A DNA stretch of 64,000 nucleotides, from NCBI GenBank assembly GCA_905221605.1, contig CAJNDS010000456.1, positions 35,001 to 99,000 of the forward strand, given 5' to 3'. Under the pieces are notes generated by a model. It searched no databases. It worked only from the letters and a program-made list of their open reading frames with translations, and was not told the origin of the DNA. The position numbers and the translations under genes were made by a program. How positions within the stretch are numbered: position 1 is the stretch's first letter; each line of letters opens with the position of its first letter. Shown one piece after another: positions 1-64,000 of this stretch. The stretch comes from Symbiodinium natans (taxonomy: Eukaryota > Sar > Dinophyceae > Suessiales > Symbiodiniaceae).

Positions 1-2900
1 TCGTCTACGTTTTCTTCTCGTCCTCTTCTCTGTCCTCTTCTCTCTCCTCTGCCTTTTCTGCTCTTTTGCTCAGGTTAATTCCATTGGGGGGTGGGTCGAT
101 GTGGCAGGATTTCAGGGCCGAGCAAATGCGGACTAAAATCGTATTTGGGGGACCTGACCGAGCTCGACTACTTGGTGTTCAAGAAGGGTTTTTGCTGTGC
201 CGTGCCGTTGTGGCTCCTTGAGAGGGGCCGTGACGATAGCGAAGGCCCCTGAAGGCCGGGAAGCCGCAGCTTGAATCCACACATCGAGTTCTTCCCCTTT
301 GACACCTGAATTCAATCATCTGCCTAGAAGGCGCTCACCATCTTCTTTTGCTTTCTATGAAGAAGGTCGGTTTTGGGCGCCCTTGAGGGTTGCTGAGGGC
401 GGTGGGGTATTCGAGAATGGGTCTTCACTAAAACGCCGCACCCGCTACCGCAGGGTCAGCACGCGAAGATCCACGATGTCTCGGGCGATCCTGTTGACCC
501 ATTCAACGCAATGCAAGAAGACGAATCGGGAGTACATTCCAGCAATACTGTGGAGGTTTCTCCGAGCACGACTGCGTATTGGGACAATGGATGATCATGT
601 AAATGTTCAAGTAAGTAAAGCCCGTGGAGAAACTCACCTGGCTGTCGACGTTCTGTTGTGATTTGTATTCATTTGGTCCAAAGACCAGTTCAAGATTCAA
701 CTGCTTGTATCCGTTTGCTTTTGCGACTCACTCTTTTGATAAAAGTCTCTGTTCACGTGAACTAGCTCGGAAACCTTGGTTTGTGCTCATGAAGATGAGT
801 TGAGGTGTGGGGGTGTGGCGTGTTGCTGCATCCGAACAAGAAGATGTGGTAAACCAAAATCACTTGGTGGTTGCAAACACTGGCTGCAGTCAACTGTCGT
901 GCCTGTCACTAGCCAGAGTTGGTGATGGCTTTTCGGTAGTAGATGCACAAAAAGACCGAGGTTCGCGTTCACATATCGTAGCTGTCCTGTTCTGGTACGA
1001 ATGTCCGCAAGAATCCATCATGCATCCGTAAAAGGATGTGGCCAGCAGCTTCCCTGTATGTTTGGGGTTCCGCGTTCCATAGTCCGTAATGAGGCTACGC
1101 AGGAAGAGGCGATGGAGCCCATTGATTTCACGACGTCTTCAAGGAACACATGATTCTAAGTATTTCTCTGCTTGTGTGCTCGCATGTGGCATGCGTTTAG
1201 GACAACATTACCTGGAAAAGAGTGGCAATACGTGAAAGAGCATGGGCCCTGGCCTGACGGGAGTAACGAAGGTGGCAAAAGGTCTGCCCCAGTTTGCTTC
1301 GTCGAATCTCGGGCGGGTCAGGCCTTCTCGCGCTTCGGTCAGCAAAGGAAGGCCTTCGTGAAAGCACGAGGTGATGGTCGTGCTACCCTCTTGGCACGGC
1401 TGGGATGGTCGGTCATGGAAGTCATGGAGGTCAGTGGAGGGTCCGCCGTTGCCGCGCCCTTGCTCCTTTTGCGGGCCCTGAATGCCCGAAGGCGGAGTTC
1501 CACTGGAAACCGATCGAAGGTTACGAGATGGAACTGCCTTCGAGGGCGACGTTCACATAGAAGGCCAAAGCCTTCCGGCTTGCGTACATGCTGCACATGC
1601 TGCATTCTTTCAATGGGTACCCGAGTAACGGACCAGGTACGCACAGCCCAAGTGGCGATTCGTAGCAGTACAGGACATCACGGAGCACTGCTTGACACTG
1701 CACGCATGGAGCATGTTGAACAGGATGCCTGGGGACTCCCCTCACTGGACGACGGTTGGTAGGGACCGCTGACGGACCCATTGTCGACGCGTCGCTGGGC
1801 CACGCTTCCCTGTCCATGTTCATGAAAAGACTCCTGAATATGATCCTCTTAAAAACCCAATAAGGAAACTGTGAAAGTTCCCAGGGGCCCTACCTACCTA
1901 GCAACTTGTATGGTTTCCTCAACCTTCCAGCCCAAACCTGCCTTTGTTGCAGCTCGTTGCCTTCGATATTGGTTTTGGGTCTATGCCATGGCGAGACCTG
2001 AGGGGTCGCATCTACGGAGGTGTTTGGACATAGACGTACGGACCCAAGAGGAGCCCTAAACCATAAGACCTAAACCCGTTAAGGTAGAGCAGAGCCTCAT
2101 GAATGAAGTTTGCGCCGAGGGTTGGAGTGTTGCCTCTCATTTCTATGACAAAGCTTCAATATGAGATGGAGAGCAGCCCATACAGCTCCTTCGGAAGGAC
2201 TTTTGACGGCGCATTGGCCTTTTTGGTCCATCTGATGTGTTAAGTAGAAGTGTCTACCGCTCGGGACGGCCGCCTAAACATGAGGGCCTGCCAGACAAAA
2301 AACACAGACAAGCATTACAGACAGTAAGATACAGACACGTTCAGACACTCAGCGACCCGTTCGTTGGTGACACAATGCGGCTTGTAGGAGAAGCACCCTC
2401 CAAACCCAATACCTTGCGCCCCGAAAACCTCACCTCCACCAAAAGTCTGTTGCTTGCAGTACAAGCTGTTGCATCATTCTTCCACCAGGGCAGCCTGCTG
2501 ATTGCTCCCGCAAGCCCAAGGACCCCACTACTACTACAGCAAAGGTTTGTAACAATTCAACACCATGGAAAAAGTATCAAGCTTCGAGCGAAACATGAAC
2601 TTTGGCGAACACTCCCAACAGAGTTGTGCTTTACCTGCGTTTCGTGCACGCACCTTGTCCAGCACGGCCCCTGTCCCACAGAGCAAAAGCAAAACATGAA
2701 CTTCAGTTGGGCGTGCTGCTAGTACAGGCTGGGTGACATCCGACTTCATACAGTTGTCCTAGTTTTTCGTGTGCAAAATTCCGCTGTTAGGATTTAGGCA
2801 GCGGTTTCCAGCGCTGGCTCCGCCATGTCAGTGCAACCTCGCTTTGACCGTTCGCACAAGCCACTCTCACTGCACTCAGAGAAAGAGAGTGGCAGAAGGA
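1..2900. other. No supportable gene; pyrimidine-rich left edge
   Basis: The first 65 bases are a TCTTC/CTCTT-like pyrimidine tract. The rest has several medium open frames on both strands, but none shows a recognisable motif, repeated exon structure or codon pattern different from its shadow frames. Short exons of an unknown gene cannot be excluded, because genuine exons elsewhere in this window are as short as about 50 bases. Confidence 0.4.
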
Positions 2901-2920
2901 GTGCAGGCCATAAGGAGAGG

Positions 2921-2957
2921 GCAAAAGGAGATGGCAAAAGGAGATGGCAAAAGGGGG
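2921..2957. repeat. Imperfect 12-bp purine-rich repeat
   Basis: The unit GGCAAAAGGAGA is repeated about three times and runs into a G-rich stretch (GGGGGGAAGGGGGGGG). The purines lie on the plus strand. It is a simple-sequence tract with no coding claim. Confidence 0.7.
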
Positions 2958-2959
2958 GA

Positions 2960-5900
2960 AGGGGGGGGAAGTGAGACCAGCTCCAGGAAGTTCCTCTCCC
3001 GTGCCGCTCAAAGCGCAGCCCGGGGGCCTCTTGGTGTTTTAAGACTCGTTTGACTCGTTTCCCCCCGCGCCTGCACGGTCCACTGACTTTACATATCTAC
3101 TTTTGGTGCGTATGGATCTCAGCACCGCAGCAACTGATGCCGGGGAGAACCGACTGCGGAAAATATCGAGTCAGAAGGAACTCGAGCTGAAAAGAGACGA
3201 AATGTTCAATGTCTGCCCTTCGGCGATTATGCACGGGAAGTTTTCTTGGGTTGTGGCAATGAATGCAAAAGTAAATCTAAAGATTAGTCTTCCGAAACAT
3301 GACACTTCAGAGGTTTTTCGTCTTGGAGAGTTAGCCGTTCTTCACTTTTGTGTTTCCTTTTTTTTTTTCTGAGGCAAGACATGAACAAACTAAATCGGGA
3401 AATCCCTTGATGACCGGCGCGAAATGTGGTTTTCCATAGCCAACTGTGCAAGAGGAGGCAATGGGTATCTTCCTTAGGCTGTCGGAGGGAACTGAATCCT
3501 GAGGTAGGGCCTGTCTTTGGAGGGGCCTGAATACTCTTACATGTGCTTCGTTTCAAAACGGGCTTCTGGAAACCATTAACTCCAGACGGAGAATTCGTCG
3601 GTGTGCCACCAAGGTAGCAAGCAATCGGAACTTGCATTGCTTCCAGAGCTTGCCTGGGCATTCGATTCTTTTAAATGCTGAGTTTACTCCTTTCCATGGT
3701 TTAATGCGTGATTAATTCCACATGGTAGCTGACATATCTCTGGAAGGAAAGCATGGTACTGATGAATATTGCCTGGCAGACAGGCACGGAAAAACTTGCT
3801 TTCGTTATTTCTGAAAAGTCCGTTCGCATAACGCAGTATCCTTCCTGTCATACATCTTAGAACTGGCGAAACGTCAAACGATAGGGGGTTTGCGCACGCA
3901 GGCTTCTGCAAAAATCACGATGAGATCTTTCAGTCTTCCCAATCGTATTGCAGCCCCAAAACCCAAACCCAGCGCGTCAAAGTGGAAGCAAAGCCCGCCC
4001 CGTAGCAGTTGCCAGGCCGGCGAGTTCACGAAGACATTGGCGCAAACCACAAGAGCTCTTTTCTGAGCACGGTGGCAGGCACGCAGGTCTTCGTTTCGAC
4101 CAGCTTTGTATTAGTCAACGCAGCTGAGCTCACATCAGGGCGCATCTGGAGTCCCACTGCCTCATTTCGACGTCCTTCCAGTGGGTGCGTTGGTGCCACA
4201 GGACACTGCAGAGCCTAAAATATGAACACAAGATGGGCGGATGCTTTCGGATGGCATTGCATCAGGACAACATGGATGGCATATGTTGCGGAGGCGGCGT
4301 AAAGTTCCCCTGAGTTCAACAGTGGAGCATAGGCTCTTGTTCATAGTCCTTGTTACGTCACCCCTTTGAAGTCTCTTGGTGCACAGCTTGCCCTGTTTTG
4401 CCGAAGGCTGAAACGGAAGCAGAATTTAAACCAAGAGGCAGAGGCTCGCAAAAAAGTGGTTCACGCATGGAGCATTGGAAGTTCACAACTCTTGAGCAAC
4501 ACTTCTGTTCTCTGTCTCTGTTTCACTGTGAACGTACGTATAAGAGTTCTCCATGCTGAGAGTTGAAAGTCTTATTTCTCAGCAACCGAGTATCGAATAA
4601 CAGTGGAGCGAGATGGATTTCAAGATAACAACATTTTTTGACCTCATCAGCGCCCGTTGTACAAAAGAGAACAAGAGAGTTTTTGCGCGAGCACAGTTGA
4701 CAGAAGCGTGGACGCGATGCGGAGAAAGGGTCGACTTTTGATATTAGGAGGGCACGTTCCCTTTAATCGTACGGACCCTTTCCAATACTTGACGCCGGTG
4801 CTGCGGTTGCCTCTAGCAGCAAGGCGCAGCAAGATGAGATAGCCCAACAAACACTGCCGGTTCCCATAGCTCTTTTCCACACGGCCGCATGGGTTCCTGT
4901 ACGTTCAAATGGTGGCTTCCAGGAGCTTTCGCGCACTTCCCAAGGCCAAGGCCAAACCCATCTTCGACCTGCATTCGTATTGCAGTTCCAGTTGCAGTTC
5001 CCGATTCTGTGACACCGTGACAGTGCCAGCCGTTTCCCCTCGTGAAGATCGTGGGACAACACTTACTTTCACCTTGAGATCACGAAAGACGACATGTCTC
5101 AGATCCAGCACATCACTGCAAGTGATATGGTCGGGGTTGGGATTCGTAGACACGTGTGCGATTTTGGGTGACGGATCCTGACTCTGTCGGCAACACGGCA
5201 GAAACTTGCAAAGTGGGGATGTGTCCAAGATGGTTTGGCACGGTGCGAAGCTGCATTTTGAACGTCAAAAGGATGCAAAAAAGGCAGCGAAGAATGACTG
5301 CTATGTGAAGCAGCATGAGGCTGAAAAGGAAGGTTTAGCATATCCCGTGATGGCCAGCAGCACACATAGCAACGTCAGACAGTGCGAGAATTATCACATT
5401 ACTGACACTTGCCAACGCTTGGAGAACGCTTGATGCTGGGGCTGCACAGACAACGTAACATACACAGACGCATATCTAACGAGTCTGACGAATGCTAACC
5501 GAACCACGCGTAGCCACGGCAAGGATTTTAGGAATATTAGATTAGGAACCGTTTAGGATGGCGGCTGCCAAAGTCCGAACAGGGCGCTGTTGCATTTGAG
5601 CGGGTCCTCCGTCGACATCTCTCAACAAACTTGTAGCCAGGGCAGTTGTGTACGTGTTCGAGACAGTGAGACAATTGCGGCGTTTGAATGTGGCAGGTTC
5701 TCTGCTATGTTCGTGGGAAAATCCTGAACATCGCTGCAGCAAAACTGGGCCGAAGAAGACTGACAAGGCACAGCAGAACCACCGTGGTTCACCTATATCA
5801 GTCACGAAGGGCAAGTGAGTTAAGCTGCGAGAATCTTCATTGCGTTCATTGCGTTTCAATCCTTCGTAGAGGTTTTTCAACGATTCAAGTGGAGAAAACC

Positions 5901-6500
5901 TCAACATGGAGCCTGGCGCCCAGACTCCGCTTCGGCACGTGCCAATGCAGGCTGCCTCCACCAATGTCAGGTCAGATGCGCATTCTGTGCGCAGCGCCGA
6001 GATGCTGACCATTCACCGTGCATGATATTCGCCGCCCTCGGGTGTAGGGGGTTATGGCCTGTTCGATCTTACTCAGTCAGTCCAGCTGGCTCTCCTGTAC
6101 TGCGGCTCGGGTCTACTGGTCCGGGTCTTCCACATCCGGAGAATCTCGTAAAGTTAAGTATTTCCTGGAGCGGCATGACCGCCCACCCGCAGCAGAGAAT
6201 CCCGCGCAAGCCTGTGGAGAAGAACGTGGAGTTTGCTGAGGGGCCTCCCGAGAAAGCACCACAGAGAATTCCACCGACTATAACTCACCCAAGAATCCCA
6301 CACAGCATCCCTCACAATCCTGCAAAGGTCCAGAGCACCAAGCCCCAGAAATCCTGCAGCTATCTCAAGTGGCCACCCTCAGAGAAACCTGTGGAATCTC
6401 GCAAAGTATCTCGGGTGTTGCCCAACCTCTGAGAATCCAACGAGAATGCCGGATTCTTCCTTGCCCGTCGAATATTTTGGGACTGTTGGGTTTGGGTGGG
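2960..6500. other. No supportable gene
   Basis: There is mixed-composition DNA with a T-run near 3358-3370 and several open frames without recognisable family features. The frame near 3112-3310 on the plus strand reads as a plausible charged peptide, but I see no splice-bounded structure or motif and do not call it. Confidence 0.4.
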
Positions 6501-6531
6501 GCTGTGCGAGGTCAAAATTGTTCCCCCATTT

Positions 6532-6549
6532 GGGGGGGGGGGGGGGGGG
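6532..6549. repeat. 18-nt poly-G run followed by T-run
   Basis: There are 18 consecutive G followed directly by 7-8 T. The run could form a G-quadruplex on the plus strand, and it is a likely spot for sequencing length error. Confidence 0.85.
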
Positions 6550-6940
6550 TTTTTTTCTCATGTCTACTAGGACCTTGCAGGTCAGGCTGTTGCTTTGACA
6601 GCTGTGGCACCTCCACCCACCATTCCGATCTGTTTGCAAGCTTACGGCTTCGGATCTTCGTGGCCAAACTGCAGAATGGCCAGAAATGCAACACTGTAGG
6701 TCAGAGCTACTTCCTAGCGAACATCGACAGGTCACAAAACGCTTGCCTTTCTCACAATCCTTCCGATGCATTTCTCTGAGGCCGTGCAAGTACGCAGAAA
6801 GAGCCCTTTGCAGAGGAGGATGAAGTCAGGACCAAAACAGTTGCACAAGCACCCTGGCATGTGGCAGGGCAGTAGCTTTCCCTGATAGTGCCTTTCTAAT
6901 TGTGCCCTGATAAACGGTCGACGCCGGGCATAGCGGGCGC

Positions 6941-6980
6941 ATGGCATCGCATGGCGGCGCATGGCGGCGCATGGCGGCGC
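6941..6980. repeat. Four tandem 10-bp units (ATGGCGGCGC)
   Basis: One variant unit (ATGGCATCGC) is followed by three perfect ATGGCGGCGC units. Three other loci in the window carry four-copy 10-bp arrays or close to it with unrelated sequences. Confidence 0.85.
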
Positions 6981-6999
6981 TTGGGCAGGATGCTGGGCA

Positions 7000-9500
7000 T
7001 GCTCTGCTGGGGAGGCATTCGAAATTATACCAGCAGGGCCCCCAGAAAGCGGCGTTGAGTGCAAGGAGTGACGCGTGCACAAGGTGTGTCATCGGAGAAT
7101 GAGAGAGCACTCTGGCGTGGCAGGCGGCGGAGGGAGGTGGAAGCAGAACTCAAGCAAGAGTTCAGCTTGTGCGAGGCTTGACAATTTCACCAGTTTTCAC
7201 CCGGTGTGACACGTTGTGTCACCCGACTCCGGCATGCAGAGAACTTGCAACATCAAGCATCACGTCCATAAGGCCAGAGGAGGCGACAGCAGTTTTACGC
7301 GAGTTGAGATCGAGGCATTCCACCGCACCTGCGAGGTTGCAAGGAGGTTGCAAGGGCTTCATTTCGGAGTGGGGAAATCTGAAGCTTTGTTTTCTGTACC
7401 ATATCTTGCAAAGCGCGAACAGACGAACACATTGGAATGCACCAGCACTCACGCAAGAATCACTGTGAATTGAACCTCGAGCCGAGTTATATTGTCTTGC
7501 CATATTGAAGGCACATTCTAAAGGCATTTCCGGCAGAAGCTCTAGTTGACTTCCAGGGACGGAAGTCATTCACATCAGCGGGACCTAGCGAGTCTTTTGA
7601 CCTTGTTGCCCTTTTTGGCCTTGTTGGCCTCATGCCGGACATGTTGCCAAATACAATGAACTTTCCGGCACTACGGGGTGGCGCTGCACAGCGTCGCTGG
7701 CAGATGTCGTTAGTTACCATGACCTGCAGCAGTTGGAACGTGAATCGTGTGTTTGGGGTGGAAGCTGTCCCGATGCTGGGTGTGCGATGTGAAGCAAAGG
7801 CGACGTGTCAAGCGCTTCGCTTTGATATCCGCAAGTGGGGGCTCTGCCTCACTGGCGCCCAGTGAAGCAGGCTCAGTGGGGGTGGACAATATACCTGCAG
7901 AATCGCAACAGGCAGCCCATGGCAGCCCATGGCAGCCCGACAAACTAAACGACCTCAACAACTCAGCATACCAAACTGCTCATCGGATGTCTTGGATGCC
8001 TCATGCAAGCAGGACAGCAGGGAGGCAACGATTCTGGTAAAGCTTTGAGCAGCAAGTTCGGATGCAAGACACTGCAGGCAACAGAAAGGCAGCATTGCCA
8101 GAGGCCCAGAGGCACCCGACCCTTTTGCAAGGGACAGCAAGGGACTGAAGGCCGGACATCAAGGAATCCACAGCGTGAGCGGCGTTCGCAAGATTTCGCA
8201 AGCGGGTGTCGACCAGAGATTGCTTTTGCAAGCAGATGGGCTCTCGACGTCGAGTCGTTGGACATGGTAAGGTATGGTCGAACTTGTGAGTCTGGCAGTG
8301 TGGCAGGCCCTACGCGCATGTCTTCTGAGACTCTAAATGCCTTAATCTTGAAAGGTTCCTAAGCTTCAGCGCTTGCTCCCACCTACATGGGACGTTGCGT
8401 TCGCTTGGCGTCGTGAAGAACCTGTTCGCCATGCCGTCGCGATGCCGCGGCAGGCATTGCTCGTGATGGTTATGGCCAGTTATGGCCACCCTCATCGGGG
8501 GGTGGCCCAGACTTGCACGAGATTCCTTCGGATCGGCGAGACGCCTCATGCCATCCGGCACGGCTTGCTGCTCCCACGTGACGTTCGGAGGCTTCTGTGC
8601 ATCCCAGCATCAAGCAGTTCGCATCGATCAGCCCGACATCCTCACCATCGTGATCCATCGTGATCATCGCCATTGAAAGGCTCCGAGGACTCGCAGAAAC
8701 CGCTTCCAGAACTTGGGAAAAGCGGCGCGCGTTGTAACAGGGCCGAACGGCAATGGTTGGTCTTGAAGCTCTCGCGGGAGTGCGGCACATGCACCGAGAC
8801 TTAGGAAGTTAGGAGTGGGGTCGTTCCGCCACGCTTAAACAGTGAAGCGTTCGTTTGAGACAGCGTTTTGCACGTGTCCATTTTCTAAGACTTTTTTGGA
8901 GTGGCTTGGTGTGGGCCCTTTCAGAGTAAAAAAGGTAGCGTACCGATCAATGGATATCAAAGCACGCTGTTCTGCTGGCAAGGAAGGGTTGGAACATGAC
9001 GAAACATTTTGCAACTTGCTGTAGCTAAGTTGTACTATGTAGCGGTTTGGAACCACATTGGAGTAACACCCTCATCATGTACTCCGGATGTGGAGCAGAT
9101 GTGGCCTTTTGCGATAGTCAAAATCTGGAACAACGCCCCGACCCTGACGCTTCCGCGCTCCTTCCTTGCAGGCGTGCGACGCCAATCGGATGTCCTCCGC
9201 CAGTGCCGAAGCCGCGTGTTGGCGCCAGCCTGAGTGCGGCACTGCGGCAGTGCTTCAATCATGCTGGATACAGTCATGCGACAAGACACGGTTGCAGAGG
9301 AAAGTCGAAGTTGCACGGCCGGCATGCTTGGGTAAGGAGAAACTGGTAGGCAGGCAAGTGGATGCGGAAGTGCAAGTGTCCTGTGTGCTCCAAGTTTACG
9401 TAACATCCCGAAGCTTCGAGGGTTCGATATGACTTGCCGTAGACGACCTTCAGACTCAAGGAGTGCCTCAAGCCGAAACGCAATGGCCCGAGTCTCCCGA
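7000..9500. other. No supportable gene
   Basis: Open frames are present on both strands but carry no family features. A short direct repeat (GGCAGCCCAT, about three units) lies near 7911-7937. Confidence 0.4.
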
Positions 9501-9594
9501 AGCGATGCCCTTCGGATACCTTGTGCTGCCAGACCCCGCCCCCCCCCGTGGTCCGGCCGCCCTTGTGGACCCCCCGCAGTGGGGGTTTGACGGG

Positions 9595-9730
9595 ATTACG
9601 GGATATTACGGGTGGGCAAGGGTTTAAGGCTTTAGGGTTTGAGGGCAGGGTTTTCAAGTTTTTTGGAGGGTTTTGCCTCTCTCCGTGTGTGTGTTTTTTC
9701 CCCACCCTCGGTGTGGGGTTGTTAGATTTT
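9595..9730. repeat. Degenerate telomere-like G/T-rich stretch
   Basis: It is rich in GGGTTT and TTTAGGG variants (for example GGCTTTAGGGTTTGAGGG), like the larger block at 13.15-14.1 kb. It is too degenerate to be a functional telomere. Confidence 0.6.
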
Positions 9731-9795
9731 AAACTCAACTCTTCTCCTCGCCCGGAACTTTTTTCTCGCCCGGTCTACTTTTCGCTCATCCCAAA

Positions 9796-10030
9796 GTGTC
9801 CCTGGAGTGCCCAACCTCAGAGTGTCCCCGGAGTGCCCAGCCCCAGAGTCTCCCTGGAGTGCCCAACCCCAGAGTCTCCCTGGAGTGCCCAACCCCAGAG
9901 TGTCCCCGGAGTGCCCAGCCCCAGAGTATTTCTGGAGTGCCCAGTGGCAGAGTCCCTGAGTGCCCAACTCCACAGTGTCCCCGAGTGCCCAGCCCCAGAG
10001 TGTTCCTGGAGTGCCCAACCCCAGAGTATC
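9796..10030. repeat. 26-bp minisatellite, about 9 copies
   Basis: The unit is close to GTCTCCCTGGAGTGCCCAAC followed by CCCAGA. The period of 26 is not a multiple of three, yet the array stays open in several frames, so translations show a 26-residue periodicity (VPGVPSPRVSLECP-like). Two units are shortened near 9945-9990. It is a minisatellite; the long frames through it are a by-product. Confidence 0.85.
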
Positions 10031-10768
10031 TCTACCAAGAGAGGGTGGGGATGTTCGAAGTCAAATAATTTTACCTGATTTGATTAGGGCGTTGAGGGCG
10101 TTAGCGTTCTCAGAGTTTAGAGGACAGAGTTTGGGGGTTTCCGTGAGGCTTGTGATTCATTGTTGAGGGGGGGATACTGACACGGGACGCGGAACCATTC
10201 ATGGGCCACATCCTCTCACCACATTGCCTTTCATCACATTCCCCTTCGGTTGAGCGAGCTCATTCCGGTCACAGCGCTTCTGCAGCAAGTAGCTAGATGG
10301 TACATTGTGCAGCAGAAAGCATGGCTCGAATGGCTTGCAGGCCGCCCATTCCGAAGCCACTAGAGCCGCAGCATCGCCCACCTCGTCACATGCTCACTCT
10401 GCGCAGACTGCAGAGCCAATGAGTGTTACATCATGTTGCATCCTTTCAGTCGCTTTTGTGTTCAAGGATGGGGTATGCCAGACACTTCAGAGAACGATGC
10501 TGCAGATCAGGACCGGATACTGACATGGAAATTTGATGTCAGGGATGCCAAGTATTTCTGCCGTGTCAGGCACATTCACAAATCCCATGGTGGAAGTGTT
10601 CCACTCAGTCACTCAGGGGAACGCACGAACATTCTGACAGACTGGAGATTGCAAGTGACCAAGAGCGTGAACGGATTTCCGATCGAGTGTAAAGTGGCTA
10701 GAAGTTTGAAATCCGCATCTACTTCCAGATCACATCAAAGTCAACATCTACTCGTGCTGCCCGCAAGC

Positions 10769-10808
10769 GGAAAAGGGCGGAAAAGGGCGGAAAAGGGCGG
10801 AAAAGGGC
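10769..10808. repeat. Four tandem 10-bp units (GGAAAAGGGC)
   Basis: There are four copies of GGAAAAGGGC, the last with one change (GGAAAAGGGCAG border). It lies about 150 bp from the edge of the polymerase-helicase relic. Confidence 0.85.
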
Positions 10809-10979
10809 AGTCCCACGTTGCCAAACGCACTCTGCAACTGACATAAACAGCGCCAGTATGGGACGGAAAGGGTCGTTGGCCAAAACATTCTCTTACTCCG
10901 GCCTACGCGTTTTTTTTTCTTCATGTTTTGCGTTGTTCGCATTTTCCCTACATGTGTCATTCAAATATGCTATTTTGTT

Positions 10980-11445
10980 TTTGTTGAGGCCTCTCTCCTT
11001 AGTATCGTTTGATCAGCTCCTGAGTTTTTACATTATGTTCGAAGATGTCGTCGTAAGTATTGGATAGTTTCGCGTTGTCTTCTTTGGACTTGAGACTCTT
11101 AGGTGTATGCTGTTTTTAAAGATCTGGTCTATACCCGAATTCCTCTACATTTCGTGTTCTTGTATGTTGGTTAGCTCATTCACGGGCTTCTGTTGCTTAT
11201 TCCCGCCCCTGTTCCCATGATTATCAGATCGGGGTTCTTCTCTACGAAGTCCCTTATTCTGTTTAACGCCCCTGGCCATTGAAATAGACCTCGTCGCAGA
11301 CTATACTTGTAGCATGATACCCGGAGTCATCCACATTTTTGGACGAGCTTGTTAGCAGGACACACGAACAAGACCCTCCACCCCATCTGAGCCAACCTCT
11401 CGCAGATATACGGCTTGCCCGACCCTGCGAACTTCGCCCTGATCA
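10980..11445 (-). pseudogene. SF1-type helicase part of a decayed polymerase-helicase element
   Basis: Read on the minus strand from 11445 downward. A P-loop is seen as AGSGKP (normally AGSGKS/T), followed by VLFVCPANKLVQ, a motif Ia-like strand. Next come a Walker B-like SIVCDEVYF around 11295-11320, a motif III-like stretch (IIMGTGA) around 11215, a VNELTNIQEHE segment, and KSLKSKEDNAKLSN around 11050-11100. These appear in the right order but in different frames with stops between them, so the gene is broken by several indels. The Lys of the P-loop is kept but the following Ser/Thr is Pro. The pieces resemble a polymerase-helicase fusion I associate with dinoflagellate predicted proteins; that link is from memory and unverified. 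Codons are AT-richer than in neighbouring genes. Confidence 0.72.
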
Positions 11446-11460
11446 TTACATGTTTGGCTT

Positions 11461-11880
11461 GTGCTATTTTCCCTGTGATGTCTGGCGTATCGTATTCGTC
11501 CTGTGTTTGTTATTCCTGCCACCTCGTTCGCCTTCGGTTCGCATCAGTCGGATTGAAGCAGCAGTCTTTCTTCCTTGCTTATCCTCCAGTTCCCTATCCC
11601 CCCTGATGAATTTTCAATACCTTATTCGCCTTTACACTTAGACCTGCATCCTGTTTTGGATCAGCCTGTGGTAGTCCTGATACATCTTGAAGTTATGACG
11701 CTGCTTGTAAGTCCCATGCTTTGCTGAGGTTATGAAGGCGATGCTTTTCCGATCTGTGTTCCCCGTCTTCTCCAAAAGTCCTATGTTAGCGTTGGCTAGG
11801 AGTTTCTTTATGAGCTGGTCCAGGTGCTCGTCAATGCGTACAGCTCTTTGTAGCTGATCCAGGGCCTTTTTTTATACAAC
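11461..11880 (-). pseudogene. DNA polymerase (B-like) C-terminal fragment, decayed
   Basis: On the minus strand, immediately upstream of the helicase part, one frame from about 11880 to 11640 stays open for roughly 80 codons. It contains KKLLANANIGLLEK, which resembles the family-B polymerase helix motif with conserved K and N, then HNFKMYQDYHRLIQNRM. After a frame change, IGNWRISKEERLL (about 11530-11590) leads into the P-loop region. The order polymerase palm, linker, SF1 helicase is consistent with a single fused protein. Stops and frame changes at about 11640 and 11560 show it is not functional. I did not see an intact catalytic DTD motif. A viral or Polinton-like origin is an inference. 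Confidence 0.65.
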
Positions 11881-11897
11881 TGTCGTGTTAAGTTGCT

Positions 11898-12164
11898 TCA
11901 GATGCCAGAAACTAGGTTGAACTTCTTGTCAAACATGATCTTCATGTCTCCCCGAGCCTCTCTAAAATCCAGTGTGTAATCTGACAGCTCGTGACCATCG
12001 ACATTCTGATATACCCTCCATTTGTCGAACTGCTTAAACACTGGAACTTCTTCAATAACTACAAGTCTCCTTGTGACTGCTTTTAATATGTCGGCTTCTG
12101 ATTGGGCCTTTTCCTTCGTCAATCGCCCCGATGCTACTATTGCCTTAGCCTGCTCGTGTGTCAT
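11898..12164 (-). pseudogene. Intact 88-codon segment of the same element
   Basis: This minus-strand frame starts MTHEQAKAIVASGRLTKEKA and remains open to a stop at 11898. It lies between the polymerase motifs (below 11880) and further minus-strand coding pieces (above 12180) and shares their charged, AT-rich codon style, so it is best read as a middle part of the same decayed protein. I recognise no motif within it. The frames on either side differ, meaning indels at both ends. Confidence 0.55.
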
Positions 12165-12179
12165 CTACGGTTATGTTTC

Positions 12180-13140
12180 CGTCTGCCGAGTGTCTTATGA
12201 AATCCTGTTATGAATATTGTCCTGTTGACATGGGCTATTTATGTCACTATCCCTGCGTGTAATGATCGTTGGCTCGTATCCTACCCCGATCATTTGGAAG
12301 AAACCATGTCACCTAAGTTGTTCAACTCGAGGATCACACATTTTGTTACGGCTTCGCCCTTTGGGGGGCTCAACATATGTAAGCTCGTCGGCATGCCTGA
12401 ACATTTTGTATTCTGCAGGCTCTTCCTTTTCGTTTTAATCTACCCTCCCTTCCTCGTGTCTGCTCCAAACTCTTGATATTTCCATTGAAGGCGTAGATTT
12501 GGCCGTCCTTACCCATCGAAGAAAAGGGCTAAATATTTTGCATGGATGTTTGGGGGTCGTGCCTGTACATGAGATCTAGAAACTGATCGTACATTCTGGC
12601 TGGTGTGTTAAAGCCCCCTGAAGACCTTGTCCCCCTTGCTGTAAAAACCGTCCTTCCCGTGATTTTCACACTCTTATCTACTGTTAGTTTCTTCCCCCCG
12701 CGATCGTCCATGAGGGCGTCGAGGGCATTCTTGCAAAATTTGTTTTTCGTGTTCTCGGGTTTTGCCTTTGCCCCATTTACGCATCCCATACTAGGCTTCA
12801 CTGCTGTTAACACATACCTGTGCAAGATGGTCAATCTTCTCACCGCTTTTCTTAGCTACCTCGACGCCTTGGAGCTTAATAGCATTGAAGACCTCGTCGT
12901 AGTACGCCGACAGGTTCTCTGAGTCGCTTGAAATCCTTGTCTGTGCCTAAGATGTTGATGATTTCTTTACACTCTGGGTTCTCATTCTCTTTCGCTTTTT
13001 GAGTCGAAGTCTTCGCCTCTAGTGTATCTAAACATGTGTTTTTTAAAATGTTTTTATATCCATTGTTTCTTTAAAAAAACCTTTGCTGTGGCTAGCGTGT
13101 GTAGCATCAACATTTTCGATGTACAACTTGTGCGAGAACT
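12180..13140 (-). pseudogene. N-terminal part of the polymerase-helicase element, decayed
   Basis: The longest piece (12843 down to 12529) includes KPSMGCVNGAKAKPENTKNK, KLTVDKSVKITGRTVF and GGFNTPARMYDQFLDLMYRH. Upstream pieces read ENLSAYYDEVFNAIKLQGVE (about 12840-12920), ECKEIINILGTDKDFKR (about 12930-12985) and HKLYIENVDATHASHSKGFF (about 13080-13135). Downstream pieces read GEAVTKCVILELNNLGDM and FQMIGVGYEPTIITRR (12180-12360). All lie on the minus strand in consistent order across at least four frame changes. Coding character stops abruptly near 13140, where telomere-like DNA begins, so this is probably one edge of the insertion. Function of this half is unknown. Confidence 0.6.
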
Positions 13141-13144
13141 TGTT

Positions 13145-14100
13145 AAAGGTTGGGGCGATTTAAGGTGCACAGGCTTTGGCCTTTTGAGGGTGGCTTTAAG
13201 GGTTGCGGGCGTTTTAGGGTTTGGGGCTTTTCGGGTTTTTCGGGCTTAGGGTTTTAAGGGTTTAGGCTAGGGCGTTCTAGGATTTAAAGCTTGTAGGTTT
13301 ATGGCTTTGGGGATTTAGGCTTTCGATTCTTTAGGGGGTGCGGGGTTTGGGTTGCTAGCGTGTTTAGGGTTTCGGGGTTGAAGGGCTTCGGGCTGTGGAT
13401 TGTTTAGGTTTTGGCTTCAACGGGTTTATTAGGGGGGTTTTAGGACTTATGACATGGGCGTTTTGGGTTTGAGGTTGTCCGCAGAGGTTTCGGGTGTTGA
13501 GGGTTTAGGGTATTTGGGGTGTATGGGCTTTGGGCTTTGGGGTGCCCAGCTCCAGAGTTTACACCCCACCCCCCCCCCCCTCCCCGAACCGAGCCCCGCT
13601 TGGCCGTGTGGGTTTTACCCGAACCTGATTCAGGTTCAGTGAACCCAAACCTTCCCGAACCCCAACACCCCCCGCCCTGCTCACGCCAAACTCTGAACGT
13701 GCCCCCAACGCCAGACTCCTTACAGACCGCTAGAGAACCCTAGAGACCTTGATGGTGATGTAGGGATTGGGTTCAGGATTTAGAGATTGAAGGTTTTTGG
13801 ATTTAGGATTTTAGGTTGTTTAGGGTTCTTAGGGCTCAGGGATATGTTTTAGGTTGAGGGATACGGCTTCGGGCTAGGGCCTACAGGGCTTAAGCAGGGG
13901 TTAGTCTTTGGTCGATTTAAGGTGAAAAGGCTTTGGCCTTTTGAGGGTTAGGGGTTTTAGGGTAAAGGGCTTTCAGGGTTGAGGCGTTTTAGGGTTTGGG
14001 GCTTTTCGGGCTTAGAGGGCGTTCTATAGGGTTTAGAGCTGGTAGGTTCATGCCTTTTAGGGTTTAGGCTTCTTTTCTTCGGGGTTGAAGGGCGGAATGT
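13145..14100. repeat. Degenerate interstitial telomere-like block (TTTAGGG family)
   Basis: There are roughly 950 bp dominated by variants of TTTAGGG, GGGTTTAGG and GGCTTTGGG with many point changes, interrupted by a CCCAACCC/CCCGAACC-rich patch at 13560-13740 where the strand bias flips. Related short stretches occur at 9.6, 18.35, 57.9, 58.65, 59.2, 60.8 and 62.05 kb. The plant-type TTTAGGG telomere repeat is reported for dinoflagellates; an internal position suggests repair patches or old fusions. Confidence 0.75.
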
Positions 14101-14770
14101 GTGAGTAGTGTAGCCACTGCCAGCACCTACTCGGGCATCTACTGCGGTTGATTATAGTAATTTGTTCCTAGTTGGGTGTTGGTCTGGTGAAAGCAAAGCA
14201 TGGAAAATCAACAACGCATCTGAGCAATGCTATTTCAGGAGAATTGGAAACGCAACAGAATTTTGATTAATTCAGTGTTTGTTAGAATGTGTCTTCGCTT
14301 TCAGGATTTCAGGCTAGGAACGTTAACAAGCAGTTGTAGGAAATACATGCTAAGATATCGGGTGAAGGGGGATTGTAAGAAAAAAATGGAAACGTGAGCG
14401 GGGGGGGGGGCTAGGGACAAAACGATTGAGGCGTTTGCGGAGGTCTCAGGAGTTACGGGAGCCCATACCTAGCTCATTACGCACGTGCTATTGATGCACA
14501 GCTCGCCATATCTCCCTGTTTAAACTGGCCTACAAAAGGCATGCGAGCGACATCGTGTTCACCAGTGAATTTGGTGCATTTTGTAGGGCTCAGCCGCGAA
14601 GCGGGATGGAGTGATGTGGATACGATAAAGATGATAAAGGCGGTTCGAACTAGGACTTTCGGTGCTGTGCTCGCGCGGGATGTGGGTGATCGCGTCTTAG
14701 ATGATCGTTGGGTGGAAATGTCCCAAGACATGTGAACCAATTGCTCTTTGGCACATCACACCATGCACAT

Positions 14771-14895
14771 CGGTCATCATGTGCCGTGTCTGCTTGGATG
14801 GCTTCATTTTGTTCGCGACGGGCTTGGTCTTGTGCTGCAATGCGCGAGGCCTCGGCATGCGTGGCCGGGGAGGACTCGTATAGCCGCTCGGTAAC
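14771..14895 (-). CDS. Possible small exon, charged helical segment
   Basis: On the minus strand this reads VTERLYESSPATHAEASRIA, AQDQARREQNEAIQADTA and HDDR. It is an Ala/Glu/Arg/Gln-rich helix of the REQ-x-EAxxA type seen before UBX domains in FAF1-like proteins, which is only a weak resemblance. Flanking sequence on the minus strand loses this character on both sides, as expected for an exon. I could not find the neighbouring exons or assign splice sites. Confidence 0.25.
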
Positions 14896-14899
14896 CAGA

Positions 14900-17600
14900 A
14901 CGCTCGCGAGGTGGGCAGCAACAGGCGGCAGGGGCGGGGGTGTGGGGAAGAGGGACGGGACGAAAAGCAGCGATGATCGAAGTGCTTGTGGCGAGAAGGG
15001 GGCGGGGGGGAGGGGCGGGCGGATGGACGGAGAAACCGCTTGGCCGGCTCAAAATGGGGCCTAATCCTGAGTGGGGTGGTGGGGCAATTCCGGCCAAAGA
15101 AACTCGGCCACCTCCGGATATGTTATCCTCACAAGGATCTAGACGCTTCAGGCCTCCGACTTGGGGCGGATTTTTCTGCGTCTGCGGGCGATGCATCTTG
15201 ATGTGAAGCTCGCGGCGGCATCTGTTGGGATTGTGTGATTCTGGATGATTCTGGATGTCTTCTGTGTTTCCCAGTGTAACTTGCGTTTCAATCATCGTGA
15301 TGCTGGTTGTTCATCCGATAGTGAAAGACATCCTGCATGCGGAGCCGGAAACAACGTCATGTCAACCAGGTTGGAACAAGAGACATTGGCCAGGCCAAGC
15401 TGCTCAGAGCGGGTTAGCAGCACCAAGCTCTTGCGGTTTGCTTCAGGCGAAGCTCCGAGAGAGGCTCCGAAAGGCGAGCTTGATGCGAGTTGCCTAACTT
15501 GTCGCTTCGCAGGTCTGATACATTCTGATACCGTTTGTTTTTGGAGGAAAGCTCCAGCCGAACACCGGGCTTTGCACTCAGATGGGCGTGTCACAAGCAT
15601 GGTGCATGGAAAAGGGTGCCGAAAATTTCCTTGGTTGCGTCTGCTGCGTCCATGCCATTTCACACAAAAACACATTGACCAATGCTCACAGGACCAAAAA
15701 GACCCCTTGCTTGGGGGAGCTGGAGAGGCATTGTTTCTTGGCATTGTGTGAAGTAGGCCTTTCAATCTTGACATGTCTTGCTTCAGGCATTCGACCGCAC
15801 TTTGCAAAAGCGCCCTCAGAGCAGAGTCCTGAGGGTCCTGAGGCATTCAGCTTTTGGGCAGGTTCGCCAATTTTCTGCGCGACTTCAGGTTGGAGAATGG
15901 GCAGACCCGAGAAGCTCGAAAGTCCTGCACGCCCCGTGGAGATCTCAGATGTTCTGGACTTGCAAGCAACACATCAGTGGACAACTCCTTAGCAGGGAGT
16001 AAGAGTTGATTGTAAACTCGCTTTGAAAGTGAGTATTGGGGGGGCAGATGGGCCGGTTGTGTTGCCTGCTGTATATGGAGCTACGTGGGGTGGCCTGAGA
16101 AGCTACATGAAGCGACTGTGTCCAGGACGCATCACACACGTTTGCCCAGAGATGTCTGGGCTCAACGGCGTGTTGAATGTTCCAGTATGTTTTGTGCTGA
16201 CGCGGTTTAACAGGGCTGATGTAGCTGCATAAGAGGCACAGGCGCGATGAAATCTGTTAGTTTAGAGAGGACTTGCGTAAACGGGCGTTGTTGTTTGGCA
16301 TTTCTTCAAGCAAGTTCCAAGCTTCGAAGTTGACAGCGCAGTAATGGGAATGCTTCGAGCAAATGCGTGCAGCGAATTCTTGATTTTGGCATGCTTGTGG
16401 CTTCACTGGTTGATGTTGAAATGCCCAGCCTGTTTCGGAATCGCTGAAGACAGTGCGAAGTTGTAAACAAACTTGTTGCTGAGAAGTTGGTGTGCACATG
16501 TTTTTCAGGAGAACTTCAATAACTTGTAGAATGCTTGCTGTTGAAAATGACAATTGCAGCTCCTTTCTCCTTGCGTACATTAGAAATCTCGGCAGTCGCC
16601 TTCGATTGTTACGATTGTTTGTTGCCTATCCAGCGGCCATCTTGGCGAAAGGTTCGCATGTTCGCCAACCAGATACACCGATATGAGGACGGCCATTTGG
16701 CAATTGGAGCTGATGAAATACTGCGGACCCCCCCCCCCCCTCCCCGCGTCTTGGAACGGGTGGATCAGCTTGCCACACACAGGTTCAGGAAGCTTTGTTG
16801 AGTGCTCTGGTGCAGATAATTCGCAGCGTCTAAATTGCTCGCCTTGTCAGGAATCCAGCTGTTGTGACAGCTGGCTAGCTGAAGTCTTCCCGCTCCTCTC
16901 GTTTCCGCCCAGGCGATGCAGGCATGAATGCGACGTTCTCCCTCAGCATGGCAAGCGCTTCCGCTTGTTATAGCTGCGGTTCATTCACCGGTCACGGACA
17001 TGCGGATGGCATCGTTACTCGTCACTCACTGTCTGGACGACGCCGAACATGTTGTATGCCATCGATCCTTTCGGATGACGACTTGTGCCTGCTCTACCCC
17101 GAGTTCAGGTCTGGCGCGTGGACGCGACTGCGCGGCTTTTGGCCAGAGGTAACACTTCTGCCGACCGAACACTCAGTCCAATCCAAAGGGCGAGGCCCTA
17201 CTAAGGGCGGCGTCCCAGATCACCGAATGGTATCAGATCTTCCGAAAGGTCTACGTCGCGCGAAAGGGTCGTGGGCAGGGGGATCGATTTCGTGCCTCGA
17301 ACTGGGCACAGTGCGCAACGGTGTCGTCTGAGCCAACAGGAGGTGACAGGAACCAGAAGATACGTTGAGGCGAAGGCAGGATGAGGAGTGGCCATAACAC
17401 CGCCCGCTTCACTGCCCCATATCACAAGCCCGGCTACTTCATCTTTGTCTGGGTAATGTTGTCCGGCTCCATGGCAAGTGTGGTCATGCAGTCGCTGATT
17501 CAACTACGCGATTCCGCCGACCTCTTTGCCTTTCCTGGTCTGCGACGCTGAAGATGCTGAAGCATACTTCAACTGTCGACTTTCCAATTTCAGACACGAG
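14900..17600. other. No supportable gene
   Basis: Open frames occur in both directions without recognisable features. A 14-nt poly-C followed by T and C4 lies at about 16729-16745 and a G-rich tract at about 14930-15030. Confidence 0.4.
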
Positions 17601-17639
17601 ACAAACTCCCGCATGAACGGGTGGGCTGCAGTCTGTTTT

Positions 17640-18330
17640 CCACCGAGGTGATGTCAACAGTGCGGCCTTCTTCCAAAACAAATTGCCGAGTGCATCGTCG
17701 AACCTTTGTCTACTCGCCAGAGGCATGGATTGCCCGGTACTATTTCAACCTTGCGACAGCAAGGCGTCGAGACACGCCCTCTTGAAGAGAATACACCAAC
17801 CCCTGTGTTGCCTGGTCGTTTTAGATTGGACCTCGTCGGTGACAGAACGGGCCTGCCTCGCCGCAGGAAGAGGTTGGGAGCGCGCCTCACGGACCAACCG
17901 CTTTACGTTCCCGACTTCGAAGAGCTCAATGCGTTGCAGAAGTTCAGTGCGGCCTTCAGCACCTTGGGAGCCGCTGCGGTGCAGCAGGAGGCGGGGGTCC
18001 TGCGCTGTTGCATCGCCTCCGTGAGATAGATGCTTCCTGCACGACGCACAAGAGCACTGGAAAAGGCCCGACGAACTCCCGCGACCAAGAAACGCGGGAC
18101 ACAGCGCAGGGTGGGGACCGGCACACGACACGGAACTCGACACAGAGGTCAACCTCGTCCAGGCAGCAGAGGACGCAGCGCGAGGTGGGGGCCCCGATGC
18201 TGGCATGGCCCCTTCCGCGTCATCCGCGTGTCCACCAGGCGAGCCCGCGGAGGAGCTCGGAAGAGTTGGGCTCCGCAGCCGAAATTGGGACGCCGTAAAA
18301 ACCGCCGCGCGCGGCAGGGCTGAAAAGGGC
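17640..18330 (+). other. GC-rich coding-like patch, unrecognised
   Basis: Two adjacent plus-strand frames look protein-like: QPLYVPDFEELNALQKFSAA (about 17897-17955) continuing FSTLGAAAVQQEAGVLRCC, and, after a frame change, DTELDTEVNLVQAAEDAARG (about 18127-18187) continuing into an Ala/Pro/Glu-rich tail. The GC-rich codon style resembles that of the reverse transcriptase 2 kb downstream, so it could be the front part of a retroelement, but I see no gag or nuclease motif. The minus-strand open frame over the same bases is a shadow. Confidence 0.25.
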
Positions 18331-18559
18331 CAGGGTTCTCGCACCAAGTTTAGGGTTCGGCGATTTAGTTTTCGGTTCTGCCATGTTTCTCATGGTGAGC
18401 CCCAATCAAACAACCTAAATGCGACCCCCAAAAAATGCTCTCGGGCAACGACGGCCGGTCGCATACGCCAATCGCAACATCGTAGACAAGTCGGCGGTAT
18501 GGGAAATGTCCACAGGTGAGACATGTGTTCATTCACATGGTTGTGTGGGAAGCAGCGCC

Positions 18560-18780
18560 CATCCGAAACTGCTGTCGTTTTTTCTACGTCTGAGTTCACC
18601 AAATGCGAGACTGTCGTTGCTTTGGAGTCCTGTTACACTGTCGTCGCTTTTGGAAGTTTGGGTTTGCCAGAAATTGTCGTCGCTTTGGGACGTCTGGGTT
18701 CCCAAAACGTGAAGTTGTGGTTGTTTTTGGCGTCCCTGCTCGCGGAATGCGAATTATTTGTCGCGTTTGGACACCATGGT
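18560..18780. repeat. Degenerate ~50-bp repeat
   Basis: Variants of CTGTCGTCGCTTTGG recur about every 45-60 bp with GTCTGGGTT-like spacers, so that translations repeat ETVVAL / EIVVALGRLG. Copies are strongly diverged. Confidence 0.5.
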
Positions 18781-19652
18781 CTCTCTGTGTTTGGTTAGGG
18801 TCTTTCATAGGCCCACTGGCCAGATCGCAACCCTCTGAGTGCCGGCAGCTTGGATCGCCGTTTGATCGAAGCTCCAACAAACCTGAAAGGTGCTGCAACA
18901 TCTGCAAAGCAGTGGCCACAAAAACCCAACGAAAAGTTTCAGCAGTGGCGCGGAGCAGGCGGTATCAGGACACTGATAGTTTGGGTGCCATGGGTGCCAA
19001 CGTGGGCATCGAAACGTGCTTCACCAAGACCTTGCCGACAAGTCGGCAACGCAGGTCGCTGTCAACACGGGCACGAACACGTCAGTTTAGCATAGCTTAG
19101 CTTGCAGTGGCAGGGTGCAGGGCAGCGCCCAACCTGCATGCCCTCCACCATAAAAAGTGGCCCATATTTGCGTTGGCAAGCGTCGGACCAGACTCCAATC
19201 GAAACGGTTGCGTCCTCACTGCGCCCTCCCATCCCAGCGGCCGCCGGAAACAGTATGAAACAGTCTCCATGCACAAGTGATCCATGGACCGCAGAACCAT
19301 TTAGGGCAAGAAAGTAGGAAGCCCATCGAGGAGGTGAAACGAATGTCGCCCAAAATCTCAAACGCACACTGCTGCACGAAAGGCTGGTCGATATCGACGC
19401 GTCGTCAAAGTTCAGATGCTGCAAGAGACATGGTGGGCCGACGAGGCAAGCCTAAGACGGAAGTCGTGCAAGGCAATGCGTCGTCCTTGCGCAGACGTAT
19501 GGCCCGAAGCACGCCTGTGCCCGCGTGCGCCAAGGGCAGCTGTCACGCGCTCGACACGTGCTCGCGGCTGGGGTGCTGATGGGTGCTGGCGCGAGGCGAC
19601 GACACTAACGCTTTCGGCCCTGCACGACCCCGCCAGCCCCCCGCCAGCAGCG

Positions 19653-19994
19653 GCCCACATGATCGTGTTCATGTTTCAAGTGGCCCGTTGTGCGCGTCAC
19701 TGTGCTGTTCCCACATGGTCGTGTTCATCTTTCAAGTGGCACGTTGTGCGTGTCACTTGCGCATACTTGCGCTGTTCCCACATGGTCGTGTTCATCTTTC
19801 AAGTGGCCCGTTGTGCGTGTCACTGTGCTGTTCCCACGTAATCGTGTCCATGTTTTAAACGGCCCGTTGTGCGTGTCACGGTGCTGTTCCCACATGGTCG
19901 TGTTCGTCTTTCAAATGGCCCGTTGTGCGTGTCACTGTGCTGTTCCCACATGCTCATGTTCATTTTTTCAAACAGCCCGTTGTGCGTGTGCACC
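19653..19994. repeat. 56-bp minisatellite, six copies
   Basis: Each unit reads approximately GGCCCGTTGTGCGTGTCACT then GTGCTGTTCCCACATGGTCG then TGTTCATCTTTCAAGT. The second unit carries an extra ~11-bp insertion. The last unit runs straight into the start of the reverse transcriptase region near 20000, so it may be the 5' untranslated repeat of that element or a flank it inserted next to. Confidence 0.85.
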
Positions 19995-20149
19995 TTCACG
20001 AACAACGACGCGCCTGAGCCGCCGCCTCCGCCGGGAATAAGTGTTCTTTGTTGCCGTCACGTCGCGGCCGTCGGCGGGGCGAATGGTGTAGACTTCGTGC
20101 GGCTGCCGTACCGCGATATGCGATGGGCGCCTGTCCCCCTCATGCCGGC

Positions 20150-21556
20150 AGACCCGGCGAGGCGCCCGCCGCACCCGCCGCGTGCCACAGCCCCCGAGGT
20201 TCTGCATGGGGAGGCCTTGCGCACTTCCAAGCGCGGCTCGGCCGCAGGCCTCTCGGGCGCAACCGTGGAGCTCTACAAGCTCCTCCTGGACGATGCGGCG
20301 GCGCTCGAAGCCTTTACTTACGCAGTGAACGTCGCCGCCCGCGCGCAAGCCCCGCAAGTAGCGCTGGACGCCATGGCCCTTTTTCGCGGCTGACTGCCCT
20401 CCGGAAACCCAACAGAGGTGTCCGCGGCATCGCCACAGGGGACGTGTTTCGGCGCCTCGTCTCCCGCGCACTCGCACGCGCGTTCAGTGGGGAGCTTGAT
20501 GCAGCCACCCGGCCGTTTCAGTTCGCGCTGCAGACTCGTGCCGGTACCGACAGCTTGGCGGCGATGCTTCGTGCGGGCTGTTGAACTCGACCCGCAGGCC
20601 ACGGTCGTTTCTGTGGATGGGCGCAGCGCTTACGACACCATCAGCCGCGCGACCATACTTGCCAAACTGCGCGACACGGTCCCGGCGCTCGTGCCGCCCG
20701 TGCCATGTACGCGCGTACTTTCACGTACCTGTGGTGGGACGACGAGGGGCGTGTGCACGAGATCGCGCAAGCTGAAGGCGTCGAGCAGGGCGACCCCTTG
20801 GCGCCAGGGTTTTACGCCCTTGGCCAGCACGACTCGCTGGTGGCGGCGAGTGCTTCCCTGCAGCCCACGGAGCGCCTCGCCGCTTTCCTGGACGACCTCT
20901 ACGTCGTCACTGGGCCGGACTGCGCAGCGCCGCTCCTGCGTGTTGTTACCGGCGAGGTCGAGCGAGGCGCGGGCGCTGACCTCCTTGTTGCCCAGGACGA
21001 CATCCCCCCTGCAGATATACTGCCGTACGCTCGCGCTCACGACGATGCGGTCTGGGCCGTCGTTCAAGGTCTGCTGGGCGACCAAGGGCCCAGCGAAGGG
21101 GACGCCTGGGCGGCTGCTCGCAGCGTTGCTTTTTTGCCGCCGAGCCTGGGAGGTCTTAGCCTCTTGGCAGCTGAGCGGGTAGCGCCGGCAGCATACTGGG
21201 CGGCGTGGGCAGATGCGCTCGCGGTGTTGCGCCAACGTTACCCCGACGCAGCGGACAGGCTCGTGCGCGAGCTCGAGGGCGCACCGTCGGCACCTTGCCT
21301 GCACGCAGCTGTGGAGGCGGCGCGCCAGCTTACTGCGGAGGGCTGGGAGAGCAGACCAAACTGGGAATCTTGCGCCCGAGGCGCTGACGTCCCAGCGGCT
21401 GAGGGTGAACTCGGCTCGGAAGCCCTGGTTGGCAGCGACATGCCGTTCTCGCACTTCACGCTCGCTTCCGAGAACGCACGTTGCTTCCGGCCTTGGCTCC
21501 TGCCGCTCGAACCCTCCTCCACTCTCAATCCGGTCCGCATGCCTGTATGTAGCTAG
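20150..21556 (+). pseudogene. Decayed reverse transcriptase domain (non-LTR type)
   Basis: RT motifs appear in order: LTALRKPNRGVRGIATGDVF (entry region, about 20395-20455), ATVVSVDGRSAYDTISRA (motif A with its Asp, about 20600-20655), EGVEQGDPLAPGFYALG (motif B, about 20780-20830) and AFLDDLYVV (motif C with the DD pair, about 20880-20910). The frame changes near 20390, 20575 and 20703, so the gene is broken. Between about 20960 and 21010 the usual region after motif C seems shortened, passing quickly into the LPPSLGGLSLLAAERVAPAA thumb-like segment. The long minus-strand open frame over the same bases is a shadow caused by high GC. Codons are far more GC-rich than the rest of the window. 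No flanking LTRs are seen. Confidence 0.82.
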
Positions 21557-21567
21557 CCGCGATACCT

Positions 21568-22349
21568 TTGGATGCGGCGTCCACCCTCGCACCGGACCTC
21601 ATGCACGTCGCATACGTCGCAATGCGGCGCCGCCTTCGCTTGCCCCTGCCCCTCACGGACCTGCGCTGTGGAGCGGCAGGCCGATATGGTTGTGGGGGCG
21701 AGGTCGATGCGTATGGAGACCACCACCTCGCCTGCCCCCGCACGGGTATGTTGCCTCGACGCGGATTCGTCGTGGAGAGGGCGTGGATCCAGGTCGCTCG
21801 CGAGGCAGTCGGTCCTGAGGGTCGGGTCGTGCCGCAGCAGTGGCGGTCGCGCACCACAGCGGCGCACGTCCGTGCCAACGACCGTCGCCGCCTCGACTTC
21901 GTTGTGTATACGGGGCAACGAGCAATGGCGAGGCCTTGAGCTGCGATGCAACGCTCGTCTCCCCTCTCACTCGGACTGGTCGGCCCGTCCCCGGGGCCGA
22001 CGCTCGGGCGGGGGTCGCGCTTGTTACGGCACGCAGGCGCAAGGTCGCACGGTACCCGGAGCTGACGCGAGGGGGGCCTCAGCGGCTGGTTGTCCTCGCT
22101 GCTGAAGTAGGGGGCCGATGGAACGACGAGTGCCAACAGTTCCTCCGCACCCTGCTCCCGCTGGTGGAGTGTGTTGTCGGTTGCCCTGCAGCGAGCAGTC
22201 GCCAGCTCCGCGCTTGGCGTCTGGACAATGCCGCCGCTGCCTGGCGCGCCAGATACGCTCCCGTTGAGCGACGTGCTCGACCTGGCGAGTGCGAGCGCCT
22301 CCGGTCGGCTGCCGCCTCGCTAGCACTCCGTAGGAGTCTAGGTAGCTGA
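21568..22349 (+). pseudogene. C-terminal zinc knuckle and nuclease-like region of the same retroelement
   Basis: One frame (21568-21939) has a CGGEVDAYGDHHLACP knuckle, then VERAWIQVAREAVGPEG and RRRLDFVVY. After a frame change another (21930-22349) continues with LSCDATLVSPLTRTGRPVPG and RRRKVARYPELTRGGPQRLV. A Cys/His knuckle followed by an LDxVV...DATxxSP...RRK series is what is known of R2-type non-LTR elements, which end with a CCHC knuckle and a restriction-like endonuclease of the PD-(D/E)xK fold. The match to that fold is inferred from pattern only. The short A-tract at 22383-22391 could be the remnant 3' tail. Confidence 0.65.
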
Positions 22350-22382
22350 CGTCGTTAGGACTCGGGACGCTTTCGGCGGACG

Positions 22383-22391
22383 CAAAAAAAA
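22383..22391 (+). other. A-tract, possible retroelement 3' tail
   Basis: Nine A follow the end of the retroelement coding region by 34 bp, and they sit exactly where a second RT fragment in the opposite orientation starts. This is consistent with insertion of the plus-strand element at this point. I could not identify a target duplication. Confidence 0.35.
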
Positions 22392-22398
22392 ATGTACC

Positions 22399-22800
22399 GT
22401 AACAAATCGTTGTTACTGCGGGGCGCGGCGCACATAAGTAGCAGGAGCCAAGCAGATTGGAGGTCCGGCAGGCCTGGGAACAGCCGTTCACGCAGGGCCT
22501 CCCTTTTGCACTGGTCGCTTCCCAGCGGTGTCCCAAGCACCATTTCCTTGTGCCTTTGGTGGGCACCCCATGGGCGCGGTCGGCAACAGTTCGTGTAAAC
22601 CGGGCTGCTCAATCCCCGCCACGTTCCACGCGCGTTTCACCGAAATGCACGTCGGCCGCTTGCAGCGTGCAGAGACCCAGAAGACCGCGCACACGTACGT
22701 GTCGTCCAGAAAGGCACTCGACGGGTCGCAGGTCGTCGTGGGCTGCCGCCAGCGCCGCGACCGCAAACAGGCCCGGCATCAGTGGGTCACCCACAGAACC
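22399..22800 (-). pseudogene. Second reverse transcriptase fragment, opposite orientation
   Basis: Read on the minus strand from 22800 downward: VGDPLMPGLFAVAALAAAHD (motif B, QGDP changed to VGDP), then after a frame change SSAFLDDTYVCAVFWVSA (motif C with DD), then after another change HKEMVLGTPLGSD and PDLQSAWLLLLMCAAPRSN. The VLGTPLG and LQSAWLLLL blocks differ from the plus-strand RT next door, so this is a separate copy, probably another subfamily. The fragment lacks motif A and everything upstream, and it stops at the A-tract of the plus-strand element. It is non-functional. Confidence 0.75.
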
Positions 22801-22809
22801 GGCCGAGAG

Positions 22810-25140
22810 AGGGAATCAAGGCGGCCAGTCGGGCATCCCAGCGGGCCTTCGAACATCGCCGCCCGGGCGACGATTTTGTTGCCAATTCGTGTTGTGCTTG
22901 AACCAAGAAAAGTGTTCGAATTGCGTGACCAGCTCATCGCGCGCTTAACCCACCGATTCACCGGCAAACTTTTTTGTTTACTGTCGCCGTGTTTCGCCCC
23001 CGAACCACCCCAGCCCCCGACCTGCACTGGTGATCACTGATAAACCGTGTGTTTGAGACCAGTGCCGCATGAGTAGCCGAGAATGTTCCGTTTCGGTGCC
23101 ATTTTCAAGGAACCACACCTTCTCATTGCGGAGGACCTCAAGCACGACGATATAGGCCACGGCAGCCATGTATGTACCACATGTGGCACGAGTTGTAAAG
23201 TGCCCGGGAAAAACCAATGCCGCTCTGAATGCGCGTTTGGTTGTTGAAATCCGAGATGACACGGGATCGGTGAACGGAAGTATTGCTTCGGAATTGGGGT
23301 ACTTAAATAGGGATGTGCGGCTGTGCGTGCAAGACCGGGGAATTAGTCTTGATGCTTTCATATGCATCATTAGTGCTTTAATTGGACTAGGTGGAAGTAG
23401 CAGCCCTTCCTGTGCAAAAAGGCCGTGGATTCGGTGAACCCTGGCGTATCAAGGCGCCCCCATTCCATCATAAACAAAGCGATAAAGAGCCTTGAACACC
23501 TGGCGCACGGCATTCGGTGCTGTTGAGGCAAAAGAGCTCCAGGCGGCGGCCGGTGATTCATTGCATTTTTTGCCACACGCATGGTTGGCAAGGCAATTGC
23601 TGCTGCGCATCGTTCCAACGCGAAACGCAGAGAGGCCCAAGCAGTGATGCTTGAATGGTTGAGTGTTCTTTTGTGCATGTTTTTTTGCCGATGTTGGCTC
23701 GAGTTGTCCGCAGGCTGAAAGCTTGGGACGTCAGCCAGAAGGATATCCTGCTGAGGAAGGGGAGGTGATGATGTGGGTTAGCCCATTCGCTGGTCAGGCT
23801 GAGTGTCGACGCCTTGATTCTTTAGCACAGGTTCCAAAACATCCTTCAGGGGATCATTTCCGTGAGCTCCATCGTCGCGAGGAGCCTTCTTGCTGCATGC
23901 TGTGGGCTAGTGGTATTGCTCGCCTGGCTTTGTTTGTCACCAGGAACTGCGTTTCGAGGCTCTGGGTTTTGCTGCGTGCGCAAGAGGATGCAATCTATGC
24001 AACGATTTGAGGTCGTTTGCTTGGTCGATGGTTGTTTCGTGAGATGAGTGCCGATCATATCATATCGATTAGTCCGGTATAGCGGCTTTGCGAGATTCGA
24101 GATGAAAGCAACCAGGAGCCATTAGCAATGCTGTGTATTGCGCTACGTGCCGAACGTGCATGTTACATGGGCACTTACCTGATATCCGCATTTTGCTTTG
24201 CAGACGTCAATATCATTTAGCACCGGTGGCTTGTAGTAGCGTAAAGGTGTGCAACCCCCCCCTCCGCTTTTTGTCCGTTCTTGCGAGTGTTATGTATCGG
24301 CTGATTCGGCTGTAAACCGCCTATGTTTGACCGGGGTTTCCCGTTCTAGGCTCACAGCCTTGCAATCTCTTCTGGCCGATCGTTTGCACGCAGCCTCGGA
24401 AGAAGATACTGCTTCTCGTGCACAGCAACCTGTAATTCGGGCCGTTTCAAGCAGCCGTCACTGTTCCGTTTCAGGCACACGTTGTGCCAGAAGCATCCTG
24501 TGCATCCGAGAGGTTTCCTCTTTCCATTCCCCTGTGTCCTCGAGCAATGCCTGCTACCGTCCAAAAAACCTTCTGGGTTTTGCCCAATCCCTGGCGGCGC
24601 CGTTTGCTGGCATGACGAATCGGGTAATGTTTTCGAGATCGCTGCCCGTCTCTGCAAGGCCACCATCTCCGAGGACAAACGGAGAACACGTGCCGGTGCG
24701 CGACAGGATGGGGGTCGGGGGGCACCCGACCTTCAATCCCAACAGAAAAAAGCATTGCAAAAGGAATCTCGGGTTCCTCAAAGCTGAATCATGCTGAATC
24801 TGTTTTGCTGAATGAAATTGGCCAGTTGAATAAATAATGGCGAGGACTCTCTGCAAACTCACGTGCAATGCCTCCCGATGGTGTTGTGAAACGTTGATGC
24901 ATGGATCCGTAATGATCCGTATTCGTGCGCTTCAAGACATGACAAGGTATGTGTAGATTACACTCCGGTTTCACGTGGCTGACAGAGCTTCCTCTGCTCA
25001 AAGGGCTCAAACGGCTGAAACAGGTGTCAGGCAATAATTCGGTTTTGTCGCATTTGTCGTGTGAAGAATCGCGATCGTATGTCCCAGCGTATCTCAGCAT
25101 TTGGCCTTATGATTATTTGCACATAGTCGCGCCTTTGTCC
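22810..25140. other. No supportable gene
   Basis: Neither strand shows a recognisable exon. A C-run lies at about 24248-24258. Upstream exons of the coiled-coil gene that becomes visible at 25147 may be hidden here. Confidence 0.35.
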
Positions 25141-25146
25141 CACAGG

Positions 25147-25490
25147 AAATGAAGCAGGAAGAGCTCCGAAGGTTGGAGCGCGAGCGCGAAGAGAACAGAA
25201 AACGCAGACAGGCATTGTCATCGTTGTCGGTCTTTAATATTCCCGTTTTCAGAACTTTTCAGTGGAGTCTCGAGGAGCAGGAGGAATGGGAGCAAGCCAT
25301 GCGTCGCAAATTTGCCGAAGAGGCATGCGAGCATCTGCTACACATTCTTGATTATCTTGCTACACATGTACGTGCGAGGGTTCAACTGGCGACATGACAC
25401 GGGAGGCCGAGCAACTGAAAGCAGCTCGGCGAGTGCAGAAGGAGGTCGAGGAATCGACGTTGCGTGCAATTTGCAACTGGTGTAAAGATA
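25147..25490 (+). CDS. Coiled-coil exon set, copy 1
   Basis: Three short coding blocks appear in order. Block a is EMKQEELRRLEREREENRKR (25147-25211), very rich in Glu and Arg. Block b is SLEEQEEWEQAMRRKFAEEA (from 25263). Block c is REAEQLKAARRVQKEVEEST (25397-25460). A GC donor (CAG|GC at 25211/25212) and a CAG acceptor (ending 25262) would join a to b, although the 51-nt interval is also open in frame. The same three blocks recur 1.37 kb downstream. The sequence predicts a long charged alpha-helix, so a coiled-coil structural protein; no family is assigned. Start, end and remaining exons are unknown. Confidence 0.55.
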
Positions 25491-26286
25491 TGTAAAGATA
25501 GATTGCTGTCTGTTGATGTCTTGTTTCTGGATGCTGACAGGTGCAGCTCTGCCTAGGCACATAGTAGCGCAGAGCTTCGGATCAGCAGAATTGACCATGT
25601 CGAGGCATGAACAGGGTCAGGGGCACCTCACAAGGAATCAGATCATGTATCAGACAATCTCGTTACTGCCTTCTGCAGCGGTTGCGGTTGCTGCAGGGCA
25701 TTTTTCAAAGCAATTGTTATTTCCTTTCGGGAGCTTTAGCGTTTTTCAGGGAGCTTGAACGTTTTAAAGTTGCCCGGCCATTTTCGCTGCCACGATCCAC
25801 GATCTGCTTTACTGTACGATCCGTTTCGTTTCATGATCAAATTCCCCGTACTGTTCAGAAAAAAACGCCACGAATACCACCCATTGACTTGTTGCCAGCT
25901 GCTATCTCTATGCATTGTGGTTATTCTTCAGCATGTTTTGTTTTGCATGTTACATCTTCCGTAGTATTCTCGGGAGTGTCCATGAAGGACCACAAACGCA
26001 CGGCGCTCCAATTGCCGCACTTTAGTCTTGCCCTGGTTGTCTTGCACCCTACTTAGGGCCAAGGGATGCCAAGGGCGTACGTGGCACTGGTACTGCGTGT
26101 GCACATGCATTGCGCTGTCACATTTGTTCCTGTCTCGTTGTTGCGATCTTGCGTCTATTCATTTCCTATGTAGGTTGGTGGCGCTGATGATCCCTGTCGT
26201 CGTTCTTTCGCTGTTGCTGTTGCTTGCCGCTGCTGTTTTTGTTTCCGTCAACGCTGTCAGCCCTTTTTTTGGAAGGGGAACGACAG

Positions 26287-26372
26287 GGCACCCATCCCAG
26301 GAGCAGGAGGAAAAGAAATTCAAGGAGGGTGCTCAGAGGCGCCAGGCGCATCGAAGCATGGCGATCATGCAG
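26287..26372 (+). CDS. Coiled-coil exon, diverged intermediate copy
   Basis: It reads SQEQEEKKFKEGAQRRQAHR, continuing SMAIMQR, between the two fuller exon sets and in the same orientation. It shares the QEE...RRQAxR pattern of block a but is more diverged. It is likely another exon of the same gene, borders unresolved. Confidence 0.4.
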
Positions 26373-26519
26373 AGAACTGGCGAATCCTTGTGCAACTCCC
26401 AAAAAAACACATGTTCCAAGTGAGCTGTCCTTGCATTGAGTAGACCAGAGTACCAAGTTTCAGGAGAGGGTCGAGAAAACAAAGACGCAGAAAAAGTGTT
26501 GACATCATCTTCTGCACCC

Positions 26520-26858
26520 AGGCGATGAAGCAAGAGGAGGCGCGTGAACGCGAGGAGGCCAAAAAAAGAAGACAGGCGCAAGATTCTTGAATCTGCCATC
26601 AAGATGCGCTGCCGATGAGAAGATACTGATTCATGCCAGTGTGGAGGAGCAAGATGAATGGGAGCAAGCCATGCGGCGCAAGATCGCAGTGGAGGCTGTA
26701 GCTGCAAGCAGACGAAGGCTGCAAAGATGAGAAGATGCCCTGATGGGAGGCTGAGCAGTTGAACGCTGCTCAAAGATCGAAGCAACGCACGCAGGAGTTT
26801 GATGATGTGCGGTTCCAAAACCTGATCCTCCAGCTTGTTCTGAACCCAGGACCAGCAT
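26520..26858 (+). CDS. Coiled-coil exon set, copy 2
   Basis: Block a reads AMKQEEAREREEAKKRRQA (26520-26577), block b VEEQDEWEQAMRRKIAVEA (26640-26696) and block c WEAEQLNAAQRSKQRTQEF (from about 26738). Compared with copy 1 the blocks keep order, spacing type and key residues (MKQEE, EEQxEWEQAMRRK, EAEQLxAA) with moderate divergence. A GC donor (GCAAG at about 26579) with acceptor CCAG at about 26639 gives a phase-consistent join RRQ-A-VEEQ. Continuing exons may include the Ser/Glu-rich stretch near 27400-27570. A structural coiled-coil role is inferred only from composition. Confidence 0.55.
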
Positions 26859-27904
26859 AATCAGGATGTCCGGAGAAGCCAGGTGCGTGTGGAAATACCG
26901 TCTCCTGTAGCACGCAACTTCAGGCAGCAGAAAAGCTGCAAAACTTGCTGGATGTGCGCTTTCACGGGTGCGCGCGATGGCGCTTGGCTGCAGGGTGAAA
27001 AAGAAAAGAAGCAAAGTGAGGTACCAATGTTGGGCTCAGCGACGTGGCTTGCAAGTGTTGAAGTATAGTACATGGCAGGCTTCACAACATCAGCGCTTCG
27101 GTTCGGAAGCGAAGGCAGCGAAGCCATCTGCGCCCAGCACCACGCTCCATGTTTCATGACCCAAATGCGTGTGGTCGGCCAGTGCTTCGCAGGCAAGGGT
27201 CGGCACGTGCGTCGCTTAATGAGCAAGAGGTGTCCGCATCAGCAATCAAATCAATCAGATGGTGTTCGCTACAGAGGGGGCTGGGCGGTGCACCAAGCAA
27301 GGAAGAGTGATTTCAAGAATCCTCAGGCCCGGAGGCGGTCTATTGTGATATTGTACGTGCGAAGGTAGCGACTCGGCACGGTGGACACAAATTTTAAACG
27401 CCGAGATCACAGCAAGCACTATGCCTCGCGAGTGTGCGACAGCACACGGCACGCGGGCATCAACTTCTGAATCCTGCGAAGAATCTGAGGCTGATGGCCA
27501 GGAAGGTATGGCAGGACCGGAAATAAGAAAGATTCGCTCTACTGGAAAGCGCATGACAAAGTTTACATGACATCCGCCACATTCAGTCAGGGTCTACCTG
27601 TACTCCCGTCATCTCCCATCCAAAAGGATAGGTCTAAAGCTAGCCCATTCAGGGACTAGAGTATTTCAAATTAAAGCATAAAGTAAAACGGTTTCATTGA
27701 AACCTGTAGTCGGCCGAGTTACGTGAAACAAGCTCCGTGTTGTCGGGAACGTGGAAGGCTACGTCGATTTCGCCAGCACATCTATACTTACATAATCAGA
27801 CCAAGACATACCAAGACCTTAACTTTGAGACAGGAGAGACAGGGTTTTGGAAGAAGACAAACCAAGTCAAAGAAGTGAAAGAAAAGAAGGTAAATCTTAT
27901 ATGA

Positions 27905-28111
27905 TTAAACGGGCCATTTATTACTCTATTATTATCTAGTATCATAATACTACTTATGGCCCTTTTACCGTATCTTTTCTATCACTCGTTAAGAATTGGT
28001 TCAGAAAGGCTTCGGAATTTCTTATTATTCATCTCACTCCATCTTTGGAATCTCCGGAACATTACTATAAGTCCTTATCAGAATAGAGTTATCGCCAGAA
28101 AACCAGAACTT
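27905..28111 (+). pseudogene. Mitochondrial cob-like fragment (nuclear copy)
   Basis: An AT-rich open stretch reads LNGPFITLLLSSIIILLMAL, then LPYLFYHSLRIGSERLRNFL, then more hydrophobic residues, ending at TAA 28110-28112. The hydrophobic helix followed by LP...HS.R.. resembles the last helices of cytochrome b (typical pattern SILIL..LP.LHTS..R). Base composition is sharply AT-rich against its surroundings. The cox1 piece that follows immediately makes mitochondrial origin likely; assignment to cob rather than cox3 is less sure. Confidence 0.5.
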
Positions 28112-28127
28112 CTATAATATAAGCATT

Positions 28128-28205
28128 GCATTGCATGGCTTTCTTATGAGCTTCTCTTTAGTAATGCCTGGCTTGTTTGGAGGATTTGGAAATTATTTTG
28201 TACCC
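28128..28205 (+). pseudogene. Mitochondrial cox1 fragment (nuclear copy)
   Basis: In one frame this reads ALHGFLMSFSLVMPGLFGGF, continuing GNYFVP. This matches the strongly conserved cytochrome c oxidase subunit 1 block around HG/HA..M.F..VMP.L.GGFGN in the helix III-IV region. It covers only 26 codons and stops abruptly where GC-richer DNA resumes. No start codon or flanking cox1 sequence is present, so it cannot be expressed as a subunit. Lying 16 bp after a cob-like fragment, it looks like one transferred piece of the rearranged mitochondrial DNA known from dinoflagellates. Confidence 0.85.
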
Positions 28206-28209
28206 AGGG

Positions 28210-30890
28210 CTTTCATCTGATCTAATTATGTACGGCGTCGATACAAGCTGGGACTTCATTCGCCCCATGGGCCGACAGCTTGCAGATGCGGCAGATGCGA
28301 TAAGGGAGCGGAAACGCATATTCAACTCGGCCACTGAGTTGGAGACGTCACCGGGAGATTCAATGACGACGGAGTAAGAAAGTAAGAAACATAAGAAACC
28401 TCCCGTATTTACCCGTGGAAGAAGCGCAAGGGGAACCCGAAATTGCCTGAGCAGCCGAGGCCACGATCTGCAGATCCATCACCTCCACGCCATCCCCGCC
28501 CATCGCAATCACCACAAGGATGCGCATGGCAAAGTTGTGACAGCCCATGATGAATTTTCAATGGCAGGTCACCGCAGTGGCAGGTTAAAATCTGTGAGCA
28601 CAAGCACGAGAAATTTGCAGGTGGCCCTGCAAATTTTGCTTGCCGTCCCTTGTGCTTAGCAAAGTGCGGAGAACAATGCGTGACGGCTTGACAGGCGTCG
28701 GGCCTGGCTGCATCCTCAGGATGCAGTGACTGTGGCGAATTCCTTAACATTCCTGAGGCTCTGTTGCATGGCTTAAAAGACCTAGTGAGGCGGAGCTGCA
28801 GGCGGCAAAGTCGGCAGCCATGCGGCAGCTGCTGGGCGCTTTGCACATCTTTTCGCCGTGTTTGTTGAATCTTCTTTGGGGATCGGCAACAGATGTTCGG
28901 TGGTACACCCAGAAGTATGTTGCGGAGGGAGACGGGGAGCAACAAAACAAAACCTGTTTGGGCTGCGGCTTTCTTTGTGGCTTGCCAGTCTTGGGCTTCT
29001 TAGTTCACCGAGTGCATTCTGTTGCATAGGTCCCGTCCGATAGGACCATCGCAAATCTTTGCATTCGTGGGAGGAGGATCCAAGAGGGCCAAAGGGGTCA
29101 CAAGCGATAACAGCTCCGCCCTTCACGAGTGAGATTACGTCGGACGACGCCAAAACTTTGGGGTTTTAGTATGACAACCACGACCCCCGAAACGCCGAGC
29201 CCAGGCAACACGAGAGCCACACAACCGGTCACGTGCTGTTTGAAGACCGTAGACGAAGACCGTATGACCGAATACCAAACGAATCAAACCCACAGTCTCC
29301 ACTTCTGAGGCCTGCATCTGGCAAGGGCATGTCGCGAAACAGAGGGTAAAGTAAAAGTCCTTACGGCGATCCTGATCATTGAAAGGTGGATCAAGTTTCG
29401 CGAGCACTGCGCCCAACCTCGTCGATCCCCGAAAGGAACCACAGCAGGGATTGTCGTCGAAGCATGTCGCAACCATCCGGTCCGAGAACGTTTCCTGAGC
29501 TCGGCTAAATCCTCTTTCAAGGGAGCCTGGCCATTGTCGGGGCCCTGGTCTTCCAAGATCTTTACAGTAATGTCCCAGGAGATGGAATGGGCAGCCGCTG
29601 GGCCATTGAAGGGTTTCCTGAAACCTCCAGGGAGGGATAGGGAGGGCAGGGGGCCTTGCAAAGGGTGTGGCATGGTGTGGCCAGCATAAGTGAGGAACGT
29701 CAAAGGGGCCAGGTGCCATCAGGTGATTTTTGCAAAAACCCGAAAGAATCCAAGCACCGAGCAAGTTAGGAGCTTGCAAGTTCAGCGTCAAGCGTGCCGA
29801 GGATCATTTTGAGACAGCACCCCTCCAAAGAAGCTCGGCAGAAGGGCTTCAAGGTGAGCGGACAAAGCAAACCACGTTGCTCCAGAACACGTTCGGTCGG
29901 CAATAGCAGCAGGATCTACTACGAATGTGGCACCCAGACAAGAACCCCGGAAGTCCAGAGGTCGCCGGGAGCCTGTTGACAATTCCATGAGATGCCATTA
30001 GTCGTGTTTTTTTGCATCGCATGAGGCCACCGCAGTCTTTCAGATGATCCAGGCAGAGCGAGGTACCGCCATGTGCCGACTTGTTTTGTTGGCCCCTACT
30101 TGTTGGCTTCGAGCTGGGATCGCATGGCAGGTCGCGTCTTCAAGTAGCTTCAGGCGATTTTAGGCAACCTCAGCTCCTTTCAAGAGTCTGAGTGCAATTG
30201 TTAACGTGAGTTGGTGAGGGTGAATCATGGGTCTTTGTTTCTCAGTTTGAATGCTGGCGGATGGCAATGCCAAAGCTCGCTGCTGCCAAGATAGTCACGC
30301 ATTCTGCATCTTCGCAGTTTGGGTCATTGACAGGTGCTCGCACGTGTCAGCACGTGTCATAGCCATGTGGGTGACTGCGTGATCGACATACGTCGCTGCA
30401 TCATGCGGCCAAAGAGTTGACTTCAACATGTAACAGCAAAAGTTCTCTTAGTCCTTGTGATCCTGACCAGGCCCAAGACAGGAAACTTTTTGCAATCCCC
30501 ATGTGAACTGACGTGTTTGCAGCACTACTTACAGCCAAGACGACAAGTGCGAAAGAAGCTGTGTACTGAAAGCCGAAAACTTAGCGCCAAAGGCGTTCGC
30601 CGGTTGGAATTCGCGCTGAAAATCCACTTGGCGTGCAGGAAAAACCCTCAGCACGACACGCGTTCTTCGGCGAAAGTGCTCGGCCTGCTTGGTTGTGGCA
30701 GATTGACTTCCTTTTGCTTTCTTGAGCTTCATACACTGTCACTGCAGTTGGCCCATCTGGTTGGAGTCCAGGATACTTGCGTGACACTTTGCGCACCTAG
30801 CTTGGGCACATGGTCGCCTCAACGATTCTCCCGGCCTTCCGAGTACCTTGCCAGATATCGGTCCTCACATCAAACCAGACTGATATGCGC
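28210..30890. other. No supportable gene
   Basis: Open frames exist on both strands, including a 218-codon one on the minus strand (29791-29135) and short plus-strand helical pieces near 28780-28830 (EAELQAAKSAAMRQLLG). None has a recognisable domain or matching splice sites. Confidence 0.35.
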
Positions 30891-31027
30891 ACAGTTTTCA
30901 GATGTTTTTGTGTAGGTTGGCGCCGGACACTGAGGTTTTTGTGTTCGGGCACTGCTGGCACTTTGCACTTGCTGGCCTTCAACCACTGCATGGTGGTCAC
31001 GACAGGGCATGTCGCGGCATTTCTCAC

Positions 31028-31663
31028 AGCGGAGCTTGGGAAGTTGGTGCTGCCAACGCGGTAGAGGGCTGGACTGCTAACAGCTTGGAACAATGCAAAG
31101 ACATTTGTACGGGCACGTGTCAGGCTATACAGTACGTTGCCTCGAGAAGTATCTGCAGAATTTGGAACATACCAGTCCTTCACTCTGTGAGCCAGCCGGG
31201 GTCACAATGCTGGGTGAATCCAGCTGGCACAAGTTCTGCCCTCACCACCTTGAAGCCGAAGCTCTCTCACTGCCTATCTGTTGCAAAAGCCGGCTGCGGT
31301 GCGATTACCAACAGGTACAATTGCTTGAGCAGCAAAGAGGAGGTCGGCTCGGATCCTTGTGTATGGTGTGGAGGTGGCGACTGCCACGGCGATTCACATT
31401 CAGGGTGCACTTCTTTTTCTATGCTGGGAAAGACAACAGCGAACACAGTGGCAGCAAATGCTTTCGAGCGCATTGGCGCCCTCGAGGTGGCCCACTGTGT
31501 AGCGGCATCACCAGCAGCCGACCAGACTCCAGTCGCGCAAGGAATGGCCCCGAATCTTCCACACGCGAGCGCGAGCACCAGCACCAGTGGCACTGCCGGT
31601 GACACAAGTGCAGTGCTTGGGAGTGCCGCTCCTCCGACGGCCTTGCAGCTGGACAGAAAGTGA
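31028..31663 (+). CDS. Apple/PAN-like plus CVWCGG-module exon(s) of a Cys-rich gene
   Basis: The coding look begins after a CACAG acceptor at about 31027: GAWEVGAANAVEGWTANSLE, then QCKDICTGTCQAIQYVASRS followed by ICRIW. Paired Cys with this spacing resembles an apple/PAN domain. A second module follows: AGCGAITNRYNCLSSKEEVG, SDPCVWCGGGDCHGDSHSGC. The frame ends in a Ser/Thr/Ala/Pro linker and a stop at 31663 that is probably intronic. Further copies of the CVWCGG module follow about every 710 bp, and Cys-rich modules continue from 33.1 kb, so this is likely the front of one large mosaic gene. Extracellular location is inferred from Cys content; no signal peptide was found. Confidence 0.5.
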   Translation, partial: SGAWEVGAANAVEGWTANSLEQCKDICTGTCQAIQYVASRSICRIWNIPVLHSVSQPGSQCWVNPAGTSSALTTLKPKLSHCLSVAKAGCGAITNRYNCLSSKEEVGSDPCVWCGGGDCHGDSHSGCTSFSMLGKTTANTVAANAFERIGALEVAHCVAASPAADQTPVAQGMAPNLPHASASTSTSGTAGDTSAVLGSAAPPTALQLDRK

Positions 31664-31789
31664 GCTACGTAGCATGTCACGATAATAATGTCTGTGCTGC
31701 TCACTGCTCACGCTAGTAATGGCTGTTCTGAAGCCAGCAAAATTCATGGGTAACAATGCCGCCAAGGAACACTAGCATTGGTGCAGATT

Positions 31790-32395
31790 GTTTGGCGCCT
31801 GCCCCATCGTGCGGCGCGATCAAGGACAAGCTCATTTGCTTGAGCAGCAAGGACCTCACGGCAGTAGCAGTGCAGTTGCGCAGCCAAGACAGCCACGGGG
31901 TTGATGCCGTACGCACTGCATACGCAGGATGGACGGCTAGGCCTACAAGAGCATGGCCTGCGCATTGGTGGAGAAGCAGCTCGGCATCTGAGGGCGTTGC
32001 GATGCGTTGCGCCAGATTTTGCCTTCTGTATGGCGAGTGTGCGGCGGGCCTCCTCCCTCTACTTGACGACCTGTGAAGGCTTGCGTGTGGTGTGGCGGCG
32101 AGCCTTGCACGAGTGGCTTGGCGGCCTTGACGTTCGAGATTCAGATACCTCATCGTTCTGCCTCAATCCCGAGCAGCAAACGGACGTAACTATGCTCATT
32201 TGCGCGCTGAGGTATCAATGACAACCTCTGTAGCTGGCTTAGCAGACTCTTGCAGCCACGTGTGCCATCACAGACATGTGGCCTGGATTCATGCTTCAGG
32301 CGAGCCGTATGACTGGCTTCAGCGCGGCGAAGGGCTGGCTTTCACAAAAGCTTCAGCACCGGAAACCCGCAAAACCGCACAGCCCGAGCCTTAAC
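31790..32395 (+). CDS. Second CVWCGG-module unit (exon duplicates)
   Basis: Exon-like pieces appear in changing frames: LAPAPSCGAIKDKLICLSSK (about 31796-31855), ACVWCGGEPCTSGLAAL (about 32080-32135) and HASGEPYDWLQRGEGLAFTK, continuing ASAPETRKTA (about 32290-32385). Each has a counterpart in the unit before or after it. Frame changes between them imply introns, or decay in a non-functional duplicate. Splice sites are not resolved. Confidence 0.4.
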
Positions 32396-32429
32396 TACGA
32401 CATGCTGCAGCAGGCCGTGCAAAGTGAAG

Positions 32430-33050
32430 GCACGGGATCAGACTGTTCAGAGCTTGAGGCATTGACCTCTAAGAATTGCCCCTGCCGAGGTGTTACCATG
32501 ACCACGGAACATCGTTCGATATCGGTGAAGTGCAGTGTTTGCTGCCCCAGCCAGAAGGATGCAACAAGATTCGGGAAGCCGCCTAAGTTGTTGGCACAAG
32601 TCTGATGTAGGGAGAGCTTTTGGAATCTTTCGTCAGCTCCGGCTAAGGAGAAGGAAAAATGCTTGACCAGCAACTTGGTGTGACTGCATTGCATGCTTCA
32701 AACATCATGCCTCGCAGAAATTGCGCGTGCTTTGTCAGCTGCTTCTGCAAGGCATGGATGGCCGACCATTCCTCACTGTTGCGGGCTTCAAAGTGCTGTC
32801 CCAGCCCTGCGTTTGGTGCGGGGGGACTCCTTGTCATGAGAACAATGATAACTTGTGCTGCTCGGACTGGATGTGCTGCACGGTTCGCGAGTGTTCAACC
32901 AGATTCTTGCCATGAGCCGTCGAACCCGTGCAATTCTGCGCATGAGCACACATGAGCACCCAGGCGAGCCTTATGACTTTGTAAAGAATGGCGCTGGTCA
33001 TGCATTCCGAAGCCTACCTGGGCCGCGAACAGTTGCAGGCAGACCGATCG
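32430..33050 (+). CDS. Third CVWCGG-module unit (exon duplicates)
   Basis: Pieces are GSDCSELEALTSKNCPCRG (about 32427-32485), LSQPCVWCGGTPCHENNDN, continuing LCCSDWMCC (about 32799-32880), and HPGEPYDFVKNGAGHAFRSL, continuing PGPRTVAG (about 32955-33040). The GEPYD...G.G.AF block pairs with the one at 32.3 kb, giving a repeat period of roughly 660-720 bp across this gene region. It leads directly to the long Cys/Ala-rich exon. Confidence 0.4.
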
Positions 33051-33146
33051 ATCGAGTTAAGCGAGTCCTTAGCCACACGTCGAAGAGGCTGAGGTTAATT
33101 GGAGTGATCGTTTGAAAGTGCAGTAGATTCTGTCGATGCCCCGCAG

Positions 33147-36100
33147 AGGTTGCAAGTCCGGAAAGCCATCCTGGTATCCGCTCTCTGAGGGTGACGGGTA
33201 TCAGGCCCATGGTTTGCGAATGTCATTCCAATGCTGTGCAGACACAGCGTTTCGCAATGCACGCTGAGGCGGGAGGTGCATCACAGGGTGCCCCACATGC
33301 AGCAACCCTGCAGCCGGTGCAGCCGAAACTTGGCGAACCCAACAGCGCAGCACCCGCGGCTTCTGTTGCTGCACCAAATCTGCAAAACATTGGCCTCGAT
33401 TGCTGGTATGAGTGCAAACAAAAATCCGGGTTTTGTGACTACTGTGGACTCGGCAACGCTTGCTGCCGGAATGGCTATCAGGCAGAATCCCCGAAGGAAT
33501 GCCAAGGCAACTTGAAATTCACAACCTGGCACCATGAATGCATCGTGCCTGATCGCTCAGCTGCACCAGCTGCAGCTGCTGCGCCACCACCAACAGCTGC
33601 TGTGCCACCACCGGCTGCTGCTTCTGCTGGCACCAGCCCCGCTGCCCCACATGCAGCAACCCTGCAGCCGGTGCAGCCGAAACTTGGCGAACCCAACAGC
33701 GCAGCACCTGCCGCTGCTGCTGCCACTCCAAGTTTGCAGCACATTGGCCTCGATTGCTGGTATGAGTGCAATCAAAGATCGGGGTTCTGTGACTACTGTG
33801 GACAAGGCAATGCTTGCTGCCGGAATGGCAAACAGGCAGAATCCCCGACGGAATGCCAAGGCAACTTGCAATTCACAACCTGGCACCATGAATGCGTCGT
33901 CCCTGATCGCTCAGCTGCTGCTGGTGCTACCCCCACTGCCCCTCACGCAGCAACCCTGCAACCGAACCAACTAGGCAACCCAAACGGGGCGTCACCAGCC
34001 GCTTCTGTGCCACCAGCGGCAGCTGGTGAAAGCCACGACTCGGCTATGGCCGCCGCAGGGGCTGCAGCCCAAGCAGCCGCCACGGCCGCAGGCAAGTCGG
34101 GCGAGGCCTTGATTGCATCGATCACAGAGGCCGTTTCGAAAGCTGCAGCTTCCGCAGGGATGAGTGCCGACCAGCAGAAGCAAGAAGCGGTAAAAGCAGC
34201 CCGCACGTATGCCGCAGCTGCAGGCCTTTCAGTTGCGGATGCAGAAAGTGCGGCACTTCATGCATTGGACGCCGCCCAGAACAAAGAATTTCAGACTGCC
34301 GGTGTTGCAATGCCACCAGCACCAACTATAAGTCCCGGAGTCCAGGCCGCAATGCCAACGATCAAGCCCGTTGTCCAAGCAGCTGGTGCCGCTGCTGCTG
34401 CCACTCCAAGTTTGCAGCACATTGGCCTCGATTGCTGGTATGAGTGCAATCAAAGATCGGGGTTCTGTGACTACTGTGGACAAGGCAATGCTTGCTGCCG
34501 GAATGGCAAACAGGCAGAATCCCCGACGGAATGCCAAGGCAACTTGCAATTCACAACCTGGCACCATGAATGCGTCGTGCCTGACCATTCGAAAAACGCT
34601 TACGAGCAGATTGCACTTGCAGCCGAAGCCGCAGCAAAGTCAGCTGCCGCAAGCGGTGCCACAGCTGCAGAGCAAGCACAACAAGCATCTGCAGCCCTTG
34701 GAGAGTATGCCAAGAAAATTGGGGTGCCACCGGAAGTCGCTGCCAAAATTGCAGGTGCTGGAGTTCAGGCCCCCGACGCCAGTCACTCACCTGCAGCGCA
34801 TGCAGACATGACTGGCGAAGTTAAAGCTGCAACTGCGGCCGTGGAGGCAGCAGCTTCGTCGAATGGTACCCCGCAACAGCAGCTAGCACAGGTTGCCGAA
34901 GCAGCCGCAAAGAAGGCTGCAGAATCTGGCCAAGGCTTTCAACAACAGGCAGAGGCTGCAGCAATCGCAGCAGGCACTGTTGCTGCAAAGATCGGAGTGC
35001 CGGCCGCAGATGCTGTCCACATGGCGGCAGAAGGGGCTGCCAGCGCGGCGCTGGCAGCTGGTGAAAGCCACGACTCGGCTATGGTAGCCGCAGGGGCTGC
35101 AGCCCAAGCAGCCGCCACGGCCGCAGGCAAGTCGGGCGAGGCCTTAATTGCATCGATCACAGAGGCCGTTTCGAAAGCTGCAGCTTCCGCAGGGATGAGT
35201 GCCGACCAGCAGAAGCAAGAAGCGGTAAAAGCAGCCCGCACGTATGCCGCAGCTGCAGGCCTTTCAGTTGCGGATGCAGAAAGTGCGGCCCTTCATGCAT
35301 TGGACGCCGCCCAGAACAAAGAATTTCAGACTGCCGGTGTTACGATGCCACCAGCACCAACTATAATTCCCGGAGTCCAGGCCGCAGATGCTGTCCACAT
35401 GGCGGCAGAAAGGGCTGCCAGCGCGGCGCTGGCAGCTGGTGAAAGCCACGACTCGGCTATGGTAGCCGCAGGGGCTGCAGCCCAAGCAGCCGCCACGGCC
35501 GCAGGCAAGTCGGGCGAGGCCTTGATTGCATCGATCACAGAGGCCGTTTCGAAAGCTGCAGCTTCCGCAGGGATGAGTGCCGACCAGCAGAAGCAAGAAG
35601 CGGTAAAAGCAGCCCGCACGTATGCCGCAGCTGCAGGCCTTTCAGTTGCGGATGCAGAAAGTGCGGCACTTCATGCATTGGACGCCGCCCAGAACAAAGA
35701 ATTTCAGACTGCCGGTGTTGCAATGCCACCAGCACCAACTATAAGTCCCGGAGTCCAGGCCGCAATGCCAACGATCAAGCCCGTTGTCCAAGCAGCTGGT
35801 GCCGCTGCTGCTGCCACTCCAAGTTTGCAACACATTGGCCTCGATTGCTGGTATGAGTGCAATCAAAGATCGGGGTTCTGTGACTACTGTGGACAAGGCA
35901 ATGCTTGCTGCCGGAATGGCAAACAGGCAGAATCCCCGACGGAATGCCAAGGCAACTTGCAATTCACAACCTGGCACCATGAATGCGTCGTGCCTGATCG
36001 CTCAGCTGCACAAGCTGCAGCAGCGGCTGCACCACCACCAGCTGCTGCAATGCCGACTGCTCTGCCTGTAAATTCAAAGGTGGGTGCAGCGACATCGATC

Positions 36101-36637
36101 GTTCCCGCCACGGGAAAGAATGAAACCCTGCCCACTCCAGAAAAGCTTGCCTTGCAAGCGGCCATGAAAGCTGCGGCCACATCTCCAGAAGCTGCACAAA
36201 GCGCAGCTGAAAATGCCGCCTTGAATGCAGGCAGCTCACCAGAGCAAGCTGCAGAGATTGCACGGGCTGCTGCTTATGCTGCGACGGGGGGTGCTGTCGT
36301 TGCACATGCAAGTGCTAGCATTGCACCGCTCGAAGAAAAGACAGGATCCCAAGGCAAAAGCAGTACCGGCAACACTGGAAAATCTGGCAACGAGCCCAGG
36401 CCTGCAGAGGTCGATGCAGCGGAAGCCGGAGCTGAAGCTGCCCGAGGCGCAGCTGCCGAAGGAAAGACGCCTGCAGAGCAGGCAAAGGCAGCTGCCGAAG
36501 CAGCAGGGAAAGCTGCTATGAATGGAGGCATGTCGCTTGTCGGAGCGGAGGAGGCAGCAAGGAGCGCCGCAGTGCCGCTCAGACAAAAACAACATAAAAT
36601 AACGCAAAGGTTACGCAAAGGGCGCAAGATGTCGTGA
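33147..36637 (+). CDS. Long exon: four Cys-rich modules alternating with Ala-rich helices
   Basis: The reading frame is open from 33116. A CCCGCAG acceptor before 33147 is the likeliest exon start; the first in-frame ATG is at 33209. Four near-identical modules of about 55 residues (near 33387, 33735, 34415 and 35827) read LDCWYECNQRSGFCDYCGQG, NACCRNGKQAESPTECQGN and LQFTTWHHECVVPD, with ten Cys each. They alternate with Ala-rich helical stretches containing AGESHDSAMAAAGAAAQAAA and GMSADQQKQEAVKAARTYAA, present three times. Copies at about 34020-34600 and 35433-36000 are almost identical in DNA, so the expansion is recent. I know of similar CW..C...G.C..CG.GNACC modules in dinoflagellate proteins, function unknown. 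The basic tail after about 36580 (RQKQHKITQRLRKGRK) may be intron read-through. Confidence 0.75.
34020..36000 (+). repeat. Intragenic near-identical duplications
   Basis: Three copies of an Ala-rich block start at about 34023, 35056 and 35436 (each beginning with GCTGGTGAAAGCCACGACTC). The first and third continue into a complete Cys-rich module, so about 575 bp are shared almost base for base. The second copy breaks off after about 330 bp. Differences are a handful of single bases, showing recent unequal exchange or gene conversion. Confidence 0.85.
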
Positions 36638-36881
36638 ATGTGAGTTATTGGTAGCTTATATTCGAGCCACTCTACAGAGAACTACTTTGAGGCATGCTGC
36701 AAAGGATGCGGGCCTGGATTCCGAGGAGGCGCCGATATTCGGAACAGCATGGAACAGCCGTGTTGTTGCAGAGCACATGCCTGGCACTTTCCAAGCCAAG
36801 AGCCCCCACCACCACCACATGATTCGTAGATTGACAGTGTAGATTCTCAGATCGACTTATGCGCTGCAAAAGGCATGTAGG

Positions 36882-37051
36882 AACTTCTGACTCCTGCGGC
36901 ATCCTTTGGCATGTGCTCTGAGGCTGCTCGCGTGGGCACACTGGCTGCCGAGGAAGCTGCTTCGTCGGGCGCATTCACGGCACGTGACATCGTGGTCAGG
37001 TCAACGCAACTCGATTGTACCATCACGAAACCCCACAATGGTAAACGAGGA
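36882..37051 (+). CDS. Probable following exon, Ala-rich helix
   Basis: After a TGTAG acceptor at about 36881 the frame reads LTPAASFGMCSEAARVGTLA, AEEAASSGAFTARDIVVRST and QLDC. This continues the Ala/Glu helical style of the long exon (for example MSLVGAEEAARSAAV at its end). It is probably the next exon of the same gene. Its downstream border is unclear. Confidence 0.4.
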
Positions 37052-37059
37052 ATGGACTC

Positions 37060-38230
37060 CGCGGCTCTGTCTGGAGTTGAAATTCAACTCTTGATATTTT
37101 GACATGTTCTCTCGTCCTGAGGCCTAAACAACAGAAAAACCTCGGCGGCGTGGAGTCTTCACAGCCGGGTGAGCCTCTGATAAAGGTGGGAAATCAATGA
37201 AGTAGGTGCCAGAATTGCCTACAGCTGCCCTCATTGGCAAACATGTCGCCGGACCAGGCCAAAGAGGGCGGCCATGATGAGACGCAGGGTATGGCAATGG
37301 CAGCAGTTGCTTGGTGAAACTTCTGCGTGGCACGAGTTGTCTCCGCTGCTCATTGTGGCTGTGTCTCTTCCAGTGTTAGGCATTAGAATAAGTGGGTGCT
37401 TGTCGGCAATCGTCCGCAGCTGGCACAGCAGCGGTATTCGGGGTGCACAGGGCCTCGCTATGCCTCGCTGGTTGTGCAGGGTGCACGTAGGGTGCAAAGG
37501 TGCTTGCGCATGGGTGCATGGGGTTGCTCGGAAGCTCGCGGGACAAACGGGGGAGGAGGCCGTCATGCAAGCATTCCCGACTCTGGTAAGTGTATCATGA
37601 AATTGGCGCAAAGTGTTGGCTCGCTGTAGGTTCTGCGCATCAGGCACTGTTACCATCAGGCCTCTAAGCAAAAGGGCCTTGAGTGTTTGTGTGTGTGTAC
37701 CATCCGTAGCTCGGATGTTGTTTTATTCTTTCGTTTAAGTTTTTAGGTTGAGCCATCAATCTCCTTCCGCACTCAGTGAAGCTACGCCTGGTTGGCCACC
37801 AGTGTGTATCTGCTTGACGACATTTATGACGACGTAGTTCATTTTTAATGTCCTAATGTTGTGAGTATGGTTGCTTCAGTTTCAACTATTGAAGAAGAAT
37901 GAACACTTTGACAACTGGCTTCGGCCAGCTCGCCTGAGTGTGTCTCGGCTGTGTGCTGTGTGTCGGGCCCATCTTGAAGCATAGACTATCATAGACTTAG
38001 ATGCCCAGGATGCAACAAGTTGCTCTGGAGATCAATGTCACGGTGACGATGGCCGCCTTGGACGTATCTGGTTCTGGCCATGCGTGGCCGCAGCTATTCT
38101 GGCGGTGCTGGCATGCTGCGCGACCTACATGCACGCGCTCCCTTGTCTTAAGCTAGCCTTATTTGGCCGCTTTGTAGCCCTGCAGCAGTCCTGCAGCTGA
38201 TCCTTGTGCCGTTTTCATACTGAGGTCTAA
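37060..38230. other. No supportable gene
   Basis: No exon could be supported on either strand. A GTGTGTGTGT stretch lies near 37688. The segment may be an intron between the Ala-rich gene and the EF-hand repeat gene, or an intergenic spacer. Confidence 0.35.
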
Positions 38231-38234
38231 GCAG

Positions 38235-39638
38235 GGAGGCAAAGCTGACCGAAGCGTGTCTGTAGAACTCCCCAGATCTTCTGGCGATGTGGAGAAGCCA
38301 GAGGAAGCACCTTTGATGCAGCAATACGGCCCCGCAATGCTCCCAGCACCGCTGCTGGCAGCTGCAGCTGCAAGCCAACAAGGCAGCAGGGCACAGGGGT
38401 CGGCTACACAGGCTTTACCTGAAGGAGGCTATGTCTATGCAGAACCATCGCCATACCTGCTTCCTGACGGGGCTGTTCCTGTCACTGTTCCTGAGCCATT
38501 CTACGCAAATGCACCGGGCAGTCCGACTTCCTATGCCAAGACAGGCACGCCTAGAGCTGGAGTTCAAATGGGCATCGCCAGTCCAGCTGACGCAGCCTAT
38601 GTGCAAACCGGCATGCCTGCAATGGGAGCTCAAATGGGTGTTGCGGGTCTGCCAGCCAACTATGTGCAAACCGGCATGCCTACAATGGGAGCTCAAATGG
38701 GTGTTACAGGTCTGCCAGCCAATTATGTCCAAACCAACATGCCTACAACGGGAGCTCGAATGGGTGTTGCAGGTCTGCCAGCCAATTACGTGCAAGCCGG
38801 CATGCCTACAACAGGAGCTGCTGCGGGTCTAGCAGCGGCAGCTGCTCCAGTGTCCACCAGCCAGGCAAGCTATGCGCAAACTGGCATGCCCACAGCCGGA
38901 GCTCAAATGAGTGTTGCAGGTCTGCCAGCAAATTATGTGCAAACCGGCATGCCTACAACAGGAGCTCAAGCGGCCATCGCAGGTACGCCAGCCCTCTCCT
39001 ATTTGCAAACCGGCATTCCTACAACGGGAGCTCAAGTGACTGCTGCGGGTCTCGCAGCGGCAGCTACTCCAGTGTCCACCAATGCAAGCTATGCGCAAAT
39101 CGGCATGCCCACAACCGGAGCTCAAATGGGCATCGCAGGCCCACTGCCAGCAGCATCAGCCACTCCAGCCTCTGCTTATGTGCAAACAGGCATGCCTTCA
39201 ATGGGAGCTCAACAGGGTGTTGCGGGTCTTCCAGCTACAGTGGCAGCTACTCCTTTGTCCACCTACGCACAGACTGCAAAGCCAGGCATGCGCGCAGCTT
39301 CACCGGCGGCAACAGGTCAATTCGTGCCAAATGCGCAATCAGTTAGCCCCGGACTGGGAGGAGCGGGAGGAGCGGGAGCAGCGCCCGCAAAGTCACAAGC
39401 AGCTTCATCAGCCATGGACCTCTTCGATGCACTAGATGTGAATGGAGACGGCGTCTTGGATGCGGCAGAGTTTGCTCAACTCCAAACGTTGGGTGCCAGC
39501 CCCTCACGCAGAACGGCCCCAGCTGTGCCGAGCGAGCCAGTAGCATCCAAGTCTGGGGTTGCGTCCTCAGTTGAAAGTTGGAACTCGGACACTGCAGGAT
39601 GCGGATGTGCAAGTTCACAAGCTCTACAAGTGCCATAA
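38235..39638 (+). CDS. Repeat protein (GMPTTGAQMGVAGLP-type) with C-terminal EF-hand
   Basis: A CTAAGCAG acceptor precedes 38235, and the frame is then open for 467 codons to TAA at 39636-39638. There is no in-frame ATG near the start, so the first exon lies upstream. After a Pro/Ala-rich head come about eleven units of 20-29 residues built on YVQTGMPTTGAQMGVAGLPA; some carry longer Ala-rich ends. Near the C-terminus AMDLFDALDVNGDGVLDAAE is a textbook EF-hand loop (DVNGDGVLDAAE, with D, N, D, V, D and E in the ligand positions), predicting Ca2+ binding. The protein ends with a Ser-rich tail and CGCASSQALQVP. No signal peptide or membrane helix is seen in this exon. The low-complexity units suggest a structural or surface protein; family unknown. 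Confidence 0.75.
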   Translation, partial: GGKADRSVSVELPRSSGDVEKPEEAPLMQQYGPAMLPAPLLAAAAASQQGSRAQGSATQALPEGGYVYAEPSPYLLPDGAVPVTVPEPFYANAPGSPTSYAKTGTPRAGVQMGIASPADAAYVQTGMPAMGAQMGVAGLPANYVQTGMPTMGAQMGVTGLPANYVQTNMPTTGARMGVAGLPANYVQAGMPTTGAAAGLAAAAAPVSTSQASYAQTGMPTAGAQMSVAGLPANYVQTGMPTTGAQAAIAGTPALSYLQTGIPTTGAQVTAAGLAAAATPVSTNASYAQIGMPTTGAQMGIAGPLPAASATPASAYVQTGMPSMGAQQGVAGLPATVAATPLSTYAQTAKPGMRAASPAATGQFVPNAQSVSPGLGGAGGAGAAPAKSQAASSAMDLFDALDVNGDGVLDAAEFAQLQTLGASPSRRTAPAVPSEPVASKSGVASSVESWNSDTAGCGCASSQALQVP

Positions 39639-39750
39639 TGTTGACTTCGCATTAATAAACCCCCCCCTTGATTGATCAATCTCTCTGGCCAGGGCCTCCT
39701 TAATTATATTCGCCTAAATCCTGGTAGGAAGTACTATTAGTTTTAGTATT

Positions 39751-39812
39751 CGGTAGTAGTACCAGTACTAGTACTAGTAGTACTAGTAGTACTAGTAGTA
39801 CTAGTACTACCG
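39751..39812. repeat. 62-nt near-palindrome of AGTACT/ACTAGT units
   Basis: It begins CGGTAGTAGTACC and ends CTAGTACTACCG, with the interior composed of self-complementary AGTACT and ACTAGT hexamers. It can fold into one long hairpin or several registers. It lies 113 bp past the stop codon of the EF-hand repeat gene, so it may sit in the transcript's 3' region. Confidence 0.8.
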
Positions 39813-39831
39813 TACAAAAAAATATTCCGGG

Positions 39832-39896
39832 CTTGATTTTATAATTGTGGGGGGCTATATTATTGTGTTCCGGCAGCTGGATTTTATAATTGTAGC
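39832..39896. repeat. Direct repeat TGATTTTATAATTGT
   Basis: TTGATTTTATAATTGTGG at about 39833 and TGGATTTTATAATTGTAG at about 39880 are near-identical and 47 bp apart, next to the palindrome. Origin unknown. Confidence 0.6.
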
Positions 39897-39944
39897 GGGA
39901 ATTCCTAATGTGAAGTCAACATTATACATATATATACACACTAT

Positions 39945-40010
39945 ATATTCACATTCACATTCACATTCACATTCATATTCATATTCATATTCATATTCAT
40001 ATTCATATTT
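39945..40010. repeat. Hexamer microsatellite (ACATTC then ATATTC)
   Basis: Four or so ACATTC units pass into six or so ATATTC units, an array of about 65 bp. The single-base switch in the unit shows one variant expanding beside the other. Confidence 0.9.
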
Positions 40011-40569
40011 GGGTTCAAGGCAGGAAGTCAGCCGCTGCGTGTTTAGGGCTTCTGAGTGCAATGACTTCCCGCGAAACATTTTAAAATAAAGAAAAGGCAG
40101 TATGAAAACCTTCCCATCCCATATCTCGCGCCGAGATGTACTATTTCACGATACTTATCGAGACAACTACACATCTTCATCTGCTGCGGGTATATCAGGC
40201 GCACGTTTCCTTTTGCGAACCTTCTGCGCTGAAGCATCGGTGCTTTCTACCTTGGCAATGACGAGAAGTCAGGCCTTCGGCCTAACTAAGTACGAAAAGT
40301 CGGGCCATGTTCTGGAAGCCCACTGTTGTGATATTTCCGCGACCGAAGCATTTCGGCGACTGTGTCTTCGTTCAAAAATCTGTGTCCCGATGCTGGGTTC
40401 CTTGTCAAGAGAGCTCCCATCTTGGGTCTTGTGGTGTTATCCAGACCAGGCGTTGACAGGGTCTCAAGGTGTGATGGCTGAACCAGGTGCGGGAGTTGGT
40501 ACTAAAATACCTGTCCAGCCGAGGAAACTTAACTGCCCAAGAGTCCGCCCATGAAGAGCACACGTTAAA

Positions 40570-41371
40570 AACAATATTTTCAGGGTGAGCGAAACGCACG
40601 CCGTGCAAAAGAATATTATAACGTAGTGCATTCATGAGGTTGTTTCGTTCATGTGTTCACACCCCTATTAATAATGGTACTTTGAAGGGGCCGCATGAGT
40701 AATACTACTATAAGGCCCCTGAACAGACTTTCCTTAGGACCTTGTCCTCCATTGAACTCACCCACGACATGAAATGAGATGAACGGGGAGAAGTACATTA
40801 TCATATGGACAAAAGATGTCTCTTACCCTGTCACTTCTTCAATAATGCTTTGCGTCAAGAAAAAGCCCTTTCCACGCCAATCCGTTATCTTCGTTTGGGG
40901 GTTTTCTCGTTTCTGAAGCTCTATAATTATTTGTATCCTTCAGTTTGGACATCTTTTCATTTATTGTCGTGTCCAACTTTAGGGATGTGGCCTGGAGAAG
41001 CTTTCTGTCTTCCAGATCCTTGCGAATTAACTTTTGCTAACTCACGTCTTTTATAGAATGCTGCTATATCTTTAGAAAATGCTTTTATTAATTTAGAAAT
41101 TTCATCACCATACATTATTTTCTTCACTTTGTGGTCATTCTATTTATCTTATCTTTTTATTAGTTTCGTATTCTCGCATATTCAATGAATGATTCACTTT
41201 ATGGTTGTTTTTTCTTTTTGCATACAGCATTACATTTCTTTCATCTAATGCTTGGTATCTTGCTTCTTTGTATTTTCTTCTTTTCTTGTGTTCACACCTT
41301 GTCTGTCCCCTGTAGTTCTTGGCGCTGTCTCGGATATCCTGGTCGGCTGCATAACTTCCCATGGTGTGCAC
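40570..41371 (-). pseudogene. AT-rich decayed coding island, unrecognised
   Basis: Minus-strand pieces in order from 41371 downward: CEHKKRRKYKEARYQALDER (with NVMLYAKRKNNHKVNHSL), then KLIKAFSKDIAAFYKRRELA (about 41000-41080), then after a frame change LKLDTTINEKMSKLKDTNNY (about 40915-40980) and NEDNGLAWKGLFL (about 40850-40890). A final GGQGPKESLFRGLIVVLL-like piece lies near 40700-40760. The Lys/Asn-rich, AT-rich codon style is like the polymerase-helicase relic at 11-13 kb and unlike local genes. Several stops and frame changes show decay. No domain was recognised. Confidence 0.45.
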
Positions 41372-41379
41372 AGGTGGAG

Positions 41380-42570
41380 TACTACAAAACTCTATTGCTA
41401 GTAAGCAGGCAAAAGATCTGCCAGATGATGTGTTTGGATGTGAGTGCCAGGCTCACAGACATGAAAAAGCAAACGCCCATGCCCAAAAACAATACAAAAC
41501 AGCAAGAAGCCCAAGCATACAATTGTTTAAGGACTCGTGGGAAAACTGGAACACCGAAACGAAAAAAATCAGACCAACAAAAACCCATTCCCGAAAAGCA
41601 ACAAAACCAATACTAACAAAGCCAAAAAGCAAAGAAAAGACACTTTTCCGGGACTCTTGATTTGCAAGCTTATTTCCACAGCTTTTGCAGAGTCACGGAT
41701 ATGTTTTGGTAATTTTGTTTTTTTGGTATTGGATGTTTGGTTTTTTAAGAATTGGTTTTCTGGGTTTTTGGTTTTGTTTTTTTGGGTTGTCGGTGTTCCT
41801 GGTCTCCTAAGAGTCCCGCAAAATTTGTATGTTTGGGTTTTGCCTTTTTGAATATTGTTTTTGCGGATTTAGCATGTCTGGCCTGCTTGCGAAACCCCAA
41901 AGCGCAGCGGCTCATGTTTGTACTCATGTTTATTTATGTATGTTTCTTGTCCATGCGCGTGCTGTGTGGCTTGAGGTCTTCCAAAAGCGCTGAGTCGAAG
42001 GACAGCGGTGCGGATTGCATGTGGCAGTGCCCGCCCCAGCGCAAGCCCGTAGGACAGCAATGATGTAATGAGAATACCTTCTTTACAGCACCATATGGAG
42101 AACTCACACAACGCCCCCTGTCACCGCCAGGCCGCCAAAACAAGGCCCAAATTTGGCTACGGACACTCGGCGTATTGTAGGATTGCAGAGGTTTCGAAGT
42201 GAACAGCCTCAAAACTCTTCAGGCTCAGCCCGAATAGTCCGCTGTGGCTTCTGACTTCGTTTGACCTGCCCAGGCAATGATTCCCTTGATCTTCCAGTAC
42301 TGTTCACAGCACCTGTGATCCATACTAGTGTCAACCACGGCTACTTGACTCAGAGTAGCAAGACGACTTTTGCAAAGATGATGTTGCGCAGAATAGTGAA
42401 ATAATAGGGTTGAAGACTTGGCCAGGGTGCGCAGGTGCACATGTTTCACTGGCAATGACCAGCAAGAACGCGATCGCATGCCCTCAATGAGCAGTGAACA
42501 CCACTTATCCATTCATGCGCTGTTCGAAGTCGGATATATGAAGTGCGGGACAGTGGCGATCGCGAGATTT
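41380..42570. other. No supportable gene; strand-composition switch
   Basis: From about 41460 to 41640 the plus strand is A/C-rich (CAAAAACAATACAAAACAGC-like). From about 41700 to 41860 it is T/G-rich (GGTTTTGTTTTTTTGGGTTG-like). The halves look like rough complements but I could not align a true inverted repeat. No exon is supported. Confidence 0.4.
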
Positions 42571-42575
42571 AGGCA

Positions 42576-44432
42576 ATGACAATGAGCATGCATCGGCAAA
42601 GGCCGAAAAGCTTCAGCATGGTGGAAGGTGCTGGTCGTGTTTGCTGCAAGTATCCAATCCGTTTGGTTCTATGCAAATGGATTTCAAACTATTATGTGGT
42701 CATGTTGTTTTATCTAAACTACTGGCTGTTCACAAATGAGCTCTCTTCACAACAGCACCCCTTGCAGTCTCTTGCATGCACCTGGCAAAGTCAATTTGCA
42801 ACTTGGATCAAGGCTGCCACTGCCTTACATTTTACAGGCACAACCGCACATGGCCCAACCTGCATGGAGGATGAAGAAGCTGAGTCGGAAACCAGCAATC
42901 TGGTCTGGGTAAATAGTTTACTCAGGGCTCTTTGGCCAAATGCGACTGCCGCGCTGGTGACCTTCGCATACAATGACCTTACACCCCGGCTGCAGCAAGG
43001 TCTCCCGCTTCCCTTCAAAAGTGCACACTTTGCAAGGTTCTCACTCGGAGATGGTGTTCCTAGTTTCGGTCCAATTGATGTGATTCGGCGATCTGGCAGT
43101 CACATCTGCATCGAGTTGGAGATGTGTTACTCCAGCGCAGTGGACATTCTATTGGCTGCCGGGTCGCATGGTGTGTCACTGGGGGTGAAGCAGATTCGGT
43201 TCCACGGCAGGCTGTGCATCGAAATGAAGCCAATTATTGACACTTGGCCAATTGTTGGCTCATTTCTCTTTGCGTTTGCAGGCCAACCACAGCTGGAATT
43301 GGAGTTTTCAGGCATTGCAGATGTGCCTTTGCCCGGCTTGCCTGGCTTGGCAAAGAAGGTTCAAGGAATCGTGGATGGGTCGTTGGCCCATGTCGTGCTT
43401 CCGAATTGCAAGTCTGTGCGCCTCACCAGTGATGAGAGGTTCCTGAGTTTGGCCGCTTGCTCGAGCAAGGAACCGATTGGCGTTCTTGAATTGCAAGTCG
43501 CGCGTGGCATCAACTTAGCAGGTGCAAATTGGCGTGCTGCTGGTATGGGGCCGAACGTGCGAAGTTTCACCTCAAACCCATACTGTATTGTGCAAGTGGG
43601 CAACGTCAAGGCACGCACAAGCAGTGTGCGGGCAACAACAAATCCTGATTGGAATGATGATCCCTTCTTCTTTCTTGTGTATCACAACGATCAAGAGGTA
43701 CTGATTGACGTCATGGATGACGACGGAGGTTTTTTGCAGCGCAACTTTGTGGGACTTTTAGGGCGCTTGCGGATCACAGTTCGCGAGCTGCTTTCACGCA
43801 GGTCCCGGCCAAGACGGAATGCAACTGCTTGCCCTAGCTCTTGCCGCTTTGCCCTGGATACTTCGCAGGTTAAGCGGGGGTTGCTCCACGTAGATGACCC
43901 TGTCAACACTGGAGTGCCCTCAGAGCTTGATGTGATTGTTGGATGGCTTGAAATGTCTCCCATGTCTCCCAAAGTCAACATTGAACGAATTGGAGCTTCT
44001 GAGAGACGACCTGAAGGCATCATCTTGTTGGAGCTTCATCACGGAACGGGTTTTCCAGAGGAAAGTCTTACGGAAGCGAGTACCAGATTGGTTTGGGCAT
44101 GCTCTTTGAGCGAGGATGGAGAACGTGAACGTGTCGGCTCCAGTTGCCGGAGCTCTGCAGGAAGGCGTTCTGAAGAGCCCAATTTTCACTTGCCCATACC
44201 GCAATGCCTGTATTCGGCCATAGATCAGCTCACAGCTCGAGGTGTCGAACCTGGAGAGGTCGCGGACATTGTTCAGATTGATCGTGTGCAAGTTGAGCAG
44301 TACCTGTCGGCGAAGTCGCGCTTTTTACAAGATGTCTCCGCTCGGCAGCTGGAGACTGGTGAAGACCAGTGTGTTGAGTTGGCATGGCATGAAACCTTGG
44401 CGTTACTGGCTTTGGGCCAAGAGTGTCATTGA
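42576..44432 (+). CDS. SMP plus C2 domain membrane-contact protein (extended-synaptotagmin/tricalbin-like)
   Basis: A 618-codon frame. ATG 42576 is the first codon after an in-frame TAG at 42570, within TTTAGGCAATG, which also looks like a splice or trans-splice acceptor. A hydrophobic stretch near residues 30-50 (YYVVMLFYLNYWLF) would anchor the protein in the ER. Residues about 105-285 form an SMP lipid-transfer domain, entered by NLVWVNSLLRALWPNATAAL (compare the known WLN..L..LWP entry motif) and ending GSLAHVVLPNCKSVRL. A C2 domain follows at about 300-410 (GVLELQVARGINLAGANW, NPYCIVQVG, TTNPDWNDDPFFF, DVMDDDGG). Some Ca2+-ligand Asp are present but loop 1 lacks the usual pair. About 200 further residues include a possible degenerate second C2. 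Such proteins move lipids at ER-plasma membrane contacts. Intronless here, which is unusual for the family in animals. Confidence 0.82.
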   Translation: MTMSMHRQRPKSFSMVEGAGRVCCKYPIRLVLCKWISNYYVVMLFYLNYWLFTNELSSQQHPLQSLACTWQSQFATWIKAATALHFTGTTAHGPTCMEDEEAESETSNLVWVNSLLRALWPNATAALVTFAYNDLTPRLQQGLPLPFKSAHFARFSLGDGVPSFGPIDVIRRSGSHICIELEMCYSSAVDILLAAGSHGVSLGVKQIRFHGRLCIEMKPIIDTWPIVGSFLFAFAGQPQLELEFSGIADVPLPGLPGLAKKVQGIVDGSLAHVVLPNCKSVRLTSDERFLSLAACSSKEPIGVLELQVARGINLAGANWRAAGMGPNVRSFTSNPYCIVQVGNVKARTSSVRATTNPDWNDDPFFFLVYHNDQEVLIDVMDDDGGFLQRNFVGLLGRLRITVRELLSRRSRPRRNATACPSSCRFALDTSQVKRGLLHVDDPVNTGVPSELDVIVGWLEMSPMSPKVNIERIGASERRPEGIILLELHHGTGFPEESLTEASTRLVWACSLSEDGERERVGSSCRSSAGRRSEEPNFHLPIPQCLYSAIDQLTARGVEPGEVADIVQIDRVQVEQYLSAKSRFLQDVSARQLETGEDQCVELAWHETLALLALGQECH

Positions 44433-47420
44433 GTGTCAGCAGTTGTGCCTTTGATGCTGCCTCTTATATCCTCCTTTCCTTTCCTGTGAGGTTCACAGGC
44501 CGAAGACGGCTCATGTCCATCTCCGCCTTGTTGGTGAAATGGACTATGTCCTTGGAAGCTTGGCCTGCATTGTTCTCTGCGGGTGGATGGCTCGGTGCTT
44601 TCTGTGTTTTCCGTCTTTTCACCTCCGCTGGTTAAAGTTTTTGGTTAAATGCTGGCCTGCCACTTGGTCACTTGATGTCAGCAGTGCTGAGGATAAGGCA
44701 AGGGCTCCGAAAGTGTCATGATATCCTAGGGATGTGAGTTCCCTATAGTTTCCTGCCGAAGATTCGCAGACCTCTGTCTGAAAGTCTGAAATGTCTGATG
44801 CGCACAAAGCGGTCCATGCTGGCATGTTTGGTGTTTGACAAACCTATGGATGGCGCGTATTCAACCTGAATCTGACCCAAGTAATATCAAGTAATCAGAC
44901 TTCAGACTCGGGTGCCGAAACCGTTCGAAGCAAGATGACTCGACGCTCGCGTCTAAGGTGATGCTGGGCCAATCCGAGCTGCTCAGCTGTTTGGCATCCA
45001 GACTCCTTTCTTGTATGGAAAACCTGTTTGAAATCTCAGCGAAGTGTGGATGATTTGTTGTTCGCTTTCGTGTGCCAACGTCTGTTTTGCTTCGCTGGCG
45101 ATTTGCTCTGGCATTGCAGCGTCGCCTTTGTTGCCCGCTTTCGTGATCTTTGGTTGCAGCTCTCGATCTCTCCAGTGGAGAGCTATTATTTGAAACGAAC
45201 ACAAAGTCGAGGTGGATACACAAGCATTCACAGTATATAGATGTGGGCATGCATGCAGGCGCTAAGCCCTTAAAACCAAGATGCATCTGAGACAAAGGCT
45301 TACCCAGGTGCAGAGGCGGCTGACATGGGCCAACGCTGGCCAGTTATCAGAAAATTGCGCGGCGATGGGTGTAAGTTTTGCGAGAGTAACTTATCTAAGA
45401 AGACCGTTTCGCGACGAAGGAAAGATGAACTCTCATGACTGGGGATACAGTTTGTAGCTTCTGAGTTCTGGGCGCTCATCTTGAGACCTGCCACACAGTC
45501 CGGGCCAAGGGGCAAGAGGCGGCATCATGCAGCCACCATGGGTTATTCTTGCTCTAGTGCTTATCTTGCATTCCAGGTCGAAGACGTGCTGACCACAGGC
45601 ACCGCCAGCAGCACAGTATACGGTATACGTTGTCATTTTCACTTTTACTTGCTTGTAGGGACGGCCGTGACGAGAGAGGGCGCTCCAAGCAAGCAGTGGC
45701 AGGTTCTGGGCACTTGCGGACGGTTTGCAAGCTTTCTGCGGCATCTGGTAGCCTTGCCAGTGGCCGTGAGCATGCAGGTCACTGGCTTGGTGTGATCGGG
45801 GGTAGGAGACACCTCTGTTGGATACTCTATTGTCCTCAGTTGCTTCTGCACATTCCTTCACATTTCTGCACCATGTTGTGTGTGTGGAAGCGCTTAAGGC
45901 AAGCTTTCAGCCTGGATGTTTCCAACCTGTACCGCACCGACCACATCCAGGAGTCGCTTCAAATCCGCCTCTTTGCCGAAGATACAGGATTTGTAAAAAG
46001 ACGCTGAAACGAGAGGATTTGCTTATGCTCATGTTTGCTCCATATTCAAATTATATATTTGCTTCATGGTTGTTGATTGGGATGGGAGTGATCCTGCCTT
46101 GTCAAGCATGCCTCGCTGCATTCGCCGCAACAGCAAGTCTTGGGTGCTGTTGTTGGGCCTCGAGCTGCCGCATTGGCACTTTCGGGTCAAATCGAGCCAA
46201 CATCTCTTAAAGCCGGACGTTGATTACTCCACCAGTGGCCAACTATGTAAGAGTATGCAACCGTAAATGCCCGAAGCACCGACCACGTGACGACGTGCAC
46301 CCACATGATCCGCAGCCGAGCCACCAAAGTGTCACCTGTCACCTTTAAAAACAATGCGGTTTCACTACTTGGGAGACTTGGGCTGTGCATGCATCCGACC
46401 CAGAGGCCAGATTTGTTCAAGAGTATGGGAAATGAGGGTTTCCTTTAAACTCAGGCAATTTCGAATCTGGGAAAATTCGGGACTCTTTTGGCAGCCTCCG
46501 AGGCTCAGCAAAGTCTCATTTTTCTTGGAGTGTGACTTCAACAAGAGGAAGGAGAGCCCAGGAGAGCCCAGGAGAGCCCAGGAGAGCCATAGTTTTTAAA
46601 GGCCGAAGTCGGGCCGTAGTGATTGATGGTCAAGATTCTTGCCATCACGACTCGCAGTCGCCGCCAACTGCATTCAAGGGTATCCAAGGGTTGGCAGAAG
46701 TACCTGCGTGCACAGTAGGTGAGCAGCTTGAAAAATCTGTCTGTGCTTTGGTTGAGGTGCGAATGGAAGTCTCGGTACGCTACCAGGCCCTCACGTGGCG
46801 TGCTGAATCTGGCTAACCCGAAACTTTTGGCGAACTCCTGCAGCTGCGCATTCTCGCGTTGGGCCTAACGTGCGTCTCCATGGTATACACAAAGCTCGGA
46901 GAACAACATCCTCCCGAAGAACAAATTCTAAGGAAAAACACAGCCTGACCTTGCAATCCTCGCGACGACGGTTTCTCCTTGATGCGCTTTGTCTTCATAG
47001 CCAATGAGCGAGATGCCTGCATGTTGTGGGCTGGAGATTGGGAACGTGACATCCATGGAACGCAATAATGGTTGGAATGGCTGCGGAACTCTTCGGGACA
47101 TTGGCACGCACCGGATCGTTCGCTGCATTACAAGATAAAAGCGTGATCAGCATAAGCCCGCCTTGAGTGAACGGTTTCGTGCCCGGCATCCTTTGCACAA
47201 AGCCGCTGCCGAAGGCTCCAGCTTGTCAACTCTACGCAGTAGACATACTCGTTGCATGCCCTAAGCAAATGCAAAGAGGTTCGAACAACTTGGTACACGT
47301 ACGTTTGTCCTTCTTTCGCTGGCCTGGAGCCGCAGCCTCGATTTGGGGACTTGCCATGGCACCACAGCAGGCAGTGGGCCGAGCAGGTCGTTCGCTTGCA
47401 CTGGTGTGGGTCTTCCCCAC
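44433..47420. other. No supportable gene; may hold upstream exons of the hydroxylase
   Basis: No exon was recognised on either strand. The prolyl hydroxylase exon beginning at 47423 needs an upstream start, so its signal-anchor exon probably lies in this interval or beyond it. Confidence 0.35.
46551..46590. repeat. Four tandem 10-bp units (GGAGAGCCCA)
   Basis: Three perfect copies of GGAGAGCCCA are followed by GGAGAGCCAT. It is one of several four-copy decamer arrays in the window. Confidence 0.9.
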
Positions 47421-47422
47421 AG

Positions 47423-48022
47423 TGGCGCTCGAGACACCTTATCTTTGGAGCCCACCAATCCTTTCAGAGGAGACTTGCAATCGCCTGATATCACTGGCGC
47501 ACGAGGGGATGAGGCCGTCATTTTCGAAGGAACGGGCGATGGAAACCCTCCATCTCCAAACCACGAGAGCCTTTGGCTTCAATGCTTTTGACTTTGACGG
47601 AAATGGACATCTGGATATGTTGGAGGTTTCTGCGGCTGTACGGTCTTTGCTGAACGCGCCGCTTTTTTCCATCCGGGATGCTGCAGCTTGGATTCGAGGT
47701 AGCACGGGCAAGCCAAATTTGTCACTTGCCTGGCTGGCGGATGAGGATCACCTGGCATTTCTGGCATTCCGCAGCAAAGAGGTATTTTCCCGAATCTTCG
47801 AGCAGAATCCTGAGAAGCTGACGAGGCACTCTTTCCAAACCTCGCTGTCATGGGATGCGGCTGGGTCTCTTGCATCTGAACTGAGCGTCATCGTCGACGA
47901 CCTGGTGGATAAAAGCTTATGGAACCGGTTGCAGCTGGCTGAACCCTTGCAGATCATTCGTTATATGAAAACAGGCCACTATGCACCACACTCAGATGCC
48001 CGGCCTATAACTACCATCAAAG
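47423..48022 (+). CDS. Prolyl 4-hydroxylase-like exon with internal EF-hand
   Basis: After a TTCCCCACAG acceptor (ends 47422) the frame reads LETPYLWSPPILSEETCNRL, the usual entry of P4H-type 2-oxoglutarate/Fe(II) dioxygenases. An EF-hand loop, DFDGNGHLDMLE, follows near 47590-47625 with all ligand positions filled. The catalytic fold then starts: LQIIRYMKTGHYAPHSD with the HxD metal ligands (HSD) at about 47980-48000. The architecture EF-hand before P4H core is known from P4H-TM. The exon ends AAAG at 48022 with a GC donor. Likely role: hydroxylation of proline in a secretory or surface protein, Ca2+-responsive by inference. The upstream exon with the start codon is not identified. Confidence 0.75.
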
Positions 48023-48110
48023 GCATTGTAAGTTTTGCTTAAAGTTAGTGCAATATAGTGCGCAGCTTGGTTGCACCCAACATTCAACGCTTCCATACGC
48101 TTCCCTCCAG
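48023..48110 (+). other. 88-nt GC-AG intron in the hydroxylase gene
   Basis: The border AAAG|GCATTG...CCCTCCAG|CG joins codon phase 1 correctly: ATC AAA G + CG GAG GAC gives I-K-A-E-D, leading into the conserved RRVSFLVYLK strand. Using the nearby GTAAGT (48028) instead would put the next exon out of frame, so the GC donor is preferred. Confidence 0.6.
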
Positions 48111-48193
48111 CGGAGGACAGTGGCTGGCCAGGGCATCGCCGGGTGTCATTTTTGGTGTATCTCAAAGCTCCTAGAAGGGGTGGTGAGACATGC
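48111..48193 (+). CDS. Prolyl 4-hydroxylase core, second exon
   Basis: It reads AEDSGWPGHRRVSFLVYLKA followed by PRRGGETC. The stretch RRVSFLVYLK...GGET matches the conserved R..T.L.YLN....GGET core strands of P4H catalytic domains. The donor is uncertain: a GTGAGA site lies at 48183 but would cut before GGET, so the true site is probably just after it. The distal His and the 2-oxoglutarate-binding Lys/Arg must lie in later exons. Confidence 0.6.
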
Positions 48194-48557
48194 CTACTGC
48201 AGCTTGGGCTGCAAATGGCTCATTGCCCAGCTAACATCAAAATATCTTCGACATTCTTCAGCTCATGCTCAGATTTCGTGCCTGCCGAGGCCAGGCGACT
48301 GGAATTTCAGCTTGCATTTGTGGGGGGCAGGACGGCACGTGAGGCTGCACGTCTATGCGGGTCTCATGGAGTGTGACAAGCCTCCCTGTATCAGGGCGCT
48401 ACAGCAGAGATTGCGCCAAGTTGTTTCAGTCTGCCGCTTCGCAGAAATATGTTCGGACGAGCCGTGGCTCGGAGGGGGGGGCTGCCGAATCAAGTGTGCA
48501 TCTGCGAACGGCAGTGGCATGCAGTGAAAGGATCTGAAAGACATTCTGGAAGTTCAG

Positions 48558-48647
48558 GTTGGTGCTCATTGCTTCAATCCCATCCCCGGGCGCATGCTGG
48601 CCTGGAGAAACGAATGGAAGGAGGCCTCTGAAGAACAACAAGACTAA
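48558..48647 (+). CDS. Possible later hydroxylase exon
   Basis: After a GTTCAG acceptor the frame reads VGAHCFNPIPGRMLAWRNEW then KEASEEQQD and TAA. The PxPGRMLxW pattern resembles the strand P..G..L.F/W that precedes the distal His in P4H-type enzymes. If so, the stop is intronic or the copy is truncated, because the distal H and K are missing. Intervening exons between 48193 and 48557 are unresolved. Confidence 0.35.
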   Translation, partial: VGAHCFNPIPGRMLAWRNEWKEASEEQQD

Positions 48648-48649
48648 GA

Positions 48650-50400
48650 GTATTTTAGTAGAATGTAGTGAGCGAGGAGCAGCTTGATAGTAAAGTCATT
48701 GCTCACAGCACAGTGCACAGAGATGCAGAAAGTATCAGAAAGTCCATACTGCAAAGCGCTTAGAAGGGAAAACAAATTCTTGTCACATGTTTGGACTGAC
48801 AGGATGGTTCCCTGGAAGTGCCTGGCGCTCACGTCGCTTGTCCAGTTCTGGAAGGCTTCTCGGCTCCTTAGCAAACCTTTCCGCATTCCAATCATATTTT
48901 TCATATTGTTCATCCGTCGGTCTTGAGAGTAGAACGGCAGCAAGGTGAAAAGTGGGTAGCAAGTGCATGGGCCAGTCATGCTTGCGCACCAGACATGGTG
49001 TGCTAGAGCCTGACGATGGGCACTAGCTTGACTGCCACATCGAAAAGGCCTGCGCTCGCGCCGTCTGTGCCATGAATTGTCAATGCTGGCCATCCAAACA
49101 CCCGCAAACCAACCTTTCTTGTCCGTCGATCTCAGCCAGGTTTAGGAACCTTCCTCGGCATTCGCATGCTAATTATCGGGCTTTTGTCCTCTCTAAGCTT
49201 GGTTAGCCAGCTCTTCGCGAATGCACATGCATCCTTGTCTAGCATGCCTGATGACATTAGCTGATCAGGTCGTGAGGTCAGTCTTTGGAAGTATTTCCCC
49301 GGTGTGCATAGGCAATTTTTTGAGCGCTCCAACTACTTCCCTGGCAGCCATGGCTTTGGGCCGGGATCCCAGCAGTGTTTTGGTTTGCTTTCCTGGGGGA
49401 TGATACGGCAAAAGACCTTCGACCCTGTATGTGAAAGTGCGGGGCGGGCTGGAAAATACCAAACTCTCCCCAAGAACCACCCTTCATGCCAGTCGAGTGG
49501 CATAGTGGCATTGCGCCTTAAAGCGAAACCAACAGAAACTATTAGGTTTCGCCAGCCTTGAGGACTTTTGGGGTTTACTGTAGAATCGAGTTTTGGGTTG
49601 TGCTACCGACGAAAAAACTTCCTGGCGTTGCCCTCAATCGGCTAAAGCCTAAACCTAGCAGTCCTATGGCTTTCAGCTAAGGAGTGACTCAGCTTCGCAG
49701 CCCCTGCTGGGCCCTCGGACCGCTGAAACCCTTTTGATTCTGTGGTTTGGAAGTTCTGTTTCGCCAGAGAGACAGACCCTGTTTATCTCTGAACCCTTAG
49801 CACTGAGGGAGGACAGCGTAGGACCCATGCTGGAGGGCAGTAATAATTGGAATAGCAAGAATAGCAATCATAGCAATTATCGTATAATCGTAAGACTAGT
49901 GAGAGGAAGGCTGCTGAGGTCCTTCGATTTGTGGGTTTCGGGCTTGGGGGGCTGCAACGTTTCGTACACAAGGCATCCCGGAAGACTACATAAATACATT
50001 ATCGGATCATTATCGGCTGTGCTGCTGTCAGCCCCATCTTGATAAAGCAAGTCTTCAATGAGGTACCTTACTTGGATCATGGGACTTAATAGGTAAGTAG
50101 GGTTATAAGTGCCCTAATTGCAGTTATAACTATGATTACCCTAAGTTACCCTGAAACCACAGTACTTCTCGCTCCTCGGAGAGCCTTCTCGCACTGCAGA
50201 ATCCACGTCAGGCTCTGACCAAGCATTTCCGCACTCTGAAGCTGCCCCGGCCTGGGCACCAATGCTTCTCAGATTCTGCGACTGTAGCACTGGACTGCAG
50301 CTGCGTGGGACGTTTTGCTATGTCTTGCTATTTTAGTGGTGGTCAGGCCCAACACGGCAACGCTGGATGACGTCCGGAAGGCTACATGGTATTGTGATGA
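48650..50400. other. No supportable gene; small hairpin
   Basis: No exon was recognised. GTTATAAGTGC and GCAGTTATAAC (about 50102-50130) form an 11-bp inverted repeat with one mismatch around a 7-nt loop. Confidence 0.35.
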
Positions 50401-50431
50401 TATGTGTGGTGTGCGACGATGTGTTGGCTGA

Positions 50432-50625
50432 CGCACAAAGCACATCCACAGCTGGACCAAAGCGGGCATGTCCATGATAATATCCACCAAGCCTGTGCAG
50501 ATCATGCTGCAGACCAGCTTCCTTTGCATGATGGGTGGGTAGGTCAAGGAGCTTGTGAAGCGGGTGATCTCCGCAAGAGCGCTGAGATACGTGCCCACAT
50601 CGTCCATCGGTCCAAAGACACGGAC
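50432..50625 (-). CDS. Possible minus-strand exon of a membrane protein
   Basis: On the minus strand, after an AATCGCAG acceptor, the frame reads VRVFGPMDDVGTYLSALAEI, TRFTSSLTYPPIMQRKLVCS, MICTGLVDIIMDMPALVQLW and MCF, then a GTGCGT donor. Two moderately hydrophobic segments suggest a membrane protein. A further piece FRTSSSVAVLGLTTTKIA near 50330-50385 follows a ATGTAG acceptor and could be the next exon. It would be divergently arranged with the large secreted-protein gene. No family is recognised. Confidence 0.3.
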
Positions 50626-50959
50626 ACTGCGATTTGCACACGCTCCTACCCAAGCAACAGAGTGTAATTATCAGCTGCACAGCCGTCAGTCTTTCCATGT
50701 CACTTCGAAATGCACTGCGCAAACTACCACGTTGGCCTCGCATCAGAAACACACCTTGGCCAGGCCGATCGGAAGTTGGCTGTGAAGTACCATCCAGTGC
50801 CTGGTCTGCAATGTCTTCTCGCCATGGGAGAAGATCGGTAGCTGTCGGGTGTCGTTTAGAAGCACCTCTCGAGTTGACCACAAAGTCTATCCCAAACTGT
50901 ATGCCCATTTTGGACCAAGGTCCAAGGTTTTCAAGGTGCCAACAAAACCCTGTGGCATC

Positions 50960-50976
50960 GAATTTTTGTCTAGAAG
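50960..50976 (+). promoter_or_regulatory. Acceptor-like site directly before the start codon
   Basis: AATTTTTGTCTAG|AAG precedes ATG 50977. It is a pyrimidine-rich AG suitable as a spliced-leader trans-splice acceptor, leaving only three gene-encoded 5' bases. A very similar arrangement (GATTTAG|GCA ATG) precedes the SMP-C2 gene. Trans-splicing of all nuclear mRNAs is known in dinoflagellates; use of these sites is inferred. Confidence 0.35.
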
Positions 50977-53900
50977 ATGAGTGCAGCCCAAAGGGTCTTG
51001 CTCCTAGCGATGCTGGTCGCCTCCTGTCGTGGCCGACAAGGGGACACCTGCCAGGAACCAGACAGGCAAGCTCTCATACAGTTGCGGAATGCGCGGGAGA
51101 AGGGTTTGCTGGACGTGTCGGTGACCTTCCAACAGCTGCCTGTTCTCCAGCTCTTCTTTCCCTTCGGGAATCCGATGCCGGCAGGCAACTTTTCCGGCTC
51201 TTCCGGGCCCAATGTCACGAATGTCACGGAACACTTCGAGTGCGTGGTGCCCATTCCGCCTGGGGCCTCTTCCGACAAATGGGTGCCGTGCCTAAACATC
51301 ACAGAGCGGCAGCAGCTTCAGCAGGACGTCATCGCAGCCTCCTCGAACGCCAGCGAACCAAGCCTGGCTGAGTATCTTGCGACGGGTTCGTGGGATCCGG
51401 CGGGAAAGTGGGCAATTCCTATGGATTACTGGAACGACATGCGATGCAACTGTCCAAACTGCGCGGATGAGGAAGAGCTGTACACGGCTGTGGCATACGC
51501 GGTGCAGGGTAGCGGCCTCACCCTGGCGGACAACTTTACCGACTATGTCTTGAACTGCGAGACCTGCCCGGGGTGTCCTGACCAGAACCAGTGTGGTGCC
51601 GTGGTCGACTGCGACCCGGACGCCTTGCGGCTTGTTCCGTCTTGTGCACAGAAGCTCCAAGAGGATGGCTGGAACATCGATCATCTCTACGACTGCGGGG
51701 ATGGGTTCAAGATCCCGAAGCTCTATGTCAATGACAGCGAGTATTGCGACTGTCCAGACTGCAGCGACGAGGACAAATTCACTTGCAGCACTTGCAACGC
51801 GGAGTGTCCAACCGAGTGTGGCTATTGGGCTTTGTGCGGCAGCAACTCCTCGTTTACGCTGAACCCGATTTGCCATGGTGCCAATTTCAATTGGGATGCC
51901 CGCGCCGGCTACAAGGCTTGCAACAATGGCTGGACAATCCCGGCTGACTATTGGGATGACGAGTTCTACTGCGACTGCCCAGACTGCGAGGACGAAAGTA
52001 CTATCACCTGCCAGGAATGTGGCGGGTGCCCCAACGCCTCCGCCGCCTGCGGCGAATTTGTGGAGTGCTTCACTTCAGAGAGCATCCTGCCGACCCTGAA
52101 CCCATATTGCATCTTGCCTGCTTTGGGCGGATGGTCGCCAGGAAGCATCATCTCTTGCAACGCCTCAGATCCTGACGCCTGGAACATTTCGTCAAAATAC
52201 ATCAATGACGGGTACTGCGACTGCGGCAATTGCGAGGATGAGGATGAGTGGACCTGCGCGAACTGCTCGGTGGGATGCCCCAAACAATGCGGCGACAGCG
52301 TCCAATGCGTTGCGAACGAGGCGAACTTCAAGGCATGTGGTAGCATTCCAGACTTGGTGTACAGTTATGGATCTGGCGGCTATGGCGGCTATGGCCCTGG
52401 CTCTGGCTATGGTGGCTATAGCCCTGGCTCTGGCTTTGGCTATGGTGGCTATAGCCCTGGCTCTGGCTATGGCGGCTATAGCCCTGGCTCTGGCTATGGC
52501 GGCTATAGCCCTGGCGGGCATGACGATGCCAATACTGGTTTCGACGATGGCGACGATTCTATCCTGGACGATGCCAATACTGGTTTCGATGACGGGGATG
52601 ACGCTGGGGCCCAGAATCTCCTGAGCAACAAAGCCCAGACGAGGCGGTCCAAATTCTTCGTGTGCGAGAACGGTTGGACCATTCCGGTCGACTGGTACGA
52701 CGACAAGGACTTGGGGGACTTGGAATAAATTATAATTTTCTATGGGTCCTAATCCCTATATACCCAGAAGAACCCATAGAATTTTTTATTTTTACAGGGC
52801 CCCCAAATTCACCCTAGAGGAGTTCTGCGATTGTCGCAATTGCGAAGATGAGCCCAACATCACACTTGAGAGCTGTGGTATCCAGCCGCTGGCTTTCTGT
52901 GGAGACTACTTCTATTGTGGCGGAGAGGCGTCCGAGGTGCAGGGGGCTTGCGACTATGAGATATGGGAGCTCGGGCTGAACCCCGTGGTTTGCAGCAATG
53001 GCTGGACCAAGCCAGAGGATGCTTGGAATAACAACTTCTGCGATTGCCCGGACTGCGAGGATGAGAACGAGACGGGTTGGAACTGCGACAATTGCTACTG
53101 TCCTCAGGAGCAGTGCCGTGACAACGGCGCTTGTTTCGCTGGGATTTCCAGCCTCTTTGGCTTCCAGGGTACTTTTAATGCCCCGCCACCGTCGGCAAGC
53201 ACTACAACTACGACGTCGTCGACTCCGTCGCCGGGAACGACCTCGTCGACAAGCACTACAGACACGACGTCGTCGACTACATCCCCGGGAACGACGTCGT
53301 CGACCAGCGCTACATCCACGACGTCGTCGACTCCATCGCCGGGAACGACCTCGTCGACAAGCGCTACAGACACGACGTCGTCGACTACATCCCCGGGAAC
53401 GACGTCGTCGACCAGCACTACATCCACGACGTCGTCGACTCCATCGCCGGGAACGACCTCGTCGACAAGCGCTACAGACACGACGTCGTCGACTACATCC
53501 CCGGGAACGACGTCGTCGACCAGCACTACATCCACGACGTCGTCGACACGCACTGCGGCCACGACGGCTGGCATCGACACCACGACGTCGGCTGCCACAG
53601 ATGTTTTGTCTCAAGACCTTCCGCAAGATGTTGCTGACGGTTCCACGATCATCCCTGTAGCTGATGTCACCCTGTTCAACGTCGGGGACATCATCCAGAT
53701 CTCTGATGCGAATGGGGCTGAGATCAAGATCGTGGTTAATATTACCTCCGAGGGCACATCGGGACCACAGCTCCTTGAGCAACATGTTGTCACCAGAGCC
53801 GCCCTGCACATGGCAGATACGGCTGTACCGGGAAATCTCATTGTGGACTCGCCACTTGAGAGCAACTACCTGGTGAACCGGTCCGCAAGTGTGACAATTG

Positions 53901-56900
53901 TCTTGACATCGTCGACTACATCGCCGGGAACGACGTCGTCGACCAGCGTGCCATCGCCGGACGAAGGCAAGGGCCATGGTTCCACCTACGCCTACCACAA
54001 AGGAGCCTTCCCTTGGCACTACTGGCACGCTTCCAAAGGCAGGGCGCGCAAGCCGCACGGAAACAGGAGATGGGGGTGGCACGGGAAGCAGCACTTCTCA
54101 TACTCGCTGACGCAAGAGGGATTGGAGAGGAAGACCGTCAACCAGGAGCGCAGGGTCCTCCGATCCATGCTAGCCAGCGAGGGATGTTTTTTCCTGAGCT
54201 GCCTCTCGGATATCTTCAATAAGGCCGCCGAAACCGTGTCGGACTTCGTCGCGAAAACCGCCGACACCGTAGCCTCCAAAGTGACGACGCTTGCTGAGAA
54301 GGCGGCAGCCTGGGCTGAGGGTGCAGTGAACGATGCTGTCAAGTGGGGAACCCAGGCCGTCGCCGACCTCGTGGATTGGTCCGAGGAAGCAGCCAGACAG
54401 GCAACTACATTTTGGGAAGTTTCGAACGTGGTGCTCGAGGAAGCGCTGGATCACTTTGCCCAAGTCGGAGCCGCGTTTGCGATGGAGGCTGCCGAAGCCG
54501 CCGGAGAATTCTTCATGAGCGCCTTCAACACTGGCAAAGAAGTCATCGGCACATTCTTGGAGAAGCACCTCGCCAACATCCTGGATGAGGCCAATGTCCA
54601 ACCGAGACCCACTTTCTGTGGTGGCGTTGTGTTTCCCGACGAAGCTCTTTCCGTGGTCAGCAACCCCAACAACGACTGTTGGAAAAAAGTGACCGACATG
54701 ACCGAGGAGATCGCCGACTTCTTCGTCGACGACGTTGGGCGGCTCCTGGACGCAATTGCCACGCGCGTGTCAAACATGCTGGAAGATGAGGACTTATGGA
54801 AGGCATTGCTTGGCAAGCTTGGGCTTACCCTGATCGAAAGCCTTGCCTCACTGGTACTCCCCATATCTCGGTCAGTCAATGTCTACAAAGATATCTTGGC
54901 GGTCATGGTGACCTATTTGAACACGCACCTTCTGCCCTTGTACGCAGACCTTTCAGCCTTCTTCGCCGATGTCGGAAGGTTCCTGGCCGCGTTGTCCGAA
55001 CGAACGTCGAGCCTTATCAATTCTGTCTTCAACGAAGCTGGCCCCTTCAACTTCAATGGCTTCGAAGGGAAAACGTGGTACATTTCGCTGTGCACGGAAA
55101 CGTTCTTTCTCGGATTCACCCTCGGCTCCTGCATCTACTACCCCTTCAAGTACGGCGCCACTGACAACGACTACTTTGTCATCGAAGTAGGCTTCGGGGT
55201 CGAGAAGGACCTTGGCACTCGTTCACTTAGCACAGAACTCGGAGTCGAAGGCGGCATCCAGATCGGGCCCATCATGACCAACGACAAGAGTGACTTGGAG
55301 GGGCAGTCATTCTCAGTCGGCTTGGACATCGACTTCCAGACGAGGAACCCCAAGACCCCGAATATCAACGTCGGCCCATCCATGACTTATGGCATCAGCC
55401 CGGTAAAGCTGTTGACTCTCGACTTTTTCGCCGGCATCAACTTCGCGCTCGACTTGTTGGACACGCCGGATGGGGGAGTGTCCTTCAGCTTCTGGAGCAC
55501 GAAGCAGTACGCTTGGAAGCTGCCTGGGCTGCGGGAAATCCTGGGGCCCGTCTTGGGCAATCTGTTCGAGACTGGCCCCACGGCCAAAAAGGAGTACAAC
55601 TACAACGCTGGGGCAGGTGGCCTTGTACAATTGGCGGACGGGCTGCTGTCCCGTGGCAACCGAACTTCGAAGAAGCGGACATCAATGGACCAGTCGCTCT
55701 TCATAGGCGAAGGCAAGGGTGGCGCAGGTGGCGCAATCATCGACGGGGTCACAAGCACTGTCAGCTCCGTGGTCAACGTGGGAGAGGTCGGCTTGATACA
55801 GGCCGTGGACAAGGTTGCACCAGACTTCACGCAACCTACTCCTCCCCTGGTTGCAACTCCCCCGTCGCCCGGGCCGCCCCCACCTCCTCCCATTCCGGAG
55901 CCGGCGCAGGTGGACGACGTGTGGTTGAGGGGTTTCCTGATTGCCACTGGCAGCCCCTTGGAGGGCCCGATGGAGTTGCCAGCAAAGCGGCGGTGGGTCT
56001 ACGTTGCAGGTGCGGACTGTGCAGTGGGCACGGCCGTGACCACCGAAGCAGAATGCAATGAGGCCTCCTTGTACCTGGAAGCCGCGCCGCACCGCGGCAA
56101 TGACCTTGACGTCGAAGTAGGAGCTTGGAAAGACATACCTTTGGGCTGCTCCATTAAGGGGAGTGCCGACACTCCGCGCAACTACCAGAAAGTCCACTGG
56201 AACACCGACGCCCGGACGAACAGCGCCCGTGCAACAACCGACGAGTTCCGTGCCATCTGCCGCAGGCCCTTCTACGTGGCGCAGCAGAGTCAGAGGGACT
56301 GCATGGGTGGCGCCAGGATTCTCCGCAAAGACACGTGTGTCGACGCGTACATGCAGCTGCAGTCGAGCTTTAAGAAGATCCTCCCGCCTCGGTCGATGCC
56401 GCTGCCGCAGATGAACCCAAGCGACAAGCGCATTCCGCCGGCCTGCTCTGTCGAGTGGGACGTGACCGACAAGAGGCAGCTCTTCTTTGCAAGCGACTTC
56501 TCGAAGACCTTCTCACCAACTGCCGGTCAGGACTACGCTCGGCCCGTGTGCAAGAAGCAGCAGTATTGGCTCGAAAGGCCTGGAGCCACCTCCTGCCCAA
56601 GAGGCTCGCAGATCACAAGCAAGGAGGAGTGCGAGAATGCCTACCAGAACCTGAAGGATCGCCTTCCGCGTCTCCGTGCCCGGGACCGAACCATACAAGG
56701 CTACTGGAATGCCTTGCTCGCGGGCTGCGCGGTCCAATACAAGGGAGACATGACGCCTCACTTCAACACCAACCCGGCACCTACGAATATGCTGCGGGAT
56801 GGGCTCGGCTTCTACGTCCCTATGTGCAAACAGCCCAGCTGGTGGCTGGGAGAAAATGGGGGCCGCTGTCCTATGGGAACAGAAATCACCACGTTCCTGG

Positions 56901-57884
56901 AGTGCAAGATGGCACACAGGGCGTTGCGCCACGAGTACCCGACGAACCCGAAAAAGAGCTTCGTGGTGACGGATGTCACGCACATTCCACGAGGCTGCTC
57001 TGTGCCTAAGGATCACAAAGAACCACATGGACCAGACGCCCACTTCAATGTTGCCAAGGGCGACAACGTGCATAAGGGCTGGTACCCGATCTGCAAGCCA
57101 GCTCGATACGTCTTGGGTCGCCGAACAGTCCGACGCTGCCCTGAAGGCGCTGAGATCCGTACGGCCGAAGAGTGCCTTCGTGCCCACAACACTCTCAAGA
57201 AGGAGATCAAAAAGGCCTATGGAGGCTGGCGCTCCAAGGGACTGATCAGCCTATACGCTCCGGGCAACGAGATTCCGCCCTTCTGCAGCTCTGGTGGCGG
57301 CCCGGACACGAGCCCCTACTTCAACATCAACGCCATCTCCTTGGGCTCTGGTGCAGACAGCGGGAAGTACAAGGTGGTCTGCAAGGTGGCGGTCACGGGT
57401 CAAGAGGCCCCGGCGACCCCTATCATCGAGCTCGGGCCGATTCGGGCCACGTACCACATGCTCAACGCCGACGGCTACACCTGCGAGCCCAAGAGTCTGA
57501 CCTTCGATCCAAGCTTTCGGCAGCCGGACACTCTCAAGCTGGCCCTCGTTTGCTGCAACGGAGCCCGGGCAATTGCCATCAAAAGCGGCGCCACTTGCAG
57601 TCCTGTAGGCCTGACGTGGGAGCTTGCCAGGCAAGCGTGCGAGGACCGTGGCGAACGCCTGTGCAGCAGTAACGAGGTCACTTGGGGGGGGATTTGGAAT
57701 AGTCTTTAAATGTCTATGGGTTCTAGTCCTAAAACAAATTTCAGTTTACATTTTTATGGGGCCCCCGAATCCACCCTAGGTCAGTTTGGATGCAGACTCT
57801 GCAAGAGCCTGGATCGACGGCCAATGCTCATCGAGCACAGGAGTCGCCCCGAGCTTCTGGACAATTGAGGACTGCTACTTGTAG
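50977..57884 (+). CDS. Giant secreted mosaic protein, three exons, 2230 residues
   Basis: Exons 50977-52707, 52820-57676 and 57780-57884. The ATG follows an in-frame TAG by two codons. MSAAQRVLLLAMLVASCRG is a clear signal peptide. Then come six acidic Cys modules such as YWDDEFYCDCPDCEDE and YINDGYCDCGNCEDEDEWTC, resembling LDL-receptor class A Ca2+ cages; the fifth is split by intron 1. Between modules 4 and 5 lie a GYGGYSPGSGYGGYSPGSG repeat and an acidic DDANTGFDDGDD repeat. A Thr/Ser mucin-like stretch (about residues 700-830) follows, then an ADGSTIIPVADVTLFNVGD strand module. Next are a long amphipathic helical region (about 1040-1170), an unrecognised beta-rich region (about 1310-1510), a Pro hinge and five Cys repeats of about 95 residues. 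The end is ACEDRGERLCSSNEV joined to SLDADSARAWIDGQC. Probably a cell-surface or extracellular matrix protein; family unknown. Joining the exons is supported by restored domains, not by transcripts. Confidence 0.82.
52370..52600 (+). repeat. Coding Gly/Tyr/Ser repeat and acidic repeat
   Basis: GGCTATAGCCCTGGCTCTGG-type 30-bp units encode GYGGYSPGSG about five times. They are followed by two copies of a 42-bp unit encoding DDANTGFDDGDDS. Both lie in frame inside exon 1 of the secreted protein gene. Confidence 0.9.
52708..52819 (+). other. Intron 1 (112 nt, GA-AG)
   Basis: The join AAG|GACTTGG...CCTAGAG|GAG TTC restores WYDDK-EFCDCRNCEDE, the same spacing as the uninterrupted modules (YWDDEFYCDCPDCEDE). 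Retention would add DLGDLE and a stop. The 5' border is GA, a donor type reported for Symbiodiniaceae. Both borders fall inside the duplicated AGGA. Confidence 0.75.
52710..52817 (+). mobile_element. Introner copy 1 (108 bp, TIRs, AGGA duplication)
   Basis: The element runs CTTGGGGGACTTGGAAT to GGGCCCCCAAATTCACCC plus TAG. The ends are imperfect inverted repeats: CTTGGGGG-ACTTGG against CTAGGGTGAATTTGG. It is flanked by AGGA at 52706-52709 and 52818-52821. Inside, TTCTATGGGT (52738-52747) and ACCCATAGAA (52772-52781) form a perfect 10-bp stem. The last 29 bases match copy 2 at 25 positions, and CTATGGGTYCTARTCC is shared near the middle. It encodes nothing. Confidence 0.8.
53190..53560 (+). 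repeat. Coding Thr/Ser mucin-like minisatellite
   Basis: Units of about 60 bp encode TTSSTPSPGTTSSTSATD and TTSSTTSPGTTSSTSTTS in alternation, about six times, nearly identical in DNA. A lone further unit (SSTTSPGTTSSTS) occurs near 53910-53945. It is likely an O-glycosylated linker. The repeat also opens long minus-strand frames, which are shadows. Confidence 0.9.
55960..57400 (+). repeat. Five tandem ~95-residue Cys repeats (coding)
   Basis: Each unit has the pattern Y-x-G-x(4)-C-P-x-G-x(2)-I-x-T-x-E-E-C-x(2)-A, then IPxGCSV, an HFNTN-like block and PICK. Examples: CPRGSQITSKEECENAYQNL, RCPMGTEITTFLECKMAHRA, RCPEGAEIRTAEECLRAHNT. Four conserved Cys per unit suggest disulphide-bonded extracellular domains. 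Protein-level divergence is high, so the array is old, unlike the repeats at 34-36 kb. Confidence 0.75.
57677..57779 (+). other. Intron 2 (103 nt, GT-AG)
   Basis: The join GAG|GTCACTTGG...CACCCTAG|GTC AGT converts the premature end TWGGIWNSL into VSLDADSARAWIDGQCSSST, continuing GVAPSFWTIEDCYL and TAG. This adds two Cys to the C-terminal GERLCSS-type domain. The phase is 0 on both sides. Confidence 0.75.
57681..57779 (+). mobile_element. Introner copy 2 (99 bp, TIRs, GTCA duplication)
   Basis: The element starts CTTGGGGGGGGATTTGGAAT and ends GGGGCCCCCGAATCCACCC plus TAG. The ends are imperfect inverted repeats (CTAGGGTGGATTCGG on the complementary strand). GTCA flanks it at 57677-57680 and 57780-57783. 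It has the same orientation relative to the gene as copy 1. The internal stem of copy 1 is not kept: the right half reads CAAATTTCAGTTTACATTTT. Confidence 0.8.
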
Positions 57885-59320
57885 GGAGGCGCAGGCCCTA
57901 CGTAGTCCCTCATAATTTAGCCTGAAACATAAGGGTTTAGGAGTTTAGGATTTAGGCCCTTGAGCCCCTAACCCCCCCCAACAAAAAAAATCAAACTAAG
58001 CCCTTGTGACAGAGGGACTCATGGGCGTTTTTAATTTAAGCCGGTTGTACAGGTTTGAAGTGTTTCAAGTCGTTATTTTCCACCTGCACCTGCGATGCGG
58101 TTTCGGGTCTTGCTTTTGGGCTTGTGTAATGTAGGGTTTGTTTGAGTTAGATTCTTGGGGTCTTCTGGCTCGCAGGGTGCAGATGATAGGGCGCAAAAGC
58201 ATGCGCCAATTAGCTGCACGTCCTAGCACCCCTTCGACCGCGTGGGCTGCTTGATCGCTGCTTCCTGAAGGGGCAGTATCTCAGTGCTCACATGCGGATT
58301 TTGCACGGATCGAGCTGCGTGCTCCCAACAGTGCTTGACATTCTTCCAACATTGCTTCCGAAGGCTCTTCTCAGAATTGCTGTTGTTGCTCCTGTGATTA
58401 TTCTTCTTGAAGCCTTGTGGAGGTACCTAGCTCCAACTGCACCGTGAATCCCTTTCTCCGCGTCCAGGATTCTATCGGCCCCTTACATCCCGTAGACTCG
58501 ATGCCCTAGGAACCCTAGAAGCCCCGAAACTCTTGTGCCTGGGAACAGCCAACACAGGCGTGTGTGATGGCTTTGCGTAAGTTCGGATGGAGGGCCGACA
58601 TGAATCTCGCAGTCGCTGTCTCCGCTATTTTTGCCATCCAAATGGCCCGGCCTAAACCCCAAGCCCTAAATTTCCTAAAGGACCACGGAACACCCGGCCG
58701 GGGCCTATGTGCGAGTGTGTATATGTTTTGATGGCTGCTGGAACCGGAAAAATTTTAATCAGCTCAGCTCGTTATAGAGAGAAGCTTTGGGCCGGAACTC
58801 GCGCAGCAACGACGTGGATCAATGCCAGCAGGTAGAAATGGGACCAGTGAAAACCATGCAACTTTTCACTGCACATTGCGGTGTGGTGCATAGAATTCTT
58901 GACGAGGACAAGAACATGGAGAAAGTCCCCAGCTTAGCAGTCGGACATCTGTCTCCAGATACGGCTGGACCTATCATTTTTGTTCTTCCTGTGTGCCTGG
59001 ACACGGCTTCCAGCATATCGACTCACATCAGGCAACTCAGTTCGAAGTCCTGAATCCCTACAGACAATTTCCGCGCTGGCCACGTCATGAGTAAGGCACT
59101 TTAGGAAATACAGCAGTGCTTCCTCAAGAAGCATCAACACTCAGGCCGAGGAAACCTCGAAAGTCTTCCGCGAGGTGAAGCCTATGAGGCCGAACTGTGA
59201 GAGTCAAATTCGGTGTAAATTTGGGCTTAGGGTTTAGGGTTTTCAGGTAACAAGGTTTGGAGTTTAAGGCCTTGTTATTAAGGCCCATGTCTGCTGGCAC
59301 ATTCTCAAGATGGCTGTGGC
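57885..59320. other. Spacer with telomere-like patches; no gene seen
   Basis: TTTAGG/CCTAAA-type patches occur at about 57935-57975, 58125-58150, 58650-58680 and 59220-59245. No exon was recognised. Confidence 0.45.
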
Positions 59321-59326
59321 TCGGCA

Positions 59327-59540
59327 TGCACGGTACTGTGGATGGAGGAAAATCTTTGCACCGCTTTCAGGACACAGAAGTAGCTACGCCCCGCACCTGT
59401 GGCTTTTGCACATTTGGTCCAATGACATAAATCTTGCACCGCCTCCAGGATGCCAAGACTCAATGTTAAGAAGGGTGCGCGGTAAATTGGGTCGACCTAG
59501 ATGAGTAGGTGGTGCAAGATTTCCTCCATCCACCGTGCCG
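59327..59540. repeat. Inverted repeat pair with internal direct copy
   Basis: The left arm GCACGGTACTGTGGATGGAG continues GAAAATCTTTGCACC (59329-59362). The right arm (about 59507-59536) is its reverse complement with a 3-base deletion and two 1-base differences. A third partial copy, AAATCTTGCACCGCCTCCAGGA, lies at 59428-59449 in the left arm's orientation. The span of about 210 bp could be a small foldback element. Confidence 0.65.
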
Positions 59541-59639
59541 CCTTTTCTTGGCTTGCTGGGCTGTGCCTGCTTCAATCGACAGGCCCTACGAAAGTTCATG
59601 GAAAGCAGCTGACGAGCAGACGACAAAATCCGCCAGAGT

Positions 59640-60110
59640 CTTATGTAAGGTATACATATATCATATGTGCATACCCTATCTGTGTCCTTTTCATACTCTA
59701 CCTCCGTGAGTTTGTTCGAGGAATGACCGCGGAAGACGTTTGCCCCCCCAAAATACATTTTTAAATGAACATCATCCCAATTGGAAAAGTCTTCTGCCAT
59801 CCCGAATTAACAATTCTGGATTCTATTTTATCTTTTTATTTCTGATTCGAAGAATAATCGAGAATATATGATTTCATTTCTATTGTTGTCATTGAAGAAT
59901 TTTAGACTAACAATGGTAAAATTTAGGGGAAGTAGGCGAGTTTCGTCATTCAAAAACAATGATTGTGTTTTGATTTGGGCATGTATACATTTCTCGCGGT
60001 TATTTTTTTCAGGAATTTGGGTGCAGTTTCATGATTTGTTGGGTGAATTTGTGTTTCTTTTTTATGGAAAATGTTCGTTGATAATTTTATGCCCACCGAC
60101 CGCGCGCTCG
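59640..60110 (-). pseudogene. AT-rich decayed coding island, unrecognised
   Basis: Minus-strand pieces from 60110 downward: IKLSTNIFHKKETQIHPTNH (continuing ETAPKFLKKITARNVYMPKS), then after a frame change TRLLPLNFTIVSLKFFNDNN (continuing RNEIIYSRLFFESEIKR), then MAEDFSNWDDVHLKMYFGGA (continuing NVFRGHSSNKLTEVEYEKDT). The Asn/Lys/Ile-rich style matches the islands at 11-13 and 40.6-41.4 kb, all on the minus strand. The plus-strand frame here is also open but hydrophobic and low in complexity. No domain was recognised. Confidence 0.35.
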
Positions 60111-60337
60111 CGCGCAGACCTGCTCTCTTATAGTGTGAAAGTAGACGAGGGCGCCCAGTAGCTGCTAGTTCTCTCAATCAAGAACAGGTACTTAAGGAAC
60201 ACCAGAGATAGATTAGGAAACCTTTACATGGGCCGTGCCTCTGCATGTCTTAAATGCATACAGCGTTATATCTCCTGCTTGACTCGGCCAAGGGAGCAGC
60301 CACAGCTGGCGATCTGCTGTATGCTTCCTAAGGTCAG

Positions 60338-60388
60338 AGGATGCGCGAGGGCCAGAACATCAACAGCTCGCTGAGTGTCCTTGGACAG
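60338..60388 (+). CDS. Kinesin motor exon 1 of 3 visible
   Basis: After a GGTCAG acceptor the frame reads RMREGQNINSSLSVLGQ, then a GC donor (CAG|GC). This is the kinesin switch-II helix block (R..EG..IN.SL..LG). Only 17 codons long, it is visible because the next two exons continue the same conserved block. Confidence 0.75.
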
Positions 60389-60684
60389 GCCGAAGCAGAC
60401 ACAGGGCCAAGGCATGTCAAAACGGATGAGAGCTGCCTCATACCGACCTTAACTACTAAAAGGGGTGCTTCGCCAAGAGAAGGTGTACCAGAAAGAGGGA
60501 ATCAGATCCGCAGCTTGTCGGGTAGAGCACAACTAGGACCCCAAATAGCACAACTAGGACCCCGAGTAGGCTCTTCTTTCCTTCTTTCAAGGCTCCCTCA
60601 GAAGCCCCTATAATCCAAAAGGCACATGCCCTTCTATTCCTAGGTTACTCTTCGGTCTAGACAAAGAGAGCCTGACATCAACAG

Positions 60685-60731
60685 GTCATCTCGAAGCTGG
60701 CCCAGGGCAAGTTCAAGCACGTGCCCTTCAG
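60685..60731 (+). CDS. Kinesin motor exon 2
   Basis: After an ATCAACAG acceptor it reads VISKLAQGKFKHVPF plus AG of the next codon, then a GC donor (TTCAG|GC). Kinesins carry V...L......HVPYR here, in direct continuation of exon 1. The 296-nt intron between them is phase 0. Confidence 0.75.
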
Positions 60732-60789
60732 GCGCCACAGAGAGCCCAACGCAAACCCTCAGCTGCCCCCAGTGCCTTCTTCTTTCATT

Positions 60790-60860
60790 ATATGCCACAA
60801 ACTTGTCTTAGGTTTAGGGCTTAGGGTTTAATGAGGGTTTAGGGTTTAGGGTCAAGGCCA
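60790..60860. repeat. Telomere-like patch inside kinesin intron 2
   Basis: GGTTTAGGGCTTAGGGTTTA and similar units lie within the 453-nt intron, followed by GTTTAGGGTTTAGGGTCAAG. Confidence 0.7.
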
Positions 60861-61184
60861 GAGTCGTCGGCCCGTCTTCGGCCGCTTCGCAAGAAAACCC
60901 CAAGTGATCGAGTCATCTTGACGCCGCAATATAGGTGAGTCTTCACCTTTCACGAACACGAAGCTGGTTTAGGGTTTGAGTTTTGTAGCAGCCTTAACAA
61001 CTAGAAGGGCTATTGCAGATGGCTTACAAAGAATGAGTATAGAAGAAATTCCAGCAGGCGATATTTTTGGTAAGATACTCAGATGTGATATGGCGTTACT
61101 ACGTGGATAGGGTACCTACTCATAAAGGGTTGTTAGGAGACCATTGTCCGTCAAAGTATGCCTGGGCATTGGTGTGCGATGAAG

Positions 61185-61251
61185 GCAAAGCAAGCTGACC
61201 TATCTTCTGACGGACGCACTGAACGGCAACAGCAAGACACACATGGCCGCC
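61185..61251 (+). CDS. Kinesin motor exon 3
   Basis: After a GATGAAG acceptor the first base completes AGG (Arg), then QSKLTYLLTDALNGNSKTHM and AA. Known kinesins have R(N/D/Q)SKLT.LL...L.GNSKT.M in this loop-12/alpha-5 region, and the SKLTYLL form is frequent in kinesin-14. With exons 1 and 2 this restores an uninterrupted stretch of about 54 motor residues. The ATP-binding P-loop, switch I and the neck were not found, so the gene is larger than what is visible or is a fragment. Donor after about 61251 is unresolved. Confidence 0.75.
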
Positions 61252-61417
61252 AGCTTACGTGTGAAAAAGCCTTGGTTTGCACAAGCGAGCCTTAATTGTT
61301 TGCTTACTTGACTTACCTGCGGTCGTTTAAGTAAGTTTGTTTCCCGGTAGCTTTGTGGAAGCTGCATGCGTGCCCTAACTTATAGGGACGGTGTCCGAGC
61401 AGTTAATATTGATATTG

Positions 61418-61436
61418 CCCCCCCCCCCCCCCCCCC
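61418..61436. repeat. 19-nt poly-C run
   Basis: There are nineteen consecutive C, preceded by a short AT-rich patch (TTAATATTGATATTG). Confidence 0.9.
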
Positions 61437-62218
61437 ACGAACCGAAATGCCGAAAGCGATTGCAAATTGTAATTCGAGGCTTGTCCCGGCAGAAACTACT
61501 TAGGGCAGTTGACGGCCTCTGAGGTTGCAGCAATCTCTCGCCAGCACCGAGATGGAGGACGTTCACAGCATCCCATGGCAGAGACCACAAGGCTTAATGT
61601 GGCCATTGTGCTGACATGAAGAAAGCCGCCTTCAAGTCAGCATTGTTCTGAAATGAGAGGAGACGCTTCGGGACGCTTCGTTTCGCGAGCTCTGTCAAGA
61701 AGGCCTGTTGTTCAAAGGACGATTCGCTTGACTATCGTTCCGCATCTGTGTCGACAGCGCTTCGTAGTGGGGGGGGTGGGGGGGGAGGGGGGGGGAAGGA
61801 CTGGGGGTGCGAAGAAGCAGTGGGTTTTCACTGACGCCGCCCCCGGCTGGGGTCGGCGGATATATAAGGTCTTGTAATTTTGAGGCATATTCCATTGCAG
61901 TCTCTGAGTATTTCTGAAAAAAAAGGGATATTGTCTCTGGGTAGCTAAGCCCGTCTGACACATTTTAGCTTCGAGTCTGCTCTGCTCAATGCACAGTCGA
62001 CTTTCAGGTTGATCTCTGCTCTGAATTTCGGGTCTTGGGGTTTAGGGTGCAGGGTTGTGGGTTGTAGGGTTTCGGGTTGTAGGGGTTAGAGATTGTTCTT
62101 AGAGTTCGGTAAGAAACTGTCTACCAGGGTGACTTTAGCACTTTGGCAGGCCCTGGCAGGCCTGAGCCTGCCATTTGCCACTGGCGGCATGCTGGGAGGC
62201 CTTTCTTTTTTTGTTTGA

Positions 62219-62238
62219 GGGGGGGGGGGGGGGGGGGG
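62219..62238. repeat. 20-nt poly-G run
   Basis: Twenty consecutive G are preceded by a TTTCTTTTTTTGTTT tract, the same G-beside-T arrangement as at 6532-6557. Confidence 0.9.
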
Positions 62239-64000
62239 CTTGGGTTCAAGGTGTTCCAAAGTGCCGCGGTCCCGACCCGCGCCAGGGAGTGGTGGCTGAG
62301 AAACAAGTGGATTTACAAGAACCCCTGCTTCGAACAACCCTGCCATGGCTCACACAAACGCGGAGATTTTACACGCAAGCAAACAAAGAAAGGTCCTTGA
62401 ACTGATAGCTACTTCTAGGGACTGTGGGCTACAGCACCTACAGTCTGAAACGTTGGTTGTGCTGTACGGTTGAAGCATGCTCAAGGCTTACTGACCGAAG
62501 CGAACCCCCCGATGAGGCTCCGGTTGTCGACCATTTACCATCACAGTTGTCGACCCTTTGCCATCACGGCATTGCCAGGCCAATCGGGTCCTATGGGTCC
62601 TAGTTCTTGTTTACGCTGACCTCGACAAGCTTACTCATTGCTTATACTCGCAGGATTGGAGCACGTGCGCTCCATCGCCAAGCTCAACACGTTAATCGTG
62701 AGCCGGACTGCATCATTAAGGCAGTATATGCGATAAGTAAACAGTCGACAAACATCGACAAACGATACGCATGCTACAATGGAAGTCCAGGTTTGGATTC
62801 CAAGGCTCGCTGACTTTCCAGCAATGCGGTGTGCAGATTTTCGTAGAGAGCACGGACCTTCGCTGGATCGTGTTGTTGGATGCGTGGGTCGGCGAGGCGC
62901 TGTGGAAAAAGGGGGTGTGCCTTCCACCTTCCTCAGGAGCCTGTAGTCTCGGCCAGCCCGTGCAAGCAGCGGGGGGCACAGCCGGGATCGTGGTGTTTCG
63001 ACCTCAGCCACGGGATGAGGTTAACGTAGTGCAACGTAGCGTGAGCGCCTAGTTTCGTGCCATGCGATGCCTGGTGGACCCGGCCTCACTGCTGCAGATC
63101 ACATACTCTGGGCGCAGAGGACAGGACGTTGAAGCCGAGCGAAGGCACACAAGACATATCAGTCACAGAATGATAGAGTCACAGCTGCCAGGATTCAGAA
63201 GGAGGAAATAAATGCAAAGTCACGTCCAGATGGATTCTCAGTTCGAGCTGCGGTGAGCGTGCGCCACTTAAAGGGAGGTGCCTGAAAGCCTGAAAGCGTC
63301 CAGACGTTCATGCATGGTTAAACTGCAGCGGTCTGTAAGCAGGGGCCCTGAAGGTTTTCAGTCATGGGTCCCCGTGCAACCCAACGGACCCAACGCCAAC
63401 TCACACCGCCCAGATTCTATCATGTCTTCAGCTCTAGCATTGGGCTGCAAGTTGGGCCCTGCAAGTCCAAGCCCACGTACTGACACATTCCCTTCTCATT
63501 CCCTATCCCACCAACCTTCGTGAAAACGACCTCGGCTTAAGAATGCCGGTTCTTGTTTGTTGTTTTTTTGTTCATCTGCTGATGTGGAGATTCACCACAG
63601 GATGTCCCGACAGATTGCTTCACTCACTGAGTCGCTGCTGAAAGTGCAATCAGCTTGGGCGAGATGTGTCCAAGGAACTGAGAGACTGAAGTGAGGTTGA
63701 GATGGTTGAGAAACCAGGAACTGCGTGAAGAGAGCTCAACAGCGGAAGCCACGAAGGTGGCATAGTGCGTTAGCATACGATTGTGTCGTAGCAGAGGCGA
63801 GGGCCATGGCTATGTTTCATCAAGAAAAGCACTTCCCATCACTTGCCCCTTGCCTCAACCCCCTTCCCCCCCCTCCAACACATGGACATGCATGCGCCTT
63901 CGCGGATACACCGGTGAAACCGCGAATGCGCGAACCGCAAACTTATGGACGCGAACACGCGAACATGCAAACACGTGTTTTTTTTGGATGCGTGGCTTCT

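What the first reader, a model, noticed from the sequence alone, without database searches (positions are those of the whole stretch)
52706..57783. Two copies of a ~100-bp introner are the only visible introns of a 6.9-kb gene
Seen directly: introns at 52708-52819 and 57677-57779 contain related elements with the same ends (CTTGGG...CCCTAG), imperfect ~15-bp terminal inverted repeats, a shared right end (25 of 29 bases) and separate 4-bp flanking duplications (AGGA, GTCA). Known: introners, some with DNA-transposon hallmarks, cause intron gain in several protists including dinoflagellates. Inference: both introns arose by recent insertion of one non-autonomous element, in the same orientation. 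The element's sequence may define an undescribed family.
Basis: partly seen in the sequence, partly recalled or inferred. Interest (0 to 1): 0.92.

Follow-up and report, generated by a model that had tools for sequence, protein, structure and literature searches.

The report
Old introner copies in algal gene
In a free-living alga related to coral symbionts, both introns of one long gene are worn copies of a short jumping DNA element that is scattered through the genome, which fits a known way in which genes acquire introns.

Summary
A 6.9-kb gene (50977-57884) reads open over 2,230 codons once two introns are removed (52708-52819, GA-AG; 57677-57779, GT-AG). Each intron is a ~100-bp element with an exact 4-bp target duplication (AGGA, GTCA). 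The host is Symbiodinium natans. A search of its 759-Mb genome with element 1 gave 32 matches, itself included (lower bound). Their consensus is a 109-bp palindromic MITE-like element, CTGGGG...CCCCAG, with terminal inverted repeats matching at 12 of 13 bases. One further copy firmly interrupts a gene (ankyrin repeats, GT-AG); two more may. Six others have duplications offering no usable donor, so the family is a general MITE that yields introns when the target supplies a splice site. The element brings its own AG acceptor, except in intron 1, where the duplication supplies both splice sites. The two copies are 82% and 75% like the consensus (ranks 19 and 26 of 28), so "recent" is not supported. 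The architecture matches the 4-bp-TSD/TIR introners published for S. microadriaticum: a new member of a known kind. Extra lead: a probable spliced-leader relict 58 bp upstream of the ATG suggests an intronless retrogene that gained both introns later. Splicing was not tested on RNA.

The parts
50905..50919 (+). Probable relict of the dinoflagellate spliced leader (CCATTTTGGACCAAG, 13 of 15)
   Evidence: Only place in the window within 2 mismatches of the 15-nt relict; 0.025% of 20,000 shuffles of the 150-nt upstream reach it
50977..52707 (+). Exon 1, 577 codons: signal peptide-like start (by eye) and four of the six CDCxxCxDE-type repeats
   Evidence: Open frame; repeats; 79% aa identity over residues 23-456 with S. 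natans paralogue P0019
52706..52709 (+). Left target-site duplication AGGA (its GA is the inferred 5' splice site)
52708..52819 (+). Intron 1, 112 bp, GA-AG, phase 0
   Evidence: Only register of the five tested with a G[T/C/A] donor and AG|G acceptor; restores DDKEFCDC as in paralogue P0019
52710..52817 (+). Element copy 1 (108 bp), 82.4% identical to the family consensus, near full-length palindrome
   Evidence: 98 bits to the family model, of which it is a member
52818..52821 (+). Right target-site duplication AGGA (its AG is the inferred 3' splice site)
52820..57676 (+). Exon 2, 1,619 codons
   Evidence: Open frame
57677..57680 (+). Left target-site duplication GTCA (its GT is the inferred 5' splice site)
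57677..57779 (+). Intron 2, 103 bp, GT-AG, phase 0
   Evidence: Only register of the five tested with a G[T/C/A] donor and AG|G acceptor
57681..57779 (+). Element copy 2 (99 bp), 75.3% identical to the family consensus
   Evidence: 66.9 bits to the family model, of which it is a member
57780..57783 (+). Right target-site duplication GTCA
57780..57884 (+). Exon 3, 34 codons and stop TAG 57882-57884
   Evidence: P0018 of Symbiodinium sp. CCMP2592 reads on past the same point, with weak similarity beyond it
52740..52755 (+). Shared core CTATGGGTCCTAATCC, copy 1
57714..57729 (+). Shared core CTATGGGTTCTAGTCC, copy 2

Best explanation
Both introns are introners: a ~109-bp non-autonomous DNA transposon (MITE-like, ends CTGGGG...CCCCAG, imperfect terminal inverted repeats, 4-bp target duplication) of Symbiodinium natans inserted twice, independently, into an otherwise uninterrupted coding sequence. 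The element's intact right end offers an AG acceptor. When the duplicated 4-bp target contains G followed by T, C or A in the right register, the left duplication becomes the 5' splice site, and splicing removes the element plus exactly one duplication, so the mRNA is unchanged. In intron 2 the acceptor is the element's own terminal TAG and the donor is in GTCA. In intron 1 the splice register lies two bases further right, so that both GA (donor) and AG (acceptor) come from the duplicated AGGA. Shown: element family, duplications, restored frame, gap-free match to a paralogue across site 1 (site 2 only weakly). Inferred: transposition by a transposase encoded elsewhere, and splicing itself.
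For: Two related elements with exact 4-bp duplications. 32 genomic matches to copy 1, itself included. Consensus with 12-of-13 terminal inverted repeats, reached by 0 of 63,891 window stretches. Of 31 rows tallied, 12 have CT...AG ends and 10 of these have exact 4-bp duplications, with boundaries picked by a script that favours them. Star-like tree that does not group the two window copies. Removal restores a 2,230-codon frame; S. natans paralogue P0019 reads DDKEYCDCRDCEDEPDITLESCG with no gap across site 1. At both sites exactly one register of five gives G[T/C/A]...AG|G, the pattern of two neighbouring E-Syt introns read from the annotated protein, GC-AG and GA-AG. A further copy, L012, interrupts a 387-codon frame (172 before, 214 after) with ankyrin repeats downstream, duplication GTGA, GT-AG.
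Against: No RNA reads were available. The genome search with element 1 did not return element 2, and the two introns alone would not be linked at genome scale by BLAST (no direct hit at word size 11; E 0.021 at word size 7 and a 100-Mb database). L044 (GACA, GA-AG) and L047 (GTTC, GT-AG) fit as introns, but their open frames (87/47 and 32/43 codons) are no evidence: 29% of random flank points have a frame of 30 codons on both sides, and L020 and L038, without a donor, have one too. The paralogue's DNA could not be read, so a true empty site at DNA level is not shown. At site 2 the corrected alignment to P0018 ends one residue past the junction.
Confidence: 0.88

Rival explanations
1. The elements are ordinary MITE insertions that broke the gene; they are not spliced and this is a young pseudogene.
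For: Six copies of the family have duplications without an allowed splice register, so the element is not solely an intron maker. Both introns have lengths of 1 mod 3 and carry in-frame stops.
Against: Copies 18-25% diverged from the consensus suggest a long time since insertion, yet 1,619 codons downstream of element 1 hold no stop. Both sites have exactly one dinoflagellate-type splice register.
Confidence: 0.06
2. Older, ordinary introns were already present and the elements inserted into or replaced them.
For: Secondary TE insertion into introns is a known confounder (PMC9860276, section 15).
Against: Element plus one duplication fills each intron from end to end; the duplications are themselves the exon edges; element 1 interrupts a protein repeat whose five other intragenic copies are uninterrupted.
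Confidence: 0.03
3. Non-spliceosomal removal: programmed DNA excision, or the hairpin-based non-canonical intron processing proposed for Amoebophrya.
For: Copy 1 is a near full-length palindrome (2 of 1,000 shuffles as good) and folds with z -2.79. Amoebophrya introners have direct and inverted repeats (PMC7789003, passages).
Against: Copy 2 has lost most of the inner palindrome (74 of 1,000 shuffles as good; fold z -1.27). Both sites have spliceosomal G[T/A]...AG|G edges.
Confidence: 0.025
4. The two introns arose by duplication of one intron-bearing gene segment inside the gene.
For: The gene contains internal protein repeats.
Against: Exon flanks are unrelated (8 of 20, 6 of 20), the duplications differ, similarity stops at the element ends, other copies exist elsewhere in the genome, and the tree does not group the two copies.
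Confidence: 0.005

Closest known systems
Symbiodinium microadriaticum introners (Gozashti et al. 2022, PMC9860276; sections 7 and 15 and passages read)
   [quoted passage not shown] same genus; the example cited spans 115 bp by its coordinates
   Different: Sequence could not be compared. Intron 1 here takes both splice sites from the duplication (a possibility that paper states for other families). The window's two introns would not meet that study's E<=1e-5 link to each other.
Dinoflagellate introner families of Roy et al. 2023 (12,253 introns in Polarella glacialis; paper not held, seen only as summarised in PMC11453091)
   Same: Introner-driven intron gain in dinoflagellates
Amoebophrya introner elements (PMC7789003, passages read)
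   Same: Direct repeats of 3-5 nt at the boundaries and inverted repeats within
   Different: There splice sites are highly variable and many non-canonical; here both junctions are dinoflagellate-type G[T/A]...AG|G
MITEs
   Same: ~109 bp, inverted-repeat ends, short target duplication, dispersed copies, star-like tree
   Different: Right end is a ready AG acceptor, so that some exonic insertions can become introns

Membership tests
Introner family (criteria of PMC9860276, section 15) | Similar introns linked at BLAST E<=1e-5 within one genome | tested here: inconclusive
   Copy 1 to the L012 copy: 3.0e-19 (G000:C1084). Copies 1 and 2 to each other fail at genome scale (E 0.021), and one search did not return copy 2. 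Copy 2 scores 66.9 bits to a family model that includes it.
Introner family (criteria of PMC9860276, section 15) | Similarity runs to within a few bases of both intron boundaries | tested here: met
   End-to-end global alignment of the elements
Introner family (criteria of PMC9860276, section 15) | At least four member introns | tested here: inconclusive
   Three inferred introns in firm coding context (two in the window, L012) and two candidates whose frames are no better than chance (L044, L047); none tested on RNA
Introner family (criteria of PMC9860276, section 15) | Similarity not due to paralogous genes or segments | tested here: met
   Unrelated exon flanks; L012 lies in an unrelated ankyrin gene
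Introner family (criteria of PMC9860276, section 15) | Spliced out of mRNA | not testable with these tools
   No RNA reads available
S. microadriaticum-type introner (Fig. 2B of PMC9860276) | 4-bp target duplication | tested here: met
   AGGA, GTCA here; GTGA, GATG, CTTT, TTGA, GTTC elsewhere
S. microadriaticum-type introner (Fig. 2B of PMC9860276) | Terminal inverted repeats | tested here: met
   Consensus 12 of 13; weak in the two window copies alone
S. microadriaticum-type introner (Fig. 2B of PMC9860276) | Element carries 3' splice site, duplication gives 5' splice site | tested here: inconclusive
   Intron 2 and L012 fit, L044 and L047 would; intron 1 takes both sites from the duplication
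S. microadriaticum-type introner (Fig. 2B of PMC9860276) | Same sequence family | not testable with these tools
   Published family sequences not held
MITE | Short element with terminal inverted repeats, fixed-length target duplication and many dispersed copies | tested here: met
MITE | Mobilised by an autonomous relative with the same ends | not tested
   No transposase search was made; genome search rarely answered
Dinoflagellate retrogene | Spliced-leader relict upstream of the coding region, typically 50-100 nt before the ATG (PMC6050394, passages) | tested here: met
   13 of 15, ending 58 nt before the ATG; shuffle fraction 0.00025. Against: the full 21-mer with up to 3 mismatches is absent, and the 13-mer scan of the window was at chance level (4 found, 2.4 expected)
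Dinoflagellate retrogene | Intron-bearing parental gene | not tested
   P0019 is a paralogue in the same species but its gene structure could not be read

The most novel reading that the evidence does not exclude
The gene is a spliced-leader-tagged retrogene that started with no introns and was re-intronised only by transposon insertions. If general, introns seen in dinoflagellate retrogenes, whose retention a review (PMC6050394, passages read) takes as a sign that unspliced RNA was copied back while allowing that some may be novel, would partly be newly gained introners, and the tagged retrogenes would form a natural set of genes with a known zero-intron start in which intron gain can be counted directly.
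Probability: 0.4. Interest if true: 0.65.

Novelty: new member of a known kind. Interest (0 to 1): 0.5.

Why it matters
It ties two introns of one gene to a genome-wide transposon family and suggests how the 4-bp target decides whether an insertion can be spliced and in which register. The two introns are diverged enough to be missed when introns are compared pairwise by BLAST, so published introner counts may be low (inference). If the retrogene reading holds, dinoflagellate retrogenes give intron gain a zero point.

Tried and rejected
A third copy at 62591-62606 (one mismatch to the core; nhmmer E 0.2): not matched by the family model at E 1e-3, no ends, no duplication; rejected. Viral-contig scans with the right end and with core plus right end: 0 hits each; GTDB genome scan: 0 hits; expected for a dinoflagellate. 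Rfam (gathering threshold) and tRNA scans of the window: nothing. Pfam on the two large exons: nothing at E 0.001. Full-length protein search returned only the window's own frame among 8,000 scored candidates, probably swamped by repeat words; the search restricted to the less repetitive part found P0018 and P0019. Pfam on the joined frames of L044, L047 and L038: no match at E 1; PDB with an L047 peptide: none.

One search shows that 14 of 32 rows, and 871 of 3,000 random flank points, have a frame of at least 30 codons on both sides in some frame, so that count, and 'non-coding' as a label for the remaining copies, are not supported; only L012 (172/214 codons, ankyrin repeats) stands as a further coding-site copy. 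Confidence was lowered from 0.90 to 0.88 for this.

Rows dropped: the alignment left out L045, L050, L013 (poor or partial) and L033 (same score and length as L032); its duplication tally left out L033. L015 (core match only), L018 and L024 (same printed sequence as L013) were not used; 2 of the 32 matches (C328, C1458) were not fetched. Element boundaries were chosen by scores that reward duplication matches; in all 31 rows of the tally 17 reach 4 of 4, several with poor ends.
Full report
What is there. The gene spans 50977-57884. Exon 1 is 50977-52707 (577 codons), exon 2 is 52820-57676 (1,619 codons) and exon 3 is 57780-57884 (34 codons and stop); joined, they read 2,230 codons without a stop. 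Intron 1 (52708-52819, 112 bp) and intron 2 (57677-57779, 103 bp) are both phase 0 and both 1 mod 3 in length. Their GC content is 38% and 43% against 58-59% in exons 1 and 2.

The two elements. Element 1 is 52710-52817, element 2 is 57681-57779. They align end to end with 73 of 96 aligned bases identical, share 25 of 29 bases at the right end, and carry exact 4-bp duplications AGGA and GTCA. Such flank identity occurs at 0.57% and 0.51% of window positions at the same spans. Their exon flanks are unrelated. Element 1 is a near full-length palindrome (2 of 1,000 shuffles as good); element 2 is not clearly so (74 of 1,000). Terminal inverted repeats are unconvincing in each copy alone.

Host. 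The neighbouring extended-synaptotagmin frame is 100% identical, over 83% of the query, to esyt2-a of Symbiodinium natans (P0002). That protein's contig is 136,417 bp long, as is contig C456 on which the window lies. The window is therefore S. natans, described as free-living (PMC8045281, passages). In that gene two introns that I read from the annotated protein are GC-AG (44409-44490) and GA-AG (44555-44957), both with AG|G, so a GA donor is not unusual here.

Splice register. Because each element sits between two copies of its target, five registers would give the same mRNA. At site 1 only the third gives G[T/C/A]...AG followed by G (AAG|GA...AG|G); at site 2 only the first does (GAG|GT...AG|G). 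Intron 2 thus uses the element's terminal TAG; intron 1 uses an AG from the duplication, two bases further on. Between these two members the splice register is not fixed relative to the element: the target sets it.

Does removal restore the protein? At site 1 the protein becomes WYDDKEFCDCRNCEDEPNITLESCG. The S. natans paralogue P0019 reads YYDDKEYCDCRDCEDEPDITLESCG without a gap, and the gene's five other copies of the CDCxxCxDE-type motif (four in exon 1, one in exon 2) are uninterrupted. At site 2 P0018 of Symbiodinium sp. CCMP2592 continues after GERLCNEDE as this protein does after GERLCSSNE, but the composition-corrected alignment ends one residue past the junction and the uncorrected one 15 residues past it, so support there is weak. 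The DNA of the paralogue could not be read because the genome search did not complete (12 attempts).

The family. The core pattern has 19 exact places in the 759-Mb genome, two of them the window's own, against 1 for the reversed control. Element 1 as a DNA query gave 32 matches at E <= 0.01, itself included, a lower bound; element 2 was not among them. The consensus of 28 aligned rows (26 others and the two window copies) is 109 bp, CTGGGGTGGATTTAGAATAAATTTTAAATTTCTATGGGTCCTAATCC...GGGCCCCCAAATCCCCCCCAG. Its first 13 bases match the reverse complement of its last 13 at 12 places; none of 63,891 window stretches does so. Of 31 rows tallied, 12 have CT...AG ends, and 10 of these have exact 4-bp duplications. 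The tree is star-like and poorly supported (2 of 25 inner branches starred), and elements 1 and 2 do not group together. These are the marks of a MITE.

Introns and non-introns. One further copy, L012, clearly interrupts a gene: removing it plus one GTGA gives a 387-codon frame, 172 codons before and 214 after, with ankyrin repeats downstream (E 5.8e-12) and a GT-AG register. L044 (GACA, GA-AG; the element has one extra base at its left end) and L047 (GTTC, GT-AG) may be introns too, but their frames of 134 and 75 codons are no evidence by themselves: 14 of 32 rows, and 871 of 3,000 random flank points, have a frame of 30 codons or more on both sides, and neither has a Pfam match. Copies with duplications CTTT, TTGA, AAAA, GGGA and GGCC have no allowed register on either strand, nor, by eye, has L016 (TTAT). 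These six cannot be introns of this kind, so the family is wider than its introns. L021 and L023 have a register but no long frame in that orientation. The likeliest reading is a general MITE family that inserts broadly, with introns as exonic insertions that happen to be spliceable and so survive.

Age. Identity to the consensus runs from 94% down to 69% among the 28 rows; element 1 has 82.4% (rank 19) and element 2 75.3% (rank 26). The word 'recent' in the finding is therefore not supported. Linked only to each other, these two introns would escape a genome-wide BLAST at E 1e-5 (E 0.021 at word size 7 in a 100-Mb database; no direct hit at word size 11).

Retrogene lead. The only 15-mer in the window within two mismatches of the spliced-leader relict lies at 50905-50919, 58 nt before the ATG; 0.025% of shuffles of the 150-nt upstream reach it. 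A 13-mer scan of the window was at chance level and the full 21-mer was absent, so the weight rests on position. A review places the more conserved relicts 50-100 nt before the start codon and takes retained introns in such genes as a sign of retroposition of unspliced RNA, while naming novel introns as a possibility (PMC6050394, passages). A gene this large with no introns other than introners fits retroposition first, introners later. A library search for 'introner' with 'retrogene' listed six papers, none on dinoflagellates by title (listing only).

Known and new. PMC9860276 (sections 7 and 15 and passages read) describes S. microadriaticum introners with 4-bp duplications, inverted repeats, a carried 3' splice site and a 5' splice site taken from the duplication. 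Intron 2 is of exactly that plan; intron 1 is a variant in which both sites come from the duplication, a possibility that paper states for other families. PMC11114475 (section 14 and passages) reports introner elements in 4% of genes of the Symbiodinium group in which it places S. natans, and PMC10666404 (passages) compares introner-bearing introns among taxa that include S. natans. Roy et al. 2023 is not held. I therefore file this as a new member of a known kind; whether the sequence family is already in the published files is untested.

Noticed in passing
50905-50919: Probable spliced-leader relict 58 nt upstream of the start codon of the two-intron gene, suggesting a retrogene
   Followed up: partly
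62591-62606: Isolated near-match to the element core without ends or duplication; not matched by the family model
   Followed up: yes
L013, L018, L024: Three loci on different contigs show the same printed stretch with a half-copy of the element next to CCCTAAA-type repeats, as if the whole segment had been duplicated
   Followed up: no
L016 (1969-2095) and L011: The run of C at the right end of the element is expanded in some copies (about 25 in L016), lengthening the tract before the terminal AG
   Followed up: no
53186-53570: Coding tandem repeat with 27-bp spacing (Thr/Ser/Pro-rich) in exon 2, much shorter in paralogue P0019
   Followed up: no
20394-21553: Reverse-transcriptase-like frames; one (20585-21553) has a weak RVT_1 match (E 0.22)
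   Followed up: no
33116-36637: Single open frame of 1,173 codons, Ala-rich, with repeated CWYECNQRSGFCDYCGQGNACCRNG modules and no Pfam match at E 0.001
   Followed up: no
window gene, protein P0001: The database lists the window's own frame on a contig of 89,942 bp while the assembly contig is 136,417 bp; two assemblies may be involved
   Followed up: no
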